This document shows positions 1 through 64,000 of a stretch of DNA of 64,000 nucleotides, piece by piece. A program made the position numbers and the translations under genes. Under the pieces are notes generated by a model. The model saw only the letters and a list, made by a program, of their open reading frames with translations, searched no databases and was not told the origin of the DNA. Numbering within the stretch: position 1 is the first letter of the stretch; each line of letters starts with the position of its first letter. The stretch is from Oegoconia quadripuncta (taxonomy: Eukaryota > Arthropoda > Insecta > Lepidoptera > Autostichidae). The stretch lies in the NCBI GenBank assembly GCA_949316235.1, contig OX438741.1, positions 20,089,124 to 20,153,123 of the forward strand. Direction: 5' to 3'.

Positions 1-1082
1 TAATTAATTATGTTTTCAAAATGACCGCCGTCAGCGGTTATGCAGGCCAGGGCCCTAAATGACATCCTTAGTGTAGTTCGCCTTATTTCTGCATGATTCT
101 GCGCTATTTCTGCGGCAGCAGCATCGATTCTCTGTTTCAGCTGGTCTCTTGAAATTATTGGCACAGCATAAACTTTTTGCTTCATGTAGCCCCAGAAATA
201 ATAATCAAGGGGCGTCAAGTCTGGTGACCTCGGGGGCCATGCTACTGGACCGCCTCTGCCAATCCATCTTGGATAATTTTCATTGATGAATTCACGTACC
301 GATTGTGCATAATGTGCCGGGGCTCCATCTAATTGAAAGTACATGTGACGTCTCGTCAGCAAAGGGACGTCCTCTAATAATTGTGGGAGATCATTGCGTA
401 AAAAATTCAGCATGACCTCTTGCGTAAGTCTTCTTGGCAATTCAAATGGGTCAATAATTAAATCATCAATAATTCCAGCCCACATGTTTACAGAAAACTC
501 GTATTGAAACGAGGTCTCCCTCACTGCATATGGATTTTCAGCGGCCCATATGTGCAAATTTCGGTGGTTGGTTATTCCGGCCCTGGTGAAAGTAGCCTCG
601 TCGGTCCATAAAACGCGCTTTATAAAGTCAGGATTAAGCCTGTGTTGACGTAATATCCATGTACAAAATACCAACCTCGGTATACTGTCACCATCTCTTA
701 AGTTTTGAGCGCGTCGATAATGGTAGGGGTGAAGTCCCTCTTTCTTCAATACGCGCCAGACGCGCATTCTTGTTATCCCCAGCCTGATAGCAATTCTGCG
801 AATGCTTATCGTTGGATCAGCTGTTACTAAACGTAACACCTGCTCGTCGATGTCCATACGAACAGCAGGAGCAGGTTGTACGGGTTCATTTCGTCTGCGA
901 CGTAAACCCATTTCACTCATTTGGCGATGTACTGCGATAAACGAGCGATATCCAAGTACGACCCGATTGGGATATCGTCTTCTGTACTCCGCAACGGCAG
1001 CTCGTGCGTTCCCGTCACAAAAACCATACACAAAATGCATATCAGCCACATGAGAAGGTTGTAAATTTGCAAGTCTAGACAT
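1..1082 (-). CDS. Tc1/mariner-superfamily transposase (DUF4817-type head), intact to window edge
   Basis: The minus-strand frame is open from the ATG at 1082 to the window edge: 360 codons plus two bases (TA), with no stop or frameshift. The N-terminus (about residues 1-60) has the aromatic/Arg-rich pattern of the DUF4817 helix-turn-helix domain, including 'HFVYGFCDGNARAAVAEYRR'. A second HTH with 'ISIRRIAIRLGITRMRVWR' follows at about 100-120. The DDE domain carries Asp161 (LWTDEATF), Asp252 (LDGAPAHY) and Asp293 (SPDLTPLDYYFWGYMK), with 40 residues between the last two. The protein ends 'GHFENIIN'. A relic at 57975 ends its homologous C-terminus with Ile-Asn-stop, so only the last base of the stop codon is probably missing here. 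Such enzymes cut and paste at TA sites. No inverted repeat was found in the 600 bp upstream, so the element's right boundary is unknown. The frame is intact, so the copy may be young. Confidence 0.88.
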   Translation of the reverse strand, partial: MSRLANLQPSHVADMHFVYGFCDGNARAAVAEYRRRYPNRVVLGYRSFIAVHRQMSEMGLRRRRNEPVQPAPAVRMDIDEQVLRLVTADPTISIRRIAIRLGITRMRVWRVLKKEGLHPYHYRRAQNLRDGDSIPRLVFCTWILRQHRLNPDFIKRVLWTDEATFTRAGITNHRNLHIWAAENPYAVRETSFQYEFSVNMWAGIIDDLIIDPFELPRRLTQEVMLNFLRNDLPQLLEDVPLLTRRHMYFQLDGAPAHYAQSVREFINENYPRWIGRGGPVAWPPRSPDLTPLDYYFWGYMKQKVYAVPIISRDQLKQRIDAAAAEIAQNHAEIRRTTLRMSFRALACITADGGHFENIIN

Positions 1083-2057
1083 TTTAAAACAAAGTCACAA
1101 ATTTAAACAGTAGTCCTCGAAACTCGGAAGCGCACCAATTGAATTCAAAGACGTAGAGTCACGGACACAAGGAACGATCGACTAACTAATAATAAGCAAA
1201 TTGGAGCCGGTCTGAGAAAGGTGGCGGGGGGCGGGAGGACAGGAGCTATACGATAACAGCTAGTAATTTTTTACCTGCTCTATCCTTATTTGAAGGTCAC
1301 AATTCAACACATTGTACTTTGGCACACGTTTGAAATTGATAGAAACATTGTTCTAGGATATTTTAGAGAATATCATGTAGTATCATAATAATTAAAAAAA
1401 AACATGATGTTATAGGGACATTTTTCGTTTTTTTAATTTTAAACTTAAAAAAATACAGTTTTGTTGGTCGAATTTTAAGTTTATTTCTTTTTTAATAAAT
1501 TATTTATTTGTTTTGGGATAATTTTCATAACCTAATTTGATTAATAATAATAACAGCACTGAATTAAAAAAAAAAGAATTGGGAAACACGTAAAAACAAA
1601 GAAATTATGACTAAAATAGTGCAGGAGGTCATACATGTCTATTAAAAAAAAAGGATTAACAATTTTTAAAAAACAAAAGCAGTTAGGTCTCTAAATTTAA
1701 ATGATTTATCGATAATTTTGTATAAATTTTCAAACTACGCCCGCTGGTCACTTCTCTCCGGGACACATTGTATAAACAATTTCCAGACATAACCTGGGGG
1801 CCTACTCTCTAACGAAAATAGCTTTGGACGGTCGGAACTTCGGAATTTTTCTTCTGCTAAGAATGCTTCTGCTATGCATAACTTCAGAAGTTCCTTGCAT
1901 CTTATACTGACTTGTGATGTCCAACTATATATATACAACAAAAGTAAAGTAATGACGATTGGTTTATAATTGACACAGCAAATTGCAAAAGACAAAGTCC
2001 GAAGTAACGTCCGTCCGAATTTTGCGTTAGGGAGTAGACCCCCTGGTAAGTTCGTAA
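1083..2057. other. AT-rich non-coding, partly transposon flank
   Basis: The first few hundred bases are presumably the 5' part of the transposon coding at 1-1082, but no terminal repeat is visible. The rest is poly-A/T rich. A motif 'ctctaacgaaaat' at about 1807 recurs at about 24410, so a small dispersed repeat is likely. No gene is supported. Confidence 0.4.
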
Positions 2058-2241
2058 TTTTTTTTTATGCCCGACGGGTTCGTATTTGACCTCAATCACA
2101 CCTGATGTTAAGTGAAGATGAGGTCGACGGTGGAAGCGTACTGACCCGGAAACCCCAACACATTTGGGGGACTGGCTATCTTATCTCTGACAACCGGAAC
2201 ACAACAATGCTATTAACATTGCTGCTTGGCGGCAGATTTAT
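2058..2241 (-). repeat. SINE A, 3' half only
   Basis: The T run at 2058 is the complemented A tail. It is followed by the family's 3' body ('cacctgatgttaagtgaaga', then 'gactggctatcttatctctg', then 'ctgcttggcggcagattta'). The copy stops abruptly at 2241, so the tRNA-like head and upstream body are missing (5' truncation). Confidence 0.8.
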
Positions 2242-3164
2242 ATATATTCATAAACATAGTCATAACCTAGATCATAATCGTCATAATCTAAATACAGCTT
2301 ATTCTTTCGTAATACGAATTGGTCACGCTATTTATCCTTATGTTCGGTCTATTTCTAGTATTGTTAGTCTGTGCTACAAGTACATTTTTATTAATATATA
2401 AGATAAGATTACGCTTACCTACAATTTCTCCCTGGATTATACCAGTAAGTTTCACATAAATCAATAGATAGCTACATAATGTTAGGTATTCGTTACTTTT
2501 TCTCGTTTCCATTTCTACGTTTGACGTCTCCAGGGACGTTTTAAGTTACGCTTCCGTCGAGCGAAACAGAATAAAAACACAAGGTATTTGTTACTAGACA
2601 CTTTAAAGCCCGCAATGTCCACAGGTAGGTAATGCATCAGGCGATCTATCATTTATTTCAACGTCAGAAATCCATTACCAGGCGACGTCTCACCGACGCA
2701 GACGCCACTGCCAGGGCAGGATTAAGGGGGCTATAGCGTCTATTGCCCTTGGATTTGTTTGGATAAAGTAGCCGGGGCGTATAGACTGTGAGGTATATCA
2801 ATGTTTCTGTAGATGGACTTTGGACTTACTTAATTTTAGAATCCCTGAAAGGAAACCATTGTCTACCTTAGGACTTTATTACACACGATTCTTTCAGTAT
2901 CGGCAATCGATTCTATGTTGCGTTTAGGCGATCGTATAGATGCTGCATCAGCTAGCAAACTGAAAATACTGAAAATACAGTCGCAGCATCGTACATCCAA
3001 GACTGAGGATTAAGAAAAATATAATTATAACTAAAAGACATAATAACATAGCATACTTACGAGTATAGTAGATACATTACTAATGCCTAGAAACTACTCA
3101 ATTAGTCACTATTCCAAATTCACAGATTCTTCATTCTCCAGGATTTTTTCCATCCATCCACATG
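2242..3164. other. Unassigned intergenic sequence
   Basis: No protein or repeat family is recognised. The stretch 2690-2800 is more GC-rich than its surroundings, but no frame in it resembles a known protein. Confidence 0.3.
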
Positions 3165-3415
3165 CACATATGCTCACTCACACACACGCATACACACACA
3201 CTAACACAAAATACACCAAAATTAATTCGTTCATTCTCATGCCTCCGTAGCTGAATATATATTCAGCTATTTTTTTAGTAATCTGTGGCTAATGGTGCTG
3301 GTGTTACAATTAACCATATTAGTTTGTAAATTAGTGTATAAGTAACAGTTATTGTAATACTGTTTGTTAGTCCTAAATAAAATAAATAAAAAATAAATAA
3401 ATAAATGTGTGTAGT
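3165..3415 (+). repeat. CA-rich tract and possible retroposon 3' tail
   Basis: An impure (CA)n tract lies at about 3175-3215. An A-rich terminus built of AAAT/AATA units at 3376-3407, preceded by a non-coding 3'UTR-like stretch, resembles the end of a LINE. No coding remnant was found to confirm this. Confidence 0.35.
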
Positions 3416-3918
3416 AAGTAGTAAAAATGAAGAGATCATTTCCAATTAACTAAGTCACATTGTACCATATCCAATAATTTATAAAATTTTAATGTTGCAG
3501 ATTTAGATCCCTATTTATTCACCATATTTTTGGATTTGACTTGACCCGGAATTGAAAAATTCGTCCTGAATACCAACTCGCATGTGTTATGTGCGCCCCA
3601 ATCGTCTGTCCAATCCAGTACCTAGGAACAGAACGGTAATGGAGTCGGCGACTGTGGAATTGTCGAGAGTGGCAAAGATAATAAATTGAGCGGGAACTCG
3701 TGCATACATACTAGATGAAAGCTTATCCTAGGCCGGAGGGAGATCACGTATGCAGCCTGTTGCCAACTCTAAGGGAGTATTTCGACTGGCTTGACATGAC
3801 ACGGATTATTTTAAGAACACCGAGAAAAGGGATTTACTTGGGTATTAAAATTCACATTCGTATCACCGTGTTTCCCATCGTACGAGTATATACGAGTACA
3901 TTTTAAAGCTATGGTTCC
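3416..3918. other. Unassigned intergenic sequence
   Basis: No recognisable coding sequence or repeat. A 63-codon frame at 3715-3906 has no family resemblance and is probably chance. Confidence 0.3.
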
Positions 3919-4045
3919 ACTTACAATACAAATACTCTTTATTGCGCAAAATAATTTACAATAATTTTTGATGATAACTATAGAACACAATTAGGCGGTC
4001 TTATCACTAAAAGCGATCTCTTCCAGACAACCCACAGCTATGGGA
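3919..4045 (-). repeat. LINE 3' tail (same family as 38190-38600)
   Basis: Read on the minus strand this matches the end of the LINE relic at 38.5 kb: 'ggttgtctggaagaaatcgc', 'taagaccgcct', then 'caataaag'. Only the 3'UTR is left. The two copies are in opposite orientation. Confidence 0.65.
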
Positions 4046-4392
4046 TATTTGTAGGTATAAAAACAGGTAGAGTGCACGATACTACCAACTAAAGAAATAA
4101 TTATAGACAAGTATGCATAAAAATTTACTTGCACTAAATGCACTTATTATCGCATATAAGTATATTGTTTCTGATTTGGTAAATGGTTAAAGGATATGCT
4201 ACCGCACTAATGTTCTTTGTTTATTTTCATCAAATTTAAAGTACATAACAATAAAAGTCTACAAACAAACTGATCTGGACCCCGATTCTCGCGTGTTTGA
4301 CATTTCACTGTCGTTATAGATTATATCTATCTCTTTCACACTTATATGCGAGTGCAAAAGTGACAAACCCATTGATGTCTATCGATAGTTAA

Positions 4393-4667
4393 TCGCCTCC
4401 GTGGCTTAATGTAAACAACATTGGGTTTACGATTCGGAGGTCGCGGGTTCGATCCCCAGCGGGGTATATGTTTAAGTACTCGGTTTGGTTGGTGGTAGGG
4501 CATATTAAATGTCCGACTGGCTAGCTACCACCATCTAATCTAAATCTGCCGCCAAACAGCAATGTTAATAGAATTGTTGTGTTCCGGTTGTCAGAGATAA
4601 GATAGCCAGTCCTCATCTTCACTTAACATCAGGTATGATTGAGGTCAACCGTTGTGGATAAAAAAAA
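4393..4667 (+). repeat. SINE A with internal deletion
   Basis: tRNA-like head with A-box-like 'TGGCTTAATG' and B box 'GGTTCGATCCC', followed by the family body and an A tail. About 60 bp present in other copies are missing between 'gatagccagtc' and 'ctcatcttcactt' (near 4608). Candidate target duplication AGTTAA at 4387-4392 and 4668-4673. Confidence 0.88.
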
Positions 4668-4837
4668 AGTTAAATGTTGATTCAGCGAGAAATACCTCCC
4701 AGACGCAATGACCTTTGTCTATTACAACGCTGGGCATATGGGGTTGACACAGTGACCTTTGTCTGTCACTATACTTATCTATCACCACACAATACTTCAA
4801 CCCACATACCTAGTTTGTGATAGACAAATCAATGCAA

Positions 4838-5135
4838 GTCAAAGTCAAAAATGTTTTATTTTGCCGCTACACAGGGTACACTTAACATTTTTTAAGCTAC
4901 TACTTGTTCAAAAGGCACTTTTCCTCTGAGAAGAACAAGCAAGAAACTCGAAGGGTTGATTTTTTTAAAACAGGTTTTGATGTTACAAAAAAGCGCAATA
5001 ATATTTAATTTTTAATTGTGAAATAGCCTGGCATGCGAACGAGCTGGTTACGTCTATGGTTTATTTTCATCCAAATAGTCTGATATTTCATAATATGCAT
5101 TCTGAATAAGTTTATGTTTTATAGACTCTTTATAG
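4838..5135 (-). repeat. CR1/jockey-like LINE 3' end (LINE C)
   Basis: The minus strand encodes the last residues of a LINE ORF2 ('KLIQNAYYEISDYLDENKP' then stop). The family 3'UTR follows ('ggctatttcacaatt', 'gtttcttgcttgttcttctc') with an A-rich end facing 4838. Four related copies lie at 23.2, 34.6, 40.7 and 52.0 kb. Heavily 5'-truncated, as is usual for LINE insertions. Confidence 0.75.
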
Positions 5136-8100
5136 AGGTTGAAACGAGAAAGATAACTTTAGAAATTGACAACAAATTTAAATATATGGAAATCTATCAG
5201 CGAAGTAAGACCTTGTCCTAATAATTTGAGGTCAAATTAGAGGCTGAAACTCTTAAACAAAGCATACATAAACGGTCTGAATGGTCCCTAGCAATCAAAA
5301 TCAAGCCAGCTACTGTTCGCCCACAATTTTGCGGCGCCAACTTGAACCTTTGATCATTCGCGAGTAATCCTCGATTCATGCTTAAACTTCGGTTGACATA
5401 ATTGTTTAAGTTAAGTTTCAAGTTCAAACTAAGCTGTAATGTTGTCGGGCTTTGTTCGCCGAATTATAATGGAGATCGTTGGGCATAGTTGTCGGATGTT
5501 CCTTTTCTGTGTGTAGTTTACATTTTTAAGGTTGGTGAAGTAGAAAAACTGAACAGTCATTCTTTCTAATTGCTAGTTGAAGCATGAGACGACCCCTAAG
5601 CTTCACTTGTCATACAATTATCACATTTTCTAACCTCTACATACCAATCATAAACGTTTTTCGACAACGAGATTGGAGATAAATTCAAATGCTAGAGAAT
5701 TTAGTTTTTTTAAACAATAGAGACCAATTTAGTCTCACCTGGTGAAGAGTGACGATATAGCCGAAAATGAAACACGCGAATCTACTTAAGCCTCTTCAGC
5801 CTAGACTTGAATATATCAAGAATTGGTAAGATTCCGGGAACACAGACGTTAGCAAGGTGTTCCATACTTTAGCAGTCCGCATTAAGGAAGAGATGAAATA
5901 TTTCCTTACCAATAATAGACTTACCAGTAAAATAAAACTCCCAATAGTCCTACTCGTATGTAGACCTAATTGACAGACGACCTACATAGTGAACTTGAAT
6001 CTATGACCCAAGACAAAACATTTGCTTGACTGACACATTGTCACATAATTATGGACCACTAGGGGTTCACGGGAGACTCGACGGGGGTCTACGTCGGCGT
6101 GACAAAAAAATGGGGGTTTACAATTGTAAGCGGTGGTCCACGAAAATTTATCTGCTTTCTATAGTGAAGAACTAAAATATTGGCTTGACTTCTACATCCA
6201 CTCGTAGCACAATCAATGAATTAATTAGCCAGTCAATTCTTACTTTGTTTTTTCAAAACTATTAATTCGTGGTTGGAATACAGCCGCAACGCAAATTTTC
6301 ATAGATCTAATCTTCACATTTTTTGACGAGTTTTGGGCATATGGTAGAAATATAGATGCAGGGGGTCTACCGGAACCAGCTAAATTTTTAAAGTGGTCTA
6401 TGAGAAAAAATTCTGGGGACCTCTGGTTTAAATGATTGTGGATAATCTGTGCAATCAAAACTATTTGCATTACATTAAAATATCCGAATCCAAATCAAAC
6501 TAAAGGTTGACGTTCTTGTTTTTCCCAGTCATGGCTTTGTTTATGAGGTATATATTATTTACTTAAGGGGTAGCAGCTTCGATTGTCATTTCATAGAGTA
6601 TTCCCTTTACTTCGTGGTAAAGATGTTCTCTTTTAAATCCTGTTTGATTTATCTATTGTATATCTAATATTATTATAGTTTTAAAGTAGACAATTAAAGT
6701 ATTTCTCTTCCATTTCATCCCACTTCATTCCGCTCCATTTAACCACACTCCTCTCCATTCCATTCTAATCCCATACAAGTATTATTATAGTAGGTAACAT
6801 TCAACTGTGATAACTCAACCGTCTTTTTGTAGATAAAAAGAAATGCCCATTACCTTTGTACTCATTATCTCAGTCATGAGATATTCGCCGACACTTTTCT
6901 TTGGCGCGCAAGAAAATAATTGCCCTGAGAGCTGAAATACGGACTAATTACATTAGCCGACGCATTTCAACGTTTTTGCTTTAGGAAAAATGACAATATT
7001 CTTCTTAAAATATCTGCCTCGGTCTAGCTTAATGGCCTATAACTAATAGGTAAATAAAATCTAACCAAACTTATAAGCAACAACTTCGAAGAAAGAATTG
7101 AGATTTAGTAGATGCCAAGTTACTATTTAAGTCTTCGTAATTATACATTAATCATCTCAACTGGATGATCTAGACTAGATCTAGGCATGCCCTCCATAAA
7201 GGCAGAATTTCAAATTTGATGAACTTTTTATAAGGTTGAAATAAATGGAAAAAAATTCCAGTACGTTCAACTCGTTGAAGTTTGAGTTGAACTAATCGGA
7301 ATAATTGAATGGCAGTGCCTACCGTAGCAAAATGTATGCTTTCCTCGAAATGCTTTGTTAAGACAGGTGATTCACACTGATGCAAATAGAAACATTCTAA
7401 ACAGTTACGAGGATTGCTATAAGAGTAAGTTATTTTCTGTAGTTGTATTTTATCTCATTTAATAGCTAATTTCATAATTCTGCCTACCCTGTGACAAAAC
7501 GCTGTGGGGTGCACTGAGTGTGACACAATGCAGAAAAGAAATACATTTTACGAGGTAGCAAGCAATGAACATCACACTCGCAGCACAGTCGTGGTACAGT
7601 CGGTTATTTGGTTTCCATAGCAACGTCTGGTGCAAAACTTGGACCGCTGACACAAGCATTTTCATAATACCGTTTCCGTACTACGGACGGTACGTTAAAC
7701 TATTGGTGCCAGTCTTTTTCTTTTAAAAGCATTCGTTAAACCAAGTAGGAATGCGCTGTCTGAGGGAGTAGGACATATTCAACCCATGTCTTACAGCGAG
7801 TGTCTTGAAATACAACTAAATGTTCATGAGCATAGACCAATGATGAGCAAGGAATCAGCGGAGTTCTAATTTTTCACCAATCCTGCCTGCCCGGTGTTTG
7901 TCCTGGTTGTTTTCAATAAAACACTTGACTGTCAGTCTGACACAAGTCTACCAATCTGCAAGTGGTCATGGCTCATACTATCTTCTAGTAAGAAAAAGTG
8001 TGACCCCAGCAGCAACAGAGTTTTTTTAAACAATTTAATCAACGTTACACCCACTCAAATTGTATTATATGCATATATACTTTACCTATACCATTACAAG

Positions 8101-8404
8101 TGTTGAAGATTTATCACGCATAAAAAAGATATCCGCAATATCCAGCGAACGACATGCGACACGCCGGCAGGTACTCACATGAGGCCATAAATCCGAAACA
8201 ATCGGCGAATGTTTTATGCGAGATTTACGTTGATGTTTCTAACATCTCTATAGTCGTAACTTGCAGCTGGTTGATGTTGCTCAGGATTGAGTCAGAAAGG
8301 TTGTTTTGAGTTACTCTATTGAATATTTTGTTGTATTTTCGTTTATGGTAGTGTCAGGATAAGTTTCCATGTAGATAAAGCCTTCTCAAAAATAACATAT
8401 ATAA
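5136..8404. other. Long stretch without recognisable genes
   Basis: Apart from the short LINE relic at 5795-5905 I see no gene or repeat of known type. The small open frames here (up to 76 codons) are AT-rich, lack family motifs and are best treated as chance. Intronic or intergenic identity cannot be decided. Confidence 0.35.
5795..5905 (-). repeat. Short LINE ORF2 C-terminal relic
   Basis: The minus strand reads approximately 'WNTLLTSVFPESYQF', the pattern 'WN.LP..VFP..Y..' that occurs near the C-terminus of some insect non-LTR reverse transcriptases. Similar relics lie at 32450-32580 and 52760-53005. Confidence 0.4.
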
Positions 8405-8692
8405 AGTCACGCCTGTTTCCCGTAGGTGTAGGCAGAGACCACAGAGTTCCACTTGCTACGATCCTGACACACCTCTTTTGGTTCCTTCACTCTCAATAAT
8501 GTTGTTCATACAAGCTCGTCGGTTTAGGGTACTCTCGACTTAGCCTTTCTTTAAGAAGCCCCGAATTTGATCATGGTACATTCGCAGTGGTCTTCCCCTA
8601 ACAACACTATCATCCACATTTGCTTCGTATATCCCCTTCGTTAATCTTCTTTCATTCATCCTCTCCAATTGTCCAAACCATCTCAGCATACC
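8405..8692 (-). pseudogene. RTE-like LINE ORF C-terminal relic
   Basis: The minus strand translates with a few breaks to 'GMLRWFGQLERMNERRLTKG', then 'VVRGRPLRMYHDQIRGFLKKG', and ends near the widespread lepidopteran terminus around 'SAYP.GK.A'. This is the C-terminal part of an RTE-type reverse transcriptase, 5'-truncated and no longer open. A plus-strand relative lies at 57169-57615. Confidence 0.7.
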
Positions 8693-10140
8693 TAAAAATA
8701 ATAAATCACAGAAATAATGTATATAGGTATATTGGACGTGTGCTTAATTTATTGCAGAATAGACTCAAATTCAATCACAGAGCTTCGTTCATAGTCTAAG
8801 TTCAGATCACAACTTTGCACTCTAACGCCATTCCGACCCTCTCATAGCAGGACTTTCGATTAACACAAGTCGAGCTTTGACAGATTTCTTGCAGCTTTTT
8901 AACCGACAAAATCGATTGTGGAAAAACACTGACATTTTGTAATGTCAAAATTGTGTCGATTGGAAGAAGAAAGGGAAAATGAGAAGAAAGGGAACTTTTC
9001 AATGAAGTGTGTTTGATTGAATAACTTTAACGTTTTGTAAGACGACAGAATTCCCCAATGCTATAAAGTATCATGTATCAATTAAATGTCAAAATATGAG
9101 GTTATAAAACAACCTTGGTCTTTACGTACTATTGAAAACAACACACTTGGAAGTGTCGATACAAAATATTTCATTTAGAAGTGAAACACCAACCGAGCGA
9201 GTTACAGGTTTGACATTGTACCGTTACGTACCTAACTTTTGAAAGGTTCTTGTGACACCTGATCTACGCAGGTACATACAAGACTCGCACACGACGTCGG
9301 CGGTAAATCGGCGGTGGATACAACCGGCAAATCCTTTTTACGAGATTTACAGGCGGGATTCGGGCGGTCGTTCCGTCGTGCCTGCTTGCCTGTGACGTTT
9401 GGCGTAGGATATTAGAGAAAAGCGATTTTAATCTGTGCTATGTCTACAGGTGGTTATAGCATGTTGTTATATCAACTTTCTCTATTTGTGTGGAATAAGG
9501 TTCGTACTCTCTTAGTGAAAGGGACCATGCTCCTGCACTTAGGACACAAGGGTGTTAGGTTTGGAATGTGTAATATTTGTACCTGATTGTTTGTGTCATG
9601 AGATGGGTCTAAATAAATTTTTCTTTCTTTCTTTCTTTCAATACGATTGGTAGGCATTAAACCGTGAACGGAATTTCACACAAACATTTCATTTCTATTC
9701 GTTTCAGTTCATCTTATGTTATATGTTTTTTAGGTTCATCCTGTTTCGTCACATCACATTTCATTTATTTCATTGCAACCATGGATATAGGCATAGGTAG
9801 CAGTTGCTCAATCTGTATCCAGGCATTATGCGTTAGCACAACTCTTTTCTTAGTTCAACAGATTATGGCCGAATAAACAAATAGTTCAATTACAAAAACA
9901 GGTTTTATTTGTACCACTGACATAGCTTAATTACTGCCTTCAATTGAAAACGACCAAACCGACTCTGCAATCTGTACCCTGACCGCACCAGACTGAATAT
10001 TGGCAATCAAGACGAATAGCAAAACCGAATCCGCCACAAGCGCTTCGGATGTCCAAAGAATCCCTTTGATCATTCGAGATGCATTAACTAAACTTACTGA
10101 CAGAATAGCCAGGAGATTTAGGTGCACAAAAGAATAATTA
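8693..10140. other. Unassigned, with a CTTT microsatellite
   Basis: No gene is recognised. The (CTTT)n tract at about 9616-9639 follows 'taaataaattttt' and may be a retroposon tail. Frames of 61-70 codons at 9472-10127 have no family similarity visible to me. Confidence 0.35.
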
Positions 10141-10545
10141 TATCATCATCATTACAATATCGGGCACAGAACATCCACTGCTAAACATAGGCCTCCCTCA
10201 ACGATTTCCAGAGCTAGGGCTTGGGAACAGCCTACACCTAGCAACTTCTTGGAATCTTCATTAGGTCGTCAGTCCACCTAGTGGGTGAATGTCCTAGGCT
10301 ACTCTTGACAGTATATGGTTCTACACTCTAGATCTTTAAAGCCCCAATAGCCATCAATACATCGAACAATGTACTCTGCCCGCTGCCTCTTCAACTTACA
10401 AATCAGCTTGGTCTACGATCACGTAGTGAAACACCGAGCATCACCGTCCCCATAGCTCGGTGCGTGAATAATTCAAGGAAAATCTACCAGTTCTCGTCAC
10501 TTGCACCGCATACCAAACTGCGAGTCTCAAAGACCAAATCCGATG
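10141..10545 (-). repeat. RTE-like LINE relic (RTE-a), degraded
   Basis: The plus strand starts with 'catcatcatta' and runs into 'catccactgctaaacatagg', then 'tttccagagctagggcttgg' and 'ggtcgtcagtccacctagtg'. These are the complement of the C-terminal coding end of a lepidopteran RTE-type element (region usually reading 'GRPP.RW.DD...AG..W...A..R..W'). It is riddled with indels and not open. Other pieces lie at 11.9, 12.4, 24.5, 36.6 and 41.7 kb. Confidence 0.6.
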
Positions 10546-10704
10546 GAACAAAGGTACACATTATCTTGTTTTCCGTTGTATGTTAGATTTATAAGATTTG
10601 TACATTACATTGTACATAGTGTAACGAGATAGTCCGGACGGTGGAATAAGATTGACTGATCGTGTTAGGCGTAGTAGTGTGAAAGTGACTCATGGCCTCT
10701 CGAA

Positions 10705-10982
10705 ATCTCGGGGCTAAATTAAGAAACTTTAGACATGCTTAGCTTGGATGGATGACCACTAGTGCCATTTTCATGCGAATGTTTCAAGGCTTCCGAAAGT
10801 ATGTCAAACTAGGTCGCTAAGCTAACTCAGTGGACTACAGTGGCAGTTTGAAAACACCGCCTATCACGAGGATATTACTCTAACCCAAATCGATCAATTC
10901 TCACTGGGTTCGCGTGGTGGATTATGATCGGTACCCGTGAGAAAAGGCTGTTCCCCGCAGTGGGAACAAAATGATCAGCCAG
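10705..10982 (+). repeat. 5S-rRNA-derived SINE, degraded copy
   Basis: 'gctaaattaagaaac' and 'cttggatggatgaccact' correspond to the internal promoter half of 5S rRNA. The family's downstream body follows ('ggtcgctaagcta', 'gtggtggattatgatcgg') and a tail 'ccccgcagtgggaac'. More diverged than the copy at 14.2 kb. Confidence 0.65.
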
Positions 10983-11662
10983 CTATTTCAACGGAGCCAT
11001 AAGACTCGAGCTTAATTTATTATATTATAGAATTAGTAAAACGCAGCTTGTTGTGATCCTGCTAGGGAGCGCAGCGCTCCTACGATCAATCTTGTTATAA
11101 TATATGACATAACATTAGACTGATTAAAATAAAGAGCATCATACTCACACTAATATTATAATAGCAAAAGTGTACATATCTAGACGGATTTGGATCATAA
11201 TGTCGCGGTTCTGCGAACGCTCAGCTGCCGTAGGTAGATATAGGTATTGGGCGCCGTAGAGAGGATGAGGTTCAGGGTCGTAGTTTCAGGCCCCTACCAG
11301 GACTGCAGCCACTGATGAACGGTGAAGAAGAAGGTGAAGGACAGGAAGAAGGGATAGGCACTCGTAAAACTTAATAATTATATAATAATTTAAAGAAAGG
11401 AATAAAAGGAAAAGAAAAGAATAGTTTAGCTTGCAAGCTACGTCAAGACTGACTGCCTAGTTTTTGAAAATAATTTAGAATTCAGAATTTTGAATAATGT
11501 TCCAAAAAAGAAAACGCCAAAGAGATTACCGAAAAGAAGACAGAATTTAGAAGAGGTTGTACACCTCGTTACAATACTTGATACAGTGATGAACTATTCA
11601 ATTAAAATCTGTGAAAATTTAAACTGATTCTACGTGGGCGAAGTCGCGAAACCTAGTATAAC
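10983..11662. other. Unassigned intergenic sequence
   Basis: Contains a short palindrome 'ggagcgcagcgctcc' near 11066. No coding sequence or known repeat recognised. Confidence 0.3.
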
Positions 11663-11872
11663 GAATATTATAAATGCGATAGTTTAGATGTTTGTTTGAT
11701 TATTGTTCATTTGTTTGCTGCTCGATTACGGCGAAATGGATGAACGGATTTGGAAGAAATTTGGTATGTAGGTAGAATATAAAGGGAGTAGTTCCCGCGG
11801 GACAAACAAATTTCCGCGATAAAGTTATTGCACGTAGGCGAAGCCGCGTGCGGAAAGCTAGTTGTCAATAAA
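11663..11872 (-). repeat. RTE-tail type repeat (ATATTAGT family, repeat D)
   Basis: 'aatattataaatgcg', 'cggcgaaatggatgaacgg', 'gtagttcccgcgggacaaac', 'gcggaaagctagt' in order: the complement of the repeat that in Lepidoptera ends in 'TTATAATATTAGT'. Seven copies lie in this window in both orientations. Confidence 0.75.
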
Positions 11873-11904
11873 AGGAAATGAGGTGGAAGTAGTTCCCTGG
11901 AACT

Positions 11905-12040
11905 CATCATCATATCAGCTACACGACATCCGCTGCTGATCATGGACTTGCCCCATAGATTTACAATGTTACCGGTTGGAAGCAACCTGCATCCAATGAC
12001 ATCCCACGATCTTCGTTCGGTCGTTCGTCCACCTCATTAA
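11905..12040 (-). repeat. RTE-a relic fragment
   Basis: 'acgacatccgctgctgatca', 'agatttacaatgttaccggttgg' and 'gttcgtccacct' follow the same order as in 10141-10545. Short and diverged. Confidence 0.45.
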
Positions 12041-12119
12041 CAGCAGTATTAGAACTGTTTAAAATGTGCAGTGCAAAAATGTAACAAATACGTGGATAAT
12101 AATCACGGACTATAAAAGT

Positions 12120-12320
12120 TGAGTACTGGACATAAGCCTCTCCTATGGAGCGATTCCCATCGCTTTTTACGAGAGGATTGGCCCTAATCGCAACGCTGGG
12201 CAGATTTGTTGGTGATAGCAGATTTTTTCAGGTAACACCGGGCAAATGACTGGTGGCCATCACTCGTCTATACTGTTATACTCAATAGTCTTTATGACAG
12301 CCATGAGAGAGAGGATTGGT
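12120..12320. repeat. Possible degraded dispersed repeat
   Basis: 'ctggacataagcctctcctatgg' and 'aacgctgggcagatttg' have the flavour of lepidopteran retroposons, but no second copy in the window confirms it. Confidence 0.25.
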
Positions 12321-12414
12321 CGTATTCTACTCTATCGGAAATCACATGGCGTATATGGATAATGGTGAGCATTAATATAAAGTGGTGTATCTACATATAT
12401 GATAACAAAATTTT

Positions 12415-12505
12415 TCATCATCTTCATATCCTCTACTGAACATAGACTTCCCGATAGATTTCCAGAGCGACTGGTTGGAAGCGGTCTGCATCAAAGTTCT
12501 ACAAT
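12415..12505 (-). repeat. RTE-a relic fragment
   Basis: 'cctctactgaacatagactt', 'agatttccagagcgactgg' and 'ggaagcggtctgcatc' match the RTE-a 3' region on the complement. Confidence 0.45.
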
Positions 12506-12744
12506 GTCGATATAATCTACAGGATGATAGTCAAAGCCAAACTGCCAGTTGCACCTATCTGCAGGGTGTTGATTAAAGCCCGACCCGACTGCGTCTCATT
12601 ATTTTTCTCATTAGCGCTGAGCTGTCTGCGCCGATTAAAGATGATGAGGGCTTTAAGGTTAGTTCAGAACTGATGACTTTATGCACCGGGCAAGTCTGAA
12701 TTTGCGAAATGACCAATTTATGCACAATGTGTTAGGACTTAACA

Positions 12745-12948
12745 GCAATCATACCTGATATTAGAAGATGAAGTCGAAGATCGTGGCGCGAATACAACTT
12801 GCTTGGCAGCAAACTAAGATAACGGTGATTGCTAACCAAGCGAACATTTCGAAATACTCTACTACCAACAAAATCCAGTACTACCCATGTACCCAGCTAG
12901 TAATCGAACCCGTGACCTTCGTTTTGTAAACCTAATGTTGTTTATTGT
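12745..12948 (-). repeat. SINE A, strongly degraded
   Basis: The complement of the SINE A tail ('atcatacctgatattagaag'), body ('gcttggcagcaaa') and tRNA-like head ('gtaatcgaacccgtgacctt', 'taaacctaatgttgttta') occur in the expected order with deletions. Probably one of the oldest copies. Confidence 0.6.
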
Positions 12949-14190
12949 CAGCGTTTATTGGCAGCGTTTGGATGAATTTATACTAACAAAATTTGATGAA
13001 ATGCAACGAGGAAGAGGTCAAGAAGACCTAGAGATATATCTGCATTGGATAGATCGAAGTAAAAGAAGATGAAGTTACGTCGTAAACGGAGAAGAAACAC
13101 CCGTACCCTAGAACAGGAAAGAGTGGCGAACGCTCCACTCACAATTGAGAAACCCTTGCTTTTAAAAGCGAGAGATCCTCTGTATGCTCTTGCCTTAACT
13201 AGCCGCCCTCGTTAAAAACTAGCAGGTCGTCAGAGTTCTTTCTTATTTGCAAACTAATCTAGAGGAGCTGATCGAGATAAGAACGAAATGATAAATGACA
13301 ATTCCGAATTTCTTTCTTTGTTCAAACTTTCATTTCTTTTAAGAAGTTTTGAAATGTTCGAGATTGTTCTAATTCTGTGGATCGTTAGGGAAATTAATAA
13401 TATTTCCAACCGCAAAGGGGTTTTGGACACGTCCAATAAAGATAAAAGACTTTTTGTGCGATTTCTGAAGTTTTGATAACATGAAAATGGCACTGATTTT
13501 TGAATGAATCCTCTTGATGATTTTAAAATTTGATGTCTATCTGAATGTTTTGCTGTAATTATAAATTTCCCTTACATCCTATAGCGGTAACATGATAACT
13601 TACGATATAGTTTAGCACACATCTTATGCGGTCATCTGTCAAAATAATTAACATAACAGTCGTACAGCAGCATTTTAACAGATGCGCGCGATATAACGTG
13701 AGATAAACTATATAGCGTGTGATCATGCTACTCATACTGGTGTTCATTTAAGGGTAACTGGCGATAGTAATTAGAACTTCACAGAGATTTTATATTTAGT
13801 GGATTGAATAGTTAAAAACCTTAATTATTTTGTCTCGGTCAAGGTCACAACCGTACCAGCCCACCTATGCCCAGCTGGGTCGAGTCACAGAAGGAGCGGG
13901 ACAGCTCTGGCCAGGGTCAAAACAGAACACGGATCACCACACCAACTTATTTATTGCATGAAACAGGTCGTACAGAGGATCGAAAGGGCCTTAGAACTAA
14001 AAAATTAACCATTGAGATGTAAAAAAAAATGATTAAAATAACGGTGCGACTGAGTTGAAATCAATGAGCCAAAAAAAGGACCCGTCAGTTCATCAGTCAG
14101 TTTAAAATTTAAAATTTGAACTCCAATAACCCAAACCCACCAATGAGTATCAGCTCAAAAGAACGACACCGTTACAATTTTATTATATTA
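12949..14190. other. Unassigned intergenic sequence
   Basis: No gene identified. A more GC-rich patch at 13848-13945 ('cccacctatgcccagctggg') is unassigned. Overlapping 60-80 codon frames on both strands at 13254-13493 reflect low stop density, not recognisable proteins. Confidence 0.3.
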
Positions 14191-14194
14191 AATA

Positions 14195-14510
14195 GATTTA
14201 GAAACACTTGTTAACGTCCCAACTGTTGGAGCAGCCTCCTCTCACTGGGAGAGGGCATACCCTGGTCCGTAGACCACAATCCCCCAAGCGGGCCCAGTTG
14301 GTGTTGTGTCAAAGTAATGGTCACCTGTCAGTCAGTGTTTTTCAAGCCGCCCCTGTAGGCCACCGACTTCTTTTAAAATTCACCATACCCTCCGAAGTAC
14401 GGAAACACATTAAAAAACCAGTGGCTGAGCGCGCCAACCATTGCTTAATTTCGCTAATCGAAAACGAATAGCGAATGCACCACGAGTGCGTGTATTGGCA
14501 ATATTTCACA
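14195..14510 (-). repeat. 5S-rRNA-derived SINE, near-complete copy
   Basis: On the minus strand: a leader, the 5S-like block ('cgattagcgaaattaagcaa', 'tggttggcgcgctcagcc'), the body ('acttcggagggtatgg', 'ggtggcctacagggg') and an end near 'cagttgggacgttaac'. The family fuses a 5S rRNA internal promoter to a retroposon tail (SINE3-like design). One of five loci in the window. Confidence 0.75.
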
Positions 14511-15404
14511 GTATTTTGTACTAGCGTTACATCGGCAAGGAACACATTGAGTAGACATTTTTTTTGGCCAGAAAGTAACCTAATACTGCTGTGACCCGGT
14601 TGTTTTTTGGATTGGCGATGCAAGGATATCCTATCTATAGATTGTTTATAATTAGATTATTTTTTCCAACCGTTTTCTGATTGTAAGGTATAGTTTTTTA
14701 TTTTTTATTAAGTTTAAGTAGGTTCTATCAATGGAAACCTCTAATTGGCTTTCAGTTTCTTAGTTTAAGTGATAATTTGTAAAACAGCTGTTGGTATTCC
14801 CAAGAAAAAAAAAATCTGTGAAATTCATATATAACATAGATATTCAACCAGAAAAGTAAATTTATTATTCACCATAAAAAACAGGATCAAACCCACATAC
14901 GAAACACCTTCAGTGAATCTAAAAGATCTAATTTCCATAAAAGCAGGTCGCTGTGATAAGAGCAAAATAACATTGAAATAAATAAAATCCACGCCCCGTG
15001 AACCAAACAGGAAATAGGCCGGTGGTACATGAGGAGAGTAAGCCTATTACGCATACACCTATCTACTGCTTTAACCAGTAATGTACAGGTAACCTCTTGA
15101 TTTTGCTCTCACGAACATTCGCACATTTGAGTCTACTAAAACACATTAAAACATTAAACTTCTATTTATTTCATTACACTATACAGTCGGCAACAGAAAT
15201 GTATTTAGGAGAAAATCTAAAGGGAAATAGTTTTTAAACTGAAATATATCCATCATATGATGACATAAGTTTATTGGACAAAACAATATCATAAAAATCG
15301 AGCCGTGTTGCCGACACATACCTACTACTATAACCAATAATATACAGGTAATCTCTCGATTTTGCTGTCACTAACGCACCTTTGAGTCTTTTTTTTGTTT
15401 TTTT
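14511..15404. other. Unassigned AT-rich sequence
   Basis: 'acctatctactgcttt..ccagtaatgtacaggtaa' near 15058 is echoed as 'acctactactataaccaataatatacaggtaa' near 15320. This suggests a degraded local duplication ~260 bp apart. No coding sequence. Confidence 0.35.
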
Positions 15405-15488
15405 TTTTTTTTTATCGAGGGTTTTATCGTAAGAAAACGATATGCCACCCTCATAAAAGCAACAGTCCTTAATACACTACCAGTGGAG

Positions 15489-15812
15489 TCAATTCCTTCC
15501 ACTCATTGCGAGTTCTAGTAGGTGATGTAGTAACCTGACCTCTCCCGATAAGGGAGAGACCAGGATACTATTCACATATCCTATGGTACTATTTGTCAGA
15601 GGTGGATATATTTGTCTTCTCTGAGCCTCGTTCCGTGCACATTCCACCAAAATATGATAGACATCCTCTACTACCCCACACATGTCACAATTTGAGTCCT
15701 GAGAGTTGCACAGTCAAAGAATGCACATGTGTCAGGGGTGAGCCCATCGCCATTAACACGTGCAAATCTATAGATGTTTTTTGGAGGAAAGTCTCATAGT
15801 CGCACTTTTGTG
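15489..15812 (-). pseudogene. R1/I-like LINE ORF2 C-terminal relic
   Basis: Two minus-strand frames combine into one relic. The upstream frame reads 'KCDYETFLQKTSIDLHVL..AMG.PLT'. The downstream frame reads 'CDMCGVVEDVYHILVECARN', the C-x2-C...H..C zinc-knuckle pattern typical of the C-terminus of R1/I-clade reverse transcriptases. A frameshift lies between them. A related piece of the upstream half occurs on the plus strand at 30450-30570. A long poly-T/A tract at 15393-15414 could be its tail. Confidence 0.5.
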
Positions 15813-16509
15813 ATTTTTGCATGTGATGCAATATATTTGTGACATAATATATTAAATTTTCAAGAATGTACCGTGACGAAAAAGGTTACAATATTATACT
15901 CTTCATACTTATCCCATCAGTGGCAGGTCTTAGTTGGTAAATCGCACGAAAACGGCTCAATTTTACAAACAAAAATTGTATTTATATCCGCGGCATTTCC
16001 CCACAGCAGAATACCATAAGACATCGAGCTGTAGAAATAACTAAAACATACTAATCTAGCAGTATACTATATACGTCTGATATTTGGCGAAATTTTTTGA
16101 CCGATTATGCTGCAGAGCTTAGCATTTTTGCCAATTTTTTTTTACAATTTATCGTCAACACATTGACTTTATCTTTAAATTAGACAAGGGACGGCCTTTT
16201 CATGAATTTCTATTGTTAAGTACCACCAGGAGTTAGTTGGGTTACTGCATGCAAATTGTATTGTACTTAAATAAGGTGAAGTTATCAAGGGGATGAATTA
16301 AAAACGAGGCACGAATAATGGATTATTCCGAACACGTTCAAACGTCGTCGCCGTCGTGGTGAAATTTTTTACGTTACGTGTTATTTTTTCGCTTTTGTAC
16401 GGTACGTGTGAATTATGAAATTTCAGGTCGTTGTTGGTTGTTGTGTGTGTACTATTTTAGAGGGATGTGTGTATATTAATGAAACAATAACTATCAAGCA
16501 ATTTTATAA
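15813..16509. other. Unassigned sequence left of the 5S SINE
   Basis: No gene recognised. The patch 16320-16440 is richer in CpG ('aacgtcgtcgccgtcgtgg') and could be 5'-UTR-like sequence of a retroelement or of a gene, without further support. Confidence 0.3.
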
Positions 16510-16632
16510 GCAATTTATTTTCGATTAGCGAAGTTAAGCAATTAGTCCTTGGATGGGTGACCACTAGTGGCATTTTAATGTGTGTGTTTCCATACTGCGG
16601 AGGGCACGTAAATAGTCTATCCCGGTGGTTTT
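16510..16632 (+). repeat. 5S-rRNA-derived SINE, part 1 (split by copia)
   Basis: 'tcgattagcgaagttaagca' and 'ccttggatgggtgaccact' match the 3' half of 5S rRNA, including the internal promoter region. The body continues to 'ctatcccggtggtttt' at 16632. It resumes after the copia element at 23000 ('gttttcaattgaagatagtcg'), with GTTTT duplicated by the insertion. Confidence 0.85.
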
Positions 16633-16772
16633 TGTTGTAATAATGTATTTGGCCACTGCTTTCTGCAGATTATTCCTTTTTAGTAATCAAAAAGATCTGA
16701 CGTGTTCTACTTACTTCAAAATAAATGTCTAATGTGAAAACATTTCTATTGCCTATTTTTAATATTTTAACA
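16633..16772 (+). repeat. Copia left LTR (140 bp)
   Basis: Starts TGTTGTAATAATG, ends AATATTTTAACA. No difference from the right LTR was found reading base by base. Contains 'aaaataaatg' at about 16719, a possible polyadenylation signal. No clear TATA box. Confidence 0.95.
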
Positions 16773-16786
16773 CGTTATCAGCACGA
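16773..16786 (+). promoter_or_regulatory. Primer-binding site, tRNA-Ile anticodon arm (half-tRNA type)
   Basis: CGTTATCAGCACGA directly abuts the LTR end. Its complement matches positions ~27-40 of eukaryotic tRNA-Ile(AAU): the 5' anticodon stem TCGTG, loop CTAATAA, then CG. The single mismatch is C facing A34, which is inosine in mature cytosolic tRNA-Ile and pairs with C. Copia uses the corresponding stretch of initiator tRNA-Met as a half-tRNA primer. The same geometry with a different tRNA is inferred here. Confidence 0.75.
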
Positions 16787-16847
16787 GTAAGCTCTGTTAT
16801 TTATTTTAGTTGGCATAGTTTTGTGTTTTATTATATTTAGACAAATA

Positions 16848-17782
16848 ATGGAAGTCAATAGTCGGAATTTTGGATTTTCAAATATAGCCCTGTCAAGTCG
16901 TGAAGGATACGGGATATGGAAATTCAAAATACGTATGTGTCTTATATATGAAGAACTGTGGGATTGTGTTGTGGGATATCCTGTAGGTGATGATACTTCG
17001 AAATTAGTAAAAGATAGAAAAGATCAGAAAGCCTTGTCGAAAATCTGTCTAACTTTAGACGGTGCTGCGGTTACACATGTTAGACGAGCAAAAACAGCCA
17101 AGGAAGCTTGGGACGCTCTTGCTGCAGCTTATGAAGATAAAGGTATGGGTCGACGCTTAGCCCTGGAACGTAAACTATACAGGTACTCACTTTCTGATTT
17201 TGATAATATTGAATGTTACATTGATGCCATAATGTGCACTTACCAAGAACTAGCTGATATTGGTAAAGTGATTGAGGATGAATCATTAGCTGCAATCCTT
17301 TTGGGAGGCTTAACACCTCGATTTGATCCGTTGGTGATGTCACTCGAGAACTCGAATGTAAATATTACCAGTGATTTAGTAAAGTCCAAATTATTAAATG
17401 AGCTATCTAAAGGTAAGTCTACTGAGCCAGGAGCTGCCTTACGGAGTAGATATGTTGAGAAACAGAAACCTTGTAGTTCAAAACCTAAAAATGCTGTAGT
17501 ATGTTATACATGTAATGAGCCGGGACATAAAAGCCCTCAGTGTCCATTAAGAAAGAATAAGAAGGGAAAGTCAGTTGCTACTAAGCAAACTAAAGAGGAT
17601 TCTACCCTTATAGCTGCACTGAATGCTGATACACATAGCAATGATGTTAGGAGTAATAGTTGGTTTGTAGACTCCGGTGCTACCACTCATATGACTTCTC
17701 AGTTGGATTGGCTGCAAAATACTATACCATTTGAATGTGGAAGAGTGACTGTAGCTAATGGAGAAATTTTAGAAAGTAAATA
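16848..17782 (+). pseudogene. Copia gag and protease, 5' part of gag-pol interrupted by transposon
   Basis: I chose the ATG at 16848 (MEVNSRNFGF...). The frame extends upstream to 16821 without another ATG. The product begins with a copia-type Gag (UBN2-like; 'GYGIWKFKIRMCLIYEELW' at about residues 22-40, 'AKTAKEAWDALAAAYED' at about 80-96). A zinc knuckle C-x2-C-x4-H-x4-C follows (CYTCNEPGHKSPQC, 17502-17543, first Cys codon 219). The aspartic protease active site is WFVDSGATTHM, with the catalytic Asp codon at 17670. The frame then enters the inverted repeat of the nested transposon at 17785 and stops in it at 17828. With the transposon and one TA removed, the frame runs on into 19744. Confidence 0.9.
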
Positions 17783-17784
17783 TA

Positions 17785-18035
17785 CAGTGTGGAAATTAAA
17801 CTCAGGCCCTGGAGGGAAACTACTTTAAATCCTTAAGCTAGCTCATTTTATTTAAAGGAGACATTCCTTTATTTTTAAAAAGAAACAAATCTGCATTAAA
17901 AGATTTTTTAAAACTCGCTTGCTTCGCCCGGGACTCGAACCGACTAAAATTTAAAAAAATAAACACTCTTTATTTTATTGTACTAATCGGTAGTATTAAT
18001 ATTCAGGATAAAGTTTCTCTAACAAACATTTGGTC
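17785..18035 (+). repeat. Left terminal inverted repeat of nested transposon
   Basis: Pairs with 19493-19741. On the complement it carries 'GGTTCGAGTCCCGGGCGAAG' (about 17923-17942), which fits the tRNA B-box consensus GGTTCGANTCC. Confidence 0.92.
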
Positions 18036-18107
18036 TTAAAAATAAAAATAATCGTTAAATCTAACATCAACTTTATTTTACTATCCATTTTGTAACACTT
18101 AAATTAT

Positions 18108-19169
18108 TTAACTGATAAATTGTTCGAAATGAGCCCCGTCGTTCCGGCTACACAACATTAGTCGCCGTTGAAATTCATTTCTTGTAGCCTTCAGCAAAGT
18201 GTTGTGGTGTATGCCCCTAATAACATTTTCTACCGCAATCCTTAGCTCTTGAACGGTTTCATAGCAAGTTTCATAAACAACATTTTTTACATGACCCCAT
18301 AAAAAGAAGTCCATGGGCGTCAGGTCTGGACTTCTTGCAGGCCATCTAATCGTACCGTTTGTACCTATCCAGGCACTGAAATTTTCATTAAGGTATGCCC
18401 TGGCAATTCTGCTGTTGTGGGCAGGTGCACCATCTTGTTGAAAAATGATATTATTTCGTTCCTCTTCTGGCAGAAGGTTTAATTGATTTTGTAAAAGCTC
18501 TAATATTTCAATGTATTTTGCTGCATTCAGATGTCCTTCGTAAATGTGCACCAAAACAACCTTGTTACTTTTGATTCCACACCAAACATTAAACGAAAAT
18601 CTGACCTGGTTGTTCGTTTCACGGACACGGAATGGATTTTGACGAGACCAATAATGATTGTTATGTCTGTTATACATTCCATTATTACTAAAATTTGTTT
18701 CGTCAGACCATACAATACAGTCCAAGAAATTTGGGTTGCGGGCTATTTCTGTTCGAATATTTTCACAAAACTGTAATCTCCTGTCACTATCTCCGGGATG
18801 TAGTTTCTGCACCAATCGCCCATCACGATAACATTTGTATTTGTATTTTTTCAGAACTTTAAGTATACTAGTATGGTTGATGCCTATCTCTTGAACAGCT
18901 TCCCTGCTTGAAGCTTTCGGGTAACACTCGAAGTATGTCAAAATGTTTAACTCAACATCGCTATAGTCCAAATTTTGTTGCTGTGGGCGTCCAGTCTTCT
19001 TTTTAAAACTTCCAACGGTCAGTAAATTATTCACAATTCGAGACAAAACCTTTCTAGATGGTAGTTCTCTGTCTGGATACTTCTCGCGATACCACTGTAG
19101 AGCTAAATCGTAGCTCTTGTTGCAAACAAAGTAAGCTTCTAATAAATCGAATTGTTCTTGATACGCCAT
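18108..19169 (-). CDS. Transposase, DUF4817-type Tc1/mariner superfamily, intact 353 aa
   Basis: Starts at ATG 19167-19169 (MAYQEQFDLLEAYFVCNKSY) with no upstream ATG in frame before the inverted repeat. It ends 'GAHFEQFIS'. The head (residues 1-60) is DUF4817-like ('ALQWYREKYPDRELPSRKVL'). An HTH with 'SSREAVQEIGINHTSILKVL' follows at about 90-110. The catalytic Asp are D156 (IVWSDETNF), D246 (FQQDGAPAH) and D287 (SPDLTPMDFFLWGH), again with 40 residues between the last two, as in the enzyme at 1-1082. The two share architecture but differ widely in sequence. It would bind the element's inverted repeats and move it into TA sites. All catalytic residues are present, with no frameshift. Confidence 0.93.
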   Translation of the reverse strand: MAYQEQFDLLEAYFVCNKSYDLALQWYREKYPDRELPSRKVLSRIVNNLLTVGSFKKKTGRPQQQNLDYSDVELNILTYFECYPKASSREAVQEIGINHTSILKVLKKYKYKCYRDGRLVQKLHPGDSDRRLQFCENIRTEIARNPNFLDCIVWSDETNFSNNGMYNRHNNHYWSRQNPFRVRETNNQVRFSFNVWCGIKSNKVVLVHIYEGHLNAAKYIEILELLQNQLNLLPEEERNNIIFQQDGAPAHNSRIARAYLNENFSAWIGTNGTIRWPARSPDLTPMDFFLWGHVKNVVYETCYETVQELRIAVENVIRGIHHNTLLKATRNEFQRRLMLCSRNDGAHFEQFIS

Positions 19170-19492
19170 TATGAGATAATTTAATTACGTAAGGGAAGCA
19201 ACACTACTTAAATAAAATCTGTTGATAAAAATCGTTCGAATTTTAAAATTATTGTCCCGCCTTGCAAACAAAGTCAAACGTTCCATTTTTAAACTTCTCC
19301 ACTGAACGCCTCGGATCATGTAAGAAGGAAATGTGCATAGAGGTATTACCACCATTGAACAATTTTCTTATCGATGATTTCAACAAGGTACTTAACGATA
19401 AATTAGCAAGCGTGTACTTCATACGAAGTCTTTGAGTGTTGGAGAAATAACAGAACTGTTACGTGTCTTTTACTTGTTAAAAGTGAACAGTA

Positions 19493-19741
19493 ACCAAATA
19501 TTTTTTAGAGAAACTTTATCCTGAATATTAATACTACCGAGTAGTATAATAAAATAAGGAGTGTTTATTTTTTAAATTTTAGTTGGTTCGAGTCCCGGGC
19601 GAAGCAAGCGAGTTTTAAAAAATCTTTTAATGCAGATTTGTTTCTTTTTAAAAATAAAGGAATGTCTCCTTTAAGTAAAATGAGCTAGCTTAAGGATTTA
19701 AAGTAGTTTCCCTCCAGGGCCTGAGTTTAATTTCCACACTG
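19493..19741 (-). repeat. Right terminal inverted repeat of nested transposon
   Basis: Complement of 17785-18035 with about half a dozen mismatches and small indels. The B-box-like block is read on the plus strand at about 19582-19601 ('GGTTCGAGTCCCGGGCGAAG'). Confidence 0.92.
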
Positions 19742-19743
19742 TA

Positions 19744-22245
19744 TAGGTGATATTTCAATTTCAACTAAGTCAGATGTAGTTAAAACTATAAAAGACGTTG
19801 TTTATATACCTCATTTACAATCTAATTTAATTTCTGTTATTAAGGCTGTTCAAAGTGGTTTTACTGTAGTTTTTTGATAAAAACGGTTGTAATTTTTATA
19901 AAAGTGTTGATTTTTCATATACAGGTAATTCTGTTCTACATGCTTCTGAAAATGGTGGACTGTACTCTTTAAACTGTACTACAAATCCGTCTCATTTGTC
20001 AGCTTCTGTTGTGCACTTTGACGAGATCTATGAGTATCGTATTTGGCATAAACGCCTAGGGCATTTATGTCGTATAGGAATGCAGAATTTGATTAAAGGC
20101 AATGCTACCGGCATAACGTTCAAGAAAGTAGACAAGGAGCCATGTGTCGCTTGCATTGAAGGTAAGCAGTCTAGAAAACCTTTTAAAACAGTTCCCTACA
20201 AGAAGGCCACATCTATGCTAGAGCTAGTTCATTCTGACTTAGCAGGCCCGATGTCATGCTCTTCTTTTCAAGGAAATAAATATGTTTTATATTTAATTGA
20301 CGATTATTCTAGAATGGTTTTTGTTTACTTTGTTGAGTCTAAAAGTGACGTTAAAAATAAATTTTGTGAGTTTGTAACTTTAGTAGAAAGACAGACCGGA
20401 GCACAAACTAAAACACTACGATCTGATAATGGTACCGAATTTGTTAATAAAAGTATGAATGACTTTTTGGTTTCCAAGGGTATTGTTCATCAGACAATTG
20501 TACCTTATTGTCAACAGCAGAATGGGATAGCCGAGCGTACTGGTCGTTCAATAATGGAGAAAGCACGTGCTTTACTTGCTGAAAGTTCTTTGTCAAAGGC
20601 TTTCTGGCAAGATGCTATAATGTGTGCTGTCTATCTAAAAAATAGGTCTCCACATAGGTCTTTACATTGTGTGACTCCTTTCCAAAAATGGTATAATGAA
20701 ATACCAAATTTGGCGCATCTTAAAGTGTTCGGATGTAGGGCACTTGTACATGTACCATCGTGTAATAGGAAGAAGTTGGATGTTAAAGCTACTCAACATA
20801 TTTTTGTTGGTTATAGTGATGATCCACATGGCTACTTTTTTCGTGAGGTACATAATCCGAGAAGTTTAACAAAGGCGAGAGATGTTACTTTTTTTGAAGA
20901 TTGCTTTTCTGATCTGAAAGCTAATTCTGAAAAGAATGTACAATTTTCCGTGCCAACCCTAATGTTATCTGATAATTTGACAGATGTTGCTGTGGAGCCT
21001 TCTGTAGTCGTAAGTTCAACAGACGACATACAAAGTCCTTTGATAACGACTAAGCAACTCGTTCGTAATAATACTGACGCAGATAATTTATTCATGTCCT
21101 GTCCACTAAGGGGAGAAGAAAGTCCTAGGGTTGAACCAGTGTTGGAAGCTGAAAGAAGATATCCTTCCAGAACTAGGTATCCTCCAAACTACTTTTCCTA
21201 TTTAGTTTCTGAAGAGACGAAAGAACCGAATAGTTATGTTGAGGCTATTAACTCTGACAACGCTGAAGAGTGGCAATTAGCTATGCAGAACGAGTTCGAT
21301 TCCCTTCAAAAACTTAAAACTTGGGATTTAGTGGACAGACCAAATAAAAAGGTCATTCCATGCAAATGGGTATACAGGATGAAGACCGATGAGCAAGGCA
21401 GTGTTGTCAAGTTTAAAGCTAGACTCGTTGTCAAAGGTTTCAATCAAATAGCAGGCGTTGATTACAATGAAACCTTTGCGCCTGTAGTCAGAAATTCATC
21501 CTTACGTACCTTATTTGCTTTAGCGGCAGAGCAAGACCTTAAAATGCGACACTTAGATGTTGACACAGCTTTCTTAAATGGAGACCTTACGGAGGAAGTC
21601 TATATGGACCAGCCTAAGGGGTTTGTTGAGGAAGGTCAACAAAACAAAGTGTGTTTGCTACGTAAGTCTTTATATGGACTTAAGCAAGCTCCCAGAGCTT
21701 GGTATACAAAGTTGAATGAAACTTTGTCTAGTATAGGTTTTGTGAGAACTCCATCAGAACCTTGTGTTTATAAAAAAGATTTTAATACAGAAACAGTCAT
21801 TCTCTGTGTCTATGTTGATGACATAATAATATTTTTTAAATCTGATAGATCTTTTGACATTGTCAAAAATTCTTTACAAAAATATTTTAGCCTAAAAGAC
21901 TTAGGAGAACTAAAATATTATCTTGGTTTAAATATCTCGCGTAGTAACAGTGAAATACGTATTAACCAGGTAACTTATATTCACCGCTTACTAAAAATTT
22001 TCGATCTACAGAATTGTAAAGAATACAATACACCGCTGGCGAATAGTAAGCTGGTTGATGGCGAAGAACGTGGTGAGTATCCATACCAAAATTTAATTGG
22101 TTGTTTAATGTTCTTATCAGTAAACACTCGTCCTGATATAGCATTCGCTACCAGTTACTTGAGTCAGTTTAACACCAAGTACGATAGGACTCATTGGATT
22201 GCTGCCAAAAGAGTTCTCCAATATGTAAAGCGTACTGTAGATTAA
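19744..22245 (+). pseudogene. Copia pol: integrase and reverse transcriptase, with frameshift and premature stop
   Basis: Resumes directly after the transposon's TA with the end of protease ('DVVYIPHLQSNLISV'). A run of six T at 19870-19875 gives a +1 shift; five would keep frame with what follows. Integrase then has the His/Cys head ('WHKRLGHL', 'CVACIEGK') and D-D-E residues in 'LVHSDLAGPM', 'TLRSDNGTEF' and 'QQNGIAERTGR'. The RVT_2 reverse transcriptase runs from 'EWQLAMQNEFDSL' through 'FKARLVVKGFNQ' and 'LDVDTAFLNGDL' to the catalytic YVDD at 21811-21822. An in-frame TAA at 22243-22245 breaks the chain before RNase H. Core motifs are otherwise intact, so the damage looks recent. A homopolymer sequencing error at the T run is possible. 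Confidence 0.93.
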
Positions 22246-22737
22246 TCTCTGGTTTATAGAAAAACTGGGCAACCTCTAGTGGGTTTTGCTGATGCAGACT
22301 GGGCGAACTGCTGTAAAGACCGTCGGTCTTATACGGGCTACTTTTTCAAGCTGGCTAGCGGTCCTGTTTCCTGGTCTTCCAGAAAGCAACCTACAGTTGC
22401 TTTATCTTCGGCCGAAGCTGAGTATATGGCTTTAACAGATGCTACGAAGGAAGCTGTATATCTTCGACGCTTAATTTGTGAGATTTCCGGTAAGAGTACT
22501 GTTTGTATTACTATACACAGCGATAGTCAAAGTGCTCAAAGTTTGGCTACGAATCCAGTTTTTCATAATAGAACCAAGCACATAGATACGAAATACCATT
22601 ATATTAGAGAAAAAATATTAGAAAACTTTGTTCAATTGAAGTATATTAATACAAGTGAAATGCCAGCTGACGTTCTAACTAAACCGTTAGGTCGCATTGC
22701 ACATGATAGGTGTGTTACCGATTTAGGTTTAGTATAG
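22246..22737 (+). pseudogene. Copia RNase H, separated from RT by one nonsense codon
   Basis: Same frame as the RT, directly after the TAA at 22243-22245, ending at TAG 22735-22737. Copia-type RNase HI: 'GFADADWANCCKDRRSYTG' (first Asp), 'ALSSAEAEYMAL' (Glu) and 'IHSDSQSAQSLA' (Asp), then 'RTKHIDTKYHYIREK' and 'PADVLTKPLGR'. No further break is seen. It has no start of its own and would be made only by read-through. Confidence 0.93.
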
Positions 22738-22850
22738 TTTTTGTGCTGAACTTTTTACTTTTTATTATTTTTTTTTTCTCACTCTATGTTTCTTATCTTT
22801 TGTTTGTTTCTCAGTATGCTAATTACACGTTTTGTAGATGTTCTTTGATT

Positions 22851-22857
22851 AAGGGGG
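22851..22857 (+). promoter_or_regulatory. Polypurine tract of copia
   Basis: AAGGGGG followed by CC and then the right LTR at 22860. This is the expected place for plus-strand priming. The two intervening C are slightly unusual. Confidence 0.6.
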
Positions 22858-22859
22858 CC

Positions 22860-22999
22860 TGTTGTAATAATGTATTTGGCCACTGCTTTCTGCAGATTAT
22901 TCCTTTTTAGTAATCAAAAAGATCTGACGTGTTCTACTTACTTCAAAATAAATGTCTAATGTGAAAACATTTCTATTGCCTATTTTTAATATTTTAACA
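22860..22999 (+). repeat. Copia right LTR (140 bp)
   Basis: Identical to 16633-16772 by base-by-base reading. Followed by the target duplication GTTTT. Confidence 0.95.
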
Positions 23000-23090
23000 G
23001 TTTTCAATTGAAGATAGTCGTTAAGCCAAGTCGTGGCCTACAGCGCATTAAAAGCGGAGGACCCAGTGGTGGATTATGTATGACCCATAC
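23000..23090 (+). repeat. 5S-rRNA-derived SINE, part 2
   Basis: Continuation of 16510-16632 after the copia insertion: 'agtcgttaagccaagtcgtgg', 'cctacagcgcatt', 'gtggtggattatg'. Confidence 0.8.
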
Positions 23091-23240
23091 ATTAGTTTTT
23101 TGTATTGTTGTTAAGTTTGCGTAGAAACATTGTCTAAGTACATGATATATTTTGTTTAAATATGATTCTCTTATGTAATTATATGTAATCTATTCATGTT
23201 GTTTATATCTGTATCCTTAATTAATACCGCAAAGCTGCCT

Positions 23241-23625
23241 ATTTCAAAGGTTGCCTGGACCAAACCTGGAACAAACTTATAATAAGGTTCCAGTAGACAT
23301 TAAAAATTTGCCTTTAAATAAATTTAAAGCAAACATAAAACAGAAATTATTAACAAAAGGCTATTATATAATCACTGACTATTTGAATGATAAGCAAGCA
23401 TGGACTAGCTGTCTTATTATTTATATAATTATCAAATCACAACCCATAATCTGTTTAAAAGAGCAACCCTAGAGGGTCTTAATCTCAATCTTAATAAACA
23501 TCTCTGGGGAGTCAGCTTTGTGAATGAGCAGTAAATTTAAATGTAATATTAATATTAATAGTGACGTTTTCAAGTGATAATTTTATCCTATGAAATAAAT
23601 TATTTTGATTTGATTTGATTTGAAA
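23241..23625 (+). pseudogene. LINE C (CR1/jockey-like) ORF2 C-terminus and 3'UTR
   Basis: The plus frame reads 'TYNKVPVDIKNLPLNKFKAN', then 'KGYYIITDYLNDKQAW', the C-terminus of a non-LTR reverse transcriptase, followed by a 3'UTR and a tail of GATTT repeats. Best matched in the window by 52036-52546. 5'-truncated. Confidence 0.75.
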
Positions 23626-24519
23626 AACTGTACGGTCTACTCTTATCAACATTCTGTAACTGTATTTTCTTGTTCATTAAAGTGTATTTGTATTGAATGT
23701 TAATTCACTGGTTGATACAATTCTAGCAAATTATTCTGAGTATTTAATATTTTCAGTCCAACGCAGCTTGACCCAGTTAAAAGTGACGTAGAACGTCAAA
23801 TGTAAATGACATTGAAGCCCGCCAAAATTAAAATATTCATTTCGGTGACGTAAGCTGATGTTGATATGGTGTACTGTCTTGAGGATTGAGGTGAGGGTGG
23901 AGGCAGCAAAAGATTAGTTTGACATGTGCCGGAGATTATTCTTAACTCCTTTATTTCTATAGGTTAAATAATAAGCCAGTATCTCTTTGCAGGTCACATT
24001 TGCTTAATAATTGAACCGCAATTGGCAAAACAACCTACTTCAGTAAGGTACGACTTTCTATCTACGGAGTGCATCATCAGATCGGTATCGGACCACCATG
24101 CTGATAAACCCTATTAAACAAAACAACAGTCATCAAAATGATGAAAATATGGGTATACATGACACCACCTTGATAGCATGTCCTATTAAAAAAAAAATGT
24201 CAATCGTTTTATAAATACCGAAGTTTTGAGTTAACAAATTGTGTTGGTGGCCATCTTTGATCTTCTCCAAATGATACTTTCTGAATCCAAATTCTTGACT
24301 CGTTGGTGTAAATACCAAAATCACGAGGCATTATACATTATAGTCTATAATATGTGATATAATATGTGAAATCTCACAGATCCCACCATCAGAACAGGGA
24401 GTCTACTCTCTAACGAAAATAACTTTGTTGGCCGATTCTTTGCATGTATAATCTCTTTTCCGGCCGACTGATGGCCGGTGGGGCATTAAAGATATTGAGA
24501 GAGACCACGCACTGGAAAG
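23626..24519. other. Unassigned intergenic sequence
   Basis: Contains the 'ctctaacgaaaat' motif (about 24410) shared with about 1807. No coding sequence recognised. Confidence 0.3.
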
Positions 24520-24650
24520 TGCAGCGTAGGATGCCCATTCACAAGTGGACAGATGAGCTGATGGTCTCGGGAAATCGCTGAATGCATTCAGCTGCCAACC
24601 GGTTGCTCTGGAATTCTATGGGGGAGGCCTATAGGCGAAATTATAAATTG
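24520..24650 (+). pseudogene. RTE-a LINE C-terminal relic
   Basis: Plus frame 'MPIHKWTDELMVSGNRWMHS', then 'AANRLLWNSMGEAYRR'. This matches the RTE C-terminal pattern 'RP..RW.DD....G..W...A..R..W...GEAY'. A short 5'-truncated piece. Confidence 0.6.
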
Positions 24651-24670
24651 AATAATGACAGGCAAAATGA

Positions 24671-24685
24671 GGGGGGGGGGGGGGG
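24671..24685 (+). repeat. Poly-G run (15 G)
   Basis: Uninterrupted G tract between the RTE relic and the GC-rich repeat. It could form a G-quadruplex or mark an assembly weak point. Confidence 0.8.
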
Positions 24686-24719
24686 CTGGAGCGTTAGGTT
24701 AGCCTATAGCCGGTTAGGT

Positions 24720-24850
24720 TCCCGGGTCCTCCCTACTGCCGAAGAAGGTTGCTGCGGGGTTTTAGTGGGTGGGAGGGGAGTCCCACATAACCGTCTCGCC
24801 GTCCCCCAGGAGAGCGGTACGTGTCATGCGTTTCCCCGCGTCAAAAAAAA
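24720..24850 (-). repeat. GC-rich repeat, same family as 29355-29490
   Basis: The complement contains 'cgcggggaaacgcat', 'taccgctctcctgggggacgg', 'cgagacggttatgtggg' and 'cccactaaaac' in the same order as at 29355-29450. The two copies are inverted relative to each other. Confidence 0.65.
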
Positions 24851-25092
24851 GAAAGTGAATTGTTCAATGTCAATATTCAATAGTATCTCTGACTATGAAG
24901 TATGTCCTATTAAATATAAAAGATTATTCCGCGCAGAAATATAACGAGAATTTTCCAAATCGATTTATAAATGACTGAGTACATATACCAATACAAGAAC
25001 CAATAGACATAAAAAATACAACCAAATTGATAACCTCCTCCTTTTATAAAGTGGGTTTAAAAATCACTTTCACCAATGAACGTTTGTGTATA

Positions 25093-25355
25093 CAGGGTGA
25101 ATTTGAATTCGTGTAATACCCGTTAACTGGTGACGCCACTCTTGATTACGAACAGCTGTCCCCGAGGAACTATAGTCAAATTCGACCAAAAAATTTCCGA
25201 TTACCCATTCAAAGTAAGCCGGTCTGAAACCACCTTTATTATGTTATTTCAACAATTTTCAACTGAATTGGTCTATGGTTTAAAGCAGAAAGTTGTTCGT
25301 TAGCAGGAGTGGAATCACTGGTAAACGGGAATTGCACGAATTAAATTTCACCCTG
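25093..25355. mobile_element. MITE with ~48-bp inverted repeats (263 bp)
   Basis: Starts CAGGGTGAATTTGAATTCGT and ends with its imperfect complement. TA duplications lie at 25091-25092 and 25356-25357. No coding. A TA target and CAGGG termini point to Tc1/mariner-type mobilisation. A lone terminal repeat of the same family sits at 60528-60577. Confidence 0.8.
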
Positions 25356-25629
25356 TAAACTTTATGTATGGATCGGGTCGTTGAAATAAACAAAATGGCA
25401 CCAATGAGGTGTGAATGCGAACTCAGCCACATGTCTTTGTCGTTCATGAACTGTTATTGCATTTAAATACCGAGATGTGTTCTGAATTTCACCATGTATG
25501 GATCTGAATGTTCCCCAACATGAAACATGAAAGAGACGGATGAAAATAGAATACATGTGGATTTGTTCGATGAATTTCGCGAACGCATTATTCAGTTTTT
25601 TTACATGTATTCAATATTCTTATACGTAA

Positions 25630-25725
25630 ACACGTTTTTGATTAGCGAAGTTAAGTAATGGCGGGCACTGTCAGTCCTTAGATAGGTTGTTGTGACGTGT
25701 GTTCCGGCGACCTTCTTTTGTGTCT
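25630..25725 (+). repeat. 5S-rRNA-derived SINE fragment
   Basis: 'tttgattagcgaagttaagtaatgg' and 'agtccttagataggttg' preserve the 5S-like block. The body is missing after about 25725. Confidence 0.6.
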
Positions 25726-25789
25726 CTTTTTTAATGGATTATTAATATAATAAAGTATAATTATTATGGCCTGCGTTGTAAAATAATCT

Positions 25790-25962
25790 AAATATTATTA
25801 TAAATGCGACCGTTCGGATGTTTGTTTGACTGTTTGTTGCTCAATCATGGCGAAACGGGTGAACGATTTGGATGAATTTTGGTATATAGAATGTACCCTG
25901 GAATAAGACATAGGATATTCTTTATCCCGATAAAGTGAGGGAACGCCCGTGGGATAAGTAAA
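25790..25962 (-). repeat. Repeat D (ATATTAGT family) fragment
   Basis: 'attattataaatgcgaccg', 'tggcgaaacgggtgaacg', 'gatattctttatcccgataa' follow the family order on the complement. The distal end is missing. Confidence 0.7.
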
Positions 25963-26591
25963 TATGTAATGAACACATTTAACAAATTAACTATGTGACA
26001 AGCTAAACTTCTTCCGAAATAATAAACCGATTTTCATCAAACAAGGCTCAGAACCATCTTGCAATAGCAACTTCAAATCGGTTCAGCTGTTTTTTCGCAT
26101 TTAAAACATGCCCAACACCTAGCAGGTATTTCAATTCCCACACAATTTGTAACGAAAGCGTCCGTATATACGTAACATTGTAATTAATTTATTTTGTCGG
26201 TTGTCGGATGCCATTTGGGAAATACGGGATATGTCGGGGCAATGTCAGTTTTTGTTGCGTTACAATTAGCATTACATAAGTTGGATACATCTTGTATATA
26301 TGATGCATGCACAATGTTAAATTAATCATAGAAAACTGTGCTGCTCGGAACAGGTTGGTTAGATTGTGTTAGGTTGCTTTGAATGTAGGGGACGACCTCT
26401 TCTTGTCGGCCGTAGTCAAGGCCATGGTTGCCGACGAGAGGTCGTGGAAAGCGGTGGAGCGTGATCTCGCAGAAGGAGGCGACGAAGAGCAAGAGGGAGA
26501 CCGATCCGACCGATTGGATACTACCGAGGGCCTCTGGGCTGCGTAGCAAATATTATATCTACCGGCCGTCACAATATTGCTTCTCCTCCTC
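25963..26591. other. Unassigned; short acidic reading frame at 26424-26543
   Basis: The stretch around 26030 ('aaaccgattttcatcaaaca') resembles lepidopteran dispersed repeats. From ATG 26424 a 39-codon frame reads 'MVADERSWKAVERDLAEGGD'. I do not recognise it. Overlapping frames in other phases here reflect GC-rich sequence. Confidence 0.3.
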
Positions 26592-26594
26592 TAA

Positions 26595-27006
26595 GTGTAG
26601 GGACATACCTGCGGAAGGTACTACGTCGACACTTCGGCGACTGAACTATCGGTCGTAGTATTCGGTAGGCATGACACACTAAATGCGCCGAACGCGCAAC
26701 TACGCGGCGCGCGGCGTCTAGTCAGCGCGTTATGCGACTGCAAATGCGTGACGTCGTCGTTTTCAGTGTCGGTTTGGTCACTAAAAGAGACGAAAGACAC
26801 TTGTACTGAAAGAGAGAGGTTAGTCATTGCTGAACAGGAACGCGACGTTGCCGCTCTTTGCTTTGAAAGGTTCGGGACTACGCTGAACGCTGCGTAATTT
26901 CAGCTGATATTTCATAGGTAACTTAAAAACGTGGTAACTTAAAAACACTGCGAGCGTATTCAGTCGAATTCCCGGTGCCTTACCTTCCGCAGGTGTGTCG
27001 CTACAC
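26595..27006. mobile_element. GC-rich MITE with 3-bp TAA duplication
   Basis: Termini GTGTAGGGACATACCTGCGG and its complement with two mismatches in about 25 bp. TAA lies directly outside both ends (26592-26594 and 27007-27009), the PIF/Harbinger-type target size. The 412-bp body is CpG-rich ('acgcggcgcgcggcgtc') with no convincing coding frame. Confidence 0.7.
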
Positions 27007-27009
27007 TAA

Positions 27010-28604
27010 GATGCAATTTCGCCTCAGCTGCTGCTCTTCAGCCTTCCATTGCGCTGCAACTATCGAAACCAAAACCCAGATCAGAATGACCTACCTCGTG
27101 AAAGATTCACTAGACGAGAATGGATTTACTAAGGTCCAGAGGAGGTGAAGACGAAAATAGCCAATCAGCTGCGAGTGTCGAAGCTTCAGCATTTATTTTG
27201 TCAGTTTGTGAGTTATTTTGGGGGACTGGATGTTTATAAAAATAAGGACGTTTAGCTAGCCTGGTCTTTCGTCACCCAGACGTTTCATCATCCGGAGATT
27301 TAGCCTCCAGGACGTTTTATTACAGATTATTGTCTTGGCCCCTTATTGACATGAATGTGTTAAGTTCAAACATTATATAATAATTTATAGTGTAAGTCTC
27401 GAATTTGTAACAAAAGGTCGACCAACGATAAAAGCTACAAAATAACACACGCCTTACGTAATGAGGCCATGGTTTAGCAAGAATCCCGAATGTTAGCGAA
27501 AGGAATTCCTCAGAAAACATATTAAATAGTTGGCGAGCCTTCGGGTCGCGGGCGGATACGGGCGTATAAACTAGTTTGCGGAAATTGTTTATTTTAGAAC
27601 TAGTTAAGTAAACATCTTACAATTGATATCTACTAAATTCTGAAAATGTTGTTACGAAGGTACCGTGAGAATATCAACGGCCGGCTTCATTAAAATGGCT
27701 TCTAAATTTTATTATCTCTTTTTTAACGATACTGTCAATTCATCAAATAGCACTTAGCAGCTGAAGCACTTCTCATTTCACTTATATTATGTTCTTATCA
27801 TTTTTATTAACTTTTTGTCTGTAAGTTGGCCTGGCTTAAGTACTTCATTTACTTTTATTTTATTTATTGTAGGAAGGGTCCAGTATATTCGTTAAGAAAA
27901 AAAACACACTTTTCTTCTCAGGGAAAATAGCATTTTGCACAAATAAGTAAAGTATTTTTGACTTTGATCATTATACTGTTCAAAGCTTCCTCTCCCTTCA
28001 ATCTTACCAATTTGAAACTTTCAGTAGCTATTGCTTCTTTAAAAATATCTATTTCGTTCCACCACATTTTCCGCAGCCTATAATATCGTCCTACTGACAA
28101 CATAGATTTATAACAAGTACTCGTATATAGCTAAAGCCAATTACAAACCTCCACATGTAAATAACATTGGTATAGGTACTATACATCTAGATCTTATAAT
28201 GAGGTGCATAACCTAAGCAATGTCATTATATCCAAAGACATTGGGTAGTAAACAGACCACAAAAGGCATTAAGGAAAATATTCAATTGAGCATTTGTAAT
28301 ATACGATGCACTCTGCTCCGCTACTGCATCACTACATTCACGAAGTTCTGCGAATGACGAGATAGTACCAATTTATATCCAACACTCTATATTCATAATA
28401 AAACTGTACCAGTAATACAACTTCGTAGATACACAGACGACTTAATAGAAGTCAGATTTTTGTAAGGAAAACGCGTTGAACATAGGTATTTTTAATGTAC
28501 GTGGCTAATGTCATTGCAATTGGGAGAATTTTGCTTTTACAGATGAGAACATCTGCTTGGAGACTGGGCTATCTGATTTCCGGCGCATTATCACTCGCGA
28601 ATTT
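27010..28604. other. Unassigned intergenic sequence
   Basis: No gene or known repeat. A 61-codon minus frame at 27918-28103 has no recognisable family. Confidence 0.3.
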
Positions 28605-28690
28605 AAAAATTCTAAGGCATATGCGTGGTGGCGTGGTGGACTATGGCCCATAATCCCTCATTATATGAGGTAAGGCCTATATTTCTTCTT
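28605..28690 (+). repeat. Retroposon F tail fragment
   Basis: 'gtggcgtggtggactatgg', 'cccataatccctcatta', 'tgaggtaaggcctatat' match the 3' part of the repeat F seen at 32265-32365 and on the complement at 60320-60420. Confidence 0.55.
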
Positions 28691-28914
28691 TTATTTCAAA
28701 TTCCTTCTCCTCACTCCTCCCACTGTAACTCCTATAAGCTAGGATCTACAGTGGCGGTGCCCTACGTAACTCTATTGATACCTTGGACCCCAGTCTATTT
28801 AAAGAAAGTAATAGGGTGTGGAATTAGGAAAATAATAATCTCGGCAAATGGGAGTGTAGCCAATGAAATGCAAAACGGCCGTAAGGCCAACACTATGGGG
28901 AACCCCGTGAATAA

Positions 28915-29218
28915 TAACGCCTAGATAATAATGACAATAATAAAAGTGGCGGAAACGCTTGAAAGCTCGGAAATTATGTCGGTTCGACACCATGCCGCTG
29001 TAGAACACCGGACGGATTACTGAATTTAGGTCGTCAAGCATGACTTCGCGTTCCTTCCTCCAATTTGCGCACTCCCACAAAATGAGGTGTGCAGACTCGT
29101 CGCCATCGCCGCACTCGCAATCAGCTAAAGCCATATAAAAAAGCTTGGCCATAAAATTTCCATGGCTTGTCAGAAATTGAGATGTGCAGTGAACAATTTC
29201 GATCCATTGCTTCTCCAA
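28915..29218 (-). pseudogene. R1-like LINE ORF2 C-terminus
   Basis: Minus frame: 'TSQFLTSHGNFMAKLFYM', then 'CECGDGDESAHLILWECANW' (C-x-C...H...C knuckle) and 'VFYSGMVSNRHNFRAFKRF'. The order and spacing fit the C-terminus of R1/TRAS/SART-type reverse transcriptases. Open over about 100 codons but lacking the RT domain, so a 5'-truncated relic. No A tail is evident at its 3' side. Confidence 0.65.
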
Positions 29219-29339
29219 TGGTCCTTGATATCCGAGAAGAACTCATATAATTGCCTCCCCTACTCTGTGCAGTCCCATCGGGTGTGCCACTCGGCTATAA
29301 GGTGATCCTCCACCTCAGCACAAGTCGACAAAATAGGCG

Positions 29340-29790
29340 AGACACACCTTTTTTTTTCGCGAGGAAACGCATTAAGCCTACCGCTCGCCTGGGGGGCGGC
29401 GAGACGGTTATGTGGGGCTCCCCTCCCTATGGGGAAGGATACCCACTAAAACTCCAGCTCCAGGTCCTTCCCCGCCCCGCCTCCCCTTGCAAGGGGAGGC
29501 CCATTCCCAGAGGGCGGCTAGCGCGCCCTCCACGTGGGGCGCTGTCGAGCCTCACACCGCGATCAGCGGGCGGTATGAGGTGCGACAGGGCCCGATGCGA
29601 CGACACCCCCCCGGTCGCTCCGGGGGGTGTCATCCTCGCCCGGGTCGCGTCCGCGGCTACATCGCCCCGAGATGCAGCCGCCCGCGACCCCAGGCGACGT
29701 GCAGGGGGCTAGCGAGCATTGCTGCGAGACACACCTAATCCCTGCAGTGGGATATTTACGGGCTGAAATGATGATGATGATCAACACGTC
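29340..29790 (+). repeat. GC-rich palindromic retroposon-like block
   Basis: Sharp GC-rich island. It begins with a T run and 'cgcgaggaaacgcattaagc', shares its first ~120 bp with the inverted copy at 24720-24850, and ends with the retroposon tail 'ccctgcagtgggatatttac' plus ATG repeats at 29767-29779. Contains perfect hairpins at 29482-29501 ('cctccccttgcaaggggagg') and 29604-29631 (C-rich arm, TCGC loop, G-rich arm). Long overlapping frames on both strands follow from base composition. No protein family is recognised. Confidence 0.6.
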
Positions 29791-30449
29791 ACAGTACGTG
29801 TACCATGCGAGCTTTAGTTTGAAGGTATTCCGCGTGTAATCAAAGCGCAGCCTCTCATTTACATTTTGACTTTTGGTAGCCCACTGAGTCTTAGGAAATA
29901 CCTAATCTTCTTGTGTGTTTTATTATGTTATTTTCAAAATAGTATTCTTTGATATAGACGAAATAATTTTGCTACATTTATTGTTTTAAAATTTTGACAT
30001 GTGCCTAATTGGGCATGCAGTTTAATGGACCTTGATTAAAATACTATATAAATTGGTCAATGTGATGTTTGAGGGTTACTTTTACTATTCAGTTTACTTT
30101 AATTTTATTTATAAGTGGATATCGTAAAGTGAATTTAGTAAGGCAAATAAAGACAAGTTTTATTCCGAATAAGTAAAAAAAAAACAACTATACTTTATAA
30201 GTACTTCCTTCTTTAGGAATAAATGGTTATTTTATTTGTATCAAAGACATAATTAGTTGATTTACTGTAACCTGATAATATGCTGTATGTTAGAGCCGTG
30301 ACTGCGCCCATGCGATGAAAGCGCACGTGATGTGTTCACACGTATATCGTTGGAGAATGAATTGACGAAACAAAGTGGATTTCGAACGACATAAAGTAAC
30401 ATTAACTTATTGATCATGAAGTAAAGCAGCACGTAAAAGGAATAAAACC
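29791..30449. other. Unassigned AT-rich sequence
   Basis: No coding sequence or known repeat recognised. Confidence 0.3.
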
Positions 30450-30570
30450 AACACATCTCTTCCCGTGAGTGTCGTAAAAGGCGACTATGAGACTTTACAC
30501 CAAAAAACATGTATAGACTTACACGTTTTAACAGCGATGGGCTTACCCCTGTCATGTGTGCATAAAGGGG
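30450..30570 (+). repeat. Fragment shared with the R1/I-like relic at 15.7 kb
   Basis: Plus frame 'GDYETLHQKTCIDLHVLTAM' parallels the minus-strand 'CDYETFLQKTSIDLHVLMAM' at about 15720-15810. Short and without flanking domain. Confidence 0.45.
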
Positions 30571-30707
30571 ATCCGTGGATGTTGTTTTTAACCATTGAAT
30601 TTGTAACGTTTAGAACACCCAAATGCTTACGTTTGGGATATCTCTGACCTGACCTATACTATCTCTGACAAATAGGGTATTTGAGATAAACTACGGAACT
30701 ATCCCAA

Positions 30708-30922
30708 CTAATATTATAAATGCGAAAGTTTGTGTGTGTGTATGTCTGTATGTAGGTTATGTATGTATGTTTGTTACCTCTTCACGCCTATATATGGCTG
30801 GACGGATTTGGATGAAAATTGGTGGGTAAATAGATTAGGAACTGGATTAACATATAGGCTATTTTTTTTTCCTGAGCCGATTTTAATGAAATCTGCCACG
30901 CGGACGAAGTTATAAGAAGCTA
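30708..30922 (-). repeat. Repeat D (ATATTAGT family)
   Basis: 'aactaatattataaatgcg', 'ggctggacggatttggatg', 'gccacgcggacgaag' in family order on the complement. The TGTATGTA-rich stretch at 30730-30775 is an expansion inside it. Confidence 0.7.
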
Positions 30923-31230
30923 GTATATAATATAATCTTGGAGCAGTGAATGTAAATGTTCTATTATGTTAGTAATTGTGTAGTTTTAAATACACCCCTG
31001 AAGCAAATCAAAAAAATCTATAAAAATCAAATTAAACGATTTGATATAAGATATTATATTAATCATAAATTCAAAATTTAGAAAGCTTATGAATATGTTA
31101 TGTACATCTACACTAACCAACTGCTTAAAAGCTATTAAGTATATTCGAGACCATCAGATCCATGTCGCAAACACCAATTTGAAAATAAAAATATAATCAT
31201 TAAATCGGTTCAACCATTTTTAATTTAAAT

Positions 31231-31371
31231 TAGCCACCAAACAGCAATGTTGATAGCATTGTGTTGACTGCTTGAGATAAGATAGCCAGTGCCCCAAATA
31301 AGTTAAGGATTTCGGGCATTTCAACCTTCAGCTTCATCTTCACTTAAAATCAGGTAACCTCATGCATAAAG
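31231..31371 (+). repeat. SINE A, 3' fragment
   Basis: 'gccaccaaacagcaatgttg', 'gataagatagccagt' and 'cttcatcttcacttaaaatc' match the distal half of the family. Head absent. Confidence 0.6.
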
Positions 31372-31744
31372 ATATCGTCAACAAATGAGCAAAGTATTGT
31401 GATTTCTCTGAATAGCTGAAAATGTATTGTAAACTCGACTTCAATCACAGGCTTATTCAAATACCAACTCGAATCCTAATTTATTTGCAGACATTAACTA
31501 ATAGCAATTTAAATCCAGTCGAGTCCGTTTGTCTCGCCTTTCGCATTGACAATGAAATCGATTCAGAACGGCATGATGCCACAGTACACAATTAGCAGTG
31601 ACATAACTTCGAGCAATTTCACTGTCAAGTGAGATATCGATGTGTGAAATGCGGGATTTACTTTATACTAACCAAATGTTATTCATTTATAATGTATAAT
31701 ATAATAATTTGTAATAACAAATTTGTAATAACAAATTTGTAATA
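31372..31744. other. Unassigned sequence
   Basis: Contains a short tandem triplication of 'aataacaaatttgt' at about 31712-31745. No gene. Confidence 0.35.
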
Positions 31745-32365
31745 ACAAACACAATCTCCGAATTTCGAAGGCCAGATTTAAGGCAGGCCATGTACCAATG
31801 TGTTTTTAAATTAATTTAATTACTTATATGCATTTATCCGACTGCTCTTAAACGGTAAAGGAAAACATCGTGAGGAAACGTGCATGCCAGAGAAATAAAA
31901 ATTCAAAGGCAAGTGAAAAATTTAAAGTTTAACCGCCTCCGTGGCTTAATGTAAACAACATTGGGTTTACGATTCGGAGGTCGCGGGTTCGATCCCCAGC
32001 GGGGTACATGTTAAAGTACTCGCTTTAGTTGGTAGTAGGGCATTTTAAATGTCCACCTGGCTAGCTACCAACATCTTATCTAAATCTGCCGCCAAGCAGC
32101 AATGTTAATAGCATTGTTGTGTTCCGGTTGTCAGAGATAAGATAGCCAGTCCCCCAAATGTGTTGGGGTTTCCGGGTCAGTACACTTCCACCTTCGACCT
32201 CGTCTTCACTTAACATCAGGTGTGATTGAGGACAATTACGACACGTCGTGCATAAAAAAAAATTACCCAACCCGCATTGGGCCAGCGTGGTGGACTATAG
32301 CCCATACTCACTCATATACGAGGGAAAGCCTATATCCCTGCAGTGGGATGTTTACGGGCTTATTT
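31745..32365 (+). repeat. Retroposon F interrupted by SINE A
   Basis: The left part ('ccatgtaccaatgtg', 'atttatccgactgctcttaa', 'aacatcgtgaggaaacg') and the right part ('cccgcattgggccagcgtgg', 'ccctgcagtgggatgtttac') join at the same place as in the uninterrupted complement copy at 60310-60527. SINE A (31931-32262) lies between. Confidence 0.7.
31931..32262 (+). repeat. SINE A, full length
   Basis: Complete ~332-bp copy: head 'AACCGCCTCCGTGGCTTAAT', B box 'GGTTCGATCCC', body and A9 tail. Inserted in retroposon F, hence younger than it. Confidence 0.92.
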
Positions 32366-32449
32366 AATTCATCCATCGCCATTGATTTTTTTGGCTAGGT
32401 TTTCCACCCATAATAAGATATCGTTGACATACCGAGTATTCGCTTCAAC

Positions 32450-32580
32450 TGGTTTGGCTCCATATTCATAATCCGGACAGCGAAGGTATGAAATTCCCTC
32501 CCAGCCTCCAAAATCTTACAATCCTAGGATTGTCAAGAGCAGGCTGAATAGGCATTTATTGAGATCATGAGATTCATTTT
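32450..32580 (+). repeat. LINE ORF2 C-terminal relic
   Basis: Plus frame 'IPSQPPKSYNPRIVKSRLNR' resembles 'LP...P..YN...FKSRVNR', a C-terminal LINE pattern also seen on the minus strand at 52.8 kb. Confidence 0.4.
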
Positions 32581-32799
32581 CGACTACATCGTTGTTAGAG
32601 GTCTATATAGATACAATCAATCACAAATTAAAAGGAATATTGACGTTTTCTAAAAATTCTTTTTTCAGATGAATGTCATTACTTCTCAGTCGCAAATCGG
32701 TTTTATTATTTATTGGAAATATAACGTAAAATTACTTTCTCAAGGTGCTCTTGTCTTGTTATTCCTATATGCTATTGCTCCCGTACAAGGTGTGGCTTC

Positions 32800-33240
32800 G
32801 GATGCTCGCTGCAGCCTGTGGCGGCAAAGATACTCTCTTGCGTCGTTCCTCCCGCTCAAGGAGTCTCTTCCTCCTGGACACGATTTGCCATGGCCAACAT
32901 GGAAATCCTTAAATCGGCTTCGAACTCAGGTTGGCCGCAACAAAGATAATCTGTGCAGGTGGGGCTTCTGCGATGGCGGGAGTGATCGATGCGAGTGCGG
33001 AGTGTCCCCACAGACAATGGATCACGTATTGTCTTGCCCCGCGTGTCCTGACAGCTGCACCTTTGATGAGCTCCTTAACGCCACAGACAGTGCTGTTAGA
33101 GTGGCTAAGTTTTGGTCCAATAAAATTTGAAACTTGCCTCGACACGAAAAGAAGAAGATTCCTATATACTGCGTATTACTGGTATATCCAGCTTCCACAA
33201 TCGTCACTTTCTATCAGGTAAATTTGTAAACAAAAATAAA
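32800..33240 (+). pseudogene. Jockey-like LINE ORF2 C-terminus and 3' end
   Basis: Within a longer open frame, 'LPPGHDLPWPTWKSLNRLRT', 'VGRNKDNLCRWGFCDGG' and 'CECGVSPQTMDHVLSCPAC' form the conserved C-terminal block with a C-x-C...H...C-x2-C knuckle of insect jockey-type elements. It ends 'VRVAKFWSNKI' at the stop at 33128-33130. A 3'UTR follows to an 'aaacaaaaataaaac' terminus near 33240. Residues encoded before 32800 do not look LINE-like. The RT domain is absent. Confidence 0.7.
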
Positions 33241-33822
33241 ACTTCGTCCGTATCCATACTATATATGTATACTATATATACTTATATACTCCACTCCAAT
33301 ATAACCGTAACTGACGTAACTATATTTACCAACGGTCAGGTGAATGTAGTTACGTCGAGTTTAGTTAATATACTGCTCAATTACGTTGCACTGTGTCAAC
33401 TCGGAGTGGAGTGATAAAATTCATGCATTACTAATTGTTCGCTACTATACAATACAAACGAAATAACCATAATAACAATGGGGCAATCGGCTGTACGATT
33501 TGAGGTAGCAAAATGACAATGACTGTAAAAATATGATTAATTGTAGAGCCGACTGTACTGCGGTGTGGGAAGTAAATGAGACTACGCTTGTTGGTTCACC
33601 ATAGTCTACATTATAATAGTCATGTTTAGCTTATATACTAATATTACATCTATAGTATATGTGCTATCTATGCGGGATCTGCACGACGTCAGCTCATGAT
33701 AACCCATTTATATAAAGAATAGCATAAGATAAATAAAGCGTGTTTGATTGATTGAATAGCTTACACATGTACCCATAAATTTTTAAAAGTGACGTAACCT
33801 AGATCTACTTTTTTTTTTAATA
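33241..33822. other. Unassigned; inverted ACTCCACTCC ends and a TTGA-tailed fragment
   Basis: 'actccactcc' at about 33288 and 'ggagtggagt' at about 33403 are inverted and bound a 125-bp segment, possibly a small MITE. 'ataaataaagcgtgtttgat' at 33731, with TTGA repeats, matches the complement of 49310-49370 and is probably a LINE tail. Confidence 0.3.
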
Positions 33823-33945
33823 CACACAACGCCATCTTGTTCCACATTAAGCAACTATAGGCTTGTGTTGTGGATATCAGATGGTTGATATATTACATAA
33901 ATACATTTTTTGTGTTAATAAATATATATATATATATATATATTT
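33823..33945 (-). repeat. SINE B, 3' fragment with (TA)n
   Basis: 'acgccatcttgttccacatt', 'aagcaactataggcttgtg', 'atcagatggttgatatatta' are the complement of the SINE B body end. A (TA)n tract at about 33921-33943 follows. Confidence 0.65.
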
Positions 33946-34072
33946 GCGCAAATATTTGGTACTTAATACAGGGACTGGCTACTGCGTAGTGCTGGTTTTT
34001 AACCAAACCTCTTCTTTGTTGAGTTGACTTGCTGATGTTTGATCATGTGACTGGCGCCTTATACCAGTACTA

Positions 34073-34202
34073 GTAGCATGATAGGCGTGATAAACCTTTA
34101 TGTCGCGCGAGATAATATTTGTCCTGCTCATTCGCTTGGACGAAATATACAACTATCCCACTCTCACTCCTACGTCGCGCGCGATTAACGATGTCATGCT
34201 AC
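34073..34202. repeat. Short element with inverted ends GTAGCATGA
   Basis: GTAGCATGA at 34073-34081 and its exact complement at 34194-34202. A shorter version with the same ends and core lies at 37443-37500. CpG-bearing interior ('tgtcgcgcgag'). Mobility is inferred only. Confidence 0.4.
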
Positions 34203-34611
34203 GGGGGTAGATCGGTAAACAAATATATCTGGACAAATTTTCTAAACATAGATTATAGAAATTAATATCAAGTTTTAAAATTTTTCTCTTATATCTTTAA
34301 TCAATAGGTTACTCACAAATAAACACGAACTTAAATACAATAGTTAATTATAAAAAGACTTATTGCAATCGATTTTTACACTGTCACATTTACGAATATT
34401 TTCCATTATATTTCACAAACTTCACCAAATTTTGTTCCTTGGGGAATGTAAAAGAAAGATTTAAATAATTTATATCACAATTCAACCCGATAATTACCTC
34501 AACTTTAATTATGATAAACTGTCTTGACATTTTCTATTTCGTCTAGACATCGTATGAAATGTCCGGAGAATCCACACGAATCCCGATCATGTAGCAACCC
34601 TAGCCCTAAAA
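34203..34611. other. Unassigned AT-rich sequence
   Basis: No coding or repeat recognised. Confidence 0.3.
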
Positions 34612-34930
34612 GTCAAAGTCAAACATGTTTATTTTTAGGTACACTTAAAATAGTCTGATTTTAGACATTTTAAGGTATATACTGCTTGTTCAAAAGCTAA
34701 TTTTCCCTTGAGAAGAACAAGCAAGAAACTCGAGGGGTTGCTCTTTTTAAATAAGATTTATATATTACAAAATAGGTTTTTATATTTCATTATTAATTGT
34801 GAAATAGCCTGGCATGCGATCGAGCTTGTTATGTCCAGGGATGATTATCATCTAAATAGTCTGATATTTTATAATATGCCTTCTTAATAAGTTTCTGTTT
34901 TATGGCATCTTATTATTGAAAGGAAGATGT
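34612..34930 (-). repeat. LINE C 3' end
   Basis: Complement of the LINE C end: 'agaagaacaagcaagaaact', 'ttgtgaaatagcctggcatg', then the coding complement of a 'YY.I.DYL' C-terminus. Closely parallels 4838-5135. Confidence 0.75.
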
Positions 34931-34958
34931 TGTATATCAACTGAAACCTTATTGAAAA

Positions 34959-35167
34959 ACCGCCTCCGTAGCTAGTAAACAACATGGGGTTTACGATTCT
35001 GAGGTCGCGGGTTCGATCCCCAGCATGTACCCCACATGTTTAAGTACTGGGTTTGGTTGGTGGTAGGGCATTTTAAATGTCCGCCTGGCTACCTACCACT
35101 ATAGATAAGAATATAAATCTGCCGCCAAGCAGCAATGTTAAGATGGTGGTAGCCAGGCGGACATTTT
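34959..35167 (+). repeat. SINE A with fold-back end
   Basis: Head and body run forward from 34959 to about 35138. The sequence then switches to the reverse complement of the family's own body ('aagatggtggtagccaggcg', 35138-35163), facing 'aaatgtccgcctggctac' at about 35072-35090. The arms are ~28 bp with a loop of ~35 nt. The normal 3' part and A tail are missing. Confidence 0.75.
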
Positions 35168-36635
35168 TTTCTTAATCGATATAAAAATATCGATACTCGT
35201 ATCGTTACAATCTCGTTCCTCCCAATGACAGCACTTCTCGTCTGAAAATGTTTTACAATTCAATCGACGGTCCCGCCCAGCTGTTAATTGGGATACGTTT
35301 TAATGAATACCAATTGACCATGTAAAGGACGCGCCGGCTTTCGTCGTCGCTCGTCCATTATTATAGTTTTCATAAATTAATTATTGTTCGCGAAACGAGA
35401 GTCGCAAAGCTGCATTTTGGTAGCGTGTGAAATTAACACGATTCATTTATTTGTTCTTGTTTGATTGGAAACGCTCTTTATTCATTACAGTAGAAAAGTT
35501 TTGGTATTGCTAGGTAATAAGTAGTAGATGCCTGTACGTAAGAACAGAGCCCGTATCCCTAGTCAATCAATCTATCAACTTATTGTTTTCACGTGGGCCT
35601 TTGTGATGTTAGGAATCAAAAAATATTGGATCTATAATCGGGTATTGATAATGGTAATATAATCTGTAGCTGTAAGGTCAGATCCACTTTAAAGTTCTAA
35701 CCAAGTCCTTTATACTAACACAGCAACAACATTAATATTGCTTACGTCCTCTACTTTGGAACAAGAAGACGTATATAAACATATTCACGGATATATTAGG
35801 TCCTTACCTATAAAATTGGCGTTTTGTATGAAGAATTTCATTAAGACTGTTTTCTCGGCAACGGCAAATCAAAATTTAGCTAAACTTTGTATGTATTATC
35901 GGATAACATTAAGTTAAGTATAGGCAGCGTTAATTTTTAAAAGTAACCGCTTTATAAAAGTTTCAGTGAATCTAAGAAATGATTAAGAGAAGCACATGAG
36001 AAGAGCTCTGTTCAAATTTTTTTATTGTTTGATTTAGCCCAGAAATTAAAAAATTAAATCCAGAAATTAAAAAATATTTCATGTGAAACCTTGAAATAAT
36101 ATTCCATTTTCCAAATAAAAAACAAATTTGGATATAGCTTTGAAAATCGCAGGAATCGGTACATATGAAAAGAAAAAAAACTCCAATTTCATAAGTTAAA
36201 ACCAATGTTACGTCTTCTTGTTCCATTGTGAACGCTTTCTAAACAAATGATGTATCATTTATGAATACCTAATCGATTCGACTTTCAGTCAGATCATACT
36301 CAGACCATGCGTGATGGGCAACAGAAAGGATTACTCCTAATCTTCAAATCACTCGCAACGAATACCTACGCGAGATTAGTAAAGCAATTCGCACCTCGAC
36401 TCCCTATCTTGCTGGGGCTAATGAGAAAAATAATGGGGGCCTTATCCGAGCCCCGAGGGCCTATTGAGAGGCCTAAGTGACGTTATCTCGCAACGCAGGT
36501 CCGAGACTACAAGCAGACGTGTTAATGAGTATTGCCCTTTTATTTGTTACTAATGTATCTATCCTTAAGCGAAAAGGGAAAGTTTTTTCGATTGAAAGAG
36601 CATAATGATTGTGTTAGTTATATGTGGGATATGAT
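35168..36635. other. Unassigned intergenic sequence
   Basis: No gene. A palindromic stretch 'cgatataaaaatatcg' lies at about 35178. An 84-codon minus frame at 35972-36226 has hydrophobic residues but no family resemblance. Confidence 0.3.
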
Positions 36636-36712
36636 TATCATCATGTCAGCCACAGGACGTCCACTGCTGAACACAGGCGTCCACTATAGATTTCCAGAGC
36701 GATCGAATGGAA
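36636..36712 (-). repeat. RTE-a fragment
   Basis: 'caggacgtccactgctgaac', 'agatttccagagcgatcg' match the complement of the RTE-a 3' end. It runs straight into SINE A at 36713. Confidence 0.5.
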
Positions 36713-36879
36713 TTGCCTTAATGTAAACAACATAGCGTTTACCTATAGGGTGCTTTACATATAGTTTTGCCTGAAAATAAATGATTTATTATTATTATTT
36801 ACGAATCTGAGGGCGCGGGTTCGTTCCCCAGCGGAGTACATGTTTAGTACTCAGTTTGGTTAGTGGTAGGGCATTTTAT
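36713..36879 (+). repeat. SINE A 5' part, interrupted
   Basis: 'gccttaatgtaaacaacat' up to 'gtttac' (36742), then after a 55-bp insert 'acgaatctgagggcgcgggt' and the B box (GGTTCGTTCCC, one change). It ends near 'gggcatttta'; 3' half lost. Confidence 0.7.
36743..36797 (+). mobile_element. 55-bp LINE 3'-end insertion in SINE A
   Basis: 'ctatagggtgctttacatat' through 'gaaaataaatgatttattat', flanked by TTTAC at 36738-36742 and 36798-36802. Removing the insert and one TTTAC gives normal SINE A continuity. The A/T-rich triplet tail suggests a severely 5'-truncated LINE. Confidence 0.65.
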
Positions 36880-38189
36880 TACCAGGCATAGACAGAGCGG
36901 TCTATGTCCATGCTTGCTTATTATTCAGACAGTCAGAAATGTTATAATAGCCTTTTGTAAATAACGTCTGTTTTATTATAGTTTCAAATTTATTTAAAGG
37001 CAAATTTAGAATGTCAACGGAACCTCATTATAACTTTGTCTAAACAGGGGACATGAACAGCAAGTTAATTTTTATATCTTGTATTAACATTATGTATGTC
37101 ACTATTTTTATTAAAACTATTCTAGATTTTTTCTTACATACATTGAGTACACAAAGTGACTTATACTCCGTAAAGAGATCGGATGAAATAGTCCAACTAG
37201 TAGACCAACCATCCGTTCGAAGCCCTCGCAGAACCCCGCCACCTGAATTTTCAGAAAGGCAATGAAAACACGTAATTCTATCATTCTCTTTAAAGAATAA
37301 AGAAAATGTTTTGCATATTTTTTAAATCTTTCAAACGTTTTGAAACCGCACTCTGGGCTCGTTTCATTTATAAATGCAAGCGGTTATACTAGACACAAAG
37401 ATAGGTATTTTTAATATTTTTATTTCATAATATTTGCATTAGTAGCATGACAGGCGATATTTGTCTTGCACATTAGCTCGGACAAACGATGTCATGGTAC
37501 GGGGGCAGGTAAGATTAAAATATCACCATATCGAGTTGGACTCGCGACTGAGAGTTCCTTTAGGTACAAGAGAATTCTACATAGATATAGGTAGGTTCAG
37601 ATTTAAGTTCAAGCATTTATTTTTCAACGTAAGGTACATGATGGCATGATCCCAGTTCCGTGGGCACTTAGCTGAACTTAGGTTTGGTCCCTCCTCCAAG
37701 CGACTTCCAGATGTGCAGGCGCAGCGGCGGCCACCGTCGAGGGCTGTAAGCGGCGGAAATATGCAATTCTTGACACGGGTTACATATTTGTGTTAGGGAA
37801 CAGAAACGGAAATCCCGGTCTCGAAAGTACCGACAAATACCGGTTCTTTAGCCATTACAAATGGAACCGGGAAATTATATTTGATTCCCAACTCTTTCTG
37901 TACTTTCGAGAATTTTATTTTAATTGCACAATTAATAATAAAAGCTACTTAATTACACACTCTCACATTAAATTCCAGGAAATTATTATGTTATTATAGT
38001 TTATTGATTGTTGCCCTTGGTGAAATTTTTCATAAATATAAAAAGTTATTGATCGACTTTTTTGAAAATAGTTTACAGGAGTTCTAAATATATTCTCCGA
38101 CGCAATGAAATTCACAGGGATAATTTTAATCTAATAGTCTATATTGTATTACCAAGTACCTTTACTATATCTACCACCTACACTATATA
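36880..38189. other. Unassigned intergenic sequence
   Basis: Besides 37443-37500, there is a 12-bp inverted pair TCTCGAAAGTAC / GTACTTTCGAGA spanning about 37818-37912 that may bound a small element. No gene. Confidence 0.3.
37443..37500. repeat. Short copy of the GTAGCATGA-ended element
   Basis: 'gtagcatgacaggcg', 'tatttgtcttgcacatt', 'acgatgtcatggtacggggg' equal the 34073-34202 copy with two internal deletions. The right end has one mismatch. Confidence 0.4.
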
Positions 38190-38600
38190 GTACCACTAAA
38201 TATTCGCCACGCAGAATCGCTTGCAGTGTTTAAACTGCGTCTAAAGGAATATTATTTATCTCTCTAATGAATTGTATATACACTGTTATATATATTTATG
38301 TGTATTTTATTATTGTACTTATTTATATGGTTTCTTTATTTTAGTAAGTGTTTATCTTTGTATGTATTCCACTATACCTATGTATTTTCTATGTATCGTC
38401 TATGTACCTACTGATATTTAAGTTATTCAGCTTTTACTTTGCACTATCCAACTACTTATTAAAAAAGCTTCTTTAACTGAGGTTGTCTGGAAGAAATCGC
38501 TATCAGCGTTAAGACCGCCTTTGTACACTTCATCATCTTTGTTAAATGTTCTTTGTATTTTATTTTTGTGTGCAATAAAGAATTTAATAATAATAATAAT
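38190..38600 (+). pseudogene. LINE ORF2 terminus and 3'UTR
   Basis: Plus frame 'IRHAESLAVFKLRLKEYYLSL' (first 20 or so residues visible) then stop fits a LINE C-terminus ('S...FK..LK.Y'). The 3'UTR holds 'ggttgtctggaagaaatcgc' and ends with 'caataaagaattt' plus AAT repeats. Same family as 3919-4045. Confidence 0.6.
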
Positions 38601-39554
38601 ATATCTAAAGCAACCTACCGATTTGTTATAAAACTATTAAATTATAAAATTATTATTCTATCACTGATAGGTACTCTATCCATGTGCAAAAAATCACGGC
38701 CATTAAAATTATAGGAAGGTAAAAGTGTAATCTTACTGGACTAAACCCTGCAGACACATTGGCCACATTGTAGAACATCTTGTATACCCTTCAAATGCCC
38801 CCAACACGTAACTAAATCTGAAACAAACATTGTGTAAAGTAAGCAATACGATAAGTGCATAGCACAGAGTAAGCGCCGGGGGGCTATTCTGAAATGATTC
38901 TAATAACAGTAACCACTGGCCAACGATGCATCGTAAAAACGAATAGGTACCCTGTGGTTTTCGCTACGAATTAAATTTGCTGTCACAGCGTAACAGTATT
39001 CTATATTTCCGGTTTGTTCGCTACAATTTGAATTGATAAAATGGAAGGATTTCGATAAGTCTGTGGTTGGGGACGAGGAAAGGCAATGCAGCGGCTACAA
39101 TAATACGCTTATAGCGGACTGTTTTCAAAACTATTATTTCATTGTCTAATGTGAGAAGGGGCGTTTTATATCGATAGGCTAAATGATGTGGATACTATTT
39201 GTGATTTTATTAGCCGGCAGCTAGAAGGGGTACTTACAACGAGAGAAACAATACCAAACGATGGTACCGCAAAAGGCAAAAAAATGGAACAAATAGCGTC
39301 TTAAATTATAAATATTTTAAACTAATACATTATAATATAATGTATGTAACAATATTATTGTTATTTCAAAAATGCATATCGATTTAATTTTGGGATATAA
39401 AATGATATATATGATTGAGTTAATAATAAATATTTACTTTGGTGGCAAATTTTATGACAATTTCAATTGAGAACTTGGACTGCACACTGCTATGCGCTTT
39501 GATAATTTCTTTCGTCGAGGGTTTTCTTAATTTTCGATTTATAGTTATTTTATT
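38601..39554. other. Unassigned intergenic sequence
   Basis: No gene or known repeat recognised. Confidence 0.3.
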
Positions 39555-40060
39555 AACTCCCGACGCAAAGGTTATAAGTTTGACGGCTATATGTGTTTGT
39601 GTCTGTCTGTGGCACCGTAGCTCTTAAACGAGCAAACCGATTTGGATGCGGTTTTTTATTTGAAAACAGGTTTTCAAGCGGTGGTTCCTAGACAATCATG
39701 TTTTTTTTTTATGTATAACGGGTTGGTACTTGACCCCAATCACACCTGATGTTAAGTGAAGATGAGGTCGAATGTGGAAGCGTACTGACCCGGAAACCCC
39801 GATACATTTGGGGACTGGCTATCTTATCTCTGACAACCGGAACACAACAATGCTATTAACATTGCTGCTTGGCGGCACATTTTAGATAAGATGTTGGTAG
39901 CTAGCCAGGCGGACATTTAAAATACCCTACCACCAACCAAACCGAGTACTTCAACATGTACCCCGCTGGGGATCGAACCCGCGACCTCCGAATCGTAAAC
40001 CCAATGTTGTTTACATTGAGCCACGAGGCGGTTAAGGGTTTTGTCAAAATCCCGTAAATC
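39555..40060 (+). repeat. Dispersed lepidopteran repeat split by SINE A
   Basis: 'aactcccgacgcaaagg', 'ttataagtttgacggctat', 'gtctgtggcaccgtagctc' and 'aaaccgatttggatgcgg' are characteristic of a lepidopteran retroposon. Its likely continuation 'gttttgtcaaaatcccg' appears only after SINE A, at 40039. Confidence 0.5.
39701..40034 (-). repeat. SINE A, full length
   Basis: T10 tract, body and tRNA-like head in complement, ending 'gagccacgaggcggtt'. One base is lost near the A-box side ('ccacgaggcgg' against 'ccacggaggcgg'). Confidence 0.92.
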
Positions 40061-40734
40061 GCTTGTTTTCTCAGGGATTTTCTAAATTTTCATTTTACAG
40101 TTATACTTTATCGTATTCCCTGGTCTTTTAATACTTATGATTAAACAGGCATTGGAACTTGTTCTTTTTTCTAGATCCAAACATAGTCTCAAAGTGAACA
40201 GCGTCACTACGCTGTTACACGTGTTTTCGTGGTTCCATTGCTCAAACTTTGCTTACACTGTCACTAATAAACCAACACCGCTTACAAACATTATATAGCC
40301 TTTAACACACGTATTTAAGGCTCAAGTTTATATATTTCGACGGTAAAATGTATTAGGTAATGACACAATACTTAAGTTACTCGCTTAGAAATTGGCGAAC
40401 TAATCTACGAGCTGCGGAAGAACTTCGTGAACAATGTAGGATAATTAATGTGCATGTTTAAATAGCATATTATATACCTATTTGAATAATCTAATCTAAT
40501 ACCTACAATTTTAGAAAGAGCATATGAAGTAAAAAAAACGGCCAAGTGCTTGTCGGGTCACATAGGCTTCCTTACTTGCCCGTTACAATATGCGGGCATT
40601 TTTTTTTAAAGATTTTATTTTACCTCTTTATCGGCGTGATTATTATGTATACCCATGTTAAATTACAGCTTTCTAGTACTAAGGCCAGTATTACAGAAAG
40701 TTACTCAAACAAGTTTTCTGTCCCGTGTCAACAG
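40061..40734. other. Unassigned intergenic sequence
   Basis: No gene or repeat recognised. Confidence 0.3.
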
Positions 40735-40981
40735 CCCGTTCGCGTAACCAGGCTATTTCACAATTAATAATGAAATATTATAATTTAAAATAATAATTAA
40801 TAATTTGTAACATACGAGTAAAAACCTTTTTTCTTTTAAAGAGCAACCTCTCGAGTTTCTTGCTTGTTCTTCTCAGGGGAAAATTGGCTTTTGAACAAGC
40901 AGTAGCTTAAAAAATATGAAATCTAACTATTTTAAGTGTAAGTACACTGTGTACCTACAAAATAAAGCATTTTTTGATTTT
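40735..40981 (+). repeat. LINE C 3'UTR
   Basis: 'gtaaccaggctatttcacaa', 'gagtttcttgcttgttcttc', 'gtaagtacactgtgtacc', 'aaaataaagcattttttgat': the 3'UTR of LINE C without coding sequence. Confidence 0.75.
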
Positions 40982-41078
40982 GTCTTCAAGCGGAGATCTC
41001 CCGCCTGAGGACAAAAATAGGACAGCTTTATGTAACTTGTATAGCGGCATCTCTTTCTAACTATACTCAATTATGATT

Positions 41079-41274
41079 GACTAGCTTTCCGCCCGCTGCT
41101 TCGCCTGCTTAGAATAACGTTATCGCGGAAATTTGCTTATCCCGCGGGAACTACTCACTTTATCGGGATAAAAAATAGCCTATGTCTCAATCCAGGGTAT
41201 ATTCTACCTATATACCAAATTTCATTCAAATCAGTTCATCCGTTCGCATTTATAATATTAGTTAGATTGAAAAA
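41079..41274 (+). repeat. Repeat D (ATATTAGT family)
   Basis: Forward orientation: 'gactagctttccgcccgctg', 'ttatcgggataaaaaatagc', 'ttcatccgttcgcattt', ending 'ataatattagtt'. Confidence 0.75.
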
Positions 41275-41689
41275 TGAATTAAAGCTATTGACGGGAAGAC
41301 AGTTTAAAAGAAATCTGCATGAATGGCTAGTCAGTAAATGTTTCTACTCGATTAGGGAATATCTCCCGCAGTTTTAATTATTGATCTTCTGGCATAGGTT
41401 ATACTTACATTTAATTTTTTTTTCTTTTTGCTAATTTGTAATTCTATCATATATTTTTATAATATTTGCACGCTCCAATGTCAGCAGATGTTAAACGGGA
41501 CTTTCTTTTGTTTGCCATATGATATATTTACCCAAAATTAAGCAAATAAATGATTTCATTTCATTTCAAGCGCACATCTACGGTTGAGCAACATTCTGAA
41601 AACTGGTCTAAGATCCTCTGAGCTAAGTCGCAGATAGACTAACGGACATGGCGAAGCTAGAAGGGTTCTTTATTGACTAAGGAACCGGG
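41275..41689. other. Unassigned intergenic sequence
   Basis: 'gcaaataaatgatttcattt' at about 41544 could be a retroposon tail. Nothing else recognised. Confidence 0.3.
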
Positions 41690-42260
41690 TAGAAGCGACC
41701 TATATCCAGCAACTTCCTGCGACCTTTATTAGGTCATCCAAGTCACCTTTACAAGGTGTTTGAATCATCCTACGCCCTACGCTGCTCTTGCCAATTTATT
41801 TTTTTATGCACAACGGGTTAGTACTTGACCTCAATCACACCCGATGTTAAATGAAGATGAGGTCGAAAACCCCAACATATTTGGTGGACTGGCTATCTTA
41901 TCTCTGACAACCGGAACACAACAATGCTATTTACATTTTTGCTTAGCGCCAGATTTGGTTAAGATGGTGGTAACTGGCCAGGCGGACATTTTAAAATGCC
42001 CTACCACCAACCGAACCGAGTACTTAAACATGTATACCCCGCTGGTGATCGAACCCGCGACCTCCGATTCGTAAACCCAATGTTGTTTACATTGAGCCAC
42101 GGAGGTGGTTGTGATGTCCAATGCATTGTCTTCAGTCTACAACTTAAAAACCCCAACGGCCATCAGCTCTTCGACTTCACTTCAACTAACTAATACACTG
42201 AGCTGTCGGTAACTTTCGTTCTTTTACGGATTTCGTAGGTTCTCTATAGATCATTGCAAG
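41690..42260 (-). repeat. RTE-a relic split by SINE A
   Basis: Left part ('ccagcaacttcctgcgacct', 'aggtcatccaagtcacc', 'acgctgctcttgcca') and right part ('acaacttaaaaaccccaacg', 'gccatcagctcttcgactt') are consecutive in RTE-type elements. SINE A 41797-42110 separates them. Confidence 0.55.
41797..42110 (-). repeat. SINE A with small deletion
   Basis: Complement copy with head at about 42040-42110. The segment between 'gatgaggtcga' and 'aaccccaacata' lacks ~22 bp found in other copies. Confidence 0.9.
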
Positions 42261-42419
42261 ACCATGAGGCCAACAGAAAAGTTCCTATTGCAAAAAAGTT
42301 CCTTCGTGCAACCCACTATAGATGCTACCGGGCAAAACTAAGCACAAGTTGTCGCTATTGTCACTCGATGCCAGACGCACGCTAATAGATTCTATGACTC
42401 TTTTCGACATATGTAACAG

Positions 42420-42890
42420 CAGATTAGATTGTTGCGGATTGAATGGTCGCTTGGCCTAGTAAGTTCCTAGTAAGGGCCAACGCTCATTGAATCTTCACAA
42501 AATATTCGTTACTACTCCATGTAGGACAAATGCTGGTGTGAGATCTCCTCTAAGACGCTTTATAAACACGTATAATGAACACTTTTAAGATTTCGACATA
42601 TTTTCATTATCATATCACAGATTTAGGAGTTCTGTTATTGGAGAGTTATTGCACGGGTAATATTTATATTGTTTAGTTTGTGTAGCAGCACATTGTAACA
42701 TTGTAATGATACGGATGTACTTATTGTAAACTTCATAAATTGTAAGTTTTGTGAAATACTGTGTTACTTACCTTGTGGATAGTGTCGTGCACTGTGTATA
42801 TACTTAAGACCTACAGAAACTGTTAATAATGTAACTATGTACACTTTGTTAACTGTCCCAAATAAATAAAATAAAAAATAAAATATAAAA
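42420..42890 (+). pseudogene. LINE ORF2 C-terminal relic and 3'UTR
   Basis: Plus reading 'GVRSPLRRFINTYNEHF', then 'FDIFS' resembles the 'N.G.R.P..R....N......DIF' terminus of some insect LINEs. A long 3'UTR and an 'aaataaataaaataaa' tail end at about 42890. Frame interrupted. Confidence 0.5.
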
Positions 42891-43342
42891 AACAGAGATT
42901 CAGTACCATAAGTCATTCTGGTAACAAGACTCGTCGTTTCAGAGATGAGGTATTTTGGACGAGTACTGGTACTCGCCAGTATTAAATAATTTCTACATCG
43001 GGCCCCGTAACAATGACAGTCATTCCCTTTCCATTATGATGGAGAATGATGGACGAGACTAAAGTTCTCGTACAATTTATTAACCACGAAATGCGTCTGG
43101 AAATATTTCCTAACATGCGAGAAGTAATTACACTGAAGTGAACGTCGATTTTGAACCGACTACCAAAAAGTAGCGGCTTATCAGTTACAATTAGCAAATC
43201 ATTTACACCAATAGAAACAAAACAAAAAGTTACAATAAGTCGACTACGGGTTTCAAATACAAAAAAAAACCGAAGTCAAGACGAAGTGACTGAATGATTT
43301 AGGCCTTCGGAGGCTTCTATGCAATTTCACAAATCACAATTT
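42891..43342. other. Unassigned; possible repeat piece
   Basis: 'tttgaaccgactaccaaaaag' at about 43152 is a motif common in lepidopteran retroposons. No gene. Confidence 0.3.
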
Positions 43343-43675
43343 AACCGCCTCCGTGGCTCAATGTAAACAATATTGGGTTTACGATTCGGAGGTCGCGGGT
43401 TCGATCCCCAGTGGGGTACATGTTTAAGTACTCGGTTTGGTTGGTGGTAGGTCATTTTAAATGTCCACCTGGCTATCTACCACCATCTTATCTAAATCTG
43501 CCGCCAAGCAGCAATGTTAATAGCATTGTTGTGTTCTGATTGGCAGAGATAAGATAGCCAGTCCCCCAAATATGTTGCGGTTTCCGGGTCAGTACGCTTC
43601 CAACTTCGACCTCATCTTCACTTAACATCAGGTGTGATTCAGGTCAAGTACGAACCCGTCGTGCATAAAAAAAAA
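43343..43675 (+). repeat. SINE A, full length
   Basis: Head 'AACCGCCTCCGTGGCTCAAT', intact B box, body, A9 tail. Few differences from 31931-32262. Confidence 0.92.
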
Positions 43676-45021
43676 CCTTTATTTGAAGATTATTCAGATT
43701 TGAATCTTCCTCTATATCGTCATCCGGCTTTTCGAATTAGGTCATAGTTCGGATGACTTTTCACACTATTTTAAAAATTGAAATTTTATGAAAAACCTTT
43801 TGGCTTACAACTTTTGCATGTAACTATCTTAAGATTTATGTCATGTGATTCTGCTGTTTTCCCGAATAAAATAAAATATAATAAAAAGCGGCCTATACCC
43901 AGCAGTGGGTGGATATGGATGTAGGCTGAGATTGATTGAATAGTAGATTTAATTAATCGAGCGACGTCCAACTCCGGCCTAAATTGACTCATTTCATCTT
44001 GTTATCGATGTTTTTCGAATTTTTTTCGTCGAGATCTGTCATTTGATATCCATGATGATTTGGTGACGAAATTATTTGTTATCATCACTGAAAATTCCAA
44101 AACAGATAGCACAAAATTTATTTAAATATTTTCTTAAAATCCTCTTTGAGATGCTGAAAACCATAAAGATTATTTCTGACTGTCCACCTGACTCTTATGT
44201 CTTTCGTGTTTGTTGTCATTTGTTTCCTTGTATCGTTTGTGTTTCGTCTAATATCATCTCGTCCTATCTTGAATCTAGTCTATGTCCTTTTCTAGGTTCA
44301 GCGGTTTAGACGTTTAGTAGAAAAAAGGTTACAGACAGACAGGCACACTTTTGAATTTACAATATTAGCGTCGATATTTTAACGTTGGAACGAGGTATGT
44401 TTCAAATTACCAATAACTTATGATTTTACATTATGTTGAACTTCCATATTGGCTTCTATTCTAAATTGTTTACCCATCGAAGATGATATTGCGTTGCTTA
44501 TTTACTACAAGCGTTAGTTTTAAAGTAATCTGTGTATAATGTCGCTGGGTGTACATTTACCCACATAACTGTTTATTGTCATTCATAAAATAAAATAAAA
44601 TAAAAAAATAACATGTATCATAGATAGATAAGTATTTATCTGCATCTATGTTACACATAACAAAGTTTACATATGAAAAATACTACAATAATACAAAATC
44701 CAAACAATTTAGCCTTTTATCATACTTTATTCTAACCACATAGAAACTGAATTCTACATTTCAAAAGAAAAATACTTCGAAGATTCCATTTTGGTATTCA
44801 TTTAAAAATATCCTCACGTTCTGTACGTGTGTTTAAACATTTTATAAAATAGAATACAGCACATTGAAAATGAGACGCGGGACTAAGGGGCCCTTGTAAT
44901 ACGTCACTGAACTCCGCGACCGTAGAACGTAACTCTCTATGATCATAAATAACTAAACTAAAAAATGACGGCCAAGACCGTGTTGAACACAGATTTCCGT
45001 AGTTTTTTTTATGAAAAACTG
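43676..45021. other. Unassigned, with RTE tail and A-rich tails
   Basis: 'gcggcctatacccagcagtgg' at 43888 is an RTE/retroposon 3' end. An AAAAT-repeat tail lies at about 44587-44610. No gene. The 194-codon minus frame at 44798-45382 is partly the antisense of the RTE relic at 45022. Confidence 0.35.
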
Positions 45022-45350
45022 AAGACGCAAGTGACCACTGTGTCGCCTGGTGAAAAGTGAGACACGGGAATGTTGAGATGGATGACTGAAGTGACGAGGA
45101 TGGATAAAATATTGAATGAGTATGTAAGAAGGAGTTTATACGTGGCACCCGTGACAGAGAAATTAAAAGGTAAGGATGTCGATGGGTGGAAAGCAAGAGG
45201 ACGGTCAAGGAAAAGTTGAAGGGATTATTTGAGGGGTGATATGAACGAAAAGGGCGTGAATGATGAGGTAACGTCTGATATAGGAGATTGGAAGAAAACG
45301 ACGTATAGCGCCGACCCCAAATAAATTGGGACCACGGCGAGATGATGATG
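45022..45350 (+). pseudogene. RTE-like LINE C-terminal relic
   Basis: Plus reading 'RMLRWMTEVTRMDKILNEYV' (first part), then 'GRSRKS' stop, 'RDYLRGDMNEKGVNDEV' and 'DIGDWKKTTYSADPK' stop. This is the C-terminus of an RTE-type element distinct from 8405-8692. Internal deletion and in-frame stop; tail of GAT repeats at 45342-45355. Confidence 0.6.
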
Positions 45351-46461
45351 ATAATGAGGCGTGCATCGATCACACAGACCATATACGCCTACTCTACACG
45401 TCACCAAAATTTACTACACCGAATTAATTCTGTCAAGGAGCTGAAGCATGAGGGAAGCGAGGTACCCTTTCCCAATTGACCCTAACAATGTACAGAACCA
45501 ATCAGATTTCAATAGGCTGATAGAACTAACCAACAATAAGTTTTAACAGATGCCCGCTGTTATTAGAAGTCTATGTTTGGTCGATAGGATATGTTTGCAC
45601 GTGACCTGACTATGGAGTTTGGCAATAACCTAGTCGTCACCTATAGAGCACCCATAAGGCTTAGTACTTGGCCAATCCATCCCAACGCTAACAAAAGTAT
45701 TCGATACACGAGCGGAGTTGGCCCTGGTAGAGCACCAATAGCTGTTTTGATGGGAAATACCTCCTGACCTTTGACCGCATGGTTTTTACCTCTTGGAGAG
45801 TCATAATCGCGAGGGAGTCACCATATCGAAAAATTTACCTACGTACCTAATAGTTATATTGCATTTTTGAGCTTTCCAAATTGGGAACTCGGAGAAAACC
45901 TTTGGTTTGCTGTTGAAAGAGATATGATATCAAACATACTGAATTTATAATGGCTCTGTTTTTAGCCATTTTCCGTACGGATCCCCAACAGACCTTTGAG
46001 TCCTCAGGGCAACAACTAACAAGACATGTTTAACCCCTGTTTTCAGGTCAAAAGAATTGACATGTCTTTTGTTAGCAGGTGCAATGAGGGGTAGTAATTC
46101 CTATCAGGCTCGGTGTTCGATATCGGATACATTTCTATAGTGGATAGTTTAGGAGGAAATTCAGTTTAGATTTGGTATATCAAGATTTCATGTCTACCAA
46201 ACAACCTATACATTTTGATTCGATACCAAATCTATCGTCATGGAAATTCATTCGAAATTCGAACGTTTCAATATCGAATCCAATTTTGATATCAAACTAT
46301 TGTGAATAAGAAAGCTACTTGGTCATTTATCCGACCGTGTTATAAAAAGAATCAATGGTTAAAAATTGGAGTATTACCGCGATATAAAAAAAAATAGCTC
46401 TCGCTTACGCTCCGTCGGCTGGTGGTAAAAATTAACCCAAATCATTCTCCAAACCTTCAAC
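45351..46461. other. Unassigned intergenic sequence
   Basis: Contains short inverted motifs ('agatttggtat' / 'ataccaaatct' near 46170 and 46225). No gene recognised. Confidence 0.3.
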
Positions 46462-46735
46462 CGACGACCTTTTGGTGTAGTGGTTAGCAACTCTGACCAC
46501 TATACCAAAAGGTTGCGGGTTCGAATCCCGCTAGGGGCATATTGTTTGTGTGATGAATACGGGCATGTGTACCCGAGTTACGGATGTTTTCATTTATAAT
46601 AAGTATTTATTTACAAAAAAAATAAATATTTATGTAGTATATCAACCATCTGGTATCCCCAACACAAAGCCTATAGTTGCTTACTGTGGAACTAGATGGC
46701 GCTGTGTATATGTCTAAGGATATTTGTTATTATTA
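46462..46735 (+). repeat. SINE B, full monomer
   Basis: tRNA-like head: A-box-like 'TGGTGTAGTGG' and B box 'GGTTCGAATCC' in the context 'ccgctaggggca'. The body ('gatgaatacgggcatgtg', 'gtatttatttac', 'catctggtatccc') ends at 'gatggcgctgtgtatatg'. Head and body are complete. Confidence 0.85.
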
Positions 46736-49080
46736 TATTATTATTAAATATTCTTAAGCAAAAAAAACACAAACAAATGAAACAAAGTCACGTTTGCATT
46801 ATCATTACAGTTAGAATTTATTTAACGAACTATAATTTTAACTGGAGTTTGAAAAAATCTATGGGGGGCTATAATTTCTCAAAGAACTGAAAGACAACAA
46901 ACTCATTATCTTATCGGCAGATTCGGGAAGCATCTAAATAAGAAGAAAATTATGAAATAAGAAAGAATACACGAGAAAAAGAGCCGCGATATTAAGCACA
47001 CAATTTTTTTTATACTCAAGAGGTTATTAGGCCTGATGGAAACGCACTTGCCCAAATAATAAGACTATATTACTTTAAACTGTTGTAGTTGCGTTTGACC
47101 AGAGGTAGACAAAATGGTGAAACTAATAAGTAGGTTGATGATCGAACCCGCGACCTCCGTTCGTACACCTAATCCGATGTTATTCACATTGAGTCAAGCT
47201 GGCTAAAGTAATAAATGCGTAAAATAAAGAACAAAAAGCATATGTAGTTTTAGTAGGTTTTACCTAAAGAATCGCTTCCAATAAATATCAAAAATATCCC
47301 AAAGGAGACAGAAAGATATCGCTTTAAAAAAATATAATGTTCATCCCCTTTGTCTGAATAATGAAATTTGACAGAGATGAAGTGAGTTGGAATGAAAAGT
47401 GAGCGATAACACCCGAGTATTATATTCGGGTCTGCTTGTCAGTGTGTGCTTTTTTCACAAAAAAAAAAAACATTTTTTACTTTTTATGGAGTGAGTTCAG
47501 AAAACAATTCCTACGAATGTTTTGTAGAATGATGTTGATTTAATACCTTCTGATTACAAACCAATCTCTTTTTACGGTTAGGTATTTAGGAAGCCTGTAA
47601 CAGCCCACATTTAGATCAGTTTGGTGGTATTAGGGAATGCGCATATTTCCACTCATATAGGTCACGAGTAAGACCTGAGTTACATCATTAACCAATAAAT
47701 TGGGCTCTTTGAAGGATAGGTACAGTCGTGAACTTTATTAAGGATTTATTTCAGTGATTAATTCTTAGAACCCATGCTGTGGGAATATTCGAGACGTTCT
47801 AATTTGAAATTATGGATAAATTTGAAAATAATCCAACCCATTTCAACTTATATAACTGAATTTTGTGTCGTTTAACATGATTATGGCAAACTTGTGAATA
47901 CTTACTTGTGAATATAAAATTGTAGTTTCTTGAAATCGATACTTTTACAAACACGCTTGGCTTAAATAAACTCATATTTATTCTCAAGAGTTCTCAGATG
48001 TTTTCCCCCAATTATCAGCCTTCAATCTTCCAAAACTAGCAAAGTTCACCCACATGAGATCCACGGGTCCAAACGTTACAGTAGGTACCGAGGTATCGAA
48101 ATTTAAGAGGTCAGATTTTATTATGTATTTATACTTATTATTTAAACTGTGATGCGAGGTGATACGTATCACATTACGCTCTATCTCCATCACTATCGTT
48201 GTTCGATGCGCGAACATTGAACATGCATCGCAAAGTGCATCGAATCTCCATAGAGCAGGTAAACCTGCACAACTCTTTGTTGGATTACAGTCTTTGTGCC
48301 CGAGACACGGAGGTACTTAAATAATCTAAAAGATATTCTTTCCAGCTCCCACAAAACATGAGATACGATTGATGTCATTGGGTTGGTAAGTTCATTGACT
48401 CCACTCGTCTGCATTCAACGCAGAAGTCTTTGGGGTTAATTAGCGGTAAATGTTTATTAAGTGTAATTCACAGACCGATGACAGCGACCGAATACAGCTT
48501 CAGACGAAAGAAGGCGACGACTGTATTCTGCAGGTTGCAGTCAGTATGATTCCGAATACGGTTGCAGCACCGAGTCGCTCGCGGCAATTTATTGAATCAG
48601 TTGCTTTGACATGTTACCGTGCCTTTATGTATATAATTACTTAATATTAATTATTGTTGAGTACGTTTACGTTTCAGAGACTCCATAGTTTAGCTTTAAC
48701 CGTTCAGATTCGTTTCATAATCCAACGGTCGCCACAAATGTTACTCTGGTGAGGCTCTGGTCTTCAGTTTTTATTGAAATTTATTAAATCCAAACATACA
48801 CATTTTTTTGACATTAAAAGTCTACATAATTATTATTATAAGGTGATATATTGGTGTCAATAATCTTTGGTAAATTAAATAAAATAAATAACTATTTAAG
48901 CATTTAAAAAGTAAACAAAAAATCGGTATTTATTTCCCGGGCGCCATGTTGCATTTCTTATCATAAAACGTATTCAACTGACACTCAGGGGATCAAGACG
49001 ATCGACCGACACTTTGCACTTCAAAATCGATCAAGCCGTTTTACCTACTTGCATGTAGACGACATTTATTTCCGAGTCAT
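46736..49080. other. Mostly unassigned; old SINE A-like copy at 47003-47206
   Basis: 47003-47206 has a complement tail-like start and a head 'gatcgaacccgcgacctccg', 'ttcacattgagtcaagctgg' typical of SINE A, with a divergent middle. 47411-47430 is a small hairpin ('acccgagtattatattcggg'). No gene in the rest. Confidence 0.35.
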
Positions 49081-49380
49081 GGATGTTTATATAAATATGT
49101 TTGTTTGCCACGGGCATATGTTTGTTTGATGAATACGGACATTTCATTTATTTAAGTATTTATTTACAAAAAAAACATTTGTGTAGCATATCAACCATCT
49201 AATATTGACAACCGATTAGTGTAGTGGATAGTGAACCAATCAGCGAAAGCAACGGTTGCGGTATATTGAACAAAATACGAACATTTATTTCCGAGTCATA
49301 TAAATATTTATCAATCAATCAAATACACTTTATTGTTTAAATAAGGAAGGTACATTTAAATGTATGTATTTAAATTTACG
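49081..49380 (+). repeat. SINE B dimeric copy and adjacent LINE tail
   Basis: First body ('cgggcatatgtttgtttgat', 'gtatttatttac', 'catatcaaccatctaat') leads straight into a second tRNA-like head ('gattagtgtagtggatagtg', 'gcaacggttgcggtat'; B box decayed), then a second body start ('tttatttccgagtcatat'). From about 49310 'caatcaatcaaatacacttt' is the complement of the TTGA-tailed LINE end seen at 33731. Confidence 0.65.
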
Positions 49381-50437
49381 TATGTTTATCAGTTATCTAT
49401 TATCCATACAAGCATTGCTTACTTTGGAACTAGATGATTGGTGAAAGTGTCCGAAATATTTATTTATTTAAATGTATTGCTCACATACTCAGTCAGTCTA
49501 TATGTCCAAGCTACGACCGCTTCGGAAATTCAATCCGTAAGCTCAGCAATATAATTGTGAATATACGATAATGGCAATTAAATGTTCAACAGCCCTCCCA
49601 CGTACCCTTTGTGATCATTTACGTAATTAATGTATTATTAAATTAGAATACCGTTGCTAACCCAGAGGTAACCAACCCAACGGTATTAATAATACCGTAT
49701 GCGAATTAATCTGCAAAATCAAACTTTCGCTTGACTCTTGAACTTTGTATTACTCACACAAAACAAATATAAAACAAACCCGTCGAATACAGAAGTTTGC
49801 GAGAGCTTTTCTAGACAAAGAGAAAGCTAGGACTAAGGAAAGCTGCTTTCGTTCACTTACGATAGTAAGACTGGAAACTTTGACAGTAAAAGGTAAGTAT
49901 CTCCTTAGGTGTTTATTTACCGCGCTCTAATCAGAAATGTTTGAAAATGACTCTTGTTTCATTCAAGTTAAGGACAAAACAAGTGACTCTGTTCTTAAAG
50001 TAGACTTAGCATTTGCTAGGTAATGTTAAGTGAAACAAAATGGAAGAGATTAATTGGCACGAAAATAATTTTAAACCATTTAAACCATTTATTTTCACAC
50101 ACCGAAAACATACAAGAACAAGAAATCAAAACAGAGGAAATCAAGGTCCGCATCCCACAAACCGCTCTCGAGACCGAGATGGCCACCAGCTCACGCTTGA
50201 GAACCTGTTTCATATTGAAACAGTAACAAAAAAATTAAAATAAAAAAAAACTATAATATCGAGATCGAGACGCGATCCCAGTCTCAAGATCGATCCACCA
50301 ACACGGCTTTATGACTAATTAGGTACTACAATGAGTACTTGTGTGGGGGACAGTCTCAGTAAACACTGAGTGACGTGAATCACTCAGCACTGGTTTTCAG
50401 CCTGCCCTCAACTAACTATACAACTAAAACAACAATT
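49381..50437. other. Unassigned intergenic sequence
   Basis: No gene or known repeat recognised. Confidence 0.3.
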
Positions 50438-50642
50438 TTCTAACTAATATTATAAAAGCGAAATTGAATGTTTGTTTGTTTGTTGCTCAATCACGGCGAA
50501 ACGGATGAATGGATTTGGATGAATATACCCTCGATTAAGATATAGGATATTTTTTATCCCCATAAAGTGAGTAGTTCCCGCGGGATAAATAAATTTCCCG
50601 TGATAAAGTTATTCCACGCAAAGCCGCGGGCGGAAAGCGAGT
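50438..50642 (-). repeat. Repeat D (ATATTAGT family)
   Basis: 'aactaatattataaaagcg', 'tcacggcgaaacggatgaat', 'gtagttcccgcgggataaat', 'ccgcgggcggaaagcgagt' in complement order. One of the better preserved copies. Confidence 0.78.
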
Positions 50643-50808
50643 ATGATTATAAATGCATTGGATGTTTGCTAAATTACAATCAAAAAAAAAATCAAAATTC
50701 CGTTTAACCGCTTTGTGGCCAATATGTATACCCATACCGTATGTATACCCATGCAAAATTATAGTTTTCACTAAAGAACTCTGGGCTAAGCCGCGGACAG
50801 ACCAAATT

Positions 50809-51062
50809 GACGACCTGTTTGGTGAAGTGTTTAGAAACTCTGCTGCTATACCAAAAGGTCGCGGGTTCGAATCCCGCTAGGGGCATTTGATTCTACGATG
50901 AATACAGACACGGGTACCCGAAATATGGATGTTTTTCATTTATATATGTATTTATTTACAAAAAAAAATTTAATTGTGTAGTGTATCAACCATCTGGTAT
51001 CCATAACACAAGCCTAGTTGCTTAGTGTGGAACTAGATGGCGCTGTGTGTATATGTTCTCAG
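50809..51062 (+). repeat. SINE B, full monomer
   Basis: Head 'gacctgtttggtgaagtgtt' with B box 'GGTTCGAATCC', body and end 'gatggcgctgtgtgtatatg'. The A box carries changes relative to 46462. Confidence 0.82.
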
Positions 51063-51135
51063 GTTGGAGTTGCGAAACTTCTTTGTTTGTACACCGATTT
51101 ATATAATAACTTTTTAGGATTAGTAATAGATACTT

Positions 51136-51396
51136 ATTTTTTATTCACAACGGGTTAGCACTTGATCTCAATCACACCTGATGTTAAGTGAAGGTGGAAA
51201 CGTATACTAGACCCGGAAACCCCATCTTATACGGGACTATAGCTATCCAATCTCTGACAACCGGAACACAACAAGACGGTGGTAGCTAGCCAGGCGGACA
51301 TTTGAAATGCCGTACCACTAACCAAACCGAGTACTAAACCCGCGACCTCCCATTTGTAAACCCTATGATGTTTACATTGAGCCACGGAGACGGTTA
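51136..51396 (-). repeat. SINE A with deletions
   Basis: Complement tail, 'cacctgatgttaagtgaagg', 'gacggtggtagctagccagg', 'gagccacggagacggtta'. The middle body and part of the B-box region are missing. Confidence 0.8.
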
Positions 51397-52035
51397 TACT
51401 TGGCATAAATACAAATCTAAATAGCTAAATATACAGTTAAGCATACATCTCAACTTCCTTAACTGCCTTATACAGTTAACTACGAGTATAACTTAGCATC
51501 TTTCAAGGTAGAAACTATCAGTTACCTTACAACATATAGCTTAAGCATTATTTGATCCAACCACCAAGTTATTCTGAAAAACTTAGTTTATTAACTTCGC
51601 TTACGTGCCTCGGAAACTTCAATCCAAGCATTAACTTGTAGCATGCTTGTGCTTAAACAGCTATTAAGCATAAGCTCGGCAACAACTCGACTTACGTACG
51701 TGGATGCACTGACGGCTTTTTAATAACTTTCCTCGGAAATAACGAGCTAGCTTAATTTATTTAAGTCGCGGGGATATGATAAAAACTGGGATTTGAACAA
51801 ATCCCTAAGGGATTTCATCAAATCATGGATGATTTTAAAATTACAACTTTGTTTTGTCTAAAATATTGTATTACACCACCTAATAAGTCTGGCCATACAA
51901 CGTGGCAACGACTCTAGCCCAGAAGGGCACTCTGCCTCACAACATTGATCTGGAACATGCGTTCTACCTATGGAGTGAACATAAGTTCTATGGGCCTTCT
52001 TTTTTAATGTTTTCGTTAATATCTTTTTATTTAGA
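51397..52035. other. Unassigned intergenic sequence
   Basis: No gene recognised. An open frame from 51902 is not LINE-like until about 52036. Confidence 0.3.
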
Positions 52036-52546
52036 AGTATTAGGGAAGTTAAACAACGTTTCATTCAAGAAATATCGTATCAATACAAGAAATAAAGATA
52101 AACTTGCAGGTCACATAAGTCGCCTCCACAAAGTCAGTAATTCATTCAAAGGGTTATGTATACGCTTTTTCAATAAAGTTTCTGTTGATATACAAAATCT
52201 TCCTTTCAATAAATTTAAAGATACTATAAAACAGAAACTTATTAAGAAAGCATATTATAAAATATCAGATTATTTAGATGATAAACAATCATGGACATAA
52301 CCAGCCCGTTCGAATAACCAGGCTATTTCACAATTAATAATGAAATATTATAATATTAAATAATAATTTTGTAATATAAAAACCTTTTTTTAAAAGAGCG
52401 GCCTCTCGAGTTTCTTGCTTGTTCTTCTCAGGGGAAAATTGACTTTTGAACAAGCAGTAGCTTTAAAAATGTAAAATCTGACTATTTTAAGTGTACCCTG
52501 TGTACCTACAAAATAAAGCATTTTTTTATTTTGATTTTGATTTCGT
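52036..52546 (+). pseudogene. LINE C ORF2 C-terminus and 3'UTR (best-preserved copy)
   Basis: Plus frame: 'YRINTRNKDKLAGHISRLHK', 'SNSFKGLCIRFFNKVSVDI', 'QNLPFNKFKDTIKQKLIKKA', 'YYKISDYLDDKQSW', stop at 52298-52300. The 'NTRN......R........' block and 'YN.LP...' type terminus are typical of CR1/jockey-like reverse transcriptases. The 3'UTR ends 'caaaataaagcattttttta' with GATTTT repeats at 52546. RT and endonuclease are absent through 5' truncation. Confidence 0.75.
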
Positions 52547-52759
52547 TTGATGCCGTCAATACCTGAATGGCAGACGTCTAGTTTCTTATGCGACTGTTTT
52601 CAAGCTTCTAAGGGCACATCTCGGCTGTTTTAGTAGGCTGTTGTCAAGACATGAAAGCAGAGACAGTCAAGTAGCTGCCCAAGGTCTACTAGCTTTGACA
52701 GAGCCAATCATAGAGCAATGAGCTGAGAACAGTAACCAATAAGTGATTCAAAGTTGGTG

Positions 52760-53005
52760 GGAATATTTTTTTTTAAATTATTTATAAAGATTAACTGGTT
52801 CACGTTTTACCACAATCTCACCTGATGGGAAGTAACGACATGGTCAAAGACGAGGCACGCGATCCCAGTAACTCTTATTCACTCTGCTCTTGAAGATCGC
52901 AAGGTTGTAGAATTCAGGAAAGACTGACGCCGGAAGGGAGTTCCATGCCTTGGCTGTTTCGCTTTATGAATGAAAAGTGGGACTTCTTACATCGTCAGAG
53001 GGCCG
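52760..53005 (-). repeat. LINE C-terminal relic (second family)
   Basis: The complement reads approximately 'AWNSLPASVFPEFYNL.IFKS', the LINE pattern also seen at 5795 and 32450. On the plus strand: 'gaattcaggaaagactgacg', 'gggagttccatgccttggc'. Confidence 0.5.
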
Positions 53006-53030
53006 TTCGCGCTAAGTTTGAACTTTATTA

Positions 53031-53465
53031 CCAAAGCTAAACCAAAACCAAAAACGTTAAAAAAAATGTAAAAGTCATTATTGTGTCAAAAACAGAGTTA
53101 CAATATAAGCAATGAGGTAGCCCTGGTCACACTAGGATTCCCTGTGTTGTGGGTAACCAGTCTCTTGCCCCATCCAATTAACGAAAGTATCACAAATGTT
53201 GTACCATATGTCATTGTATATTACATTTATCTAATTACATTTTTAGATATCTTAATTTCTAGGATGCTTAAAAGGAGGTAAAACAATAAAAATACAGTTG
53301 CTCACTGCGTCTGTGCTTGTAACATCATAAACATAAACTTGCAATAAATTACGTTTACATTAAGCACATTTCGTATCGCGCTAATCATTTGAACGGAAAT
53401 TATACTAGTTTTTTTTTAATACTTGTTAACTCTAAACATTTTGGGTTTGGTTTTACTTTGGTAGG
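53031..53465. repeat. MITE-like segment with inverted ends ACCAAAG
   Basis: 'accaaagctaaaccaaaacc' at about 53031 faces 'ggtttggttttactttggt' at about 53447. A third arm ('ataaaccaaaaccaaaaacg') lies at about 53534. No clear target duplication. A 66-codon frame inside (53081-53281) is unrecognised. Confidence 0.45.
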
Positions 53466-53607
53466 TAGCATCAACGATATAATCGTTGACAAAAAATTGC
53501 GCAATACCATTTTTTACATCAGCTAAACTAAAGATAAACCAAAACCAAAAACGTTCCGTTCGAACAGTAAAATCGTTGTAAAATAGCGCGATTGGTACCC
53601 TGGGGTT

Positions 53608-53745
53608 CTATTACATAATTTCATCGTTAACGTCATCGGTTACGTTCTGACATATGATTGGTTGGCTCATCGCTCGCTCGGCAATTTGACGGTTTCTCAT
53701 TGGTCAATGTAATCGATAACGATACCGATGAAGTTATGTAATCAA
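53608..53745. repeat. Inverted-repeat element with ATTACATAA ends
   Basis: 'attacataatttcatcg' at about 53610 is inverted at about 53726 ('cgatgaagttatgtaat'). The arms extend imperfectly inward, so the segment could fold into a hairpin. Non-coding. Confidence 0.5.
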
Positions 53746-53783
53746 AGGGCTGGTCTATTTCTGATGTGTTGACAGCCATAACA

Positions 53784-53794
53784 GGGGGGGGGGG
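53784..53794 (+). repeat. Poly-G run (11 G)
   Basis: Uninterrupted G tract embedded in 'aaca...ctgtta'. Confidence 0.75.
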
Positions 53795-54092
53795 CTGTTA
53801 TTAGGAGTTTATGGGTATGGGCATAAGGCAAAACCCACACTGATGAAGTCACAAGTATAGCTCAGTGTGTTGTGGTTACCCAGTCGTTATACAGTTGTGC
53901 TGATGCGTAATTCCGCTAGATCCGTACAGAGGGTTAAATGGATTAATAAATTCAGACATGAATGCTATCCACAACGCTTATTCGGTATTTTCCAATACAG
54001 TATCAGTTTGGGTATATCGTAGAGGGTTGGCTGCGGTGGCTAGTACCTACCTAACTAGATTAGGAATATTTGGATTTGTAAATCCATACATA
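53795..54092. other. Unassigned sequence
   Basis: No coding sequence or known repeat recognised. Confidence 0.3.
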
Positions 54093-54264
54093 TTCTCACG
54101 CCTGTTTCCCGTTGGGGTAGAAAAAAGTTAATTGCCTATCTTAATCCACCTCCTAATCTGTCTACCAAACAAGTTTCATGCAAATCCGTTCAGCCAGTTA
54201 GGCGTGTAGAGGTGACAAATATACACACACAAACTTTCACGTTTATAATATTAGTTAGGATTAG
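54093..54264 (+). repeat. RTE-end fragment followed by repeat D
   Basis: 'tctcacgcctgtttcccgtt' (54094) equals the complement of the RTE end at 8405. From about 54130 to 'tttataatattagttagg' the repeat D end is in forward orientation. Confidence 0.6.
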
Positions 54265-56084
54265 GATATTGTGACACATCTTAATCTAAATTACATTTTA
54301 TGTACCTATATCACGTGTATTATCAAAATATAACCAATAAATGTTATATTATGTATCCCTATCTATGTCAAATAGTCAAATTTTACAAAAGTCTTTAAAA
54401 TAAACTATAAATTGAAAATTATGAAAACCTCCGAGAAAACTTAATAATTATATATCATCTAGATATACCAAACAAACTATCTTAAAAGACAACTATGTAC
54501 CACCAAAACATGGCTAAGAACTTAACTCCGCGTTTAAATTATTATATATATGTCGCAGATAGCGATAAATTAGCGATAGAATTCATTATTCAAACGGTCA
54601 ACTGACTATCATAATACGCGGTTTGCTGTGGGAACTAAACTTGGTGGCGCTGGTATCGCCGGGAACGGCGCCGTAACGACGTTAACGGTAATATAAGGTC
54701 TGCACATCGAAAATGACAGACACTTTGCCACCAGTCTTCAAAGGAGTCGGAGCTCCACTGAACACATCAACGACTGTGAGTGATTTGATTATTATCACCG
54801 ACGCTTGGAAGAATCCGGTGAGTCGTTAGCTAATAAGAAGTTGATCATGGGATTTGAGCAAGGAGGAATTGAAGACCAGGTCCGGTTGAATTCCACAGAG
54901 TGCACGCGGGGGCCAAGTTGTATGGCATGAGGTGCGTGCAAATGTTTTCTATTCAACAGAAAGCATCTCAGGTTTCATGGTCAATACGTTGTCGATTTCC
55001 TATACAATAGTATCGCCTTTGCCCGAGCCACCCTTTACCACGCGACTGGCACGGTCGCTAACAACGCCCACCACCCCCGAACCCACCATCTACGACATAT
55101 ATATAAAAAAATAGACCACCCCCGAAATACTATGATATCATCTAAATACAGCAAAAAATTATGTTAACAGCTAAATATCTTCGAAAGAAATTAACCGACT
55201 TTCATCAAACCTGTCTTCTCATAGTTTTTATTATAAAAAATCCTACTCAAATCGGACCATGCATTACTGAGATACCTACGTCTAGACATAAACTGGCCAC
55301 ACATATACAATCAACGCCGTCAAATACATATAACACCCATCGTTTTTCGTCGGAGGTTTTAAAGGTACGTTAGATTTATATTTTTTGATATGTAATGCTT
55401 TAAATATCAGTAAACAATTGCCCGTTACAGTATTCAAGGAGGAGGATAAGTGATGTTACACACGTAATTAATCTTTGAATAATATAATGGGAAGTACTTA
55501 GGTAAAGAAACAGTATGATGTTGTCGGAAATATTAAAAAAACTGTTCAGTTAGATATAGGTATGATGTAGACGATAGAATAGAAATGCTTTGTTTGGGTA
55601 CTATGAAAACGACACAATTAGGCAACGCAGACAGGAACAAAACGGGAAGACAATTTTTCAATCAGCTGCATTGTGACGCTATTCCGACGCATCACAAAAC
55701 TGAAGCCAAATACGATAGTTATAGGATAGGTATATTTTACACCGTTGATTTTCAATGGAGCCTCCAATATCAACGATAAAGATGATGCATCGTAATTCTG
55801 TGCGAAATATGAACCAAACTTTTCAACAACAATAAAACGTGCTCCAGAACCTGTCGCCGACTCCATACGAAACTTGGAACCCAAAAACTTCTCGGATACA
55901 ACTTAATACGTATCTCTAATAAACAGTTTTATACGTAAATTAAGATAAATGCGAGCACTTCATTATCCTGAAAAGCAGTGGCGAAATCAGGCGTTGTTTC
56001 AAAGTAGATGGGATTTTATTTTAAAATTTTTCAGGAAATATCAGGATTGGTGCCTCAGCGCAAATTTAGAGCCCCCAAAGCTAA
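54265..56084. other. Unassigned; weak exon candidate at 54713
   Basis: From ATG 54713 a 38-codon frame reads 'MTDTLPPVFKGVGAPLNTST' and meets two GTGAGT donor-like sites (54776 and 54818). This is not enough to call a gene. 55160-55370 ('aaccgactttcatcaaacct') resembles a dispersed repeat. An 88-codon minus frame at 55618-55884 is unrecognised. Confidence 0.25.
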
Positions 56085-56298
56085 TCTAACTAATATTATA
56101 AATGCGAAATTTTGTTTCTTTGTTTGTTGGTCAATCACGGCGAAACGGATGAACGGATTTGGATGAAATTTGGTATATATACTGGATTAAGACATAAACA
56201 TTTCTAATACCGATAACTTGAGTAGTTCCCGTGGGGTAAACAAATTTCCGCGCTAAAGTTATTCCACACAGGTGAAACCGCGGGCGGAAAGATAGTAC
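56085..56298 (-). repeat. Repeat D (ATATTAGT family)
   Basis: 'aactaatattataaatgcg', 'tcacggcgaaacggatgaac', 'gtagttcccgtggggtaaac', 'ccgcgggcggaaagatagt' in complement order. Confidence 0.75.
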
Positions 56299-57033
56299 TA
56301 AATATTCTCTTTTCCATTTTTCCTAATGAATAGATGTAAGTTTGTCAGTCAATTGCATACAGGTAGACTCCATACATTTTGACCAAAATGTAGGGTTTTG
56401 TAGAGTTAAGCCTTCTAGAGTTTGAAGCTTGGGTCTTCATACAGCTAATAACTTATAACAATTAAAGTGTTATGAGCTTTCAGCATTGGTAATCTATTTT
56501 ACATGATTTTTTATGGTGGTACTTAACTTGTATTGTAAGATCTACTGAAAAGAAGATTTTACAAGTCATTTCATGTTTTCGGTAATTGTTCTGAGTTTTC
56601 ATTGGCCATAAATTGACATAGGGAAATCATTTGCGGAATGAAAATCAAGAAATGCACAGGTACACTTCTATTCTCTTTAAAGTGCTCCCACACACAGTTA
56701 TATAATCTTAAAGTAGTTGCATAGCATTTGTTGTTGAACATTTTCTGACTTACCTATAACAAGAGTTAGAAACTATCAACATAACTGTTAACAACATACA
56801 TACAAAAAATACAAATACAAAATAGTTTATGTGTTTTTCAAATCATACAATTATCAATGTGTTGTGGGATCTTTCTTTTAAGCATCAATATGCCTGTGCC
56901 AGAATGATCCACTCTTCCTTAACTTATATAGAAAGTATTATCAACATGCAGATATAACATTGTAAATTTAACTAAACAACCATAACTAAATCACAATAAC
57001 AATATCTAAATAGCTATAACTAAATAATTATAA
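56299..57033. other. Unassigned AT-rich sequence
   Basis: No gene or known repeat recognised. Confidence 0.3.
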
Positions 57034-57168
57034 GTGTGTGTGTGCGTGTGTGCGTGCTTGTGTGTGTGTCTGTGTGTGTGTGTGTACGTGTGTGTCTACG
57101 TGTGTGTACGTACGTGTACGAGCGTGTACGTGTGTGTGTACGTGTGTGGCATGTGTTTGTGTGTATGT
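57034..57168 (+). repeat. (TG)n-type microsatellite
   Basis: Impure GT/GTAC/GTGC tract of about 130 bp. The Cys/Val- and His/Thr-rich frames over it are translation artefacts of the repeat. Confidence 0.85.
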
Positions 57169-57615
57169 ATGGCTGAAAAAGCATGAGAGTAGAATCAACG
57201 CAGTAAAAATGCGTTCACGGCGGAGTATGTGTGGAGTGACTTTGAAGATAGATTTAAGAATTGTGTGATTAGAAGGTGTGGCGTTCAGATGACGTAGTGA
57301 GTAAGATAGAAAGAAGTATGCTAGTTTCAACATATAGAACGAATTAGTGAAAGGAGATTAATGAAAGCAATATATGTATAACGAAAGCGTGAATGGAAGG
57401 GTCGGTAAAGGTCGATCAAGAAGGACGTAGTTAATCAAATGACTGACGTACTCACAAAAGGTAAGTGCGGTCAACCACTAAGAGCATGCATGAAGCATTT
57501 GATGAGAGTGGAAGAAGCAAAAGTAGTATGTCAGGATCGTTGCAAGTGGAAATCAATAGTCTCTGCCTACCCGAACGGGAAAAAGGCGTGAGTATATGTA
57601 TTGTATGTATGTAAC
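57169..57615 (+). pseudogene. RTE-like LINE C-terminal relic (RTE-b)
   Basis: Plus reading 'KKHESRINAVKMRSRRSMCG', then after frameshifts 'DVVSKIERSML', 'GRSRRT' and the terminus 'CQDRCKWKSIVSAYPNGKKA' before a TGA. TATGTAT-rich tail at about 57592-57612. This is the classic C-terminus of lepidopteran RTE-type elements and the plus-strand counterpart of 8405-8692. Multiple breaks. Confidence 0.7.
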
Positions 57616-57628
57616 ATTATCTGATATA

Positions 57629-58485
57629 CAGGGCGTCCCAAAGTTATGGGACATGAAGGGGAAGTACCTTAAATATCGTAGATAGTGAATTTTGCTCAAA
57701 GAAGACTTTATGTTATTTTTAAAAGTTAGTAATTCTGCATTCATAGATTTTCTAAAAATTATTTGCTTCGGCTGGGAATCGAACCGACTCAAATGTGAAA
57801 AAAAAAACACCCTACTTTTATGATGCCAATCGAAAGAATAGCTAAAAAATAATAACTCTGCCTAAGTAACATAGTATTTTAAAAGAAAGGAACAACGTGA
57901 AATTAATCATTTTAATCAAATAAAAAACATACATGAAACTGCCGTAGTCAATTAAGTAGGTATTTTTTTGTAAATTAATTAATTAAATGCTCAAAATGTG
58001 ATCCCTCTTGTCTTACGCAAATCGCCAATCTTTTAATGAGCCCGCTGCCTGTTGATTTTCTAATCATTTTATGGTGAACACTCGATGTGATATGGCACAA
58101 TTCTGTTTGCAACTTATTTACGAATAATCAATGCTATCTTTGGAATGATAATATCGCTACTTTTCGAACGTCGTCGGCAATAAATAACTTTCTTGAAATT
58201 TGACTCAATCATTTTATGTTGTTCCTTTCTTTTAAAATACTATGTTACTTAGGCAGAGTTATTATTTTTTAGCTATTCTTTCGATTGGCATCATAAAAGT
58301 AGGGTGTTTTTTTTTTCACATTTAAGTCGGTTCGATTCCCAGCCGAAGCAAGTAATTTTTAGAAAATCTATGAATGCAGAATTACTAACTTTTAAAAATA
58401 ACATAAAGTCTTCTTTGAGCAAAATTCACTATCTACAATATTTAAGGTACTTCCCCTTCATGTCCCATAACTTTGGGACGCCCTG
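57629..58485 (-). mobile_element. Internally deleted relative of the nested transposon, ~267-bp inverted repeats
   Basis: 857 bp starting CAGGGCGTCCCAAAGTTATG and ending with its complement, between TA at 57627-57628 and 58486-58487. The arms run to about 57895 and from about 58219. They align with the arms of 17785-19741 in their inner half, including 'GGTTCGATTCCC' and 'CGAAGCAAG', but the outer ends differ. The centre keeps only a transposase C-terminus. Confidence 0.88.
57975..58130 (-). pseudogene. Transposase C-terminal remnant
   Basis: The minus strand reads '...LIKRLAICVRQEGSHFEHLI', then Asn-stop (stop at 57975-57977). This matches the last ~45 residues of the DUF4817-type transposases (compare 'GAHFEQFIS' at 18108 and 'GHFENIIN' at 1). 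No catalytic residue remains. Confidence 0.75.
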
Positions 58486-59244
58486 TATTATAGCAAAATG
58501 TTATTGTGCTACACAATGTTTTATGACGTTACATAACTAATTGTATATTTATAGATAATTATTATTAATAATTTTAAGTGTTCAGAAGTAAACCAAGCGT
58601 TTGTCGCAGAATTTCTGATTACGACCAGCACTGGAAGTTTAATTTCGAGGCAGGTTGTTTGGACCATTCGTTCACATTAGCGGGCCCAGAGACAAATTAA
58701 CAGATTTATAGCTTTTTATACGGCAGCTTAACCATTGTTCTGATTTTGTTTTAGGATTAAGTGCCTTCTGTCACAAGGTTGGTGAGGATTATGGATTCGA
58801 ACCAATAGGGCATTCTCGGACAACATAGATATATCTCACATGTATTAAAACTATTTGGTTCTTTTATAATAGGCCATTACACATTATTTTAAATATGTTT
58901 TTTCTACTCTTCCTTTTATATCTGTCAGATTGTGTGTTTACCTTTACTCTTTTATCTTACTTCTTGTCAGTCCGTTGTACTTATGAAATATATCACAATA
59001 CGCTAACCATTGTGTTCCTCATTATTAAACAGGAACATGCACGTCTAATCCGTATAATTACCCGGGCCCAGTTACGAATTTAATTACAAGCTTTTTATTT
59101 GCCGACTACAGCCAAAAGGAAGGTAATGTATTCAACACGTCTGTATATATGTATGATAAATGCCTAAGCGAATTTGAACAAATGAGATGTCGTTAGATTC
59201 AAAGGTCATCATCATAAGTCCAATAAGCCGCCCCTGCAGCCAAA
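58486..59244. other. Unassigned AT-rich sequence
   Basis: No gene or known repeat recognised. Confidence 0.3.
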
Positions 59245-59577
59245 TCGGTGGTCTCCGTGGCTCTATGTAAACAATTTAGGATTTACGATTAGGAGGTCGC
59301 TGATTCGATCCCCAGCAATGTACATGTTTAGCACTCGGTTTAGTTAGTGGAACGGCATTTTAAATGTCCGCCTGGTTAGCTACCACCATCTTATCTAAGA
59401 CTGCCGCCAAACACCAATGTTAATAGCCTGGTTGTGTTCCGCTTGTCAGAGATGAAATAGCCAATCCCCGAAATAATATGGGCTTTCCGGGTCATTACCT
59501 TACCTTCGGCCTCATCGTCACTTAATATCAGGTATGATTGAGGCCAAGAGCTAAGTCGTTGTGCATAAACATAAAAC
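59245..59577 (+). repeat. SINE A, degraded full-length copy
   Basis: 'ggtctccgtggctctatgta', 'ttcgatccccagcaatgtac', body and 'gtgcataaacataaaa' end. Many substitutions, so an older copy. Confidence 0.8.
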
Positions 59578-59664
59578 GACTGTCTTCAAATGGAAACAAC
59601 CTTTGGTCCGTAAATAGTCGGCTATTTAATGTGTCCTCTAAAAAACGGAACCACTCGTATTAAA

Positions 59665-59785
59665 ATGCTAATAATGGTCACCCATCCGAGCACTGACCGC
59701 GCCAGACATTATATACTTGGCTAATCGAAAACTAAAAGCGAATGCGACTCCGCCACGAGTACTTCAAACAATATTACGTAGTGCC
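59665..59785 (-). repeat. 5S-rRNA-derived SINE, 5' part
   Basis: The complement reads 'cgattagccaagtatataatg', 'tctggcgcggtcagtgctcgg', 'atgggtgaccattatt', a good 5S rRNA match including 'GGCGCGGTCAGTGCTCGGAT'. Body truncated. Confidence 0.72.
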
Positions 59786-60309
59786 AATATTAAAATCTAA
59801 ATGCCCCTTCATAATAAATTGTACAAATACTAAATGTTTTATTCTTAATAAAAGTTTACAGAAAATTTAAACTATCTCTTTCATATCTATAATATTATTT
59901 ATGTGTATTTGTAAATCTGGAGGATGATGATGTTGGTGCTAAATCCACCTGCTAACTGGTGCGATCCACTTCCGCGATTTTGACTTCGGCTTGTAACGGA
60001 AACTACCAGTCACAGAACAAGGGAAAATTGAATTTTGTATGTGTGGTTTATTTATTGAACACGATATTTATGCACATTAAAAAAAGGAGTTATTTACAAG
60101 AAATTTAAAAAAAGAATATACTTAAATAGATAAGCTCGGAAACAGGCTAGAACACGTTTATTTAAAACGTGTTCGAGAACAGTACCGTGTGGGAGGATGC
60201 CGAAAAGACTTGCAGCATTTTTATGTATACCTAACAATGCTATTACGCTGCCCGATGTAACTGCCAGTTCTTTTATCACCAAAAGAGCAGGATGAGTATA
60301 ATATGCAGT
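59786..60309. other. Unassigned sequence
   Basis: A 100-codon minus frame (60094-60396) partly covers retroposon F and is not a recognisable protein. Confidence 0.3.
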
Positions 60310-60527
60310 AGTTACTTCATCATCAGCATCATTATCCCACTGCAGGGATATAGGCCTTCCTTCGTATATGAGGGAGTATGGGCCATAGTCCACCACATTG
60401 GCCCAATGCGGGTTGGAGAATTCACATGCCTTTGAATTTTATTTCTCAGGTTTCCTCACGATGTTTTCCTTCACTGTTTAGGAGCAGCCGGATAAGTGCA
60501 CATAAGTAATTAAATTAAATTTTAAAA
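60310..60527 (-). repeat. Retroposon F, uninterrupted fragment
   Basis: Complement copy: 'atcccactgcagggatatag', 'gggccatagtccaccacatt', 'cctcacgatgttttccttca'. Serves as the intact reference for the interrupted copy at 31745-32365. Confidence 0.65.
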
Positions 60528-60577
60528 GTGGAGTAACCAGTTAATGGGAATTACACGAATTCAAATTCACCCTGTAT
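60528..60577 (-). repeat. Lone terminal repeat of the 25093 MITE family
   Basis: 'ggagtaaccagttaatggga', 'attacacgaattcaaattca', 'ccctg' then TA: nearly identical to one end of 25093-25355. The partner end is not present nearby. Confidence 0.65.
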
Positions 60578-61316
60578 AGGTTCGAACGGACTCACAAGAC
60601 ATTGGTACGGAAGGGTTATGAATACTGATTGCAAAGTTATATATTTAAAAAAGGCTTCAGTATATTTAATCTCTGCTGTTATACACTGTGTCCATAGCTG
60701 GGGGGCCTGGATGACCTGTAATTCTGGTTCTTCCTTTTCAGCCACCTGTCTTCCCATAAATGTGTTCTATGTATTACCTAGTCCTAAAATCACTTTGTAA
60801 AGCGTCCTTTGTGGTGAGAAAATAAACATTTTTTTTAATTTAATTTAATTTTAATCGTTGTTAATATTTGTATTCATTCACATGAAAAATTTTGGTAGAC
60901 TGATTGTAATGGTAAGAGGATTGTGTGATAAATTGTCGTCTAGCAATAGCAAACATGGAACCTTTCATTAAAATGCCCACAATCATGCCATGATAGCATG
61001 GCGTTGAGGTTTGATTTTAAAATGGCACTTTGATTTACACAATTTATACCTCCGCCGTTCTTTGTTCATTCTCTTATCTTTCCAATAAAAGTGAATTATT
61101 GGCTACCACTGTTCGAACCACGGAGTATATTTCAAAAAGATTGTCTAATTTAAAACTGTTCCAGCACTGTTAATTTACTTTTTAAAAGATTTCGCTCTAA
61201 CAAAGACTTGGGTGTAACAAAGGAATATGAAAGGTTCAATTAATGGTAGGACTTTTTAAGATTCCAATGGTATGACAGATGGTCCCTTAGAATTAGAATA
61301 TAATAATATCCTTGGG
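60578..61316. other. Unassigned sequence
   Basis: A repeat-like 'tttaatttaatttaatttta' tail lies at about 60834. Small frames on both strands around 60551-60800 are unrecognised. Confidence 0.3.
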
Positions 61317-61449
61317 CATACACGCGGCGCCATCTAAATCCACACTAAGCAATTAGGCTTGTGTTTTGGATATTGATATCTGGAATACTTGATATCTGGA
61401 ATACTTAATTACACATGTTTCATGAATCTAAATAAATAATAAATATATA
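61317..61449 (-). repeat. SINE B, 3' fragment
   Basis: 'cgcggcgccatctaaatcca', 'cactaagcaattaggcttgt', then 'tagataaataataaata'-like end. Cut by the adjacent SINE A. Confidence 0.55.
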
Positions 61450-61776
61450 TTTTTTTATGAACAACGAGTTGTTACTTGACCTCAATCACACCTGATGTTA
61501 AGTGAAGATGAGGTCGAAGGTGGAAGCGTACTGACCCGGAAACTCCAACACGTTTGGGGGACTGGCTATCTTATCTCTGACAACCAGAACACAACAGTGC
61601 TATTAACATTGCTGCTTGGCGGCAGATTTAGGTAAGATGGTGGTAGCAGGCGGACATTTAAAATACCCTATCAACAACCAAACCGAGTACTTAAACATGT
61701 ACCCCGCTGGGGATCGAACCCGCGACCTCCGAATCGTAAACCCAATGTTGTTTACATTGAGCCACGGAGGCGGTTA
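61450..61776 (-). repeat. SINE A, full length, between SINE B copies
   Basis: T-rich tail, body ('gctgcttggcggcagattta') and tRNA-like head ending 'gccacggaggcggtt'. Well preserved. Lies between SINE B-derived segments on both sides. Confidence 0.92.
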
Positions 61777-62113
61777 ACCTAGTGCCACACTAAGCAACTA
61801 GGCCTGTATATTATGGATGCCAGATGGTTGATAAACTACACAAATACATTTTATTTTGTAAATAAATACATGTAAATAAATATTATGTTGAATCCGCAAC
61901 CGTTGGTTTCGCTGATAGGTTCACTATCCACTACACCAATCGATCGTCAATATTAGAGGGTTGATATACTACACAAACGTTTTTTTGTAAATAAATACTT
62001 CAATAAATGAAATGTCCGTATTCATCATACAAACATATGCCCCTGGCGGAATTCGAACCCACGACCTTTAGTTTAGCCGTCAGGGTTTGTAACCACTACA
62101 CCAACAGGTCGTC
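61777..62113 (-). repeat. SINE B dimeric copy
   Basis: Complement order: body end ('agtgccacactaagcaacta', 'gccagatggttgataaacta'), head 2 ('ggttcactatccactacacc', 'aatcgatcgtcaat'), second body ('gggttgatatactacacaaa', 'gtccgtattcatcatacaaa'), then head 1 with B box complement 'GGAATTCGAACC' and 'aaccactacaccaacaggtc'. Same head-body-head-body order as 49081. Confidence 0.72.
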
Positions 62114-62942
62114 TAATGGCTGCCGTGAGACTGCAGCTGTTCGCCAGTAGATATTAGCGAGTAGATGTTAGCGAGTAGATTGAACGAAACGGCAATACGA
62201 GATAAGATAAAAGAGGTAAGATGTTTGTTTGCTAAAAAGGACGATACACATAATCATTAGACTAAGCCTGTACGAATGCCAAAATTTCCATAATAGAGAA
62301 AAACAATTTTGCTTGTCATTACAACTTTTAAGTAACATCTGTTAATCTGGGAGAAGATTATAATATGTTGAAAAACAGAGAGATTCGTATTCACCGAAGT
62401 GACAGCATTAACATCGTAGAGTAAGAAATATGTATACGTGCATACAAGTGAAAAGAAGAGGAGAGTATTTCATTAAGAAAAAACGGCCAAATGAGAGTCA
62501 GACGAAATTCAGGCAATGAGGGCTCCGTACACTTTAGTAACTTATTGGTAATCTGTGTCCGTACTATGAAATAAACGAACGTGTAGCGACACCAGCGTGT
62601 AATTAAAAGTATTGAGTGAAACCTATTGGAAAAGCAGGAAAAGTTAATAAAGCCCAGGATACCTACCTAGAATAATAAAAAAATCCAAAAAATTAATGAA
62701 TGGCGGAAGACACGGTAATATACACCTGAAATTTTGAGATCGAATTAAAAAGAGATGTTATCCAGATAATTAAATACGCTGAATTCAGCTTAATAATATT
62801 TATTGTACAAATGATGACAATCTCGATGTTGTAGCTTTTCTTTAGCAAAACAGGCCAGGGCTTGGCCAAAATCCTTCTAAAATATGAAGATGAAGCCGGA
62901 GGTGGACGCAGGCTCATCCAAAATCCCAAGTCATTTTTCATT
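62114..62942. other. 3' flank of the GGT-like gene
   Basis: No second gene or clear repeat. The segment closest to 62943 is presumably the 3'UTR of the minus-strand gene. Confidence 0.4.
62799..62804 (-). terminator. Possible polyadenylation signal AATAAA
   Basis: AATAAA on the minus strand about 140 bp beyond the stop of the GGT-like gene. Position plausible, function inferred. Confidence 0.35.
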
Positions 62943-64000
62943 TTAAAATCCTGCAGAACTGCCATCACTACGAGGGTCAAAAGCTCCCTCCATCATTCCA
63001 TTTGGGTGCCTTACTACAGCACCAGCTTGGCCCACCATCGAACTAAACGCCTCCAAGATGACTATGTCGTGGCCTCTGTCTTTTAAATACTTAACTGTCT
63101 CTTCAGAAAATCTATCTTCCAATCTCAATAAGTTATCCGTACCTTGTGTTTGACGACCAAACACCCATCTCGGGCTTGTTAATGATTTCTGCAAATTTAA
63201 ATCTTGGACAACATATCTGTGGAATATTGCTGCTCCAGTTTGAGGTTGACCGTCACCTCCTTGTGATCCATATATCATAAATCTATCATCATTCAATCGA
63301 GCTGCACCCGGGCTCAGAGTATGGAATGGTTTTTTCCCAGGTTTGAGGGAGAGCAATTGATTTTTGTCCAAAGTAAACGCTGTACCTCTATTCTGCCATA
63401 AAATCCCTGACTTTGGTAAAACGACTCCGCTACCAAATTCAACATAGATGCTTTGTATAAACGATACAGAAAATCCATTGCTATCCATTACTCCTAGCCA
63501 AACAGTATCAGCATTACCCTTTCCTTGTCCAAAAGAAGCTGCTCTATCGAAACTGATATTTTGCGCCATTCTTGCAATATATCGATCAGATAGTAATGAC
63601 TGAGCATCGACTTTCATATATAAAGGATCTGTTATGTATTGGTCTCGTAAAATAAAAGCTTGCTTCGTCGCCTCAACTGCTGTGTGAATGAATTTTCCTT
63701 CATCTTTACCGTCAATCTCTAATTTATCTAAGATTCCAAGAATACTCAATGATACCGCACCTTGAGTAGGGGGTGGCGTATTAAAAACAATGCCATGACT
63801 ATGTACCAATTTTAAAGGAGCTTTTCTAACTGCAGAATAATTTTCCAGGTCAGACTTTGTGATTGGCATACCTAGTGATCTAAAGTCTTCTGCTATTATC
63901 TGTGCTAATTCGCCATAGTAAAAATTACTCAAGCCATTTACAGCTAAATGTTTTAGCGTATTGGCCAGTGTTTTTTGATAAAATCTTTGACCTATGATTG
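62943..64000 (-). CDS. YwrD/HpxW-like gamma-glutamyltransferase-family protein (5' partial)
   Basis: Open from the window edge to TAA at 62943-62945: 351 codons, about two-thirds of the ~520-530 residues usual for bacterial relatives. The frame upstream of 63932 is also open ('GQRFYQKTLANTLKHLAVNG'), so the start lies outside. These Ntn hydrolases self-cleave before a Thr that becomes the N-terminal nucleophile of the small subunit. That Thr is most likely in 'NADTVWLGVMDSNG' (codon 63504-63506), followed by 'VSFIQSIYVEFGSG', which leaves a ~187-residue small subunit. 'HTLSPGAARLNDDRFMIYGS' and 'QGGDGQPQTGAAIF' are the substrate-side loops, and the terminus 'GAFDPRSDGSSAGF' is complete. Substrate is unknown (glutathione-type or oxamate-type amide). 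No intron in 1058 bp. The motif set is closer to bacterial YwrD/HpxW than to animal GGT1. Confidence 0.9.
   Translation of the reverse strand, partial: IIGQRFYQKTLANTLKHLAVNGLSNFYYGELAQIIAEDFRSLGMPITKSDLENYSAVRKAPLKLVHSHGIVFNTPPPTQGAVSLSILGILDKLEIDGKDEGKFIHTAVEATKQAFILRDQYITDPLYMKVDAQSLLSDRYIARMAQNISFDRAASFGQGKGNADTVWLGVMDSNGFSVSFIQSIYVEFGSGVVLPKSGILWQNRGTAFTLDKNQLLSLKPGKKPFHTLSPGAARLNDDRFMIYGSQGGDGQPQTGAAIFHRYVVQDLNLQKSLTSPRWVFGRQTQGTDNLLRLEDRFSEETVKYLKDRGHDIVILEAFSSMVGQAGAVVRHPNGMMEGAFDPRSDGSSAGF

What the first reader, a model, noticed from the sequence alone, without database searches (positions are those of the whole stretch)
16773..16786. Copia primer site fits the anticodon arm of tRNA-Ile with C opposite inosine-34
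CGTTATCAGCACGA immediately follows the LTR. It complements tRNA-Ile(AAU) positions ~27-40 at every base if A34 is read as inosine. Drosophila copia is known to prime from the matching half of initiator tRNA-Met. A half-tRNA-Ile primer, with the element's DNA recording the A-to-I edit of the tRNA, would be a neat molecular signature: the plus strand is copied from the tRNA, so inosine templates C.
Basis: partly seen in the sequence, partly recalled or inferred. Interest (0 to 1): 0.78.

Follow-up and report, generated by a model that had tools for sequence, protein, structure and literature searches.

The report
Moth copia primed by half tRNA-Ile
A jumping gene in a moth or butterfly genome appears to start copying itself from half of an isoleucine tRNA, and its DNA fits the chemically edited form of that tRNA rather than the tRNA gene; the same trick was already reported in plants.

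Summary
CGTTATCAGCACGA (16773-16786) directly follows the 5' LTR of a Ty1/copia element (identical 140-nt LTRs, target duplication GTTTT). It pairs with nucleotides 40-27 of the host's tRNA-Ile(AAU), with C opposite A34, inosine in the mature tRNA. The 8 tRNA-Ile arms found by exact pattern all encode A34, none G34. Of 80 genomic sites read, 75 are LTR-type and all 75 have C, in about five families with gag 56-64% identical. The one genome-wide non-C site next to CA shows no copia.

Nine of 20 other copia gag hits sampled carry a half-initiator-Met site (at most 1 mismatch), and one such family is nearest in a gag tree (UFBoot 76), so a primer switch from iMet to Ile is plausible. Half-Ile sites end at tRNA nucleotide 27, before G26; this suggests that m2,2G26 ends plus-strand copying, which would also write C from inosine. 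That is inferred.

The principle is known: plant Bianca elements match edited half-tRNA-Ile (PMC6317226) and a rust copia uses the tRNA-Ile anticodon loop (PMC10886601). I saw no animal case in the papers searched.

The parts
16628..16632 (.). 5-bp target site duplication GTTTT (left copy)
   Evidence: same word at 23000-23004
16633..16772 (+). 5' LTR, 140 nt, TGTTG...TAACA
   Evidence: 100% identical to 22860-22999
16773..16786 (+). primer binding site complementary to tRNA-Ile(IAU) nt 40 to 27; C at 16779 opposite position 34
   Evidence: same 14 nt in 12 of 12 window-family copies read, the window's own included
16848..17828 (+). gag reading frame (Retrotran_gag_2, zf-CCHC, Pol_BBD); its last part runs into the inserted transposon
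17781..19745 (.). DNA transposon with long terminal inverted repeats inserted in the copia coding region; transposase ORF 18108-19169 minus (DUF4817, DDE_3)
   Evidence: limits taken from the inverted-repeat arms
19996..22245 (+). pol part: gag_pre-integrs, rve integrase, SH3, RVT_2 reverse transcriptase
22279..22737 (+). downstream open frame (152 aa) in the RNase H position; no Pfam match
   Evidence: RNase H role inferred from position
22850..22859 (+). polypurine tract TAAGGGGGCC directly before the 3' LTR
   Evidence: by position and composition
22860..22999 (+). 3' LTR, 140 nt
23000..23004 (.). target site duplication GTTTT (right copy)

Best explanation
The site is the minus-strand primer binding site of a lepidopteran Ty1/copia (hemivirus-type) element that primes from the 5' half of cytosolic tRNA-Ile(IAU) cut after nucleotide 40. 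The 14 nt pair with nucleotides 40-27, with C opposite inosine-34. When the plus strand is made, reverse transcriptase copies the attached half-tRNA from 40 to 27, adds C opposite inosine, and stops at m2,2G26, so each cycle can rewrite a 14-nt site bearing C. The lineage probably arose from half-initiator-Met elements by a primer switch; the two half-tRNAs share nucleotides 35-39 (AUAAC). Shown: the site, the tRNA genes, C in all 75 LTR-type sites read, the spread over families. Inferred: I34 in this host, cleavage of the tRNA, copying of inosine, the stop at 26, the direction of the switch. The confidence given is for primer identity and pairing with I34; for the copying and stop steps I would say about 0.6.
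For: tRNA-Ile genes: 8 of 8 arms found by exact pattern are tRNA-Ile(AAT) with A34 and G26:A44; none has G34. C at the wobble base in 75 of 75 LTR-type sites among 80 read of the 100 listed. Five family representatives with gag 56-64% identical share all 14 nt, and agreement drops to 3 of 5 at nt 15. A distant copia element, probably from a fern (L047; pol 27% identical), has the same AACA/CGTTATCAGCACGA junction. Half-iMet sites exist in the same genome: CAGGTTATGGGCCCAG 117 times, control 0; 2 of 6 iMet arms read are tRNA-Met(CAT) genes. Published, passages seen: hemivirus cDNA starts at the 3'-OH of nt 40 (PMC1181622); [quoted passage not shown] m2,2G26 stops reverse transcriptase at residue 27 and is in most G26:A44 eukaryotic tRNAs (PMC7704012).
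Against: No cDNA or tRNA-half data. The sites are not independent: 61 of the 80 read are family B, and the families group together in the gag tree. A control PBS position is as invariant as the wobble base (0 variants), so constancy of C alone does not prove rewriting. The end at nt 27 is also the start of the anticodon stem, so limits on annealing could explain it. Among 9 half-iMet sites with at most 1 mismatch, one (L159) has C at nt 15 and would pair on into nt 26. PMC7704012 shows m2,2G26 for Drosophila tRNA-Tyr, not for moth tRNA-Ile. The split that sets the half-Ile families apart has only UFBoot 76. L047 shows only one LTR end; no second LTR is on the contig.
Confidence: 0.85

Rival explanations
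1. The primer is half tRNA-Ile(IAU), but C is kept only because I:C anneals best; it was fixed once and inherited, and the tRNA is not copied at this base. (Shares the primer identity of the best explanation; a rival only for the copying step.)
For: The control PBS position is as invariant as the wobble base; the families fall on one side of one split in the gag tree, so one ancestral change suffices.
Against: The same C stands in a distant, probably fern, element and in a plant small RNA that has the form of such a junction; in HIV-1 plus-strand strong-stop synthesis copies the attached primer tRNA (PMC13191261, passages).
Confidence: 0.25
2. Another RNA is the primer: a tRNA 3' end, a gene-encoded G34 tRNA-Ile, mitochondrial or bacterial tRNA-Ile(GAU), or self-priming from the LTR.
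For: C pairs perfectly with G34.
Against: No TGG at the site and no self-complementarity of 7 nt or more found in the LTR; 8 of 8 tRNA-Ile arms found have A34, none G34. The mitochondrial and bacterial tRNA-Ile(GAU) arms that I recall do not fit; these were not tested.
Confidence: 0.03
3. The match is chance.
For: One site alone is only 14 nt, and 28 of 100 window shuffles held a match within 2 mismatches.
Against: 182 against 6 in the reversed control; five families share the block, which ends where pairing with tRNA-Ile ends.
Confidence: 0.01

Closest known systems
Plant Bianca lineage of Ty1/copia (Neumann et al. 2019, PMC6317226; passages seen)
   Same: PBS complementary to edited half-tRNA-Ile; the authors note the A34-to-I change
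   Different: Plant lineage; in the passages seen the authors explain it by pairing, not by copying. No labelled Bianca sequence was at hand to compare.
Drosophila copia, Ty5 and other hemiviruses (PMC1181622; PMC5371799; passages)
   Same: Half-tRNA priming; cDNA start at nt 40
   Different: Copia (as recalled and in the finding) and Ty5 use initiator tRNA-Met; here tRNA-Ile with a wobble edit
Puccinia hordei Copia-18 and some fungal Helenus TRIMs (Kojima 2024, PMC10886601; passages)
   Different: Fungal; the base opposite position 34 was not visible in the text seen
GalEa-like copia of crustaceans (PMC3587641; passages)
   Same: Arthropod Ty1/copia elements
   Different: PBS complementary to the 3' end of tRNA-Met, not to an anticodon arm
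L047, copia element on a contig filed as an uncultured Trichormus MAG (probably Azolla fern DNA; inferred)
   Same: ...TAACA followed by the identical 14 nt, then a 1306-aa open frame
   Different: pol 27% identical; next base T instead of G/A; only one LTR end seen

Membership tests
Ty1/copia superfamily (Pseudoviridae) | integrase upstream of reverse transcriptase, copia-type gag | tested here: met
   rve then RVT_2 in 19996-22245; Retrotran_gag_2 in 16848-17828
Ty1/copia superfamily (Pseudoviridae) | TG...CA LTRs, 5-bp target duplication, PBS and polypurine tract at the internal ends | tested here: met
Hemivirus-type (half-tRNA priming) | PBS complementary to a tRNA anticodon arm from nt 40 | tested here: met
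   14 of 14 with inosine-34, 13 of 14 against the gene
Hemivirus-type (half-tRNA priming) | tRNA actually cleaved and extended | not testable with these tools
   needs cDNA/RNA from the host
Plant Bianca lineage | PBS complementary to edited half-tRNA-Ile | tested here: met
Plant Bianca lineage | groups with Bianca in RT/RH/INT phylogeny | tested here: inconclusive
   Nearest named RT relatives are from Choristoneura, a moth, but no labelled Bianca reference was available. Not filed as Bianca.

The most novel reading that the evidence does not exclude
Two tRNA modifications shape this PBS: inosine-34 dictates its C, and m2,2G26 sets its length by stopping plus-strand synthesis at nucleotide 27, as m1A58 does for the 18-nt site of full-length tRNA primers. 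The half-Ile lineage arose in insects by switching from half-iMet, independently of plants, which would make such PBSs a genomic readout of two modifications on the primer tRNA.
Probability: 0.5. Interest if true: 0.65.

Novelty: new member of a known kind. Interest (0 to 1): 0.48.

Why it matters
It extends edited half-tRNA-Ile priming, reported for plants, to an animal, and shows two half-tRNA primer classes side by side in one genome. The sharp 14-nt limit points to m2,2G26 as a possible half-tRNA counterpart of m1A58, testable by Trm1 knock-down in an insect cell line. PBS finders that use only tRNA 3' ends or unedited tRNA genes would miss or mismatch such sites.

Tried and rejected
A viral-contig scan with the PBS gave 38 stretches, none with its upstream end repeated downstream; two longer patterns gave 0. 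An RT search of viral contigs found no relative. A genome-contig scan (C or T allowed at the wobble base) gave 11 stretches, all with C; only L047 matches copia pol, the other 10 show no gag or pol match. Rfam gave no hit in the window or in the 5S-like flank. Literature searches for the letters of the site: one search listed 2 papers, of which I opened only the ice-plant one; one search listed 40, seen as listing only. No animal half-tRNA-Ile report was seen in searches (listings and selected passages; the library is open-access only). Yokozuna (Bombyx copia) was a recalled lead; its original paper was not seen.

Full report
WHAT IS THERE. The window lies in a 622.6-Mb assembly. Of 19 gag relatives found, the named ones are from Spodoptera, Manduca, Operophtera, Maniola and Choristoneura, so the host is taken to be a moth or butterfly. 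At 16633-22999 sits a Ty1/copia element: two identical 140-nt LTRs, TG...CA, target duplication GTTTT on both sides, gag with a zinc knuckle, integrase before reverse transcriptase, a polypurine tract, and a DDE_3-type DNA transposon inserted in its coding region. This copy is therefore interrupted.

THE SITE. CGTTATCAGCACGA follows the LTR with no gap. Its complement is TCGTGCTGATAACG. Eight tRNA-Ile arms found by an exact pattern with position 34 left open, all called tRNA-Ile(AAT) by ARAGORN, read TCGTGCTAATAACG at nt 27-40. The only difference is position 34: A in 8 of 8 genes, G in none. That A34 of tRNA-Ile becomes inosine is stated for plants in PMC6317226 and is general knowledge for eukaryotes; it was not measured in this host. 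The start at nt 40 agrees with the published statement that hemivirus cDNA begins at the 3'-OH of nt 40 (PMC1181622, passages).

C VERSUS T IN RELATIVES. CGTTATNAGCACGA occurs 182 times, reversed control 6; 100 places are listed: 95 C, 4 T, 1 G. I read 80 of these 100; 20 listed and the 82 unlisted were not read. Of the 80: 74 directly follow CA, all with C; 73 have a relative of the window gag downstream, all with C (one of them, on C9, follows CT). Together these are 75 LTR-type sites, 75 with C. The other five: two T sites are tRNA-Ile genes (L072; L111 is the gene of L096), two T sites and the G site have neither CA nor gag. For the unread places only the CA-anchored count is available: CACGTTATDAGCACGA occurs once in the genome, at a place with no copia match and no tRNA. 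CACGTTATCAGCACGA with up to one mismatch gave 173, without a breakdown; the 100 listed are exact. Of the window's own family, 12 of 12 copies read, the window's included, have the same 14 nt; the 7 loci whose left flank was printed have different flanking letters.

FAMILIES. By LTR end the sites fall into about five families (A, the window's; B, 61 of the 80; C; D; E), with gag 56-64% identical between representatives. Across these five representatives all 14 bases agree in 5 of 5, and agreement drops to 3 of 5 at the next base. In the 73 gag-bearing sites nt 15 is A (55) or G (18), never the C that would pair with G26.

OTHER PRIMERS IN THE SAME GENOME. From 150 scored gag hits (a capped number) I took the 320 nt upstream of 20, picked by hand for differing open-frame lengths, so the sample leans away from the half-Ile families already known. 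One is family B. GGTTATGGGCCCAG is present exactly in 6, with one mismatch in 3, with two in 1, three in 1. Six have 4-5 mismatches: L155 and L156, near copies of each other, look like the site with one base lost, and L157, L164, L168 and L169 begin GGTTAT, GGTTAA or GGTAAT. L158 and L163 (6 mismatches) show none. Four mismatches are also reached by chance: the half-Ile word does so in 2 of the 19 other stretches. So 9 of 20 are firm. CAGGTTATGGGCCCAG occurs 117 times, control 0 (places not read one by one). Six iMet arms occur; the two read are tRNA-Met(CAT) genes. By copies, CA-anchored half-Ile sites are the more numerous (up to 173 against 117), largely family B; by sampled families half-iMet is commoner.

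PRIMER SWITCH. A gag-domain tree of 25 sequences holds five half-Ile families, five half-iMet families and 15 of the 19 proteins; P0010, P0012, P0014, P0019 and the fern gag dropped out as too short or unmatched. Families A-E and seven proteins of unknown PBS (six named Lepidoptera, one unnamed) lie on one side of a split with UFBoot 76; the half-iMet family L162 is the nearest of the five on the other side, which also holds unnamed proteins of unknown PBS. The two PBSs share 8 of 14 positions, including bases 2-6, the complement of tRNA nt 39-35. A switch from iMet to Ile is the simplest reading; its direction rests on a moderate split.

WHY 14 NUCLEOTIDES. Half-Ile pairing ends at tRNA nt 27 in all five families. 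Of 9 half-iMet sites with at most one mismatch, 8 also end at 27; L159 has C at nt 15 and could pair further. In the 8 tRNA-Ile and 2 iMet genes read, nt 26 is G and nt 44 A. m2,2G26 is present in most G26:A44 eukaryotic tRNAs and stops reverse transcriptase at residue 27 (PMC7704012, passages; shown there for tRNA-Tyr of yeast and Drosophila). For full-length tRNA primers the 18-nt limit is attributed to m1A58 (PMC13191261, passages). By analogy, plus-strand synthesis over the half-tRNA would copy nt 40-27 and stop; inosine would be read with C, the most preferred partner (PMC10877575, passages). This explains both the C and the length. But the stem boundary at 27 offers another reason for the length, and preference for I:C annealing another for the C; constancy of C alone does not discriminate, because another PBS position tested is just as constant.

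BEYOND INSECTS. A scan of prokaryote genome contigs found ...TATAACA/CGTTATCAGCACGA in L047, on a contig filed under a Trichormus MAG, followed by an uninterrupted 1306-aa copia frame. No second LTR lies on the contig, so its LTR end is inferred. The host is probably the fern Azolla (recall that Trichormus is its symbiont). An ice-plant small RNA (mcr-miR6, PMC4977306) is the reverse complement of TTCAACACGTTATCAGCACGAA, the form of such a junction; no ice-plant element was seen.

NOVELTY. Neumann et al. 2019 (passages) report that plant Bianca elements carry PBSs complementary to post-transcriptionally edited half-tRNA-Ile. Kojima 2024 (passages) reports a rust-fungus copia using the tRNA-Ile anticodon loop. 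In my ten literature searches (listings and selected passages of an open-access library) I saw no animal half-tRNA-Ile case and no link of m2,2G26 to half-tRNA PBSs.

Noticed in passing
L062 (G000:C5:2594200-2596500): Tandem array of about 6.8 units of 174 nt, each the LTR of this family plus a short spacer that joins the first PBS bases to the polypurine-tract region; looks like an LTR-LTR mini-element turned into a small satellite.
   Followed up: partly
window 62943-63932 minus: Gamma-glutamyltranspeptidase / oxamate amidohydrolase-like gene (reaches near the window end); closest named relatives are many Lepidoptera, then Enterobacterales at 56-59% identity, suggesting an old bacterial gene transfer.
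   Followed up: partly
window 17781-19745: DDE_3/DUF4817 DNA transposon with 178-nt inverted repeats (99%) inserted in the copia coding region.
   Followed up: partly
window 16520-16575: Stretch resembling the 5S rRNA internal promoter (recalled likeness), just left of the insertion; perhaps a SINE3-type element hit by copia. Rfam gave no match.
   Followed up: partly
PMC4977306, mcr-miR6: A reported novel ice-plant microRNA is the reverse complement of a sequence of the form LTR end plus half-tRNA-Ile PBS, so it may be retrotransposon-derived siRNA.
   Followed up: partly
L047: A contig in a cyanobacterial MAG (Trichormus) carries eukaryotic-type copia DNA, i.e. probable contamination.
   Followed up: partly
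P0022, P0023, P0045: Choristoneura proteins named UDP-galactose 4'-epimerase isoforms carry a copia reverse transcriptase domain; probably a gene-model artefact.
   Followed up: no
window 57626-58488: 291-nt inverted repeat, 96% complementary, 281 nt apart.
   Followed up: no
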